Notes under the pieces: model-generated
The model's database searches: none
What the model was told of the DNA's origin: nothing
What the model saw: the letters and a program-made list of their open reading frames with translations, nothing else
Assembly: GCF_944380975.1 (NCBI RefSeq)
Contig: NZ_CALWJK010000019.1
Location: forward strand, 1-40,284
Source of the DNA: an uncultured Agathobaculum sp.
Lineage (GTDB): Bacteria; Bacillota; Clostridia; Oscillospirales; Butyricicoccaceae
DNA: 40,284 bases
Direction of reading: 5' to 3'
Program-made: the position numbers and the translations under genes
Shown here: piece by piece, positions 1 through 40,284 of the stretch
How positions within the stretch are numbered: the first letter of the stretch is position 1
Layout: each line of letters opens with the position of its first letter

Positions 1-489
1 CTTGCCTGCACGCATATCCGCGAACAGCTGCAAATTCTCCTCCACCGAACGGTTGCGGTACGGGCTTTCCTTGCCCGACTCGGTCAGGGAGCCGCGGTAA
101 GCGCGCATTTCCTCCTGCGTCAGGTCATCCACATAGGCCTTGCCCTCCTTGATGAGCGCAACTGCACACTCATAGCAGGTCTCAAAATAGTCCGAACCGT
201 AATACACGCCGCCGGACGGCTCCTCGCCGGTCAGCCACTTGATGTCCTCCCAGATGGAGTCAACATACTCGGTGTCCTCCTTGACCGGGTTGGTATCATC
301 GTAGCGCAGGTTAAACAGGCCGTCATATTTTTTGCCGATCGACCAGTTGATAAAGATTGCCTTGGCCGAACCGATGTGCAGATAGCCGTTCGGCTCAGGC
401 GGGAAACGGGTATGGATGCGCTCATTCAGTCCCGCCGCAATATCCTCATCAATAATTTCGGTCAGAAAGTTGTTTACATTTTCCATCAT
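1..489 (-). CDS. glnS: glutamine--tRNA ligase, N-terminal part (3' end outside window)
   Basis: Charges tRNA-Gln with glutamine in the cytoplasm. Only the first 163 codons are in the window; the gene runs off at position 1. The class I signature is clear: [18 protein letters not shown], with the HIGH-type motif at residues 38-41 reading HIGS, a variant I take as normal for clostridial GlnRS. It is followed by the family block [12 protein letters not shown], where acceptor-end contacts lie. Two ATGs stand in tandem at 489 and 486; a purine-rich GGGGGAAG site about 10 nt upstream serves either. It lies 27 nt after gltX on the same strand with no hairpin between, so the two are probably co-transcribed. 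The alternative, a non-discriminating GluRS, is unlikely because the PPEPNG motif is GlnRS-type. Confidence 0.95.
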
Positions 490-516
490 AGTGTTATTCT
501 TCCCCCAAAAACCGAA

Positions 517-2169
517 TTAAAGCGCGTTTGCACAGCGTTCCAGACGCTCCAGTACCTTGTCGCGGCCTAGAATGCCCATCACCGTCTGCAAGTCAGGCGC
601 GTTCTGCCGCCCTGCGACCGCAACGCGGATGACCATCGACACATCGCCCACTGCACCCTTGTACGCGGACGGATCAGCCTTGTACGCCTTGGTATCCGCA
701 GCATAGCCGTGTACCGACGCGATCTGCTTCATCTTTTCAAAGAAACCATCCGGCGTGTCGTTTTCGTCAAACATCTGCGCAAAATCTGCAAGAATCGCTT
801 TAGCGTCCGCCGCAGACACACGCTCCGGCATGGTGTAATCCGGCTGGAACAGCTCGTCGAACATGAAGTCCATATAGCCCTTCGCATCCGACCAAAGCGC
901 CAAATCCTTGCGCGGCTTTTTGCCGCCGCGGCCGATGGCGAGGTATGCCTTGGAGAAAGCCGGGTCGCGCGTCAGCAGGTCATGGAACGGCTTATCGTTC
1001 TGAGCGCTCCACGACGCAAGATAGTCATATACCGTGTCAGCCGACATACGCGAAATCACGTTCTTAGAAACGTCGTGCAGCTTTTCAATATCGAACAGAG
1101 CGCCCGAACCGCTCATCTTCTTGGTCGAGAACGGGAAATCGTTCATCGGCAGATCGGGGTTGGCGCGCCGCCATTCCTCGAAGTTGGAGTTGAGCAGCGT
1201 CATCAGGTACTCAAGCACCGCCGGCACCGGATAGCCCTCCTGCTCATAGAAGGTCAATGCGAGTTCAGGGTCCTTGCGCTTGGACAGCTTGCGCTTGCCG
1301 CCGGTCTCGGGGTCGATCTTCATCAGCTGCGCGGTATGCGCATACTTGGGCGCCTTCCAGCCCATCGCACGGAACAGCTGCAAATGTACCGGCAAGGTCG
1401 CCAGCCATTCCTCGCCGCGCACGACTACGGTCGTACCCATCAGATGGTCGTCCACCACATGCGCGAAGTGGTAAGTCGGGATGCCGTCCGACTTGAGGAT
1501 AACGATATCCTGATCGTTCTCGGTAACCTCCATCTTGCCCTTGACGAGATCCTCATGGCGGATCTTGTTTTCGATGCTGCCTTCCGAACGGAAGCGCACA
1601 ACATAGGGCGTGCCTTTACCCAGTTCCGCTTCGATGTCCTCCATCGGGCGGTCACGCCACACGGCATATTTGCCGTAGTAGCCGAAATTCTCCTTGTTGA
1701 CCTCCTGCTGGGCATGCGCCGCGGCAAGCTCCTCCTCCGTGCAGAAGCACGGATAAGCCATGCCGCGCTGCACCAAGCTCTTGACAAAGGTCTGGTAAAT
1801 CTCTGCGCGCTGGCTCTGGCGGTACGGGCCGTATGCGCCGTTGTCGCCGTCGAGCGTTGCGCCCTCGTCAAAGTTCAGACCGAACACACGGAACACCTCG
1901 ATGATGGTGCGCACGCCGCCCTCGACCTCACGCTTTTTGTCGGTATCCTCGATGCGCAGATAGAACACGCCGCCCGACTGGTGCGCCAGACGCTCGTCCA
2001 CCAGCGCGCCATACAGGTTGCCCAGATGCATGAAGCCCGTCGGGCTCGGGCCCATACGGGTCACCTTTGCGCCTTCCGGCAGCGTGCGTTTGGGATAGCG
2101 CGCCTCGATGTCCTCCAGTGTGGTGTTGATATGCGGGAACAGCAGTTCCGCCAAACGGTTATAATCCAT
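517..2169 (-). CDS. gltX: glutamate--tRNA ligase
   Basis: Attaches glutamate to tRNA-Glu. The protein has 550 residues. The class I Rossmann catalytic domain opens with MGPSPTGFMHLGN (HIGH-type motif HLGN at 48-51), then LRIEDTDKKR, and the KMSKS-type loop KLSKR at 294-298. The C-terminal part is the helical anticodon-binding domain. The ATG at 2169 was chosen because the family N-terminus begins MDYNRLAELLFP; an upstream in-frame extension to 2325 would cross the promoter. A promoter lies about 50 nt upstream. The gene is first in a two-gene unit with glnS. Because both GluRS and GlnRS are encoded, GltX here is probably a discriminating enzyme, which is an inference. Confidence 0.97.
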   Translation of the reverse strand: MDYNRLAELLFPHINTTLEDIEARYPKRTLPEGAKVTRMGPSPTGFMHLGNLYGALVDERLAHQSGGVFYLRIEDTDKKREVEGGVRTIIEVFRVFGLNFDEGATLDGDNGAYGPYRQSQRAEIYQTFVKSLVQRGMAYPCFCTEEELAAAHAQQEVNKENFGYYGKYAVWRDRPMEDIEAELGKGTPYVVRFRSEGSIENKIRHEDLVKGKMEVTENDQDIVILKSDGIPTYHFAHVVDDHLMGTTVVVRGEEWLATLPVHLQLFRAMGWKAPKYAHTAQLMKIDPETGGKRKLSKRKDPELALTFYEQEGYPVPAVLEYLMTLLNSNFEEWRRANPDLPMNDFPFSTKKMSGSGALFDIEKLHDVSKNVISRMSADTVYDYLASWSAQNDKPFHDLLTRDPAFSKAYLAIGRGGKKPRKDLALWSDAKGYMDFMFDELFQPDYTMPERVSAADAKAILADFAQMFDENDTPDGFFEKMKQIASVHGYAADTKAYKADPSAYKGAVGDVSMVIRVAVAGRQNAPDLQTVMGILGRDKVLERLERCANAL

Positions 2170-2218
2170 TTTGTTCACTCCAACTTCCTTGATGGGTATT
2201 TTCGCCCATGATAGGAAT

Positions 2219-2247
2219 ATTTTATCACAGCGCAACGCGCGGTGCAA
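2219..2247 (-). promoter_or_regulatory. promoter of gltX-glnS
   Basis: On the minus strand TTGCAC (2242-2247) is separated by 17 bp from TAAAAT (2219-2224), and TGTGA directly precedes the -10 box as an extended -10 element. The predicted start lies about 40 nt before the gltX ATG. Sigma-A type; inferred from sequence only. Confidence 0.65.
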
Positions 2248-2315
2248 GGCACAAAGCGCATCAATCGACGGCTTCCGCGCCCCCGGTTTTTGGCATAGCT
2301 GCGCGGGAAAAAGGC

Positions 2316-2347
2316 AAAGCGGCATGGCGCCTCTGCCATGCCGCTTT
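2316..2347 (-). terminator. terminator after the lipoprotein gene
   Basis: A perfect 13-bp inverted repeat (AAAGCGGCATGGC at 2316-2328 with its complement at 2335-2347, 6-nt loop) lies just past the lipoprotein stop codon. On the minus strand it is followed by TTTGCCTTTTT. It separates the apbE operon from gltX. The rest of 2170-2364 holds only the gltX promoter and leader. Confidence 0.75.
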
Positions 2348-2364
2348 TCGCAAGCCCCGCTCCC

Positions 2365-2706
2365 TTACGGATTGACCGTTTTGGGGTTTGTGTCCGCGCC
2401 GGTGTCCGCCGTACCGGTTGTCGTGCCCGTATCGTTGCCCGTTACCGCATCGCCGACTTTATCCATGCCGTTATCAATTGCATTTCCGGCATTATCCATG
2501 CCGTTCTCCACGGCATCACCCGCATTGTCCATACCGTTCTGGATGTCGTCGCCGACGGTATTGCCGTTGTCCACCACGCCGTCATTGTTCGTGTCCTCTG
2601 TCACGTTATTGTTCGTGTCATTCGGATTGGTTTCATCCGTCGTGTTGGAGCAACCGCAAGCAAACACCATCGTCAGCGCGGCCAGCAAAGCGATCAGCCT
2701 TTTCAT
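2365..2706 (-). CDS. small acidic lipoprotein with 11-residue repeats
   Basis: A 113-residue protein of unknown function. The N-terminus is a lipoprotein signal: Lys-Arg, a hydrophobic stretch, then FACGCSN, with C17 or C19 as the lipidated residue, so it should sit on the outer face of the membrane. A low-complexity Asn/Thr/Asp linker follows, then about three copies of an 11-residue unit of the NGMDNAGDAVE type (near residues 57-90), which could form an amphipathic helix. The tail is rich in Thr, Gly and Asp. The site AAGGAGGA stands 6 nt before the ATG at 2706. It lies 51 nt after the Gx gene with no terminator between, so it may be the last gene of the apbE operon; a TATACT near 2733 could also drive it alone. 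No family was recognised beyond the repeat type. Confidence 0.8.
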   Translation of the reverse strand: MKRLIALLAALTMVFACGCSNTTDETNPNDTNNNVTEDTNNDGVVDNGNTVGDDIQNGMDNAGDAVENGMDNAGNAIDNGMDKVGDAVTGNDTGTTTGTADTGADTNPKTVNP

Positions 2707-2757
2707 TGCATTTCCTCCTTATATATTTGCCGTTAGTATAGGAGGAGCTTCGCTTTT

Positions 2758-3270
2758 TTATACGTTAAAATCAATTTTTTGCATATGCGATAATACGACC
2801 GAGCAGGTCAGTCCGGTCACAAGGCCAAGCGGCACGCTCATCACCAGTAGAAACGGCAGATACGCCACCACTGCGCCGGTCTGCATCCAGAGGACAGCCG
2901 CGATGATCTGTCCGATGTTGTGCGCTGCCGCACCCGAAACGCTCACTCCCAAAAGGGAGCAGAACCGTCCCTCTGCACGCAGCAGCAGCCACATGACTGC
3001 AAGCGACAGCATGCCGCCGAACAGCGAAAACAAAAACGCCGTCACGCTGCCCATGAGCAGACTGGACAACGCCACGCGGCACAGCAGCACCGCCAGCGCG
3101 TCCCGCGCAGACAGGCGTGTTAATGCAAAGAGCGTCACTACATTTGCCAAACCGAGTTTCACTCCCGGCACCGGCACGACCGCGTCCAGCGGGAACAGCC
3201 GCTCCACGAGCGACAAAACAACTGCTAATGCGGTCAGCATGCCGCAAAGCGTCAACTTTTTTGCTTGCAC
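2758..3270 (-). CDS. Gx transporter / Hpre_diP_synt_I family membrane protein
   Basis: A 170-residue integral membrane protein with about five to six hydrophobic segments and very few charges. The N-terminal pattern TLCGMLTALAVVLSLVER and the block PGVKLGLANVVTLFAL identify the family often annotated as heptaprenyl diphosphate synthase component I, or Gx transporter. The fold resembles small ECF substrate-binding subunits, and no prenyl-transferase motif (DDxxD) is present, so the enzyme name is probably misleading. The start is GTG at 3270, with AAGGGTGAG just upstream. It follows the NusG-domain-II gene by 15 nt. Family knowledge: this pair is commonly found next to apbE and resembles EetA/EetB-type partners of extracellular electron transfer. 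The substrate is unknown. Confidence 0.85.
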   Translation of the reverse strand: MQAKKLTLCGMLTALAVVLSLVERLFPLDAVVPVPGVKLGLANVVTLFALTRLSARDALAVLLCRVALSSLLMGSVTAFLFSLFGGMLSLAVMWLLLRAEGRFCSLLGVSVSGAAAHNIGQIIAAVLWMQTGAVVAYLPFLLVMSVPLGLVTGLTCSVVLSHMQKIDFNV

Positions 3271-3285
3271 GGTCTCACCCTTCCG

Positions 3286-3657
3286 TTACGATACGATTGC
3301 GTCGATTTCTCCGGTCTCCCCTACGATTTTCAGCACCACGCGATTGGGAAGACAAACCGCGACCTGTCCCGCCCGCGTCAGCGTACCCGTGCGCACACAC
3401 ACCTGATCGTGGCAATCCGCCGATGCCATACGCGCGGTTTTTCCGGACAGCACGATCACGTTATGTCCATCCAAATCAATGGTGCGGTCAGTCGCATCCG
3501 TCAGCGCTACACGCTCAATGAGCGCATTATCCTGCCAGACCTCCGCATACAGCAGGTCGCCCTGTGTGCCTGCGGCAAACCACGCAGCAAGCGCTGCTGC
3601 GAGCACCAGCACCGCACCGATGATGACAAAGTCACCCCATTTGAGCCTACTGCGCAT
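3286..3657 (-). CDS. NusG domain II-containing membrane-anchored protein
   Basis: A 123-residue protein with one N-terminal transmembrane segment (about residues 9-29) and an extracytosolic beta-rich domain of the NusG domain II type (PF07009). The hallmark is DCHDQVCVRTG, with two cysteines four residues apart, followed by GQVAVCLPNRVV. The ATG at 3657 lies inside the end of apbE (11-nt overlap) with AGAAAGG upstream in the apbE reading frame, so translation is probably coupled. The family is unrelated in role to the transcription factor NusG. It is usually found beside Gx-type proteins and ApbE, and is thought to work in membrane redox chains. The exact role here is inferred from context. 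Confidence 0.85.
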   Translation of the reverse strand: MRSRLKWGDFVIIGAVLVLAAALAAWFAAGTQGDLLYAEVWQDNALIERVALTDATDRTIDLDGHNVIVLSGKTARMASADCHDQVCVRTGTLTRAGQVAVCLPNRVVLKIVGETGEIDAIVS

Positions 3658-4681
3658 CGGTATACCCTTTCTCCGCACCGAGGAAGGTATAGGTGCAAAT
3701 GGAATCGACCGCATCCGTCGTGTAAATCTGCTGATCTGACGTGATAAACACCGCTGCAATATCGTTTTCCGCGCAAAACGCCAGACCATCGTCCAGACCC
3801 ATGACAAACAGCGCGGTCGTCATTGCATCCGCACGAGTGGAATTTGGGTCGATCACCGTCACACTGCGCAGACCGGTGTCCGCCGGATAGCCGGTTTCCG
3901 GGTCGAAAATATGATGATACCGCTTGCCGTCCTGCTCGAAATAGCGCTCATAATCGCCCGACGTAACGACCGAAGCATCCCGCACCTCAACCGTTGCCAA
4001 AAACTCCGCATTGTTGTCCGGGTCGGCAATGCCGACCACCCAGTTTCCGCCGTCGCGCGATGGATTTTCCCCGAACGTGCCGATGTTACCGCCCAGCTGC
4101 ACCAGCGCGCCGGTTGCCGCGCCCTCCGGCTGCTGCGCCAGCAGCGCAAACACCGCATCGGTTGCAAAACCCTTGCCGATACCGCCCAGATCCAACTGTG
4201 CCCCGTTCAGCAGCTGTACCTGATTGTCTCCCAGCAGCTTGATATTCTCATAGCCCACATGGGTCAACGCTTCGGCAATCTCAGTCTGCGCCGGCACATG
4301 CGCATTTTCCGTATTAATACCCCACAAATCGGTCAGCGGCGCCATAGTCGGGTCAAATGCACCTCCGGTCAGCTCGGCATACTGCACCGCCGCCTCAATC
4401 GCTGCATAGGTATCGTCGCTGACCTCACACACCGTCCCGTCCGCATGGTTGAGACGATACAGGTCGCTGTCCTCCCGCGTGCGGGACAAGGCAGGCTCCA
4501 GCGCATTGACCGCCTGCTCGCAGGCAACAGCCGCTTCCTGTGCCGCGTCCTCGCTGTCCCCGTACACGGAAACTGCCATAAAGGTATCCATGGCGAAAAA
4601 GTCTGTCGTATAGCTTGCCTGCCGTCCCGCGCAGCCTGTCAATCCCAAAAGCAGCAACAATGCCGCAAGAACTCGCTTCAT
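3647..4681 (-). CDS. apbE: FAD:protein FMN transferase, lipoprotein
   Basis: Transfers FMN from FAD to a threonine of target flavoproteins on the outer face of the membrane. The 344-residue protein starts with a lipoprotein signal ending LTGC (C17). Diagnostic blocks are present: LDLGGIGKGFATD (the FAD-binding loop), QLGGNIGTFG, HHIFDPETGYPAD (DPETG at 260-264), and RADAMTTALFVMG near the C-terminus, which holds the metal-binding Asp/Thr. The ATG at 4681 has GAGGAG 6-7 nt upstream; a longer reading from 4741 would begin in the promoter. First gene of the operon apbE, NusG-II, Gx, lipoprotein. No FMN-accepting domain (RnfG/FMN_bind type) is encoded in the window, so the acceptor must be elsewhere. 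Confidence 0.96.
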   Translation of the reverse strand: MKRVLAALLLLLGLTGCAGRQASYTTDFFAMDTFMAVSVYGDSEDAAQEAAVACEQAVNALEPALSRTREDSDLYRLNHADGTVCEVSDDTYAAIEAAVQYAELTGGAFDPTMAPLTDLWGINTENAHVPAQTEIAEALTHVGYENIKLLGDNQVQLLNGAQLDLGGIGKGFATDAVFALLAQQPEGAATGALVQLGGNIGTFGENPSRDGGNWVVGIADPDNNAEFLATVEVRDASVVTSGDYERYFEQDGKRYHHIFDPETGYPADTGLRSVTVIDPNSTRADAMTTALFVMGLDDGLAFCAENDIAAVFITSDQQIYTTDAVDSICTYTFLGAEKGYTDAQ

Positions 4682-4712
4682 ACCGTGCTCCTCATCACAA
4701 AAATCATGTACC

Positions 4713-4741
4713 ATTATAATACACCGCGAAAAAATGCGCAA
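4713..4741 (-). promoter_or_regulatory. promoter of the apbE operon
   Basis: Minus strand: TTGCGC (4736-4741), 17 bp, TATAAT (4713-4718). The predicted start falls about 25 nt before the apbE ATG, which supports the short lipoprotein N-terminus. Confidence 0.75.
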
Positions 4742-4792
4742 GGATGGCTTTATCCGCTTCTCTTTTCCATCATCCGCTTTCGCACAAGCAGC

Positions 4793-4825
4793 AAGGCGCT
4801 GCGGCCATTGCAGCCGCAGCGCCTT
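4793..4825 (-). terminator. strong hairpin after tyrS
   Basis: A 13-bp GC-rich inverted repeat (AAGGCGCTGCGGC at 4793-4805, complement 4813-4825, 7-nt loop) follows the tyrS stop by 12 nt. On the minus strand the following T tract is poor (TTGCTGCTT), so it may act as a weak terminator or as an RNA 3'-end stabiliser. On the plus strand it is followed by TTTC, but no plus-strand gene ends here. Confidence 0.6.
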
Positions 4826-4837
4826 TTCTCATCATGC

Positions 4838-6061
4838 TTAGCCCAGCACAACCTTGTGGAAGGTCTTTTTGCCCTTTTTGACCATGCGCTCCTGCTGGAA
4901 GAAGTCCTTATCCAACATGGTCTTGAAGTCTGCGATCTTCTCGCCGTCGATCGAAACGCCGCCGCCCTGCACCAGCTTGCGCGCTTCACCGTTGGATGCA
5001 GCAAGGCCGCACTTGACCAGCAGCGTCAGCACACCGATCTGACCATCCGCAAAATCCGCATCGGTCAGCGTCGTGGTCGGCATGTTTTCGCTCGAACCGC
5101 CGCCCGCAAAAATATTCTTGGCGGCTTCCATCGCCTTGTCTGCCTCTTCCTTGCCGTGCACCAGCTCGGTCAGCTCATAAGCAAGGATTTCCTTTGCCTT
5201 GTTCAGCTGCGCGCCTTCCCACTTGTCCATCTCCTCGATCTGCTCGAGCGGCAGGAAGGTCAGCATGCGGATGCACTTGAGCACGTCCGCGTCGTCTACG
5301 TTGCGCCAGTACTGGAAGAAGTCGTAGGGCGAAGTCTTGTTCGGGTCGAGCCATACCGCGCCCGCTGCCGTTTTGCCCATCTTCTTGCCTTCGGAGTTTA
5401 AGAGCAGCGTAATGGTCATCGCGTGCGCATCCTTGCCCAGCTTACGGCGAATCAGTTCCGTACCGCCAAGCATGTTCGACCACTGGTCATTGCCGCCGAA
5501 CTGCATGTTGCAGCCGTAATGCTGGAACAGGTAGTAGAAGTCGTAGGACTGCATAATCATGTAGTTGAATTCCAGGAAGCTCAGGCCCTTTTCCATGCGC
5601 TGCTTGTAGCACTCTGCGCGCAGCATGTTATTGACCGAGAAGCACGCGCCAACCTCGCGCAGCAGTTCGATATAATTCAGGCCCATCAGCCAGTCCGCAT
5701 TGTTGACCATCTGTGCCTTATCCTCACCAAATTCGATGAAGCGCTCCATCTGCTTTTTGAAGCAGTCGCAGTTGTGCTGGATGGTCTCGACCGTCATCAT
5801 CGAGCGCATATCCGTGCGGCCGGAGGGGTCACCGACCATGCCTGTACCGCCGCCAATCAGCGCGATCGGCTTGTTGCCCGCCATCTGCAGGCGCTTCATC
5901 AGGCACAGCGCCATAAAGTGGCCAACATGCAAGCTGTCCGCCGTCGGGTCAAAGCCAATGTAGAAGGTGGCTTTACCGTTGTTGATCATTTCGCTGATTT
6001 CTTCCTCGTTGGTCACCTGCGCGATCAGCCCGCGCGCTTTGAGTTCTTCGTAAAGTGTCAT
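4838..6061 (-). CDS. tyrS: tyrosine--tRNA ligase
   Basis: Charges tRNA-Tyr. The 407-residue protein has the class I signature FYIGFDPTADSLHVGH (HVGH at 45-48), the GGTGMVGDPSGR block that lines the tyrosine pocket, and KMGKT (227-231) in place of KMSKS. The C-terminal 70 residues form an S4 RNA-binding domain (EARKLVQGGGVSIDGEKI). Length is normal for the bacterial enzyme. The ATG at 6061 is preceded by GGGAGAA. The 101-nt gap to recN holds a small hairpin (GCTCC/GGAGC, 6112-6126) and an AT-rich stretch with TATTAT near 6080 that might be a weak -10 box; no T-box leader is present. Confidence 0.97.
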   Translation of the reverse strand: MTLYEELKARGLIAQVTNEEEISEMINNGKATFYIGFDPTADSLHVGHFMALCLMKRLQMAGNKPIALIGGGTGMVGDPSGRTDMRSMMTVETIQHNCDCFKKQMERFIEFGEDKAQMVNNADWLMGLNYIELLREVGACFSVNNMLRAECYKQRMEKGLSFLEFNYMIMQSYDFYYLFQHYGCNMQFGGNDQWSNMLGGTELIRRKLGKDAHAMTITLLLNSEGKKMGKTAAGAVWLDPNKTSPYDFFQYWRNVDDADVLKCIRMLTFLPLEQIEEMDKWEGAQLNKAKEILAYELTELVHGKEEADKAMEAAKNIFAGGGSSENMPTTTLTDADFADGQIGVLTLLVKCGLAASNGEARKLVQGGGVSIDGEKIADFKTMLDKDFFQQERMVKKGKKTFHKVVLG

Positions 6062-6162
6062 GTGTGTTCTCCCGCATCTATAATAAAATTAGTTTTTCCG
6101 TTTTATGCGCTGCTCCCTCACGGAGCGCGTTCCTTATACCGCTCGTCAATGATTACCATGTG

Positions 6163-7842
6163 TCAGCCCTCCTGCCCGGCCGCTTCCAGCAGTTCCTCGG
6201 CGTTGCGGCGCGCCGCATCCGAGATCTGCTCACCAGACAGCAGCCGCGCGATCTCATCTACGCGCTGCATCCGGTTCATCGGACTGACATCGGTATAGCT
6301 GCGCCCCTCCCGCACGGATTTGGCAATGCGCAGATGGTGATCGCCCATCGCCGCGATCTGCGGCAGGTGCGTGACGCACAGCGTCTGCTTTTTCTTTGCA
6401 ATCGCAGAAAGCTTGCGCGCGATCTGCTGCGCGGCATGACCGGAAACGCCGGTATCAATCTCGTCAAAAATCAGCATACCAACATCCTCGCCCGCCGTCA
6501 AGACGTTTTTCAGCGCCAACATAATGCGGCTCAGCTCACCGCCGGATGCAACCTTGGAGAGCGGCTTTTCCGGCTCACCGGGATTGACCGAAATCTCAAA
6601 CGTCACGGTGTCAAAGCCATGCGCCGCCAGTTTGGCGCCCGTGTGCACCGCTACACGCATTTTGACCTTATCCATGTCCAGCTCCGACAACTCCCGCACG
6701 ATCGCCTTTTCCAACCGTGCAGCGGCCTGACGCCGTTTCTCTGAAATCTGAGCAGCCAACTGCTTTGCCTCGGCCAGCTCAGCACGATATCGCTCGCGCA
6801 GTTCTTCCCGTCGGTTATCCGAATCGGCAAGCGTGTCCAGTTCCGCCGTGATACGTGCATGGTAGGCAGCAATTTCTTCGAGCGTGCCGCCATATTTCTG
6901 TTTGAGGCGATAGATGAGGTCCAGCCGTTGCTCGACCCATTCGCGCTCAGCTGACGAAAAATCCAGGTTCTCGCTGCGGCTGACTACATTATCCCGCAAA
7001 TCTGCGGCGAGCAGGCGCACTTCTTCCGCTTGTTCCGCCATCGCGTCAAATGCATCGGACACTTCATGCAGCCCAGCCAATGCCGCTGCTGCCTGATCGA
7101 GCAGCGCGCATGCACCGCCGACCTCGTCATCTCCGTTCAGCGCAAGCCGCACCTGCTCCAGCGCGCCCGCGATCTTGCCTGCGTGGTCGAAATATGCTTT
7201 GCGCTGCGCCAGCGTCTCGTCCTCGTCCGGCTGGAGTGCCGCCTGCTCAATCTCCTCCTTGTGGAAAGAGAGCATGTCGATGCGCTGCAAACGCTCCTGC
7301 TCGCCGGTCTCGAGTGCTGTGATCTCGCGCCGCAATGCCAGCAGCGCCTGATATTTGGGCCGGTACTTCGCCAGCAGCGCGTCCAACCCCGCATATCCAT
7401 CCAGATAGTCGATGTGGTGCTGCTCATCCAGCAGCTTCTGCCCATCGTTTTGGCCGTGAATATCAATCAAATACGGCGCCAGCTGCCGCAGCACCGCAGC
7501 CGACACCGGCTTCATATTGACCCGACAGGTGCTTTTGCCGTCTGCCGTGATCTGCCGCTGCAAATGCAGCGTATCCGGCTCGTCTCCTGTGAGCGCCAGC
7601 TCGTCGAGCAAGCTGGTAAGCCCCGCCGAAAGGTCGGTGAACACCGCGCTGACAAAGCCCTTCTGCGCCCCTGAACGCACCAGATCGCGGCTGACCCGTT
7701 TGCCCAAAATCGCACCGATGGAGTCGATCACGATCGACTTGCCCGCGCCGGTCTCACCGGACAGCACGGTCAAACCGTTTTCCAGTTCAATATCTGCCCG
7801 TTCGATGACCGCAATATTTTCAATATGGAGTAATTGCAGCAT
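6163..7842 (-). CDS. recN: DNA repair ATPase RecN
   Basis: An SMC-like ATPase acting early in double-strand-break repair. The 559-residue protein has an N-terminal Walker A motif GETGAGKS (29-36), a central coiled-coil region rich in Glu, Arg and Leu (about 150-370) with a tip domain, then the ABC signature VASGGELSR and Walker B region LIFDEIDTGVSG near the C-terminus. Length is typical. It follows argR by 20 nt and is the last gene of the long OLE-containing operon. The argR-recN pairing is common in Firmicutes. Confidence 0.97.
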   Translation of the reverse strand: MLQLLHIENIAVIERADIELENGLTVLSGETGAGKSIVIDSIGAILGKRVSRDLVRSGAQKGFVSAVFTDLSAGLTSLLDELALTGDEPDTLHLQRQITADGKSTCRVNMKPVSAAVLRQLAPYLIDIHGQNDGQKLLDEQHHIDYLDGYAGLDALLAKYRPKYQALLALRREITALETGEQERLQRIDMLSFHKEEIEQAALQPDEDETLAQRKAYFDHAGKIAGALEQVRLALNGDDEVGGACALLDQAAAALAGLHEVSDAFDAMAEQAEEVRLLAADLRDNVVSRSENLDFSSAEREWVEQRLDLIYRLKQKYGGTLEEIAAYHARITAELDTLADSDNRREELRERYRAELAEAKQLAAQISEKRRQAAARLEKAIVRELSELDMDKVKMRVAVHTGAKLAAHGFDTVTFEISVNPGEPEKPLSKVASGGELSRIMLALKNVLTAGEDVGMLIFDEIDTGVSGHAAQQIARKLSAIAKKKQTLCVTHLPQIAAMGDHHLRIAKSVREGRSYTDVSPMNRMQRVDEIARLLSGEQISDAARRNAEELLEAAGQEG

Positions 7843-7862
7843 CGCCGCTTCCTCCCCTGCTT

Positions 7863-8318
7863 TTACTTTAGAATGTCCTGTGCCTGCTGGCAGAAACGCT
7901 CCGCGCTCTCATTATCGCGCATCACAGCAAACACCGTATCATCTCCACCGAGCGTGCCGACCACATCCGTGGCACGCATCGCGTCAATCGCCATGGCCGC
8001 CGCCTGCCCCAATCCGGGTAATGTCTTAATGACCACCATGTTCTGCGCAGCAGCGATCTCCGTGACGCATTCGCGGAAGATATTGCGCAGACGGGTGGTG
8101 AAGCTGTCCGCCGTGCCGCCAGCCGCCACAGTGTATTTATATTTACCGGTTTCCGCAGAAAGCGACTTGATCAGCCGCAGCTCCTTGATGTCGCGCGAGA
8201 CCGTCGCCTGCGTCGTATTATAGCCGAATGCCCGCAGATGATCGGTCAGTTCCTCCTGTGTCTCGATCTCGAACCGGTCGATCAATTCGAGGATTTTTGC
8301 CTGTCTTTGAAATTTCAT
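7863..8318 (-). CDS. argR: arginine repressor ArgR
   Basis: An arginine-responsive hexameric regulator of arginine biosynthesis and catabolism. The 151-residue protein has an N-terminal winged helix (residues 1-70; recognition region NTTQATVSRDIKEL) and a C-terminal oligomerisation and arginine-binding domain with the conserved VVGTLGGDDTVF block, where the two Asp residues contact arginine. It sits 14 nt after nadK and 20 nt before recN. The neighbours are not arginine genes; the position is the standard conserved one in Firmicutes and does not imply a local target. Confidence 0.97.
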   Translation of the reverse strand: MKFQRQAKILELIDRFEIETQEELTDHLRAFGYNTTQATVSRDIKELRLIKSLSAETGKYKYTVAAGGTADSFTTRLRNIFRECVTEIAAAQNMVVIKTLPGLGQAAAMAIDAMRATDVVGTLGGDDTVFAVMRDNESAERFCQQAQDILK

Positions 8319-8332
8319 ATTCGCGCCCCCTG

Positions 8333-9181
8333 TCAGAGCTTTTTCTGCAAGATTTTATAAAAACTGATCCCTTTCAGCCGCACCAAATGGGTGCGAAGCG
8401 GTGAGCGCGTGATTTCCACCCGGTCATCCGGACGGATGGCAAAGCCTTGCCCACCGTCCGCGGAAAGGAATACCTCGCTGCCGCCTTCGCAGGCCGCAGA
8501 AAGCGCGATGCGCCGCTCCGGCGCAAACACAAAGGCCTTTGCCGCCAAAGCATGCGCACAAATCGGGATGACCGCCAGATTTTCCGCGCTCGGTTCGATC
8601 ACTGGCCCGCCGGCGGACAAGCCGTAAGCCGTCGATCCGGTCGGCGTGGCAACGATCAAGCCATCGCCGTTAAACTGTGTCACTTCCTCATCATCCGCTG
8701 CAATGCACACACGCACCACACGAAATGCCGTACCCTTGGCCAGCACAATGTCATTGAGCGCATCGTTTTCATAGACCTGCCGCCCCTGCCGGTATACCGC
8801 CACATGCAGCATCATGCGGCTGTCGATCGTGTAGTCGCCGCGAAAGAGTTTTTCCATCTTGTCCAACTCGCCCGGCTCCAGTTCGGTCATGAAACCAACA
8901 TGCCCGACGTTGATGCCCAGCATCGGCAACTCCTGCTGCGCCGCCGCACGTGCCAGACGCAGCATGGTTCCGTCTCCGCCCAGCACGACCGCTAGATCGG
9001 CAAACTGCACCGCGTCGTCGGTTTCCATATAATCCACGCCTTCCAGCCCCAGCGCCGCCGAACGCATCTGCATGGGCAACATCAGCCGGACGCCTTCTCT
9101 CTGCAGCTGGTCACAGACCTGCGGCAGCACGGCATACGCGCCCTCTTTTCGCATGTTGGGATAGATAAAAAACCGCTTCAT
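8333..9181 (-). CDS. nadK: NAD kinase
   Basis: Phosphorylates NAD to NADP. The 282-residue protein shows the family motifs GGDGT (68-72), NVGHVGFMTEL, and FNGDGLIVATPTGSTAYGLS, which binds NAD and ATP. The ATG at 9181 gives the typical start MKRFFIYPN and has GAGGCGG close upstream; a longer reading would run back through the tlyA gene. Separated from tlyA by 7 nt, so probably co-translated. Confidence 0.96.
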   Translation of the reverse strand: MKRFFIYPNMRKEGAYAVLPQVCDQLQREGVRLMLPMQMRSAALGLEGVDYMETDDAVQFADLAVVLGGDGTMLRLARAAAQQELPMLGINVGHVGFMTELEPGELDKMEKLFRGDYTIDSRMMLHVAVYRQGRQVYENDALNDIVLAKGTAFRVVRVCIAADDEEVTQFNGDGLIVATPTGSTAYGLSAGGPVIEPSAENLAVIPICAHALAAKAFVFAPERRIALSAACEGGSEVFLSADGGQGFAIRPDDRVEITRSPLRTHLVRLKGISFYKILQKKL

Positions 9182-9188
9182 TGCCGCC

Positions 9189-9986
9189 TCAGCCATCCAA
9201 TTCCTCATGTGCCTGCCGCACGATCTCGCGCAGGTCCGGCACGCTGTCCTCTCCCTGCTTCCATAAGTAGCCCAAAAACTCGATATTCCCTTCCGGCCCC
9301 TTGATGGGCGAGAACGTGATATCCTGCACGACGAATCCTGCCGTATGCGCATTTTCCACAAACTGCTCGAGTACTTCCAAATGGATCTCCGGCTCACGCA
9401 CCACGCCTTTTTTACCGACCTTGCCTTTTCCCGCTTCAAACTGCGGCTTAATCAGGCAGGCCACACGGCCATTTTCGGTCAGCAGACCGGAAACGACCGG
9501 CAGCACCAGCCGCAAGGAGATGAACGACACGTCAATCACGCACAGGCTTGGCGTTTCCTCGAGCATCTCCGGAGTCACATAGCGGATATTCGTACGCTCC
9601 ATGCACTTGACGCGCGGGTCCTGACGCAAACTCCACGCGAGCTGCCCATAGCCGACGTCGATCGAATAGACCTTGACCGCACCACGGCGCAGCAGGCAAT
9701 CGGTAAAACCGCCGGTGGACGCACCCACGTCCATCACGACCAGCCCCGCCGGGTCGATCGAAAAATAGTCGAGCGCCTTCTCGATTTTTTTGCCGCCGCG
9801 GGAGACAAAGGCATTTTCGTTGCCGCGCACTTCCAGCTCGGCGTTTTCATCCACCATGTCGCCCGCTTTGTCAGCTTTCTGCCCGGCAATATAGACAATG
9901 CCTTCCATAATCGCTGTCTTTGCGCGCTCCCGCGAAGGGCAAAGCCCTTTTTCAAACAGCAATACATCCAAACGTTTTTTAGCCAA
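9189..9986 (-). CDS. tlyA: TlyA family rRNA 2'-O-methyltransferase
   Basis: Members methylate ribose of cytidines in 16S and/or 23S rRNA; the older name is haemolysin A. The 265-residue protein has an N-terminal S4 domain (KKRLDVLLFEKGLCPSRERAK) and a FtsJ-like Rossmann methyltransferase domain with the SAM motif VVMDVGASTGGFTDCLL and later CVIDVSFISLR and IKPQFEAGKGKVGKKGVV. The best start is TTG at 9986: it overlaps the dxs stop (TTGGCTAA), has AAAGGA upstream and gives the standard family N-terminus. An upstream in-frame reading to 10046 lies within dxs and is rejected. Confidence 0.93.
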   Translation of the reverse strand: MAKKRLDVLLFEKGLCPSRERAKTAIMEGIVYIAGQKADKAGDMVDENAELEVRGNENAFVSRGGKKIEKALDYFSIDPAGLVVMDVGASTGGFTDCLLRRGAVKVYSIDVGYGQLAWSLRQDPRVKCMERTNIRYVTPEMLEETPSLCVIDVSFISLRLVLPVVSGLLTENGRVACLIKPQFEAGKGKVGKKGVVREPEIHLEVLEQFVENAHTAGFVVQDITFSPIKGPEGNIEFLGYLWKQGEDSVPDLREIVRQAHEELDG

Positions 9987-11850
9987 GGTCGTTTTCCTTT
10001 CCCTTTCGGTTTTTGATGACAAACGAAGCGATGCCTTCCGCATCAATGCCGCAATGACGATATACGTCGCTCACACCGCCGTGCGGCAGAAACCGGTCGC
10101 CGGTATTCAAGCAGTCCACCCGGCCACTCCGATGAGCAGCCACCCATTCGCCCAAACTGCCGCTTTCCACAACATCCTCGACGACTACACACCAACCGGA
10201 TAGCATAGTCTGCTGCTCACGGAAGGCATCCGTCAGCGCATCACTGATCTCGTTGACCTTATAAACCTGCGCGTGCACACCTTTTTTCTCCAAAATATCC
10301 GCTGCGGCAATCAGTTCATTGACAAGTGCGCCATGGGTCAGCAGCGTCACCTCGCGGCCTGTTGTTTCACGAACGCAAGCAATCGTCTCGCCCGCCGTAT
10401 CTTTTCGGAACGCACCCTCGCCGCCGCGCGGATAACGGATCGCAACCGGCCCGTTCTCATGGTATAACGCACGCGACATCATACTGCGCAGCTCGGCAAA
10501 ATTCGACGGACAGAATATCTTCACGCCCGGAATGGAACGCAAAAACGCCACATCCAGCACACCGTTGTGCGTTGCACCATCCGCGCCGACAATGCCTGCA
10601 CGGTCTACGCAGAACACGACATGCAGTCCTTCAATCGCCACATCATGCACCATTTGGTCATAGGCGCGCTGTAAAAAGGTCGAATACATGGCAACCACAG
10701 GCACCAGTCCCTGCGCCGCCATACCGGCCGCCATGGCCACCGCGTGCTCCTCCGCAATGCCGACGTCAAAAAAGCGATCAGGAAAACGAGACGCGAACCG
10801 CGTCAGCCCTGTGCCGGACGGCATCGCCGCTGTAATCGCGCAGATGCGCGCATCTTTTTCCGCGAAAGCACACAATTCACGCCCAAAACATGCAGAAAAA
10901 TCCTCTTTCTTGCCCGCCTTGAACGCACCGGTCAGCGGGTCAAACGGCGAAACGCCATGATATTTTTCCGGCTCACGCTCACTCGGCGCATAGCCGCGGC
11001 CCTTTTGCGTCATCACATGCAGCAAAACCGGCTTTTTGATCTTTTTGGCCTGCGAAAGCAGCTCGCATACGCTTTTCAGATCGTGCCCATCCACCGGACC
11101 AAGGTAGATAAAACCCATCTGCTCAAACAGAGAGGTCGGCAGCACCAGACGCTTGACCCGCGCCTTGACGTGTGAAATTGCACGAGAAACCCCGCCGCCG
11201 CCCGGAATCCGCGCCAAACGCTCCTTCACACGCGCCTTGGCATGCAGATAACTTGGACTGACGCGCAGACGCGACAAATGTCGGCTCAGCCCGCCGACAT
11301 TCTGTGCAATGGACATGTTGTTGTCGTTGAGCACCACCAGAAGCGGTTCGCCTGAGGTGCCGGCGTTGCTGAGCGCCTCATAAGCCATGCCGCCGGTCAG
11401 CGCGCCGTCCCCAATGACGGCAACCACATGATATTTCTGATTTTTCAGCGTGCGGGCATGCGCCATACCCAGCGCCACCGACACCGAACCAGAGGCATGC
11501 CCGGTCACGCAAGGGTCAGCCACACTCTCCTCCGGCTTCATAAAACCGGAAAGACCGCCGTATTGCCGCAATGTATCAAAGCGGTCACGGCGGCCGGTCA
11601 GGATCTTATGGACATAACTCTGGTGTCCTACATCGTAAATGATGCGATCACGCGAAGAGTCAAACTCCCGCTCCAGCGCGACAGCCAACTCTATCACACC
11701 CAAATTGGAGGCCAGATGACCGCCTGTGCGCGAAACCGAATCGACGATAAATTCGCGCAGCGAAGCGCACAGCACACCGAGCGTGTCATAAGACAATCCG
11801 CGCAGATCCGCGGGGCTTGTGATATTGTCCAGAATTCCGTATCTTTTCAT
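9979..11850 (-). CDS. dxs: 1-deoxy-D-xylulose-5-phosphate synthase
   Basis: First step of the MEP isoprenoid pathway: pyruvate plus glyceraldehyde 3-phosphate to DXP, using thiamine diphosphate. The 623-residue protein has the N-terminal ThDP domain with GGHLASNLGVIELAVAL, YDVGHQSYVHKILTGR and GDGALTGGMAYEALSNAG, a transketolase-like pyrimidine domain (FDVGIAEEHAVAMAAGMA) and a C-terminal domain. The ATG at 11850 gives MKRYGILDNI; further upstream readings lack a start and a ribosome site. It lies 28 nt after oapA and overlaps tlyA, so it belongs to the same transcript as ispA, which uses pathway products. Confidence 0.97.
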   Translation of the reverse strand: MKRYGILDNITSPADLRGLSYDTLGVLCASLREFIVDSVSRTGGHLASNLGVIELAVALEREFDSSRDRIIYDVGHQSYVHKILTGRRDRFDTLRQYGGLSGFMKPEESVADPCVTGHASGSVSVALGMAHARTLKNQKYHVVAVIGDGALTGGMAYEALSNAGTSGEPLLVVLNDNNMSIAQNVGGLSRHLSRLRVSPSYLHAKARVKERLARIPGGGGVSRAISHVKARVKRLVLPTSLFEQMGFIYLGPVDGHDLKSVCELLSQAKKIKKPVLLHVMTQKGRGYAPSEREPEKYHGVSPFDPLTGAFKAGKKEDFSACFGRELCAFAEKDARICAITAAMPSGTGLTRFASRFPDRFFDVGIAEEHAVAMAAGMAAQGLVPVVAMYSTFLQRAYDQMVHDVAIEGLHVVFCVDRAGIVGADGATHNGVLDVAFLRSIPGVKIFCPSNFAELRSMMSRALYHENGPVAIRYPRGGEGAFRKDTAGETIACVRETTGREVTLLTHGALVNELIAAADILEKKGVHAQVYKVNEISDALTDAFREQQTMLSGWCVVVEDVVESGSLGEWVAAHRSGRVDCLNTGDRFLPHGGVSDVYRHCGIDAEGIASFVIKNRKGKENDLG

Positions 11851-11878
11851 AACTTCATTCCCACCACGGAAGCTTTTT

Positions 11879-12469
11879 CTATCTCTTGCTATCCAGCGAA
11901 AACGGCAAAACCGACAACACCCGTCCGCAAATGGCCAGCACACGACTGCTGAACGCCATCGCCACACCTTTACCGGCAGCCTTGCCGCCAATGGTCAGTG
12001 CCGAGATCAGACCGGTGACCAGAAGAGAAACCAGCACCACCTGCACGCCGTTCATCCCGGCCGTAATATTGGTAACGATCAGCGCACCCGTTGCACCAGA
12101 AATGATGCCGCAGATATCACCGACCACGTCGTTGCAAATGCTCGACACCTTTTCCGCATTGCGGGTCATCCACACCGCTTCCTTTGCGCCGCGCACACGG
12201 TGCGCCGCCATGGAATGGAATTCCTTCTCGGTCGCGGAGGCGGCAGCAATGCCAATCATATCGAATAGGATGCCCAATGCGATAAAGAAAAACAGCACCA
12301 AGAAGGATAAAATTGTGCCCGCACTGTTCAGCGCCTCATTCGATATATAGCTCATCACAACCGAAAGCACAAAGCTGATCGGCATGATCGTTGCTACCCA
12401 TTTGGTGTTGATCAGCCGCGGCTTTTGCGGCGGCTGGTTCTTTTTTCTCGGTTTATCGGATGCTTCCAA
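11879..12469 (-). CDS. oapA: OLE-associated membrane protein OapA
   Basis: A 196-residue membrane protein directly downstream of the OLE RNA, the position and size of OapA, the protein that binds OLE RNA and tethers it to the membrane. Visible features: a basic N-terminus (residues 6-18, rich in Lys/Arg/Pro), hydrophobic segments at about 25-47, 52-77, 119-136 and 142-160, and a DVVGD (DxxxD) motif at 114-118. The central loop 80-110 holds basic and acidic residues and could contact RNA. Start is TTG at 12469 with AAGGAG 7 nt upstream. It has been annotated elsewhere as a CorB/CNNM-like magnesium transporter domain. Known partners link the complex to magnesium, cold and alcohol stress; that role is not shown here. 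Confidence 0.88.
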   Translation of the reverse strand: MEASDKPRKKNQPPQKPRLINTKWVATIMPISFVLSVVMSYISNEALNSAGTILSFLVLFFFIALGILFDMIGIAAASATEKEFHSMAAHRVRGAKEAVWMTRNAEKVSSICNDVVGDICGIISGATGALIVTNITAGMNGVQVVLVSLLVTGLISALTIGGKAAGKGVAMAFSSRVLAICGRVLSVLPFSLDSKR

Positions 12470-12519
12470 AAAAATACTCCTTATTATTAAAACCCTTCGG
12501 TTGTTCTATCCAAATAGAA

Positions 12520-13173
12520 GTGACGGCAGGCCGAGTTAATCTTGCGGCTTGAGGTTCGGTTGGCTTTCCCCGCGGACTGCCACGCGTCGCCGTCGTGGGG
12601 GTTTCCCATTAAAGTCCGTGCCGGGATGTTACCATCACCGGGACCGAATTGCCACTGAGTCCGCACTGCAATCCTCTGCCTGCCTCATTGCTGAATAGCC
12701 TAGGTGATTTCCACTGCAGGCAACACGATTCTTAGCCTCTTTTGCAGACATGGTTTCAACCGTCAATTCCCGCGGCGTTCCTGGCCGGGAAACCGCAGGC
12801 GGATACGATATCCACCATGGCCACGCAAGGCAGGCTACACTGTACACAGCGTTTTGGGTTCCGCACGGGCCTCCGGCCGCAATGGCCGGCGTATTCCGCG
12901 CAGTCCCCGCCGCACCGCAATACAGGTTTCATCCTGCACCGTAGGGCATCCGTCAATCGAAGCGATGCTATAGGTGCCCCACGCATACAGGTCTCCACGG
13001 CAGGCGGGTCGGTACTTCATGCCATTGAAGCGCGCCCGCAAGCCTTAACCTCCAGCATCCACCCCAAACTGGGCGTAAGAAGCAAACACCAGAGACTTCA
13101 TCGATATGCCCTTCTACGGATTTTTAGGCCCGTCCTGGGAATCGTATGCGCTGACTAGGATACTACGTCACTC
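12520..13173 (-). ncRNA. OLE: OLE RNA (ornate, large, extremophilic)
   Basis: About 650 nt without a credible gene on either strand lies between ispA and oapA. Size, position and neighbours (nusB, xseAB, ispA upstream; oapA, dxs, tlyA, argR, recN downstream) match the OLE RNA class. Local helices are visible, for example CCGGCC/GGCCGG (12873-12889, 5-nt loop) and CCACG/CGTGG (12580-12598). The 5' end is set by a promoter whose start should fall near 13173; the 3' end is a guess from where structured, GC-rich sequence gives way to the AT-rich oapA leader, and no U-tract terminator is seen. Known role: forms a membrane-associated ribonucleoprotein with OapA and other proteins. Ends are uncertain by about 30 nt. 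Confidence 0.9.
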
Positions 13174-13180
13174 ATTCTAT

Positions 13181-13209
13181 ATTTTATCATATAAATCCAT
13201 CGGATTCAA
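13181..13209 (-). promoter_or_regulatory. promoter just upstream of OLE RNA
   Basis: Minus strand: TTGAAT (13204-13209), 17 bp, TAAAAT (13181-13186), with TATGA preceding the -10 box (extended -10). It stands in the short gap after the ispA stop codon, so OLE and downstream genes could be made independently of the nusB promoter. Confidence 0.65.
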
Positions 13210-13232
13210 GAAAACCGCGCAAAAAACAGCAT

Positions 13233-14117
13233 TCAATTCGTCCGATCGGTCAGGCTGCGCGCCAATTCGACGAGAAATGCGCTCTCCGACTTGCCCGAAA
13301 CCGCCTGCACCGCTTCATCGGTCAGGCTGGCAACCAGTCTGCGGCACTCCTCCATACCAAGCAGCGACGGGAAGGTGGATTTTTCGCTCTTTTCGTCCTT
13401 ACCGACCGTTTTGCCGAGCGTCGCGGTATCGCCCTCGATGTCCAGCATATCGTCCCGGATCTGGAACGCAAGGCCGAGCTTGTCCCCATAGGTGCGCGCC
13501 ATGTCGAGCGTTGGCGCGTCGGTTTTGCCCGCCGCAACGCAGCCCAGTTCGCACGCCGCGCGCAGCAGACAGCCGGTCTTGAGGCTTTGCAGCAGGCGCA
13601 GCTCGTCGAGCGAAATCTTGCGGTGTTCCGCGCCCATGTCCAGCACCTGCCCGCCGATCATACCATTCATCCCCGCGGCCTGCCCCAGAATACGGATGCA
13701 AGCCAGCACAGTCTCGGCGGATACGCCCTCGGCCGAGGCCGCTGTCTCAAACGCTGCGGTCAGCAAACCGTCACCTGCAAGGACAGCAGTTGCCTCATCA
13801 AACGCCTTATGGCAGGTCGGCCGACCGCGGCGCAGGTCGTCGTTGTCCATGCACGGCAGGTCGTCATGGATGAGCGAATAGGTGTGGATCATCTCAAGCG
13901 CGCACGCAAACGGCAGCGCCTTTTGCGTGTCCCCACCGCACAGACGACAAAACGCCAGCACGATCACTGGACGCAGCCGCTTACCGCCTGCCATCGCGGA
14001 ATATTTTACGGCTTCAAAGATGCGGTCATACCCCTCGCCCGTCTCGCGGGACAGATATTTCTCCAGGGCAGGCTCAATGACTGCAATATCCGCTTTCAGC
14101 TGCTCTGCAAACGTCAT
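13233..14117 (-). CDS. ispA: polyprenyl (farnesyl) diphosphate synthase
   Basis: Condenses IPP with DMAPP/GPP to make farnesyl diphosphate. The 294-residue protein has the first aspartate-rich motif DDLPCMDND, the second DDMLD, and the family blocks GGKRLRPV and IHTYSLIHDD. The first motif has four residues between the Asp pair and the last Asp, as in bacterial FPP synthases. The ATG at 14117 overlaps the xseB stop (ATGA), so translation is coupled. With dxs in the same operon it links entry and chain-elongation steps of isoprenoid synthesis. A geranylgeranyl product is possible but less likely. Confidence 0.95.
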   Translation of the reverse strand: MTFAEQLKADIAVIEPALEKYLSRETGEGYDRIFEAVKYSAMAGGKRLRPVIVLAFCRLCGGDTQKALPFACALEMIHTYSLIHDDLPCMDNDDLRRGRPTCHKAFDEATAVLAGDGLLTAAFETAASAEGVSAETVLACIRILGQAAGMNGMIGGQVLDMGAEHRKISLDELRLLQSLKTGCLLRAACELGCVAAGKTDAPTLDMARTYGDKLGLAFQIRDDMLDIEGDTATLGKTVGKDEKSEKSTFPSLLGMEECRRLVASLTDEAVQAVSGKSESAFLVELARSLTDRTN

Positions 14118-14350
14118 TTTCCTGCCTCCTCCGCATCAAACGGTTGCTCAGTCAGTTCACCCTGCATGTTTTCCTGCAGGATCGTGACCTTCTGCTCCGC
14201 CTTGTCCAGCATCTTGCCCAGCGCCGCGGACAGTTTGGTGCCTTCCTCAAACAGCTTGATGCTGTCCCCAAGCGGCGCTTCGCCTTTTTCCAGCAGGCGG
14301 ACGATCTCCTCGAGCCGCTCCATCTGGCTTTCAAATGTCTTTTCCGCCAT
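14114..14350 (-). CDS. xseB: exodeoxyribonuclease VII small subunit
   Basis: A small helical subunit that decorates the XseA catalytic subunit. The 78-residue length and the pattern FESQMERLEEIVRLLEKGE then LGDSIKLFEEGTKL are diagnostic. The ATG at 14350 lies within the end of xseA (20-nt overlap) and its stop overlaps the ispA start by 4 nt, so the three are translationally coupled. Confidence 0.96.
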   Translation of the reverse strand: MAEKTFESQMERLEEIVRLLEKGEAPLGDSIKLFEEGTKLSAALGKMLDKAEQKVTILQENMQGELTEQPFDAEEAGK

Positions 14351-15626
14351 TGTTCTTTTCCTCCTCGATATCGGTCACGCGGCAATTCACCGCGCCTTTG
14401 GCAAATCGGATATGCAGGGCATCCCCTGCCTTGAGCATCGCTGCATCGGTGATAACCGCGCCGCGCACACCTTTGTTTGCAACGGCATAGCCGCGCGCGA
14501 GTACGCGCAGCGGACTGATCGCGTCGAGCGTGGCGACCATCCTTGCAAAGCGTAGACGGCGGCGCTGTACGCCATCCCGCCCCGCCGCCAGCAAGCGGCG
14601 ACGCAGCAGGCTCAGTTTCTGCTCTTCCCGCGCAAGATACGCAGGAAATGCCGCGAACAATCGGTCTGCCGTCCGGTCGAGCAGTACGCGCTTTTCTTCG
14701 ATATACCGCGTGGGATTGCGCGCTTCCAGCCGCTGCTGCAACGCATCCAGCGTGCGCTGCTTTTGCTGTATCTGTTTATGCGCCGCCGCATGCAGCCGCG
14801 TATCCAGTGTGCGCAGATTAAGCGCATATTCCGCGCGGTCAGGGACGGCAAGTTCCGCCGCGCCTGACGGCGTAGGCGCACGCAAATCGGCAACAAAGTC
14901 CGCAATGGTCACGTCCGGCTCATGGCCGACCGCCGAAATGACCGGGATTTCGGACCCAAAAATCGCCCGCGCGACCACTTCCTCGTTAAACGCCCAGAGA
15001 TCCTCCATCGACCCGCCGCCGCGTCCGCACAGGATAACGTCCGCCTCACCGATAGCATTGGCCAGACCAATCGCCCGCGCAATGCTGTCTGCCGCGCCCT
15101 GTCCCTGCACCTGCGCGGGATAGAGCGTCACCGCAGCCAGCGGCCAGCGGCGACCAAGAATACGGATCATATCGCGCACCGCCGCGCCGGTCGGTGAAGT
15201 GACGAGAGCAATTTTGCGCGGTATACGCGGAATCGGCTTTTTATACATCTGGCCAAACAAACCCTCGGCATGCAATTTGGCTTTCAGCTGCTCGAACGCC
15301 AAATTGAGTGTACCCGCACCGTCCGGAATCACCTCAGAAATATAAAGCTGCACCTGCCCCGTGCGCGGAAACGAGCTGACGCGCGCCCGCACAATGACCT
15401 TCATGCCGTTTTCCAGCCGGAATTTGAGGTGCACCGCGTTCGAGCGAAACATCACTGCGTTGATGGATGCATCCTCGTCCTTGAGACTCATATAGTGATG
15501 CCCCGAGGAATGTGCTTTATAGTTAGATATCTCGCCCTGCACCAGCAGATTGCTGTATCCCGGCACGGTGTCCAGCAATTCCTTGATTTCGTTATTGAGT
15601 TGTGTGACCGAATAAATCGTACTCAC
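14331..15626 (-). CDS. xseA: exodeoxyribonuclease VII large subunit
   Basis: Catalytic subunit of the single-strand-specific exonuclease VII. The 431-residue protein has an N-terminal OB-fold (about 1-100; VQGEISNYKAHSSGHHYMSLKD), the catalytic domain with VTSPTGAAVRDMIRILGRR, ILCGRGGGSMEDLWAFNEE and ISAVGHEPDVTIADFVAD, a coiled-coil segment (about 270-370) and the C-terminal block LRVLARGYAV. The start is GTG at 15626, overlapping the upstream stop (GTGA), with AAGGAA 7 nt before it. Confidence 0.96.
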   Translation of the reverse strand: MSTIYSVTQLNNEIKELLDTVPGYSNLLVQGEISNYKAHSSGHHYMSLKDEDASINAVMFRSNAVHLKFRLENGMKVIVRARVSSFPRTGQVQLYISEVIPDGAGTLNLAFEQLKAKLHAEGLFGQMYKKPIPRIPRKIALVTSPTGAAVRDMIRILGRRWPLAAVTLYPAQVQGQGAADSIARAIGLANAIGEADVILCGRGGGSMEDLWAFNEEVVARAIFGSEIPVISAVGHEPDVTIADFVADLRAPTPSGAAELAVPDRAEYALNLRTLDTRLHAAAHKQIQQKQRTLDALQQRLEARNPTRYIEEKRVLLDRTADRLFAAFPAYLAREEQKLSLLRRRLLAAGRDGVQRRRLRFARMVATLDAISPLRVLARGYAVANKGVRGAVITDAAMLKAGDALHIRFAKGAVNCRVTDIEEEKNNGGKDI

Positions 15627-16561
15627 GTTTTGTTCCTTTCATAAAGCCGCGCGGCAAGCACCGCCACGCCGACCGCATTATCCCCCGACAGCACTGGCTC
15701 GGCAAACGAGACGCGCTCTCCGAACGTCTGCTGCATGCGCGCGCGCAGCACGCGGCTTGCCATTACGCCGCCCGCGCATAAAACCGGGCAATCATATTGT
15801 TTCAGCGCCTGCTCAGTCGCTTTGACGACCGCATTGGCGACCGTTTCCAGCGTAAACCGCGCCATCTGTGCGGCTTCCGCGGTCTTATGTTTGTTTTCCA
15901 CCTGATTCTGCATACCGGAAAGCGAAAACCGGCAGTCCGCCACCTTAGGACGGTAGCCTTTTTCCGGCTCGGCCTCCATCGCCAGTGCATCGAGTGCCGC
16001 ACCAGACGGAAACGGCAATCCGAGCAGCGCACCCGCGCGGTCGATCAGCTGTCCCGCCGCAAGGTCGGTCGTGCCGCCGATACAGGTGCAGTCCGGCAAG
16101 CCGTCCGCCCCCGGTATGACATGCAGCAGCTCACTTGTTCCGCCCGACAGATGCCACGCGAGGAACGGCTTGTCCAGCAGATGCAGCCGTCCCGCGCTCA
16201 GCGCTGCCGCCGCGATATGCCCCTGCTGATGCGACACGGTAAAAAGGGGCACAGATAGCAAATGCGCCGCGCTGCGCGCGACGCTCTGACCCGCCAGAAA
16301 GCAGGGCATATACGAGCCCTCGACCGCGCGCGGGCGGGTGCTGACGCCGATGGCGCGCACCTCCCCCTGCGGCAGGGCTTCGATTTTCTCATGCAGATGA
16401 ACGATATGCTGAAACAGTGCATCCGACTGACGCAAACCAATCGCACCGTCCGGCACGGTCAGCAGACTGCCCTCATTTTGCCACGCACCGTTTTCAGCGT
16501 CATATACTGCCGCCGATGTCCGGTAGTTCGAGGTGTCGATCCCCAGAAAACGCTCAGGCAT
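15623..16561 (-). CDS. divergent TsaD/Kae1-like (peptidase M22 family) protein
   Basis: A 312-residue member of the Kae1/TsaD ASKHA-fold family, which makes the t6A base of tRNA. The phosphate-binding N-terminus FLGIDTSNYRTSAAV and the metal-site histidines (SHQQGH, HxxGH) are kept. Several canonical positions differ: SGGTSELL in place of SGGHTxL, DLAAGQLIDRAGALLGLPFPSG where TsaD has DxAxGEAFDK, and AGGVMASRVLR where TsaD has GGVxxNxxLR. It is somewhat shorter than TsaD. It is therefore probably a paralogue, with the true TsaD elsewhere. The ATG at 16561 is preferred over 16567 because GGAG stands 7 nt before it. It overlaps nusB by 8 nt and xseA by 4 nt. Function unknown. Confidence 0.8.
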   Translation of the reverse strand: MPERFLGIDTSNYRTSAAVYDAENGAWQNEGSLLTVPDGAIGLRQSDALFQHIVHLHEKIEALPQGEVRAIGVSTRPRAVEGSYMPCFLAGQSVARSAAHLLSVPLFTVSHQQGHIAAAALSAGRLHLLDKPFLAWHLSGGTSELLHVIPGADGLPDCTCIGGTTDLAAGQLIDRAGALLGLPFPSGAALDALAMEAEPEKGYRPKVADCRFSLSGMQNQVENKHKTAEAAQMARFTLETVANAVVKATEQALKQYDCPVLCAGGVMASRVLRARMQQTFGERVSFAEPVLSGDNAVGVAVLAARLYERNKT

Positions 16562-17060
16562 CGGCATTCTCCGTCGGAGCTGCCGCAGCATCGGCTGCCG
16601 GGACTGCATCCGGCTTGGTCGCACGCGCGACCGAACCCAACACGCCGTTGATGAACGCAGCGGCCTCGTCCGTATCGTATACCTTGGCCAGTTCGACCGC
16701 CTCGTTGATCGCAACGCCTACCGGCACATCCTCCGCATAGCGCATCTCGTAAATGGCAAGGCGCAGCACCGCCACCGTCATGCGCGACATGCGGCTGATC
16801 TTCCAGCCCTTGGAATAGGCCGTGATCGTCTCGTCCAGTTCATTCTGGTGCGCGGCCACGCCCTTGACCACCGCGCGGATGTACTCGGTCTGCGCAGGCG
16901 ACAGCTTGCCTGCATACAGCGCAATATCGCCGCTGATCGAAGCCATAATGGACTCGTCCAGCCGCTCTTCCAAATTTTCGTCCTCAAACTGCTGGAACCC
17001 CATCTCAAAAATCAGGTGCAGCGCAATTTCTCTTGCTTTTGTTCTGCTCATCACACTCAC
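16554..17060 (-). CDS. nusB: transcription antitermination factor NusB
   Basis: An RNA-binding factor for rRNA antitermination (with NusE/S10 at boxA). The 168-residue, all-helical protein has the typical N-terminus SRTKAREIALHLIFEM and the C-terminal blocks AVLRLAIYEMRY, VPVGVAINEAVELAKVY and AAFINGVLGSVAR; the last 20 residues are an Ala/Pro-rich tail. The start is ambiguous: GTG at 17060 is 10 nt after GGAGGA, while the in-frame ATG at 17051 is 19 nt away; the GTG is preferred on spacing. First gene of the long operon, 35 nt after its promoter. Confidence 0.94.
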   Translation of the reverse strand: MSVMSRTKAREIALHLIFEMGFQQFEDENLEERLDESIMASISGDIALYAGKLSPAQTEYIRAVVKGVAAHQNELDETITAYSKGWKISRMSRMTVAVLRLAIYEMRYAEDVPVGVAINEAVELAKVYDTDEAAAFINGVLGSVARATKPDAVPAADAAAAPTENADA

Positions 17061-17094
17061 GGCGGCAGTTTCCTCCCATTTTTCGGTTACGCTT

Positions 17095-17123
17095 ATTTTA
17101 TCCTATTTTCGCCAAAGTTGCAA
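17095..17123 (-). promoter_or_regulatory. promoter of the nusB-to-recN operon
   Basis: Minus strand: TTGCAA (17118-17123), 17 bp, TAAAAT (17095-17100). It lies between the terminator of the Asp23 gene and nusB, so it marks the 5' end of the operon that contains OLE RNA. Confidence 0.7.
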
Positions 17124-17159
17124 GGTGCTATTCCCGAAAAGGCGCGCCCATGCAAAAGA

Positions 17160-17189
17160 AAACGGCAGGGCGATCACGCCTTGCCGTTT
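17160..17189 (-). terminator. terminator after the Asp23 gene
   Basis: A 13-bp stem with one wobble pair (17160-17172 with 17177-17189, loop ATCA) begins 12 nt past the stop codon; on the minus strand TTTTCTTTT follows. A classical intrinsic terminator. Confidence 0.85.
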
Positions 17190-17200
17190 CGATGCTGTTT

Positions 17201-17608
17201 TTATTCCTGCTCCGCAGGCTGTTCTTCGACCGCCGGCGCGGGTGTGAACGTCACGCCGCCGACATGCACATTGACCTCGGTTACCTTCAGACCGGTCATG
17301 GATTCGACCGATGACCGCACGCTCTCCTGCACCTGCTTTGCCACCTCACAGATGTTGTGGCCAAACAGCGCCAGGAAGCCGATCTCGATCTTGACCGTCC
17401 CTTCCTCGCCAATTTCAATGCGGACGCCCTTGGAAAGGTTCTTTTTGCTCAAAAAGCTCACGATATCACTGGTCAGGGTGGAATACAATCCACTCACGCC
17501 TGCGGTTTCCGAAGTAGCCAGCGCCGCGATGGATGCGACAACGTCCTCAGAAATTCGGATGGAACCCTGATCGCTCTCGGTCGACCAATATTCCTTGTGA
17601 TCCGCCAT
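17201..17608 (-). CDS. Asp23/Gls24 family envelope stress response protein
   Basis: A 135-residue cytoplasmic, often membrane-associated protein. The core GSIRISEDVVASIAALATSETAGVSGL and the later VKIEIGFLALFGHNICEVAKQVQESV are diagnostic of the Asp23/Gls24 family; the tail is acidic and Pro/Glu-rich. In Firmicutes such proteins respond to cell-wall stress, and a copy upstream of nusB is typical of this lineage. The ATG at 17608 is preferred to GTG 17617 because AAGGAG is 10 nt before the ATG and touches the GTG. It has its own promoter and terminator, so it is a single-gene unit. Confidence 0.92.
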   Translation of the reverse strand: MADHKEYWSTESDQGSIRISEDVVASIAALATSETAGVSGLYSTLTSDIVSFLSKKNLSKGVRIEIGEEGTVKIEIGFLALFGHNICEVAKQVQESVRSSVESMTGLKVTEVNVHVGGVTFTPAPAVEEQPAEQE

Positions 17609-17631
17609 AGTGCTCACTCTCCTTTAAACGG

Positions 17632-17659
17632 ATTATAGCACAGTTTTGGCAAAATGCAA
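17632..17659 (-). promoter_or_regulatory. promoter of the Asp23 gene
   Basis: Minus strand: TTGCAT (17654-17659), 16 bp, TATAAT (17632-17637), with TG two bases before the -10 box. It lies between spoIIIAH and the Asp23 gene. Confidence 0.7.
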
Positions 17660-17683
17660 AGCAAAAATACGCGCTATGGCCGC

Positions 17684-18211
17684 TTACTCCGCTTCCACGA
17701 TCTTGACCTGTCCTGCGGTCATGCCGGTTTCACTGACCACGATATCCTTAATGACTGTCACATCGGTCGCCTGCAATCCGCCGTCCGGCGGCGCGACCAC
17801 GACGTTCACGCTGCTGTCGCCAATCATTACAACCGCATCCGCATAGCCTTTGGCGCGGATCAGGCTTTCGATATTTGCCTCGGCAACCGAATCATCCGCA
17901 AGCGCTGAGATCTGAGCCGCCGCTTCGTCCTTGGCCGCCTGATCGGCGTCCTCACTCTCGCTCAGCTCGCGAAGCGTGCTGACCGCCTCATCACGCGCCT
18001 GCTCGCGGGTCAGGCGCGAGGTGGCAAAATAATCCTCTCCCTCTGTTCCTGCTGTTTCTCCCGTATCCGACCCGGTCGTATCCGCATCGGTCTGCCCTGC
18101 CACCAGCAGCTCATCCGGCGCGTCGACATAGCTCCAGTTTAAATAAACCGCCGCGCAAAGCAGCAGCGCGATCACACCGTATACCGCGCCGCGTTTCTTG
18201 ATTTTTTTCAT
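17684..18211 (-). CDS. spoIIIAH: stage III sporulation protein AH
   Basis: Mother-cell half of the SpoIIIAH-SpoIIQ channel that links mother cell and forespore. The protein has 175 residues: a basic start (MKKIKKRG), one transmembrane segment (about 8-26), an acidic Thr/Gly/Asp linker, then a helical stretch and a C-terminal YscJ/FliF-like ring-building domain (NIESLIRAKGYADAVVMIGDSSVNVVV). The ATG at 18211 and an adjacent in-frame GTG at 18214 share the site AGGAGG. Last gene of the operon; no clear terminator precedes the next promoter. Confidence 0.93.
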   Translation of the reverse strand: MKKIKKRGAVYGVIALLLCAAVYLNWSYVDAPDELLVAGQTDADTTGSDTGETAGTEGEDYFATSRLTREQARDEAVSTLRELSESEDADQAAKDEAAAQISALADDSVAEANIESLIRAKGYADAVVMIGDSSVNVVVAPPDGGLQATDVTVIKDIVVSETGMTAGQVKIVEAE

Positions 18212-18245
18212 CACTGCTCGCCCTCCTGTATTTGGTTACTATGTT

Positions 18246-18791
18246 TTATGATGCATCGGACATTTTCAGAACCGTAACTTTGTCCGAACCGATGCCACAC
18301 ACCGTGCTGACCGCCTGCGTCACCGCCAGACGCACTTGCGCGTTGTCCGCGCCGTCGCACAAAACGACCGCGCCACGAAACGTCGGCAGCAGATTTTTGA
18401 CCGTGACGGGCTTTTCCCCGTAACTGCCGTCGCTGAGAATGGTCAAATCGCTCTCATAGCTTTGGCTGCTGTCCATGCCGGTCGTCTGGCGGGTGTTGAC
18501 TGCGTAAACTGCTTCGCCGCTCTGCTCGAGCGACAGCATCAGCTCGACCCGCCCTACGCCGTCCACCGCGGCCAACTTGTCACACAGCGCTTGTTCAAAT
18601 GCGGCAAGGTCGAATGAAGACGACTCGGCAGAGGTATCCGATGCCACCGCCTCCTCTTTTGCGCCATGCCCTCCCGAAGCCAGCAGCAGCACGCCCGCCA
18701 GCAGCACAATCAGCACCGCGCGATATTTGACCGCGAGCGGCACAACCTTTTGCTGCGCAGCCCCCAGCCATGCCTTCCATTGTTCTTTCAT
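18246..18791 (-). CDS. spoIIIAG: stage III sporulation protein AG
   Basis: Forms a large ring in the outer forespore membrane channel. The 181-residue protein has one transmembrane segment at about 25-42, then a ring-building domain (AAVDGVGRVELMLSLEQSGEAVYAV and, later, GAVVLCDGADNAQVRLAVTQAVSTVCGIGSDKVTVLKM), typical of the family. The ATG at 18791 overlaps the spoIIIAF stop (ATGA); a GTG twelve bases earlier lies on top of the ribosome site and is rejected. Confidence 0.94.
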   Translation of the reverse strand: MKEQWKAWLGAAQQKVVPLAVKYRAVLIVLLAGVLLLASGGHGAKEEAVASDTSAESSSFDLAAFEQALCDKLAAVDGVGRVELMLSLEQSGEAVYAVNTRQTTGMDSSQSYESDLTILSDGSYGEKPVTVKNLLPTFRGAVVLCDGADNAQVRLAVTQAVSTVCGIGSDKVTVLKMSDAS

Positions 18792-19270
18792 TGTGCCACC
18801 CACTCCTGTCTGTCCGCATCCACACCGCAGCCCTCAGTCACCAGCGTTTTCAGCTCATCCAACCGCGCCGCGTCCGTGCTTTGATAATACACCGTTACCT
18901 TTCCCACCTGTAAAATCCCGTTTTCGTCGTTCTCCATCGTCACATGTACCGAACAGTCAAAGCCTTTGGCCTGCGCGCTGCTTTCGAGCGCATCCGCAAT
19001 GCTGGCCGCGACCGTGCTCATGGTCGTCTGTGCATTTTGCTCCCGTATCGCATCCACGTCTACGCCTGCAAGCGCGCCGTCCTGTATGCCGTCCCAGCCG
19101 GTCAGACGCAATCCTGCCAGCGGCTGAAGCAGCGCCAGCAGCATCAGCAGCCCTGCTACCAGTTTGACGATCTCACGCAGCGCGCCGCCTTCCACCACCC
19201 GCAGCGCCACTGCGGACGCCACACCGGCCAGCGTGACGCGCAGCAGAATGGTATGAAACAATTCACTCAT
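18788..19270 (-). CDS. spoIIIAF: stage III sporulation protein AF
   Basis: A 160-residue protein with two closely spaced hydrophobic segments in the first 50 residues and a C-terminal extracytosolic ring-like domain (KGFDCSVHVTMENDENGILQVGKVTVYY). This is the family layout. The ATG at 19270 overlaps the spoIIIAE stop by 4 nt (ATGA). Works with AG and AH in the mother-cell membrane channel. Confidence 0.92.
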   Translation of the reverse strand: MSELFHTILLRVTLAGVASAVALRVVEGGALREIVKLVAGLLMLLALLQPLAGLRLTGWDGIQDGALAGVDVDAIREQNAQTTMSTVAASIADALESSAQAKGFDCSVHVTMENDENGILQVGKVTVYYQSTDAARLDELKTLVTEGCGVDADRQEWVAQ

Positions 19271-20361
19271 ATCGGCTTCACCATCGCAACCACATAAACC
19301 AGCTCCAAATACAGAATCAGACAGCAGGTGCTCAGCATACCGAGCAGCAGGCCAAATCCCGTGCTCACCCCCTCCAGCATCTGCCGTAGGCTGTTCGAGC
19401 ACAGCGGTGAAAGCACCGCCGCGCCTGCTTTATAGCACAGGTAGCTTGCGCCCACGCGCAGGAATGGAATGAGGCAAATCGCCGTCACACACAGCATGCC
19501 GAACACGCCAATCGAGCTGCGCAGCAGCGCTGCGCCTGAAAGCACCGTTTCAGTCGCGTCCGAAATCACGCCACCGACTACAGGCACTGCACCCGAAACC
19601 GCGAATTTCGCTGTTTTGAGCGCCATGCGGTCTACGCTGCCCGATACCCCGCCCGCAATAGTCAGATAAGCCGTGAATACGGTCAGGATCAGCTTGAGCG
19701 CACCCGAGGTCAAGCCCTTGATGCCGTCCGCAATGCCGTGCAGCATGCCGTTGCCGGTCGCCGCATCCACCGCAACCACCGCGAGATAGGCACAAGCCGC
19801 AGGCACCAGCAGCACGTTAATCAGCCGGATCACGATATCGAACACCACCATCGTCGCCACCTGCAAAGCGGTCGCCGTCGCTGCGTTCCCACCTGCCGAC
19901 AAAACGGTTGCCAGCACCGGCTGTAACGTGCCGGAAAACAGGCTGATCTCGGAAAGCGTTTCGCGGCACAGCGCGAGCACGCCAGTGAAATCCTGCAGCA
20001 GTACCGCCGCACATCCCAACGCACCCGCCATGTCGATCCATGCATCCGCCGCGCCGCCCGCCGCTGCGGAAAAGCCCCGTCCGACTGCGGTCAGCACCAC
20101 CACGATCGCCACCCGTATCAGTCCATTCAGCGCATTTTTAAGTGCGCTGCGGCTGTCCTCTGCCGTGTTCTCGAGCAGGCGGGCAAACGAAGCCCCCAAC
20201 TCGTCCGCCGTGTCCATGTCAATGCCGTCCAGATACGCGCGCTGCTCCCCCGGCACGGCCCCAAGCAGGGTATCTCCCTGCGCCGCGCCCTCTCCCTCTG
20301 CCGCAGCTGCCGCCGTCATGCATGCGAGCAGCACCAGCAGCACTGCAAACACCTTTTTCAT
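19267..20361 (-). CDS. spoIIIAE: stage III sporulation protein AE
   Basis: A polytopic membrane protein of the SpoIIIA complex. The 364-residue protein starts with a likely signal peptide (ends near AAAAAEG), then has an extracytosolic helical stretch and about seven to eight transmembrane segments. The conserved block FAVSGAVPVVGGVISDATETVLSG, here written in overlapping parts (FAVSGAVPVVGGVISD; ATETVLSGAALLRSS), is family-specific. The ATG at 20361 was chosen because it begins the signal peptide; a longer reading back to 20475 lies within spoIIIAD. The gene follows spoIIIAD by 13 nt. Confidence 0.94.
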   Translation of the reverse strand: MKKVFAVLLVLLACMTAAAAAEGEGAAQGDTLLGAVPGEQRAYLDGIDMDTADELGASFARLLENTAEDSRSALKNALNGLIRVAIVVVLTAVGRGFSAAAGGAADAWIDMAGALGCAAVLLQDFTGVLALCRETLSEISLFSGTLQPVLATVLSAGGNAATATALQVATMVVFDIVIRLINVLLVPAACAYLAVVAVDAATGNGMLHGIADGIKGLTSGALKLILTVFTAYLTIAGGVSGSVDRMALKTAKFAVSGAVPVVGGVISDATETVLSGAALLRSSIGVFGMLCVTAICLIPFLRVGASYLCYKAGAAVLSPLCSNSLRQMLEGVSTGFGLLLGMLSTCCLILYLELVYVVAMVKPI

Positions 20362-20374
20362 TGTCCGTTCCCTT

Positions 20375-20764
20375 TCATATCGTCCAGTCTGCCACCAGCA
20401 CAAGCACCTGCTCGAGCAGCGGCAGGCACATGGAAAGCGCCAGTACTGCGCCCATGATTTCCAGCTTTGCCGCAAGCGCAGACTGCCCGCTGTCCCGGCA
20501 CAATGCGCTCATGATACGCACCACGACCGCCACGCCGACCGTCTTGAGCACCGGCAAGTACAGGCTCTGCGTGATGCCGCCCTGCGCAAGCAGACCGGAA
20601 AACCGCTGCATGGTACCGCCCACCAGCGCGAAAGCCCGCAGCAGGATGAGGACACCCGCCGTCAGCGTCAGCAGGAACGCGATCGCAGGCGCATCCTTTT
20701 TGAGCGTCATCGACAGCACCAACACCAGCAGCACCAGCCCGCAGGCCGCGATCAGGCTGTTCAA
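20375..20764 (-). CDS. spoIIIAD: stage III sporulation protein AD
   Basis: A small membrane protein of 129 residues with about four hydrophobic segments; the block YLPVLKTVGVAVVVRIMSALCRDSGQSALAAK is recognisable in parts (LPVLKTVGVA; CRDSGQSALAAKLE). The start is TTG at 20764, overlapping the spoIIIAC stop (TTGA) with no clear ribosome site, so translation presumably depends on termination of spoIIIAC. Confidence 0.93.
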   Translation of the reverse strand: MNSLIAACGLVLLVLVLSMTLKKDAPAIAFLLTLTAGVLILLRAFALVGGTMQRFSGLLAQGGITQSLYLPVLKTVGVAVVVRIMSALCRDSGQSALAAKLEIMGAVLALSMCLPLLEQVLVLVADWTI

Positions 20765-20955
20765 AACCCGAACACGCTTTTCATCATCGAAAACAGCTGG
20801 CTGATCTCCTGCACGATCAGCATCAGCACGACGATCAGTCCCGCCAGCGTGGTCATCAGCGCCTGTTCCTCCCGTCCCGACCGTGTCAGCAGCTGGCCGA
20901 GCACTGCCACCAGAATACCGACCGCCGCAATCCGGAAAATCAGATCAACGTCCAT
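20761..20955 (-). CDS. spoIIIAC: stage III sporulation protein AC
   Basis: A 64-residue protein with two transmembrane segments (about 5-23 and 35-54) joined by the polar loop LTRSGREEQALMTTLAG, which is conserved in the family. Length is normal. ATG at 20955. Part of the SpoIIIA export-like channel. Confidence 0.93.
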   Translation of the reverse strand: MDVDLIFRIAAVGILVAVLGQLLTRSGREEQALMTTLAGLIVVLMLIVQEISQLFSMMKSVFGF

Positions 20956-20969
20956 ATGTTCCTCCGTCC

Positions 20970-21488
20970 TCAGATCAGCACCAGCACCACCAGAATGCCC
21001 AGCGCAATGCCGCAGGTGCGGTACAAATTCCCCTTGTTTTGCAGTTCTCCCGCTGCGGTATCGCGCGCCGCTGCCAGCCTGCGCGCAATCTGCTCGAGAC
21101 CTGCCACCTGCTCATCCGCATCGTACCGGCCGAGCCATGCCGCCGCTTCGGACAGAATTTCGCACTCCGTCTGTCCCAGTCCGACCTGATCCCGACAGTC
21201 GCGCAGCGAGGCACGCCACAAATACCCCAGCGACAAACCGTTTTCCTCGCGCAGCCGCCGCTGCAAATGGCGGAACACCGTGCAGATAATCCGGTTATCG
21301 CTCTCGGCCAGCTGGCCGATGATCTCCGGCGCAGGCGTGCGGCGGCCGGAAATTTCGCCGCTCATCAGACTCAGCGCAAGCAGCATCGCATCCGCTGCCG
21401 CCACGCGCCGCCGCAGTCCCTGCCGCGCAGAAAGCCCAAGCGCCGCGCAAGCGCCGAATATCATCACCGAACCCATCAGCTTGAGCAT
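20970..21488 (-). CDS. spoIIIAB: stage III sporulation protein AB
   Basis: A 172-residue protein with hydrophobic segments at both ends (about 1-20 and 153-172) and a helical cytoplasmic middle, resembling type II secretion protein F. The blocks LRDCRDQVGLGQTECEIL and GNLYRTCGIALGILVVL are family-typical. The ATG at 21488 has GGAGGGAG upstream within spoIIIAA, which it overlaps by 13 nt. Confidence 0.93.
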   Translation of the reverse strand: MLKLMGSVMIFGACAALGLSARQGLRRRVAAADAMLLALSLMSGEISGRRTPAPEIIGQLAESDNRIICTVFRHLQRRLREENGLSLGYLWRASLRDCRDQVGLGQTECEILSEAAAWLGRYDADEQVAGLEQIARRLAAARDTAAGELQNKGNLYRTCGIALGILVVLVLI

Positions 21489-22381
21489 ATGTCTCCCTCC
21501 AATTCCTCCATCCGATACTGCCGTTTTCCCTCGTCCCTTGTGATGATAACCACCCGCTCGAACACATGCAGCTCCAGCAGCGCACGGTACAGCGGCCTGC
21601 GGCACAGATCGTCCACATCCGCCGCATGCGCGCTGGCCAGCACCGCTGTGCCGCAATGCGCGCACAGAGAAACCGCCTCCACATCCTCTGGCGCAGTGAT
21701 TTCGTCAAAGGCAATCAGCTCGGGCGACATGGTCTTGAGCAGCATGAGCGCCGCCTGCCGCTTTGCGCAGTTTTCCAGCACATCCGTGCATCTGCCGACA
21801 GCAAACTGTGGCGCGCCGTCCGCGAGGGCAGCAATCTCACCGCGCTCATCCGCCACGGCGACCGGATGCCCCGCGTCCGATACCAGCCGCACCCATTCGC
21901 GCAGCAGTGTTGTCTTGCCAAAGCCGGGCGGTGACAACAGAAGGACGCTCCGCGGCCTTTCCGTTCCAATCCATGGCCGGATGATCTCGTCCACATCCGA
22001 TCGCTGCCGCGCCACGCGCAGATTGACCGACGACAACCCGCGTACCCCGATCACCTGTCCGTTTTCCTCAGCTACTGTGCCGCACAGCCCCAACCGATGG
22101 CCGCCGCCAATCGTCACAAACCCATGCCGCAGGCTTTCCGCATAGCTATGTACCGAATACCGCGCCGCCCGGCTGAGCGTCTCGCGCAGCTCCGACGCCG
22201 TGACCGGCGGGAAATCCGTCTCCCGCTCGCCAGTCGCCGTGCGCACGGCTGGTGGCCGCCCTACGCGCAGACGAACCTCCTCCACCGCCTGCTGCCCATC
22301 CAGCCGCGCCAGTTCTGCCGCGCGCAGCGGCGGCAGACAGGAGATCGCCTGCATATATGCCCGGTCCTGTTTTCCTTCCAT
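21476..22381 (-). CDS. spoIIIAA: stage III sporulation protein AA (ATPase)
   Basis: The cytoplasmic ATPase thought to power the SpoIIIA-SpoIIQ channel; it resembles secretion ATPases. The 301-residue protein has Walker A in LLLSPPGFGKTTLLRE, the acidic strand VADERGEIAA, and a Walker B-like LIAFDEITAPEDVEAV. The N-terminal part carries EEVRLRVGRPPAV and the GGGHRLGLCG block. The ATG at 22381 is preferred: AGGTGAT lies 4 nt before it, with good register to 16S rRNA; in-frame GTG 22390 and ATG 22387 are alternatives. First gene of the eight-gene operon. Confidence 0.95.
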   Translation of the reverse strand: MEGKQDRAYMQAISCLPPLRAAELARLDGQQAVEEVRLRVGRPPAVRTATGERETDFPPVTASELRETLSRAARYSVHSYAESLRHGFVTIGGGHRLGLCGTVAEENGQVIGVRGLSSVNLRVARQRSDVDEIIRPWIGTERPRSVLLLSPPGFGKTTLLREWVRLVSDAGHPVAVADERGEIAALADGAPQFAVGRCTDVLENCAKRQAALMLLKTMSPELIAFDEITAPEDVEAVSLCAHCGTAVLASAHAADVDDLCRRPLYRALLELHVFERVVIITRDEGKRQYRMEELEGDICSS

Positions 22382-22398
22382 TTGCATCACCTGTCCCT

Positions 22399-22427
22399 AC
22401 TCTATGCCCGGCCTGTCCCGAATATGC
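22399..22427 (-). promoter_or_regulatory. sigma-E-like promoter of the spoIIIA operon
   Basis: Minus strand: GCATATT (22421-22427), 14 bp, CATAGAGT (22399-22406), close to the known sigma-E pattern of ATATT, 13-15 bp, CATAxxxT. It stands 17 nt before the spoIIIAA start. The spoIIIA operon of Bacillus is sigma-E controlled, so sequence and expectation agree. Confidence 0.65.
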
Positions 22428-22455
22428 CTGCAACACAACCGTAACAAAACGGGCA

Positions 22456-22484
22456 TTGACAACGCGCGCCTTTGGGAATATAAT
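22456..22484 (+). promoter_or_regulatory. consensus promoter of the aromatic operon
   Basis: TTGACA (22456-22461), 17 bp, TATAAT (22479-22484): a perfect sigma-A consensus. The start should fall near 22491, at the beginning of the T-box leader. Strong initiation with control by downstream termination is typical of T-box systems. Confidence 0.9.
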
Positions 22485-22490
22485 AGGTAT

Positions 22491-22777
22491 AAATATTGCA
22501 CAAAGCGATGACAGAGGAAAGTAGTTGTTCCAAGTGCGGCTTTCAGGGAGTGTCCGGCATGACTGGAAACGGACGCAGACGCCGGCACAATGAAGTTCCC
22601 TCTTGAGCTGCGGCGCTGAAAAGCAGTTTCCAGTAGGCGCCGACGGATTTCCTCCGTTACAGGGATAGGATATTTTCGTATCCGAAAAAAGTGCGGCATC
22701 ATTTGTTATGCCGAATGTGGGTGGTACCGCGGAACCGTTTGTCTTTCGTCCCTCTTTGTGGATGAAAGGCTTTTTTT
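22491..22777 (+). promoter_or_regulatory. T-box leader, probably tRNA-Phe responsive
   Basis: A T-box riboswitch that reads uncharged tRNA. Seen in order: the Stem I base with GATGACAGAGGAAAGTAG (22507-22524), the Stem I distal arm (GTG and CCGGC pairing with GCCGGCAC, 22549-22588), the specifier region TGAAGTTCCC (22591-22600), a stem III hairpin (ACGGA/TCCGT near 22642-22656), the T-box sequence GGGTGGTACCGCGG (22719-22732) and a terminator. The codon TTC at 22596-22598, at the expected offset between GAA and the lower Stem I strand, indicates Phe; GTT in the next register would be Val, which does not fit the operon. Uncharged tRNA-Phe should favour the antiterminator and raise expression. 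Confidence 0.93.
22741..22777 (+). terminator. regulated terminator of the T-box leader
   Basis: An 11-bp stem including G-T pairs (22741-22751 with 22760-22770) followed by seven T (22771-22777). It competes with the antiterminator formed around the T-box sequence. Confidence 0.9.
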
Positions 22778-22835
22778 GTGCTTTTTTCCGCCGGACAAAC
22801 AACAATCCCACATCATTCCAAAGGAGAGATAAAAT

Positions 22836-23852
22836 ATGATTATCATTATGAAGCAGGGCGCGACGCGCGAACATGTTGAGGAGCTGTCCCGCCACATTGA
22901 ACGCTGGAACGTCAAGGCCAACCCGATTTACGGTGCAGGCACGATCGTCATTGGTCTGGTCGGCGACACGGGCGCAGTCGATAAGGATGCGCTGCTGCGC
23001 GACCCGCAGGTTGAGAACATTTTGAAGGTGCAGGAGCCGTTCAAGCTGGCAAACCGCAAGTTCCATCCGGACAACACCGAGGTCGAGATCGCGCCGGGCG
23101 TTGTCGTTGGCGGCAAGAAGCTGGTTGTCATGGCAGGCCCCTGCTCGGTCGAGAGCGAGGAGCAGATCATCGACGTTGCCAAGCATGTGCAGGCGGACGG
23201 CGCAACCGTGCTGCGCGGCGGTGCATGGAAGCCGCGTTCCTCCCCGTACTCGTTCCAGGGTCTCAAGGCCGAGGGACTTGAGCTGCTGCACAAGGCGCAT
23301 GAGGAAACCGGCCTGCCGGTCGTTACCGAGATCACGAATCCTGCGCACATCGACCTGTTCATGGATAAGTGCGATTGCTTCCAGGTCGGCGCACGTAACA
23401 TGCAGAACTTCGAGCTGCTCAAGGAACTCGGTCAAACCGACAAGCCGATTCTCTTGAAGCGCGGCTTTGCCAACACAATGGAAGAATTCCTGATGAGCGC
23501 TGAGTATATCATGGCAGGCGGCAACGAAAAGGTCATCCTGTGCGAGCGCGGCATCCGCACCTATGAAAAGTACACCCGCAACACGCTGGACATTTCGGCA
23601 GTGCCGGTGCTCAAGCGCATGAGCCATCTGCCGGTCGTCGTGGACCCGTCTCACGCAGGCGGCATCTACTGGATGGTCGAGCCGCTGGCAAAGGCCGCGG
23701 TCGCCGCAGGTGCGGACGGCCTGATGGTCGAGGTGCACAACGATCCTGCGCACGCCCTGTCGGACGGCGCACAGTCGCTGACCTATGATTCTTTCCACGA
23801 GACCATGCAGAGTCTGCGTGCAGTGGCGCAGGCTGTCGGTCGCGAGATTTGA
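22836..23852 (+). CDS. aroF: 3-deoxy-7-phosphoheptulonate synthase (type I beta)
   Basis: First step of the shikimate pathway: PEP plus erythrose 4-phosphate to DAHP. The 338-residue protein has an N-terminal ferredoxin-like regulatory domain (about 1-70) and the TIM-barrel catalytic domain with MAGPCSVES, RGGAWKPRSSPYSFQG, QVGARNMQNFELL, LLKRGFANTMEEF, ILCERGIRTYEKYTRNTLD and VVDPSHAGG. The layout is that of the Thermotoga/Bacillus-type enzyme, where the N-terminal domain mediates feedback inhibition by Phe or Tyr. The ATG at 22836 has AAAGGAGAG upstream. First gene after the T-box. Confidence 0.96.
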   Translation: MIIIMKQGATREHVEELSRHIERWNVKANPIYGAGTIVIGLVGDTGAVDKDALLRDPQVENILKVQEPFKLANRKFHPDNTEVEIAPGVVVGGKKLVVMAGPCSVESEEQIIDVAKHVQADGATVLRGGAWKPRSSPYSFQGLKAEGLELLHKAHEETGLPVVTEITNPAHIDLFMDKCDCFQVGARNMQNFELLKELGQTDKPILLKRGFANTMEEFLMSAEYIMAGGNEKVILCERGIRTYEKYTRNTLDISAVPVLKRMSHLPVVVDPSHAGGIYWMVEPLAKAAVAAGADGLMVEVHNDPAHALSDGAQSLTYDSFHETMQSLRAVAQAVGREI

Positions 23853-23860
23853 GGCACGCT

Positions 23861-24928
23861 ATGGATATCAAGGGCGCTATTCCCCCGCGCGAACCGCTGA
23901 CGTTGCAGGGTGCCGCGGGCATTTCGGAAATTTATATCGAAACCGGCCTGCTGGGCCGCGCGGGCAAGGCGATGTTGGATGTGTTCTCCCCTTCCCGCGT
24001 GCATATCGTAACCGACTCGACGGTTGCGCCGCTCTATCTGGAAACGCTCGCGCAGCAGTTTACTCTGCCGGTGAGCTCAACCGTCATTCCCGCAGGCGAA
24101 GAGCACAAACGGCTTTCCACGGTGGAGGGCATCTACCATGACCTGCTCGCCGCGGGCATGACGCGCAAGGATCTCATCATTGCGCTTGGCGGCGGCGTGG
24201 TGGGCGACATCACGGGCTTTGCCGCCGCGACTTTCCTGCGCGGCGTATCGCTGTGCCAGATTCCGACCACCCTGCTGGCGCAGGTGGATTCCTCGGTCGG
24301 CGGCAAAACAGGCGTGGATCTGACCGAGGGCAAAAACCTTGTCGGCGCGTTCTACCAGCCGCGGCTGGTGCTGATTGACCCAGAGGTGCTGAAAACGCTG
24401 CCGGACACCACCTTTGCCGATGGTATGGCCGAGGTTGTCAAATACGGCTATATCGCCAATCCTGCGATTCTGGAAATGGTGTCGCAGCCGGACTATAGGG
24501 CGCACATCGGCGACGTGATCTATGAATGCGTCAAGATCAAGCGCGATGTCGTCGCCATTGACGAGCACGATACCGGTCTACGTATGATCCTCAATTTCGG
24601 CCATACGGTTGGCCATGCGGTGGAAAAGCTCGGGAATTATATCGAGCTGACCCATGGGCAGGCCGTCGCGATCGGTATGGTTGCCGCGATGCGGCTGAGC
24701 GCGCTGCGCGGCGACGCTGATCTGTCCGCGCCGCTCATAACGCTGCTGCAGCAGCTTGGATTGCCGACCGAGCTGGCACATGACCGCGAAGCGATTTTCC
24801 ATGCGCTGCTGTCCGATAAAAAGAAATTCGGCAGCACGGTCAACTTCATTCTCGTGCGCGAGCCGGGCCGAGCGGAAATCACGCCAATCGAGGCGGAAAC
24901 GCTGCACGAATACATTCTCAAACTGTAA
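23861..24928 (+). CDS. aroB: 3-dehydroquinate synthase
   Basis: Cyclises DAHP to 3-dehydroquinate using NAD and a divalent metal. The 355-residue protein has the NAD-binding block ALGGGVVGDITGFAAATFLRG, here read as GGGVVGDITGFAAATFLRG, then QIPTTLLAQVDSSVGGKTGVD, NLVGAFYQP, the metal ligands in LRMILNFGHTVGHAVE, and HGQAVAIGM. The ATG at 23861 has GAGG 6 nt upstream; a TTG at 23849 overlapping the aroF stop is a weaker alternative. Confidence 0.96.
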   Translation: MDIKGAIPPREPLTLQGAAGISEIYIETGLLGRAGKAMLDVFSPSRVHIVTDSTVAPLYLETLAQQFTLPVSSTVIPAGEEHKRLSTVEGIYHDLLAAGMTRKDLIIALGGGVVGDITGFAAATFLRGVSLCQIPTTLLAQVDSSVGGKTGVDLTEGKNLVGAFYQPRLVLIDPEVLKTLPDTTFADGMAEVVKYGYIANPAILEMVSQPDYRAHIGDVIYECVKIKRDVVAIDEHDTGLRMILNFGHTVGHAVEKLGNYIELTHGQAVAIGMVAAMRLSALRGDADLSAPLITLLQQLGLPTELAHDREAIFHALLSDKKKFGSTVNFILVREPGRAEITPIEAETLHEYILKL

Positions 24929-24941
24929 GGAGGTTTGCCTG

Positions 24942-26033
24942 ATGGGTTCCACTTGGGGCAGTGCCATTAAAATTTCCATTTTCGGTGAATCACACGGTGC
25001 GGGCATTGGCATCGTGATCGACGGTTTTCCGGCGGGCGTTACATACGATGAGGCCTTTGTGCTGCGGGAAATGGAGCGCCGCGCCCCCGGACGCAATAAG
25101 CAGTCCACCCAGCGTAAGGAGGCAGATACACCGCTTATCCAATCCGGCTTTTTGCACGGCCAGACGACCGGCGCGCCTATCTGCGCCATCATTCAAAACA
25201 CCAATCAGCGCTCCGGCGACTATGCTGCTCTTGCCGCGCAGCCCCGTCCGGGCCATGCGGATTACACCGGCATGGTGCGCTATCACGGCTGCAACGATCT
25301 GCGCGGCGGCGGACACTTTTCCGGCCGCCTGACCGCCCCACTGGTATTCGCAGGCGCACTGTGCAAGCTGTGGCTCAAAACGCGCGGCGTAACGATCGGC
25401 TCACATATCCAGTCGATCGCTCAAATTCAGGATATGCCGTTTGACGATGTGGACATTCCGGCCTCCCAGCTGGACGCGCTGCGCGAAGCGGACTATCCGG
25501 TTAACAATCCGCGCGCGCTGGATGCCATGCTTGCCGCCATCGAAGAAGCGCGCGAGGCGCAGGATTCGGTCGGCGGCGTGATCGAGTGTGCAGCCGTTGG
25601 CCTGCCTGCCGGCATCGGCAGCCCAATGATGGACACGGTGGAAAGCCGCCTGTCCTCCATTCTGTTTGCTGTACCGGCTGTCAAAGGCGTGGAGTTCGGC
25701 GCGGGCTTTGCCTTTGCGGCGCTGCGCGGCTCGCACGCAAACGACACCCTCTATCAGGACGGCAATACGGTCAAAACCGAAACCAATAATAACGGCGGCG
25801 TCAACGGCGGCATCACCAACGGCATGCCGCTGATCCTGCGTGTCTGCATCAAGCCCACGCCTTCTATTTCCGTTACACAGCAGACCCTGAATCTCCAAAC
25901 CGGCAAGGTAGAGCCGCTTTCCATTCACGGACGGCACGATCCCTGTATCGTCACACGCGCCGCGCCGGTCATCGAAGCGGCCTGCGCCATTGCGCTGGCA
26001 AACCTCTTCCGGGAGGCAAACGGCTATGCGTGA
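24942..26033 (+). CDS. aroC: chorismate synthase
   Basis: Makes chorismate from EPSP with reduced FMN. The 363-residue protein has the family signatures FGESHGAGIGIVIDGFPAG, RRAPGRNKQSTQRKE, RPGHADYTGMVRY, RGGGHFSGRLTAPLVFAGAL, NNNGGVNGGITNGMP and KPTPSIS. Start ATG at 24942 has AAGGAGG 8 nt upstream. It overlaps pheA by 8 nt. Confidence 0.97.
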   Translation: MGSTWGSAIKISIFGESHGAGIGIVIDGFPAGVTYDEAFVLREMERRAPGRNKQSTQRKEADTPLIQSGFLHGQTTGAPICAIIQNTNQRSGDYAALAAQPRPGHADYTGMVRYHGCNDLRGGGHFSGRLTAPLVFAGALCKLWLKTRGVTIGSHIQSIAQIQDMPFDDVDIPASQLDALREADYPVNNPRALDAMLAAIEEAREAQDSVGGVIECAAVGLPAGIGSPMMDTVESRLSSILFAVPAVKGVEFGAGFAFAALRGSHANDTLYQDGNTVKTETNNNGGVNGGITNGMPLILRVCIKPTPSISVTQQTLNLQTGKVEPLSIHGRHDPCIVTRAAPVIEAACAIALANLFREANGYA

Positions 26034-27165
26034 CCTTTCCGAAATTCGGCAGGACATCAACCGCGTGGACGAGCAGATCCGTGCACTTTTCCTCGAACGC
26101 ATGGAGCTTGCCCTTCAGGTGGCGCAGACCAAAGTCGAAACCGATGACAAGATCTATAAGCCCGACCGCGAAGCCGAAATCATCGAAAAGCGCACTGCGG
26201 GCATGGGCGACGAATTGCGCCTGAAATATACCGCGCTTTTGCAAAGCATGATCCGCGCCAGCCGTGAATATCAATACAGCGAGGTACTGCGCCAAAAACC
26301 GGAGCGGTTCCCGCTGCATCCATCCGGGAACGAACTCGCCCCCAAAACCGTCTATTATCAGGGCGTGCCGGGCGCATATCAGGAACTCGCTGCGCGGGCG
26401 CTCTTCCCGAACTGCGAGCCGCAGCATGTGCCCACCTGGGAACAGGTGTTCCAGTCCGTGCGCGACGGCGTGGCTGACGTGGGCGTTGTTCCGGTCGAAA
26501 ATACAACGGCCGGCACGGTCAGTGAGGTTTATGACCTGCTGCTTGCTTATGATCTGTCCATCAACAAATCGTATATCAAAAAAATTTCGCACTGTCTGGC
26601 CGCTGTACCGGGCGCGCAGATGAGCGATATCCAAAGCGTCTGCTCACACCCGCACGCCCTGCCCCAGTGCCACGCGTTCATCACCGAGCATGGACTGGAA
26701 GCGATTGAGGTCGCCAACACGGCGATTGCCGCGCAGAACGTGCAGAAAAAAGGCGACCCGCATCTGGCGGCGATCTGCTCGCGCGAAGCCGCTGAGCGGT
26801 ACGGCCTGACCGTTCTTGCCGATGGCATCAATGACCTAAAGCACAACGAAACACGGTTTATCGCGGTCAGCCGCACCCTGACCAGCCGTCCCGAGGACAA
26901 CCGCATCGAGATCGCGTTCCGCATCCCGAATGTTGCCGGTTCGCTCGGCCGCGTGCTGGACGTCTTTACGCATTACGGCATCGACATGACCGGCATCTAT
27001 TCCCGTCCGGTCAAGGATAGCCCGTGGTGCTATGTGTTCTATGTGGACTTCACCGGCAATATGCAAGACCATGCCGTGCAGTCCCTGCTCTATCAGCTCC
27101 ATGAGGAGCTGCCCTACATCAAAGTCATCGGCAGCTATCCGGTTTCCGATGCAACGGAGGAGTAA
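26026..27165 (+). CDS. pheA: bifunctional chorismate mutase / prephenate dehydratase
   Basis: Converts chorismate to prephenate and then phenylpyruvate, the Phe branch. The 379-residue protein has an AroQ-type chorismate mutase (about 1-90; IRQDINRVDEQIRALFLERM, then KPDREAEII), prephenate dehydratase (about 108-290; YYQGVPGAYQELAARALF, VVPVENTTAGTV, HNETRFIAVS) and a C-terminal ACT domain (about 295-375; IEIAFRIPNVAGSLGRVLDV), the usual Phe feedback site. The ATG at 26026 overlaps the aroC stop and has GGGAGG upstream. Its presence supports Phe specificity of the T-box. Confidence 0.96.
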   Translation: MRDLSEIRQDINRVDEQIRALFLERMELALQVAQTKVETDDKIYKPDREAEIIEKRTAGMGDELRLKYTALLQSMIRASREYQYSEVLRQKPERFPLHPSGNELAPKTVYYQGVPGAYQELAARALFPNCEPQHVPTWEQVFQSVRDGVADVGVVPVENTTAGTVSEVYDLLLAYDLSINKSYIKKISHCLAAVPGAQMSDIQSVCSHPHALPQCHAFITEHGLEAIEVANTAIAAQNVQKKGDPHLAAICSREAAERYGLTVLADGINDLKHNETRFIAVSRTLTSRPEDNRIEIAFRIPNVAGSLGRVLDVFTHYGIDMTGIYSRPVKDSPWCYVFYVDFTGNMQDHAVQSLLYQLHEELPYIKVIGSYPVSDATEE

Positions 27166-27169
27166 ACAA

Positions 27170-28441
27170 ATGCAAATCCAACCTTGCGGCCCGCTGCGCG
27201 GTGAGATTACCGTGCCGGGCGACAAATCCATTTCGCACCGCGCGGTCATGCTGGGCGCGCTGGCAAACGGCACGACCCATATCACCGGCTTTCTGATGGG
27301 CGAGGACTGTCTGTCCACCATCGAATGCTTCCGCAAGATGGGCGTGGAAATCGAGATCACAGAAGACGAAGTGATCGTCGAGGGCGTAGGCCTGCATGGC
27401 CTGTGCGAGCCGGAAGAAACGCTCTACACCGGCAACAGCGGCACCACCACCCGCCTGCTGTGCGGCATTCTGGCCGGTCAGCCGTTCACCGCAACACTCA
27501 ACGGCGACGCTTCCATCCAGAAGCGCCCGATGGGCCGCGTTATTAAGCCGCTGCGTGAAATGGGCGCATCCATCGAAGGCAAAAACGATAACTACTGCCC
27601 GCTGACGCTCTATCCGAGCGAGCTGCACGGCATTGAGTACCGTCTGCCCGTGGCATCCGCCCAGCTCAAGAGTGCAATTTTGCTCGCGGGCTTGTACGCC
27701 GAGGGACAGACCACGGTCATTGAACCCGCCCCCTCCCGCGACCATACCGAGCGCATGTTCCGTGCGCTGGGCGTAGAAATCGAGACCGAGGGCAATACGA
27801 TCACGCTCGACCCGCCCGAAGATCTTCATGCGGTGGATATCGCCGTACCGGGCGACATTTCGTCCGCGGCGTTCTTTTTGGTCGCGGGTGCGATTGTACC
27901 GGGCAGCGAACTGACCATCCGAAACGTCGGCGTTAACCCGACGCGCACAGGCATTCTGGACGTGCTGCGCGACATGGGCGCGGACATCACCGAATCTAAC
28001 TTCTGCGACGACGCCGAACCGGTCTGCGACCTGACCGTGCGGCACAGCCGTCTGCACGGCGTCGAAATCGGCGGGTCTATCATTCCTCGCCTAATCGACG
28101 AGCTGCCGGTTCTCGCGGTTGCAGCTGCATTCGCGGAGGGCGAAACCGTCATCCGCGACGCACAGGAGCTTAAAGTCAAGGAATCCAACCGCATCGCGGC
28201 CATGGTGACCGAGCTGACGCGCGCGGGCGTAGACGTAGAGGAAACCGACGACGGCATGATCATCCGCGGCGGCAAAACGCCGTGCGGTGCTTCGTTCGAA
28301 ACCTACAAGGATCACCGCATTGCCATGAGCCTTGCCGTACTTGCACTGGCTGCACAGACTGCCAGCCGCATCAACGATCCCGAGGTCGTTTCCATCTCCT
28401 ACCCCGACTTTTTCGACACGCTCGAAGCGTTGGGAGGCTGA
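27170..28441 (+). CDS. aroA: 3-phosphoshikimate 1-carboxyvinyltransferase (EPSP synthase)
   Basis: Joins PEP to shikimate 3-phosphate. The 423-residue protein has VPGDKSISHRAVMLGALA, LYTGNSGTTTRLLCGILAG (substrate loop), RPMGRVIKPLREMGA, VASAQLKSAILLAGLYAEG, DELPVLAVAAAFAEG, ELKVKESNR and YKDHRIAMSLAVLAL. The motif TGNSGTTTRL differs from the TGNAGTAMR of glyphosate-sensitive class I enzymes and resembles class II, so reduced glyphosate sensitivity is possible but untested. The ATG at 27170 has GGAGGAG upstream across the pheA stop. Confidence 0.96.
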   Translation: MQIQPCGPLRGEITVPGDKSISHRAVMLGALANGTTHITGFLMGEDCLSTIECFRKMGVEIEITEDEVIVEGVGLHGLCEPEETLYTGNSGTTTRLLCGILAGQPFTATLNGDASIQKRPMGRVIKPLREMGASIEGKNDNYCPLTLYPSELHGIEYRLPVASAQLKSAILLAGLYAEGQTTVIEPAPSRDHTERMFRALGVEIETEGNTITLDPPEDLHAVDIAVPGDISSAAFFLVAGAIVPGSELTIRNVGVNPTRTGILDVLRDMGADITESNFCDDAEPVCDLTVRHSRLHGVEIGGSIIPRLIDELPVLAVAAAFAEGETVIRDAQELKVKESNRIAAMVTELTRAGVDVEETDDGMIIRGGKTPCGASFETYKDHRIAMSLAVLALAAQTASRINDPEVVSISYPDFFDTLEALGG

Positions 28442-28445
28442 GCGC

Positions 28446-29831
28446 ATGCTGCTATCCATGGAAGAATTCCGTGCTTTTGAGCCGGAAAAGCCAACCTATG
28501 CCCTGTTCGGCTGGCCGCTCGGCCACACGATGAGCCCGGAACTGCACGCGCAGCTGTTTGAGGCCTCTGCACAAGACGCGGATTATATCGGCGTTGCTGT
28601 GCCGCCTGAAAACCTGCCCGAAGCCTTTGAACTGGCAAAGCGTAAGCTCAAGGGCATCAACTGCACCATCCCACACAAAAAAGCGGTCATCGACCTGCTC
28701 GACGAGGTGGACACCGCTGCGCGCGACCTGCATTCGGTCAATACTGTCGCTTTCCGAGACGGACGTGCGGTCGGCTATAACACGGACATTCTCGGCTTTG
28801 CCGAGTCGCTTTCGCGCGACGGCGTCAAGCTGCGCGGCAAAAAGGTGCTGCTGCTCGGCTACGGCGGTGCGGCAGCGGTCATGGCGTACCACTGCATCAC
28901 GCAGGGCGCATACCTGACCATCACGGGACGCAATATGGAAAAGGCCGCAGCGCTGCAAAAACAGCTGTGCGATGCCGTCCCCGGCGCGCATGTTTCCGTA
29001 TTCAACCGCCGGCACATCCCGCGCGACATTCAAATCGTCCTGAACTCTACACCGGTCGGCATGTTTCCCAAGGAAAACGCCGCTCCCCTGCATTATCTGC
29101 CGCACAAAACCGAATATGTGTTTGACGCGATTTACAACCCGCCCGTCACGGCGACGATGAAGCTGGCCAACCCCAAAAAGACCCGCGTGCGTGATGGGCT
29201 TTTTATGCTGGTCATGCAGGCTGCACACGCGCAAACCATCTGGTCGGGCGTGCAGTTTACGCCGCAGGCCTGCGAGACCATCCTGCGCCGCACCTACGGC
29301 AAAATGGCGGTCAAGCGGCTGCACGAAAAGCATGGCAAGCGCAATATCGTGCTGTGCGGCTTTATGGGCAGCGGCAAAACCACAATCGGACGCAAGCTCG
29401 CCCGCTTGACAGGACTGGAATTTGTCGATGCCGACCAGTATCTGGAGGCGCAGGAAGGCAAAAAAATCTCGGACATTTTCGCAGAACACGGGGAAGCCTA
29501 TTTCCGTGAGCGCGAAAGTGCCTACATCCGCGAGCTGTCCCAGCGCGACGGCATCGTGCTTTCGCTCGGCGGCGGCGCAGTGCTTCGGCAGGAGAACGTT
29601 GAGGCGGTCAAGCAGACCGGTCTGCTGATCCATCTGGATACGCCGTTCTTCCGCATTGTGAAAAACCTGTCCTATTCCAACACCCGTCCGCTGCTGGACA
29701 AACCGGATAAACAAGCCGAAACCCGTCGGCTATACAATGCACGTAAGGGCATTTACCACCGTGTTTCGGATGTTTCCGTGCGCAGCCCGAAAATTTCCGA
29801 GGTGCTGGAAAAGCTCGTCAAGAGCATCTGA
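28446..29831 (+). CDS. aroE/aroK: shikimate dehydrogenase - shikimate kinase fusion
   Basis: One 461-residue chain carries two consecutive pathway steps. Residues about 1-285 are AroE: FGWPLGHTMSPELH (shikimate binding), GINCTIPHKKAV (catalytic Lys), NTDILGF, and the NADP Rossmann loop LLGYGGAAAVMAY. A linker (about 286-296) leads to AroK: CGFMGSGKTTIGRKLARLTG (P-loop at 305-312), FVDADQYLE, and LSLGGGAVLR. No stop or frameshift separates them. The ATG at 28446 has GGGAGG 8 nt upstream and follows the aroA stop by 4 nt. No dehydroquinate dehydratase is present beside it. Last enzyme gene of the T-box operon. Confidence 0.95.
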   Translation: MLLSMEEFRAFEPEKPTYALFGWPLGHTMSPELHAQLFEASAQDADYIGVAVPPENLPEAFELAKRKLKGINCTIPHKKAVIDLLDEVDTAARDLHSVNTVAFRDGRAVGYNTDILGFAESLSRDGVKLRGKKVLLLGYGGAAAVMAYHCITQGAYLTITGRNMEKAAALQKQLCDAVPGAHVSVFNRRHIPRDIQIVLNSTPVGMFPKENAAPLHYLPHKTEYVFDAIYNPPVTATMKLANPKKTRVRDGLFMLVMQAAHAQTIWSGVQFTPQACETILRRTYGKMAVKRLHEKHGKRNIVLCGFMGSGKTTIGRKLARLTGLEFVDADQYLEAQEGKKISDIFAEHGEAYFRERESAYIRELSQRDGIVLSLGGGAVLRQENVEAVKQTGLLIHLDTPFFRIVKNLSYSNTRPLLDKPDKQAETRRLYNARKGIYHRVSDVSVRSPKISEVLEKLVKSI

Positions 29832-29889
29832 ACACGCCGCAGCTGCGGCACAGCAATCATTACACCATTCTGAGAAATCGAGGAGGACT

Positions 29890-32889
29890 ATGAAACATTT
29901 CGTAAAACTTCCCATTCGCCTGCTGGCAACTTCTCTGGCCGTCGTGCAGCTGTTTTCCGCAGCGGCCGGCGCCGCCTTCACCAATTCGTTTTCTTACTCC
30001 TATCCGGTTGGCGAAGGCCTGCAATATACCCGCTCTGAGGGCAAAAATACAGCCGGACTGCAAAAGGCCAATATCCTGACCTATACGCCCAACACCGGCG
30101 TTTCCCCCATCATGGTATATGCGGACGAGCAGCTCTACGGCAGTCAGGCAACCATCACCAATGCTGTCAAATATCTGGAAAGCCAGGGAAAGACCGTAAT
30201 CGGCGGCATCAATGCGGACTTTTTTGTCATGTCCAGCGGCATCCCGATCGGTCTGGTCATTGACGAGGGCGAGTTGATTTCTTCGGACGCATGGCAGTAT
30301 GCGGTCGGCTTCAAGGCGGACGGCACTGCCGTGATGGGTCGCCCGACCATGAATATGTCGATATCCGGTTCATCCGGTACGGTTTCCATCTCCTACTTTA
30401 ACAAAACGCGCACCACGGCGGGCGCTTATCTGCTCGATCGTAACTATGACGACTCCACGCACTTCTCCGCAAACGGAACCTATATCATTCTGGAGCGCGT
30501 GGACGATACTCCGGTAACCGTCAACCACTCGGTCAAGCTCAAGGTGGTCGATAAGGGGACGGGCAACAGTTCGTTTGCCATTGCAGACAACCAGATGGTG
30601 CTGACCAAGTCGGACGGCGCAAATGTCCCCTCCTGGGTGGACTTCCCGGTTGGAGAAGAAGTGACGCTCTGGGTAGGCGCGAGCGACAGCAACTGGGCTG
30701 AAGTGGAATATGCCGTCGGCGGCAAGCTGCTGATTGACAACAGCACGGTTACCACCTCGGGCATTGACGCTGCCTCTTCGCGGCGTGCGCGCAGCGCGAT
30801 CGGCGTGAAAGCGGACGGCACTGTTGTGCTGTACGAGATCGACGGCGACCAGTCCTCGCACAGCGTCGGTCTGACCGCACAGGAACTGGGCAACGAACTG
30901 CTTGGGCTGGGCTGCGTACGCGCCATCTGTCTGGATGGCGGCGGCTCCTCAGCGATGGCGCTACGCCAGCCGGGCGAGAGCACGACCTCGCTCATCACAA
31001 AACCGTCGGATGGCTCGCAGCGCTCCTGCGCTAACTACATTTTCTTTGTCAGCAACATCCCCGCGGACGGTGTCACCGCGCATGCCGTCCTCACACCAAG
31101 CTACCGCTATGTCATGCCCGGCGCATCGACATGGTTTTCCGTCAAGGGCGCAGACGCCTCCTATGGCCCGGCAGACGCGCCGACCGATCTGACCTACACG
31201 GTATCGGGTGATATGGGCACCGTGAGCAACCAAACCTTTACCGCTGGCATGACCACTGGCAGCGCCACGATCACCGGCTCGAACGGCGTGGTAGAAGGCT
31301 CGATGATGGTCTGCGTCACCGGCGATATCCAATCCATCACACTGCAAAACGACGGCAAGGATATCAGCTCCATTTCCCTCAAGCCGGGTCAGAGCATCAA
31401 TGTGGACGGCATTGCGTATCACCTCGGTCAGAAGATGGGCTCGGTTGACACCTCGTTTACTTGGACTGTCTCCGATGGCATCGGTACGGTCGATGAAAAC
31501 GGTGTGTTCACCGCAGGCAGCAGCATGGCAAGCGGCACGCTCACCTGCTCCTATGGCAACACCAGCAAGTCCATTCCGGTCAATGTCGGTATGGGAGACC
31601 CGCAGGACGCGGAAACCGTTGCTGATTTTGAAAGCAGCCAGCCCTGCACGGCAACCGACGGCGTGACCCTGTCCACTGTGACCGATTATACGCAGGTCGC
31701 CCGCGGCACCGCCTCGCTGAAGGCTGCCTATGACGGCAGCAAAGTAATGACTGCAACTATCTCCGTGCCGCAGACCAATGTTTCCGATATGTCCTATCTG
31801 ACGCTTTGGACGCGCGGCGAAAACACGCAGAGCACGCTGACTGCGGTCTTTACCGATGCAGAGGGCAACGAGCTGACCGCTCCCCTCTCTGCCACAACCA
31901 CCAGCAGCTGGAAGCAGCTGACCGCCTCCATCCCGGACGGCGCGCAGGTGCTGACCGGGATCCGCATGGAGCGCAGCGGCTCGGGCGCTGCAAACAGCGC
32001 GCTTTATCTGGATCAGATCGTGGTCTCTGCTGACCACGCTGTGACGAACACGGACGCACCGTCTGTTTCGCTGAATAGCACATCGGTGACGGTCGATGCC
32101 GGTGCATCGGCTACCCTGACCGGCAAGGCCACCATGGAAAATGGCAAATACCCGGCACGCGCCTCGAACATTGTGGTCAAGGTCGATGGCAAGGTGGTTT
32201 CCGGTGCGGCCAGCATGAACGGTTCTTCCCTGTCGGTCACCACCGGCGCACTGAGCGAAGGCACGCACTGCGTCACGATTGACGTTTCGGACGATGCTGG
32301 CAACCGCGCGCGCGTCTCGGCTACCATCACCGCCGGCAGCGCGAAAAACGTCTTTGCCGACACTGCCGACCACTGGGCACGCGGTTACGCCTCCCTGCTC
32401 AATCAAAACGGCATTATGAAGGGCGAAACCGGCAGCGACGGCAAAACCTACTTCAACCCCGACCGCAACCTGACCCGCAAGGAATTTGCCGTCACGATGG
32501 CACGTCTGCTCGGTCTGGATGCGTCCTATTCCGGTGAAACCGAGTTTGCGGATGATGCCGATATCCCGAGCTGGGCACGCGGTGCGGTCTATGCCGTCTC
32601 GCAGGCAGGCATTATGCAGGGTTCGAACAATGGCGGCGAGCTGTACTTCTCCCCGGATGCGGATATGACCCGTGCCGAGGTCATGACCGTCATTGGCCGC
32701 TGCCTGCCGCGCGGCTATGCGGCTGCCACACTGACCTATTCGGATGCGTCCTCGGTTCCTTCGTGGGCACTCGATCAGGTTAAAACCTGTGTTTCTGCCG
32801 GCATCATCGGCGGCTATAAGGACAACACCTTGCAGCCGCTCGGCAAGATCACCCGCGGCGAAATCGCTAAGATTCTGGCGCTCTTCTAA
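29890..32889 (+). CDS. SLH-anchored phosphodiester glycosidase (NAGPA) family protein
   Basis: A 999-residue surface protein. Layout: signal peptide (about 1-30), a NAGPA/phosphodiester glycosidase domain (about 60-395) with GGINADFFVMSSGIPIGLV and the signature CLDGGGSSAMAL at about 347, then Ig-like/BIG-type repeats (about 400-540), a carbohydrate-binding-like beta domain (about 545-685), another Ig-like stretch, and three SLH domains (about 820-999) that bind cell-wall polymer. AGGAGG is only 3 nt before the ATG. It begins 58 nt after the aroE/aroK fusion with no clear terminator, so T-box read-through is possible. The bacterial substrate is not predictable from sequence. Confidence 0.9.
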   Translation: MKHFVKLPIRLLATSLAVVQLFSAAAGAAFTNSFSYSYPVGEGLQYTRSEGKNTAGLQKANILTYTPNTGVSPIMVYADEQLYGSQATITNAVKYLESQGKTVIGGINADFFVMSSGIPIGLVIDEGELISSDAWQYAVGFKADGTAVMGRPTMNMSISGSSGTVSISYFNKTRTTAGAYLLDRNYDDSTHFSANGTYIILERVDDTPVTVNHSVKLKVVDKGTGNSSFAIADNQMVLTKSDGANVPSWVDFPVGEEVTLWVGASDSNWAEVEYAVGGKLLIDNSTVTTSGIDAASSRRARSAIGVKADGTVVLYEIDGDQSSHSVGLTAQELGNELLGLGCVRAICLDGGGSSAMALRQPGESTTSLITKPSDGSQRSCANYIFFVSNIPADGVTAHAVLTPSYRYVMPGASTWFSVKGADASYGPADAPTDLTYTVSGDMGTVSNQTFTAGMTTGSATITGSNGVVEGSMMVCVTGDIQSITLQNDGKDISSISLKPGQSINVDGIAYHLGQKMGSVDTSFTWTVSDGIGTVDENGVFTAGSSMASGTLTCSYGNTSKSIPVNVGMGDPQDAETVADFESSQPCTATDGVTLSTVTDYTQVARGTASLKAAYDGSKVMTATISVPQTNVSDMSYLTLWTRGENTQSTLTAVFTDAEGNELTAPLSATTTSSWKQLTASIPDGAQVLTGIRMERSGSGAANSALYLDQIVVSADHAVTNTDAPSVSLNSTSVTVDAGASATLTGKATMENGKYPARASNIVVKVDGKVVSGAASMNGSSLSVTTGALSEGTHCVTIDVSDDAGNRARVSATITAGSAKNVFADTADHWARGYASLLNQNGIMKGETGSDGKTYFNPDRNLTRKEFAVTMARLLGLDASYSGETEFADDADIPSWARGAVYAVSQAGIMQGSNNGGELYFSPDADMTRAEVMTVIGRCLPRGYAAATLTYSDASSVPSWALDQVKTCVSAGIIGGYKDNTLQPLGKITRGEIAKILALF

Positions 32890-32906
32890 ACGAAAATCCT
32901 TTTGTC

Positions 32907-32941
32907 CCGCCCCGCACTTAAACCAGTGCGGGGCGGTTTTT
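32907..32941 (+). terminator. terminator after the NAGPA-SLH gene
   Basis: A perfect 11-bp GC-rich stem (CCGCCCCGCAC 32907-32917 with 32926-32936, 8-nt loop) followed by five T. Ends the aromatic/surface transcript. Confidence 0.92.
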
Positions 32942-32949
32942 CTTCGCGC

Positions 32950-32978
32950 TTGACAGACGATTTTGACCGTGCTATACT
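32950..32978 (+). promoter_or_regulatory. promoter of the MATE gene
   Basis: TTGACA (32950-32955), 17 bp, TATACT (32973-32978). Predicted start near 32985, giving a leader of about 120 nt. Confidence 0.85.
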
Positions 32979-33007
32979 GAATTTCGCAAAAAGTGCATCC
33001 ACCCGAG

Positions 33008-33085
33008 TTTTTATCGCCGGATAAAAATTTGAGCGTCATTCTTTCCATCGTAGGCCTTTGAAGATGGAAAGGTTGACGCTCTTTT
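33008..33085 (+). promoter_or_regulatory. structured leader with terminator-like hairpin before the MATE gene
   Basis: Two hairpins occupy the leader. The first is TTTTTATC/GATAAAAA (33008-33027, 4-nt loop). The second is long: GAGCGTCA (33031-33038) pairs with 33074-33081 and CTTTCCATC (33041-33049) pairs with 33063-33071, followed by TTTT (33082-33085), only 19 nt before the start codon. This resembles an attenuator. A 22-codon open frame starting at GTG 32993 ends in the loop of the second hairpin (33061) but has no clear ribosome site. No known riboswitch class was recognised. Confidence 0.55.
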
Positions 33086-33104
33086 CAGTCTTAGGAGGAA
33101 ACCC

Positions 33105-34421
33105 ATGAACCAGACCGCAAACCTGCGCACATTCAGCCGCTATGCGTCGCTGAATATGCTCGGCATGATCGGCATTTCCTGCTACATTCTTGCCGACACC
33201 TTTTTTGTCTCCCTCGGCACGGGCGCAACCGGCCTTGCCGCACTGAACATTGCCATTCCTGCGTTCAATCTGCTCAACGGACTTGGGCTGATGACCGGCG
33301 TTGGCGGCGCGACGCAGTTTTCCATCTGCCGCGCACAGCAGGACACAAAGGGCGCAGACCGCGCGTTTACACATGCGGTTTTTCTTGGCCTTGGTATCGG
33401 CGTGCTGTTCCTGCTGCTCGGCGTGTTCGGTGTAGCCCCGCTTGCCCGTCTGCTGGGCGCAGATGCGGAAACCTTTCCGCTTACCAGCGTCTATCTGCGC
33501 ACGCTGCTGAGCTTTTCGCCTTTTTTTGTCATGAACAATGTGCTGCTTGCCTTTGTGCGCAATGACGGCGATCCCGGACGCGCCATGCGCGGCATGGTGA
33601 TCGGCAGCCTGTCCAATATCGTGTTCGATTATCTCTTTATCTTCCCGCTCGGTATGGGGATGTTCGGCGCAGCGCTCGCCACCGGCGTTTCCCCTATCAT
33701 CAGTATCCTGCTGCAAATCGGCCACCTGCGCAAACCATCGCGCGGCTTCCATCTGCAGCGTATCCGTCCAAAGCTGCAAGCGCTGCCCGCGCTATGTGCC
33801 CCCGGCCTATCGTCCCTGATTGGTGAAACCTCCTCCGGCGTGGTGCTGCTGCTGTTTAATCTGGTTATGCTGCGCTTGACGGGCAACACCGGCGTTGCCG
33901 CTTACGGTATCATCGCCAATCTGGCGCTTGTCGCCATTGCCATCTTTCAAGGCTTGAGTACCGGCATGCAGCCGCTGGTCAGCCGCAGCAGCGGCGAGGG
34001 CGACCACGCCGCGCTGCGCCGCCTGTACCGTTACGGCATCCTGACCGCTCTGGGCATTGCCACGCTGCTGTATGTTCTGGTTGCCGTCTTTGCCGAACCG
34101 ATCACCGCAGCATTCAACAGTGCCGCTGATCCGGTGCTGGCAGGATATGCCGTGCCCGGTCTGCGCATTTACTTCCTCGGTTTCTGGTGCGCAGGGCTGA
34201 ACATCGTATCCGCTACCTTTTTCAGCGCTTCCAACCGAACCGCTATCGGCTTTGCGATTTCACTGGTGCGCGGTGTGGCTGCCATTCCGCCCATTTTATT
34301 TGCGCTGGCGGCCTTGTTCTGTGTCACCGGTGTCTGGGCGGCCTTCCCCACTGTTGAAGCCGTAACAGCCGTTCTGACGCTGGTATGCGTCCGGCGTGCG
34401 TTCACTTCCGGCCAAATATAG
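33105..34421 (+). CDS. MATE family efflux transporter
   Basis: A 438-residue inner-membrane exporter with about twelve transmembrane segments in two homologous halves; it uses an ion gradient to export drugs or metabolites. Family hallmarks are LADTFFVSLGTGATGLAALNIAIP near the start (read as LADTFFVSLGTGATG), the TGVGGATQFS block, FVRNDGDPGRAMRGMVIGSL and, in the second half, FQGLSTGMQPLVSRSSGEG. The site TTAGGAGG is 6 nt before the ATG. The substrate is unknown. The preceding leader suggests inducible expression. Confidence 0.93.
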   Translation: MNQTANLRTFSRYASLNMLGMIGISCYILADTFFVSLGTGATGLAALNIAIPAFNLLNGLGLMTGVGGATQFSICRAQQDTKGADRAFTHAVFLGLGIGVLFLLLGVFGVAPLARLLGADAETFPLTSVYLRTLLSFSPFFVMNNVLLAFVRNDGDPGRAMRGMVIGSLSNIVFDYLFIFPLGMGMFGAALATGVSPIISILLQIGHLRKPSRGFHLQRIRPKLQALPALCAPGLSSLIGETSSGVVLLLFNLVMLRLTGNTGVAAYGIIANLALVAIAIFQGLSTGMQPLVSRSSGEGDHAALRRLYRYGILTALGIATLLYVLVAVFAEPITAAFNSAADPVLAGYAVPGLRIYFLGFWCAGLNIVSATFFSASNRTAIGFAISLVRGVAAIPPILFALAALFCVTGVWAAFPTVEAVTAVLTLVCVRRAFTSGQI

Positions 34422-34423
34422 AA

Positions 34424-34461
34424 AACAGGCCTTCGGCAATCGCCGAAGGCCTGTTCTTTTT
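34424..34461. terminator. bidirectional terminator between MATE and murD genes
   Basis: A perfect 14-bp stem (34424-34437 with 34442-34455, loop AATC) with CTTTTT on the plus side and TTTTC on the minus side. It ends both convergent genes. Confidence 0.92.
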
Positions 34462-34468
34462 GATTCTG

Positions 34469-35830
34469 TTATAACGCGTTGACCAGCGATTTGAACAGCT
34501 TGCCACGCTCCATAAAATTCTTAAAACGGTCAAACGAAGCGCTTGCCGGGCTCATGATGACCACATCGCCCTCCTCTGCGCGTGCCGCCGCTTCACGCAC
34601 AGCGGTTTCGAGATTCTCAACCTCCAGAATGGGCGGATGCTCGCCCTCCACCGCCAGCACACAGTCACGAATCTTGGGTGCAGTCGCACCGGTGACCAGC
34701 AGCAGCTTGACGTGTTCGCAGATTGGCTCACCGAGCACATCATACGGGATATGCTTGTCATAGCCGCCCGCAATCAGGATCACCTTCTGCTGGAAGGATT
34801 CCAGTCCTGCGATCGTGCGCGTCGGGCTGGACGCAATCGAATCGTTGTAATACTTTACGCCGTCCTTCTCGCGCACAAACTCAATGCGATGCTCTACCCC
34901 GCCGAAGGTAGTCGCCACTTCGCGGATGTCGTCATCTGAGGCGTAACCCTGTACGATCGCGGCAGCCATCATCATATTGTATACATTGTGCGCGCCGGGA
35001 ATACGGATATCCGCCGCCGACATCAGCTCACGCCGCACACCGTTATCCGCAATATAAATTACATCGTCCTTGAGGAACACACCGTTGGCCAGCTCCTGCT
35101 TTTTGCTGGTGCAGAACAGATTGCCTGACGCATGCAGCGTGCGGGTGACCTCATCATCCAGATTGAGCACCAGACGATCGTCCTCAGTCTGGTTGAGATA
35201 AATGGCCGTCTTGGCCTGCACATACTCGTCAAAATCCTTGTGATAATCCAGATGATTGGGCGTGAGGTTGGTGATTGCCGCCACATGGGGTGAATGCTTC
35301 ATCCCCATCAGCTGGAAGGAGGAAAGTTCCACGACCGCAAGGTCTTCCGGCTTCATTTCACTCACCCGCGGCAGCAAAGGCGTTCCAATATTGCCGCCCA
35401 GATGCACCGTATAGCCCGCGTGCTTTAAAATTTCACTCACGAGCGTTGTGGTTGTCGTCTTGCCGTCCGAACCCGTGACACCGATGATCGGACAGGGACA
35501 AACCGCGAAGAACAGTTCCATCTCACTGGTGATTTCTGAGCCGCGCTCGCACGCCTTTTGCAAAAAGTGTGGATGCACGCCCGGCGTGCGGAAAATCACA
35601 TCCTCATCCAGCGCATCCAGATAATGCTCCCCGAGCACAAAATCCACGCCCAGCGTAGCCAGCGTGGCATAGCCGTCTCCCAACTCGGTTGGGTCCTTTT
35701 TGTCATGTACGGTTACCCGCACGCCCGCTGCGCGCAGCATACGGATGAGCGGCATATTGCTCACCCCGGCGCCGATAACCCCGACCCGCTTATCCGACAG
35801 GCCGCCAAAATATTGTTCTAAAGCTGTCAT
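34469..35830 (-). CDS. murD: UDP-N-acetylmuramoyl-alanine--D-glutamate ligase
   Basis: Adds D-glutamate to UDP-MurNAc-L-Ala in peptidoglycan synthesis. The 453-residue protein has the N-terminal nucleotide-sugar domain (VGVIGAGVSNMPLIRML), the ATP loop GVTGSDGKTTTTTL, the central AITNLTPNHLDYHKDFDEY, GGVEHRIEFV, YYNDSIASSPTRTIAGLE and the C-terminal MSPASASFDRFKNFMERG. The ATG at 35830 (MTALEQYF) is preferred: a GTG at 35854 would lie at the predicted transcription start without a ribosome site, while AAGGCGG precedes the ATG by 11 nt. It stands alone, away from other mur genes. Confidence 0.96.
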   Translation of the reverse strand: MTALEQYFGGLSDKRVGVIGAGVSNMPLIRMLRAAGVRVTVHDKKDPTELGDGYATLATLGVDFVLGEHYLDALDEDVIFRTPGVHPHFLQKACERGSEITSEMELFFAVCPCPIIGVTGSDGKTTTTTLVSEILKHAGYTVHLGGNIGTPLLPRVSEMKPEDLAVVELSSFQLMGMKHSPHVAAITNLTPNHLDYHKDFDEYVQAKTAIYLNQTEDDRLVLNLDDEVTRTLHASGNLFCTSKKQELANGVFLKDDVIYIADNGVRRELMSAADIRIPGAHNVYNMMMAAAIVQGYASDDDIREVATTFGGVEHRIEFVREKDGVKYYNDSIASSPTRTIAGLESFQQKVILIAGGYDKHIPYDVLGEPICEHVKLLLVTGATAPKIRDCVLAVEGEHPPILEVENLETAVREAAARAEEGDVVIMSPASASFDRFKNFMERGKLFKSLVNAL

Positions 35831-35861
35831 ATATGCGTACACCGCCTTTTTCACAGGTTAC

Positions 35862-35890
35862 AGTATACAGGATTTTTGTCTATTTTGCAA
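35862..35890 (-). promoter_or_regulatory. promoter of murD
   Basis: Minus strand: TTGCAA (35885-35890), 17 bp, TATACT (35862-35867). Back-to-back with the rnpB promoter, whose -35 box starts 8 bp away. Confidence 0.75.
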
Positions 35891-35897
35891 GTCCGGT

Positions 35898-35926
35898 TTG
35901 ACGGGGCGGATTTTTTGCGGTATACT
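35898..35926 (+). promoter_or_regulatory. promoter of rnpB
   Basis: TTGACG (35898-35903), 17 bp, TATACT (35921-35926). The start should fall near 35933, at the 5' end of the RNase P RNA. Confidence 0.85.
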
Positions 35927-35932
35927 GGATGT

Positions 35933-36265
35933 CGTGACTGGTGCTGACGGTCGCGTGCCTGACGGCATGAGGAAAGTCCGGGCTGCACAGGGCAAGGATA
36001 ACGGATAACGTCCGCCGGGGGCGACCCCAGGAATAGTGCAACAGAGATATACCGCCGGTCTCCCGACCGGTAAGGGTGGAAAGGCGAGGTAAGAGCTCAC
36101 CGCGCCCCGTGGTGACACGGGGGGCCTGTAAACTCTATCCGCAGCAACGCCGACTGGGACTATGGTTTGCCCGACCGTCCCGACTGGCGGCTTGAGGCGC
36201 GCGGCAACGCGCGTCCCAGATAGATGACCGTCCACGACAGAACCCGGCTTACGCACCAGTCATAC
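35933..36265 (+). ncRNA. rnpB: RNase P RNA, bacterial class A
   Basis: The catalytic RNA of RNase P, which trims the 5' leader of tRNA precursors. Universal core elements are present in order: GAGGAAAGTCCGGGCT (about 35970), AGTGCAACAGAGA, GTAAGAGCTCACCG, GTAAACTCTATCC and, near the 3' end, AGATAGATGACCGTCC and ACAGAACCCGGCTTA. The ends are set by P1 pairing of TGACTGGTGC (35935-35944) with GCACCAGTCA (36253-36262). The length of about 330 nt and the P6/P15-18 style layout suggest type A rather than the Bacillus type B. Confidence 0.97.
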
Positions 36266-36275
36266 CACAAAAATC

Positions 36276-36310
36276 AAAGCGGAGAAACGCCCGTCGTTTC
36301 TCCGCTTTTT
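36276..36310. terminator. terminator after rnpB, probably bidirectional
   Basis: A perfect 14-bp stem (AAAGCGGAGAAACG 36276-36289 with 36295-36308, 5-nt loop) followed by TT to give five T in all on the plus strand. On the minus strand TTTGATTTTTG follows, so it can also end the surface-protein gene whose stop codon is at 36313. Confidence 0.9.
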
Positions 36311-36312
36311 GC

Positions 36313-39300
36313 TTATGCGCCCTGTGGACCATATCGCTCGAGTGCAGTCCAATCCCGCACAGCCTGCAACGCAGTCCAGCGCTCGGCGCAGTTTTCACCT
36401 TCGCCCAGCCACTCATAATCGTGGCCGGCCGTGGCCTCGAGCATATCCTCATAATACCAAGCGTCCTGCGGATTATCCACCCACTGCACGGCTTGTTCGA
36501 GCAGCTCGCCGCCATGCGGCTTGCGACCCAGCATACGGTTGATAATCGCCACGGTTTCTGCACGGGTGATCGTATCCTCCGGCCGGAACGTGCCGTCTCC
36601 GTCGCCCTCGATCAATCCAAGCGCAGCGCCGTCACGCACCGCTTCGGCATACCATGCATTGGCAGGCACATCAGTAAACTGCATTTCCCCATCATCCTCG
36701 GGCGCTGCAAAGAATCGCACCGCCGATGCTACAAACTCGGCGCGCGTAATCTCATCATTCGGTCGGAAAGCACCGCCCGTATCGCCGTGCTCCAGTTCTC
36801 CGCCCGTGTCTCATCTGTCAGCAGACGGAACCAGATGGTTGCGATCTCGGCACGCGTAATCGGTTCGAGCGGCTGCACACCGCTGTCCCCTCGACCAATC
36901 AGATAGGCATAGTGGTCGGTCGTATTCAGTCCGTCCGGTATCGGCTCCGGCTGCACTTCCGGTTCTTCCGGTTTGACTGTCGTACCACCGGACGAATGGC
37001 TCTCCGGCGTGCCTTCCCAGATCAGCACATAGGGTGAAAAACCATCTGCCACAAAGCACAGGCCGCTGTCAGTGCGTGTCAACTCATGGTATGTCACATC
37101 GCTGGACGGCTGATTCTCAGTTATCTGATCGGTGGTATATACCTCGAGCACATAGTCCTTCCCCCGCTCCAGCTGTGCCATATCCTCCAGATTGTAGTCG
37201 CGATCCAAACCCTTATAATGGATGATCGTGAAATCGTCGTTTTTATCCGTGCCATCCGGATACGGCCAGATAACCTTGAGCGGCTTGCTCGCAGTAACCC
37301 ATGTGTTGCCCATACTGGTGTCCACCAGATCGAGATAGCGGAACTGGTAGCGCAGCACCTTTTGCGGCGACACTTGGATTCTGTCGATCACATCGCTGGC
37401 TAGTGCCTGTAACGTCTGGTCATAGACGCTGCTCACAATATGATCGACCAGCAGCGCCACATTTTTGGGCTGCACCTTCAGCTCACTTTGGTTGATATAA
37501 TATTCTGTATCATCGGAGAACGCATAAACCGAAATCTGTTCCGGCTGTGTCTCCGGCATCGCGTCCGCCACTGGCTGTGTATCCAGTGAACCCGTCGTTC
37601 CGCGAATCATCAGCTTGCCGGCAGAAACGTCGATCCCATATTTGCCAATTTCCTGATCGGCTGCCTGAAGCACCGCCACCGGGTCAACCGCCGGAATCTC
37701 TCCGGGGTAAATGGTCATTGCGTATTCCTGCTGCAAGGCGTTTGTGATATCAAACTCGCTTTGTCGGATCTGTGTCCCCATTTCCTCATCATAGAACTGC
37801 ATTTCGATCTTTTTCTGTCCGTTATTCACCTGTACCGGCACCAGACGGTACAGGAAGTGGCCGTCCGATTTGCTGTACTCTTCCCCGCAAAACGGCTCCA
37901 GCCCCCAGACATTCTTATTTGCATCGGTAAAGGTCAGGTAGGAAGACAGATCGACTTGCTCGGTGTCTCCCGTTGCTGCACGCAGCGCCTGCTCCGCTGC
38001 CAGAGGCAGCGTGACAAAAAAGCCCGGCTCAGGCAGATTTGTGCCCGGCGCAACATTGTTGCCGTTTTCATCACCACCCGCATAAATCACGATATCCGCC
38101 GGAGTCAGGATAATAACATTTCGCAGCGTTACCTGTATGTCAAGCGTCGCGTCATCCAGCGTTGATACTCCGGTCTGTGTGCCGACAGCCGTCACGTCAG
38201 CTTGGCTTTCGTCGATCAACTGGGTTTTGTAACCCAGTGTTCCGGTGCGGCTGCTGGAATAAGACAGCACAAGCGTTTCACCCTGCTGTAGCTCCTGCGG
38301 CAGTGTAAAGGTCAGCGTATGGGTTTGCGCATCGTAAGACGGGTTTCCCAATGTAACTGGTTTGCCATCAATCTCAGCGATGATGTCTGCGGCATTCGGC
38401 GGCAGCGTAGCATCGCAGATCGTAAACTGGTTCAGCGGCTCGCCGCCGGTATTTTGGAGAGAAAGGGTGTAATGGGCGGTATAGGATACCGTGTCCCCCT
38501 CTTTTCCATTCGTTGGCGCATTCTGTATACTGCCATCCTTTTCCACTTTGATAGCAGGCGCTTCGGCGAACGCCCATGTCGCTGTCAAAGTAATAGGCGT
38601 GCTTGGCATTGGGAACGTACCGTCCGCTGCGATATCTCCTACGGCACTACCCCACCTCCCATCATTTTGCAGCATCCAATAGCCGCCGTTTGCCTCATCC
38701 CAGAACGGCGACTGCACATGCGGCTGCACGGTGACCATAGCGCCGGTCTCATAATAGGTATAGTCCGTCGGCGTCATAGCTTCCAATGCCGGCGGCAGCT
38801 GCATCCCTGCTGTTCCGCTTTCATACCGGTAGCTGACGCTGGTGTGCACAATGATCGAAGCCTGTGCATCGCTGGTCGTAGCAAGCTGTCCTTTACTGCG
38901 CAGAGACTGATATTGATACGATAGCTGTGCCTGATTGAGGACTGCCCCCTCCTCCACATCCGCTTGCGCGATGATATAGTGCACATCCGCGGAAACAACG
39001 TATTGATCTGTCATGGTTTGCAGCTTGTTTGCGTCCGGCACGGTGATTCCCACCGGATTGCCTGCCCCGTTTCCGGTCTTTTCGTCCAGCACTTCCATAT
39101 CCCAACGGTTAACTGCAAATTGTTTTTTCTCCAACGGATAGATAAAACGTCACATCCAGCGAGTAGTTAATGGTGTCACCCAAACCAACGCTCATGCCCT
39201 CGGTATACGGCTTATCCTGTCCCCCGTTTTTTGGCGTGACCGATTTGATATGTTTTTCCAGCGTTGGCAGCTTTTCAGCGCAGAACATCAGGTTGCTGCT

Positions 39301-39801
39301 GATCGCCCCCGTATCTGATGCTGGTCTGGAAAACAGCAGCGCATCGTCGCAGCCCACGGCAATCGCCTGCGTCAGGATACGCTCGATTTGATCCTCGGAA
39401 TACCCAACCCTTTTCAGGTTTGTTACATTTTTGCCGTTACTATAGGTATAGAACTCGCTGCCCGCCCCATTTGGCTCTCCGTTGGAGATCGTATAATAAT
39501 CACCGGCTGAAGAAGTGGCCGTCATCGCGGACAGCGCATAGCCTGTGTGCGGCGCGGCGAAAAAGAGTATGCCGTAATTGCCTGTCGTGGTCTTATTGAT
39601 GACCTGTCCCTCCTCGATTGGGACAAGTTCCCCACCTTCACAGTAGTAAATATCGCAATGATTGACTTCCGCAATGGAAATCTTCACCTGCCTCGAACCT
39701 GCCGCCGCAGCCTGCGGCAGCCCGCCGGGGAGCATTGCCCCCAACAGCCCACCGACCAGCAACAGGCACAAAATCCGAATCCACGCGTTTCTCTTTCCCA
39801 T
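36313..39801 (-). pseudogene. disrupted SLH-domain surface protein gene (two frame breaks)
   Basis: Three open frames in line read as one secreted protein of about 1160 residues. Part 1 (39801-39109): ATG at 39801 with AAGGAG 9 nt upstream, signal peptide ending QAAAAG, then a beta-rich region stopping at 39109. Part 2 (about 39134-36729): continues the same domain, then Asn/Thr/Asp-rich beta repeats and a first SLH domain. Part 3 (to 36313): rest of the SLH region. Break 1 is at a run of six A (39123-39128 on the plus strand as T); five A would join the frames. Break 2 is at 36789-36795 inside the SLH region. The C-terminal SLH modules indicate wall anchoring; no enzymatic domain was recognised. 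It could be a true pseudogene, a phase-variable gene, or carry sequence errors. Confidence 0.8.
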
Positions 39802-39848
39802 ACGCAAAAACTCCTTGTCTATCTTTTTCAAAATACCCGAAAAATTCC

Positions 39849-39872
39849 AGACGTTTTTTGTTTAATACGTCT
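39849..39872. repeat. inverted repeat AGACGT/ACGTCT beside a promoter
   Basis: AGACGT (39849-39854) and ACGTCT (39867-39872) flank 12 bp and lie directly downstream of the -10 box of the surface-protein promoter, in the region of the transcription start. It could be an operator or a small 5'-end hairpin. No regulator is identified. Confidence 0.35.
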
Positions 39873-39873
39873 T

Positions 39874-39902
39874 AGTATATCATACTCTTTTTCTTCTTTC
39901 AA
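39874..39902 (-). promoter_or_regulatory. promoter of the disrupted surface-protein gene
   Basis: Minus strand: TTGAAA (39897-39902), 17 bp, TATACT (39874-39879). Predicted start about 70 nt before the ATG at 39801. An intact strong promoter suggests the gene is still transcribed or was broken recently. Confidence 0.75.
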
Positions 39903-39937
39903 TCACAGGTACTCAAAACGTAATACCCAGAAATGCA

Positions 39938-39971
39938 AAAAGCCCCAGCTGCCTATGCAGCTGGGGCTTTT
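39938..39971 (-). terminator. terminator after rpoD
   Basis: A perfect 15-bp stem (39938-39952 with 39957-39971, loop CTAT) just past the stop codon; on the minus strand it ends in TTTTT. Confidence 0.92.
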
Positions 39972-39975
39972 GGTA

Positions 39976-40284
39976 TCAGTTGAGAAAATCCTTGAGTTTT
40001 TTCGAACGCGACGGATGGCGCAGCTTGCGCAGCGCCTTTGCCTCGATTTGGCGAATACGCTCGCGCGTGACATTGAACTCCTTGCCGACCTCCTCGAGGG
40101 TACGGGTGTGGCCGTCCTCAATGCCGAAACGCAGGCGCAATACCTTTTCCTCACGCGGCGTCAGTGTCTTAAGCACCTCGACCAGCTGCTCCTTGAGCAG
40201 CATGAAGGATGCCGCCTCAGCCGGTTCGGGCGCATCGTCGTCCGGGATGAAGTCGCCGAGGTGGGAATCCTCCTCCTCGCCAAT
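39976..40284 (-). CDS. rpoD: RNA polymerase primary sigma factor, C-terminal part (5' end outside window)
   Basis: The housekeeping sigma-70 factor; 102 codons plus stop are visible. The sequence opens with [19 protein letters not shown], the acidic end of region 3, and continues into region 4: [18 protein letters not shown] and the helix-turn-helix [20 protein letters not shown] that reads the -35 box, ending [16 protein letters not shown]. This is the RpoD/SigA form rather than an alternative sigma. In Firmicutes it usually follows dnaG, which would lie beyond the window. Confidence 0.97.

Follow-up and report, generated by a model that had tools for sequence, protein, structure and literature searches.

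A full-length OLE RNA gene beside oapA in an Agathobaculum-like gut bacterium, with a possible loss of OapB in a sibling genus

The question raised by this locus is what occupies the stretch of about 650 nucleotides between ispA and a small membrane-protein gene in an uncultured Agathobaculum species. The window analysed was a 40,284-nucleotide stretch of contig NZ_CALWJK010000019.1, in which a first-pass annotation had placed an OLE RNA at 12520-13173. The check proposed for that assignment, a covariance-model search with Infernal and Rfam, gave a significant match to OLE RNA (RF01071) at 12504-13187 on the minus strand, with a score of 455.4 bits, an E-value of 1.1e-130 and coverage of model positions 1-616 of 616. 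The gathering score of RF01071 is 50 bits, which the window copy exceeds over the full model, and a search of the whole genome revealed this single copy. The match is decisive for the identity of the RNA; the proposed extent was nearly right and is replaced by the Rfam limits.

No conserved reading frame was found between the start of oapA (12469) and the end of ispA (13233) among six ORFs tested, these being frames of at least 60 aa lying wholly inside the interval; a seventh at 13106-13582 (plus strand), which overlaps ispA, was left out. Of 48 relatives, only 4 to 11 keep any given one of the six open, which bears out the description of the stretch as gene-free. Chance ORFs of up to 138 aa could suggest a protein-coding region, or an intergenic sequence unrelated to OLE. 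Coding was rejected on the poor conservation of these frames, and with an Rfam E-value of 1e-130 either version has a vanishingly small probability.

The genes on the minus strand are ordered nusB, TsaD-like, xseA, xseB, ispA, ole, oapA, dxs, tlyA, nadK and argR, followed by a recN-like gene, and the ispA-ole-oapA order that had been cited as typical of OLE is seen in the window. The ispA gene (13233-14117, minus strand) encodes a farnesyl diphosphate synthase (NF045485, 335.5 bits) and dxs (9979-11991, minus strand) a 1-deoxyxylulose-5-phosphate synthase (TIGR00204, 674.9 bits), the listed start of which, overlapping oapA, is probably too far upstream. Directly downstream of OLE, oapA (11879-12469, minus strand) encodes the OLE-associated membrane protein A of 196 aa with a TTG start and is conserved. 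This gene has been described as the one most often found immediately downstream of ole, with isoprenoid synthesis among the nearby functions (PMC12265935). Upstream of the ispA-ole run, the stage III sporulation genes spoIIIAH (17684-18214) and spoIIIAE (19267-20475) lie within 17684-20475 (minus strand). The window also contains a T-box leader at 22499-22756 (plus strand, 110.6 bits) with a DAHP synthase gene downstream at 22836-23852, and a class A RNase P RNA at 35935-36266 (plus strand, 269.6 bits).

The earlier proposal that the RNA has its own promoter holds as a sequence pattern. A sigma-A type pattern, TTGAAT-17-TAAAAT with TG before the -10 element, is positioned just upstream at 13181-13209 (minus strand), which probably places the 5' end of the OLE RNA near 13174 and means that the Rfam model begins inside the -10 element. 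A scan of 12350-13350 gave two promoter-like sites against 0.6 expected, the second, at 12512-12483, being weaker placed. Among genus members with OLE, a script located the pattern 43-44 nt before a conserved GCAGUAU/GUAGUAU in 17 of 23; it is additionally visible by eye in G023, was not found at the corresponding place in G004 and G005, and the upstream sequences of G006, G011 and G020 are too short for the check. Across the family the script matched 38 of 47 sequences, with G006 and G011 too short and outside the 47, and gave no match in nine (G004, G005, G020, G045, G049, G052, G055, G082 and G086), three of them (G020, G049 and G055) truncated. The positions returned for G023 and G054 are wrong, the anchor having failed, and the matches in G043, G044, G047 and G085 sit 71-74 nt upstream compared to 40-49 nt elsewhere.

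The secondary structure was examined in an alignment of 49 OLE RNAs out of the 50 in the family, the window copy included; that of G046, in which OLE is in three pieces, was left out. Over the 156 modelled pairs, 88.7% of the cells pair, and two-sided changes occur at 82 pairs (706 cells). In controls with the partner slid by 1-3 bases, pairing did not exceed 43.8%, and two-sided changes were limited to 45 pairs and 162 cells. Two hundred shuffles gave at most 80.9% pairing, with two-sided changes at 61 pairs and in 277 cells, a margin that is inflated by the kinship of the genomes, which the slid controls retain. Because related genomes are not independent, the margins over the controls are overstated; the covariation check that had been proposed nevertheless gave the predicted structure more two-sided changes than either control.

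Scanning the unpaired positions yielded 95 candidate pairs. Eight of these stack: six join OLE 43-48 to 458-463 in the P3 stem and two extend the enlarged stem described below. The 5' strand of P3 (13140-13152, minus strand), unpaired in the Rfam model, forms covarying pairs with the 3' strand (12717-12730, minus strand). The window copy has a stem of 13 bp, and all 47 copies that could be tested have one of 11-14 bp, G049 and G055 being cut at the 5' strand and left out. Across 28 distinct strand pairs, the mean energy is -15.0 kcal/mol for a strand with its own partner compared to -7.2 kcal/mol with the partners of other genomes. P3 is the proposed membrane-spanning stem of OLE RNA (PMC12265935).

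Other helices of the published architecture were also located, all on the minus strand. The hairpin at 13115-13134, putatively named P4 by our mapping, has an A-rich loop with CCUAAAAA in 49 of 49 copies, and this loop has a described role in the OLE dimer (PMC12286853, PMC12265935). The region at 13050-13099, mapped as putative P4a-P5 from the Rfam alignment, is strongly conserved in the family; in published work P4a-P5 is the OapA and OapC side of the RNA. The P6 stem at 13000-13045, placed by the Rfam alignment and family conservation, is the published bS21 site and L5/L6 contact, and the perfect CCUCCU anti-Shine-Dalgarno mimic that the available text reports for H. halodurans is absent from the P6 region of the window. 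An enlarged stem at 12840-12925, P8 by our mapping, has 61 nt compared to 4 in the Rfam consensus, and the segment that holds it ranges from 60 to 115 nt across 23 genus copies. The tip of P9 (12776-12798) carries a self-complementary GGCC loop in 47 of 49 copies and GCGC in G054 and G055 (L132, L133). Both sequences are self-complementary, which fits a P9-P9 contact, and the P9 palindromes named in PMC12286853 are GGCC, GAUC and AGCU. As features of the sequence alone, the dimer-contact sequences of L4 (A-rich) and L9 (palindromic) are thus present in the window copy. The P12.2-P13 hairpin at 12571-12621 has the usual form and is the probable OapB site, an assignment made here from text descriptions.

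OLE RNA was found in 50 of the 87 genomes of the window's family, and a permissive re-search of the 37 OLE-negative genomes gave nothing at E <= 1, which is not proof of absence. OLE and OapA agreed in 82 of the 87 genomes (49 with both, 33 with neither), one having OLE only and four OapA only. Among the exceptions G082, G048 and G081 are at contig edges and G040 is 65% complete, while in G042 (L112), 99% complete, OapA is present and OLE was not detected. Most of the OapA relatives found in named genomes come from Agathobaculum and Butyricicoccus records, with 97% identity for the nearest, and judged by these relatives the host belongs to the Agathobaculum/Butyricicoccus group. Fourteen of 30 named loci were checked with Rfam and OLE lay directly before the oapA relative in all 14. 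Of practical use is that named strains of the family carry OLE: Agathobaculum desmolans ATCC 43058, A. butyriciproducens DSM 100391, Butyricicoccus faecihominis DFI.6.109 and Intestinibacillus massiliensis Marseille-P3216T.

A simple scan of 12350-13350 gave no minus-strand terminator, and this, together with the location of OLE within the ispA-oapA-dxs run, would be consistent with a long structured cis leader for oapA and the isoprenoid genes, an RNA without a role of its own. This is disfavoured by sibling genomes in which ole and oapA are apart and both have been kept: in G037 they are about 20 kb apart on one contig, and in G041 OLE lies mid-contig with other genes downstream and oapA is on another contig. 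A role as leader only is therefore quite unlikely. The separation was read from loci L106, L107, L108, L109, L110, L111, L113 and L114 (G037, G041, G038 and G033); the splits in G017, G029, G046 and G054 carry little weight because ole is at or near a contig edge. In G033, G035 and G038 ole and oapA were also on different contigs, the ole of G033 being at a contig end, that of G035 on a 3.2-kb contig, and the oapA of G038 near a contig start.

The gene lying between map and infA was recognised as oapB from the protein of G001, which matches the solved OapB (7k9b) with an E-value of 1.5e-4. It was present in 41 of the 87 family genomes, comprising 35 of the 50 with OLE and 6 of the 37 without, and in 18 of the 25 genus genomes. 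Neither OapB nor infA was found in the draft genome of the window, so the draft probably lacks the operon in which oapB normally resides. A separate OapC-like (YbxF) gene was not found in that draft by an L7Ae profile search; its sole L7Ae match lies, by reading of the locus, between ylxR- and infB-like genes and looks like a gene of the nusA-infB run. Two L7Ae matches, counted by profile, occur in 15 of the 25 genus genomes. The failure to detect OapB and OapC in the draft is the sole support for a decayed, non-functional OLE copy that retains sequence similarity alone. The full-length match, conserved promoter pattern and intact oapA all point the other way, as do the preserved dimer loops and P3 and the two-sided changes across the family, and decay is very improbable.

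The best explanation as a whole, with a probability of about 0.88, is that an Agathobaculum-like gut bacterium carries its OLE RNA gene at this locus, the product of which would form a membrane-held dimeric scaffold RNP. OLE is a membrane-bound RNP with OapA, OapB, OapC and bS21 that dimerises through the 5' domain of the RNA and helps H. halodurans under stress from cold, ethanol and Mg2+ and on poor carbon sources (PMC9723947, PMC12054373, PMC12286853, PMC11332333, PMC12265935). By analogy, a membrane-anchored RNP scaffold in stress and Mg2+ would be the likeliest function, and the window copy keeps those sequence features that were tested for the published role. As in other species, the RNA would be transcribed from its own promoter plus read-through from upstream genes, would dimerise through the P4, P5/P6 and P9 loops and would be held at the membrane by OapA, and the scaffold may help the cell to cope with stress and Mg2+.

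The alignment also revealed that six OLE RNAs of the sibling genus g3 (G031, G032, G033, G035, G038 and G041) are set apart from the other 43. The 43 have 353 columns with a conservation of 95% or more; five of these columns are changed in all six g3 copies, and four of the five fall within the hairpin OLE 567-617, the probable OapB site, which has 25 of the 353 conserved columns. The corresponding hypergeometric value of 9e-5 is a guide only, as the hairpin limits were set after the columns were seen. The four nucleotides are invariant (43/43) outside the g3 clade. In a tree of the same OLE RNAs the six copies form one clade with a support of 0.99, so the hairpin change may be a single event. 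The changed hairpin still folds in the three copies folded, the usual bulge being lost in G031 and G033 and one kept in G032. No OapB was detected in these six genomes, where map and infA are separated by gaps of 54-144 nt, too short for oapB; the gap length is the better evidence, as the OapB pattern test missed G026, which was found by another search. Within the same genus G037 has kept both OapB and the usual hairpin, and G034 has the usual hairpin with infA not found in the draft. Seven more genomes (G000, G009, G011, G017, G019, G021 and G086) have the usual hairpin and no OapB match, which speaks against a strict rule connecting OapB with the hairpin; in G000 and G019 infA was not found either.

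Together these observations give an even chance that full-length OLE RNA in the sibling genus dropped OapB, with oapB gone from its map-infA place and four otherwise invariant nucleotides altered jointly in the hairpin that probably binds OapB, whereas that hairpin, the remaining RNA and OapA were retained. If true, P13 would keep its shape without the protein and OapB would be a folding helper outside the working core. Loss of the OapB site has already been published for variant-1 OLE RNAs, in clades largely without OapB (PMC11332333); new in detail are the hairpin change in the six OLE RNAs of g3 and the failure to detect oapB in their genomes. The family thus contains genomes with OLE, OapA and OapB, genomes with OLE and OapA in which OapB was not detected, and genomes with OapB alone, which makes the need for OapB comparable between close relatives.

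Seven of the g3 gaps without oapB (L075, L137, L139, L140, L142, L144 and L146) were aligned and contain a conserved non-coding stretch of approximately 130-145 nt with an invariant GTAGACTT. Four of these loci gave no Rfam match at E <= 1, and folding of four sequences was no better than that of shuffles.

By its sequence the window copy is a full-length member of the known family and ordinary for its group of gut bacteria. The first-pass annotation had regarded a gut clostridium as extending OLE beyond the extremophiles; the organism fits, and the extension is not new. The 2024 survey gives 2,822 OLE matches in Bacillota and, in its available text, describes gut clades with OLE (PMC11332333). 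Since GTDB species were surveyed there and gut hosts are described, a new host record carries little weight. In the literature available for search, OLE RNA was not mentioned alongside Butyricicoccus or Agathobaculum.

When OapA was compared with the MpfA/CNNM Mg2+ exporters, the window protein gave a weak CNNM match of 21.3 bits, below the cut-off of 28.4, and no match to a CBS or CorC domain in a profile search, whereas the MpfA-type protein of the same genome has CNNM, CBS and CorC_HlyC. The presence of this one MpfA-type gene is against the family trend, the mean being 0.54 copies per genome with OLE compared to 1.92 without among the 87 genomes (matches over 70 bits; weaker fragments, OapA and contig-edge fragments of G059 and G079 among them, were excluded). 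Fewer MpfA-type genes with OLE is the direction published for Bacillota (PMC11332333), and the anticorrelation is not independent support because the OLE-lacking genera may be one lineage.

Among the OLE classes described in the available text of PMC11332333, variants 1 and 2 (TANB77 and RF39 gut clades) resemble the window copy in having gut hosts. Variant 1 has a shortened P7-P9 and often lacks the OapB site and variant 2 is without P7 and P8, while the match of the window copy extends over the whole model and its P13 has the usual form. The closer likeness is to the full-length class, with which it shares the 616 model positions, OapA downstream, the P3-P9 domain, the P13 hairpin and the P9 GGCC. 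It differs from this class in its length of 684 nt compared to approximately 600 nt, mostly caused by the enlarged stem (P8 by our mapping), and in its host, which is a gut anaerobe and not an extremophile.
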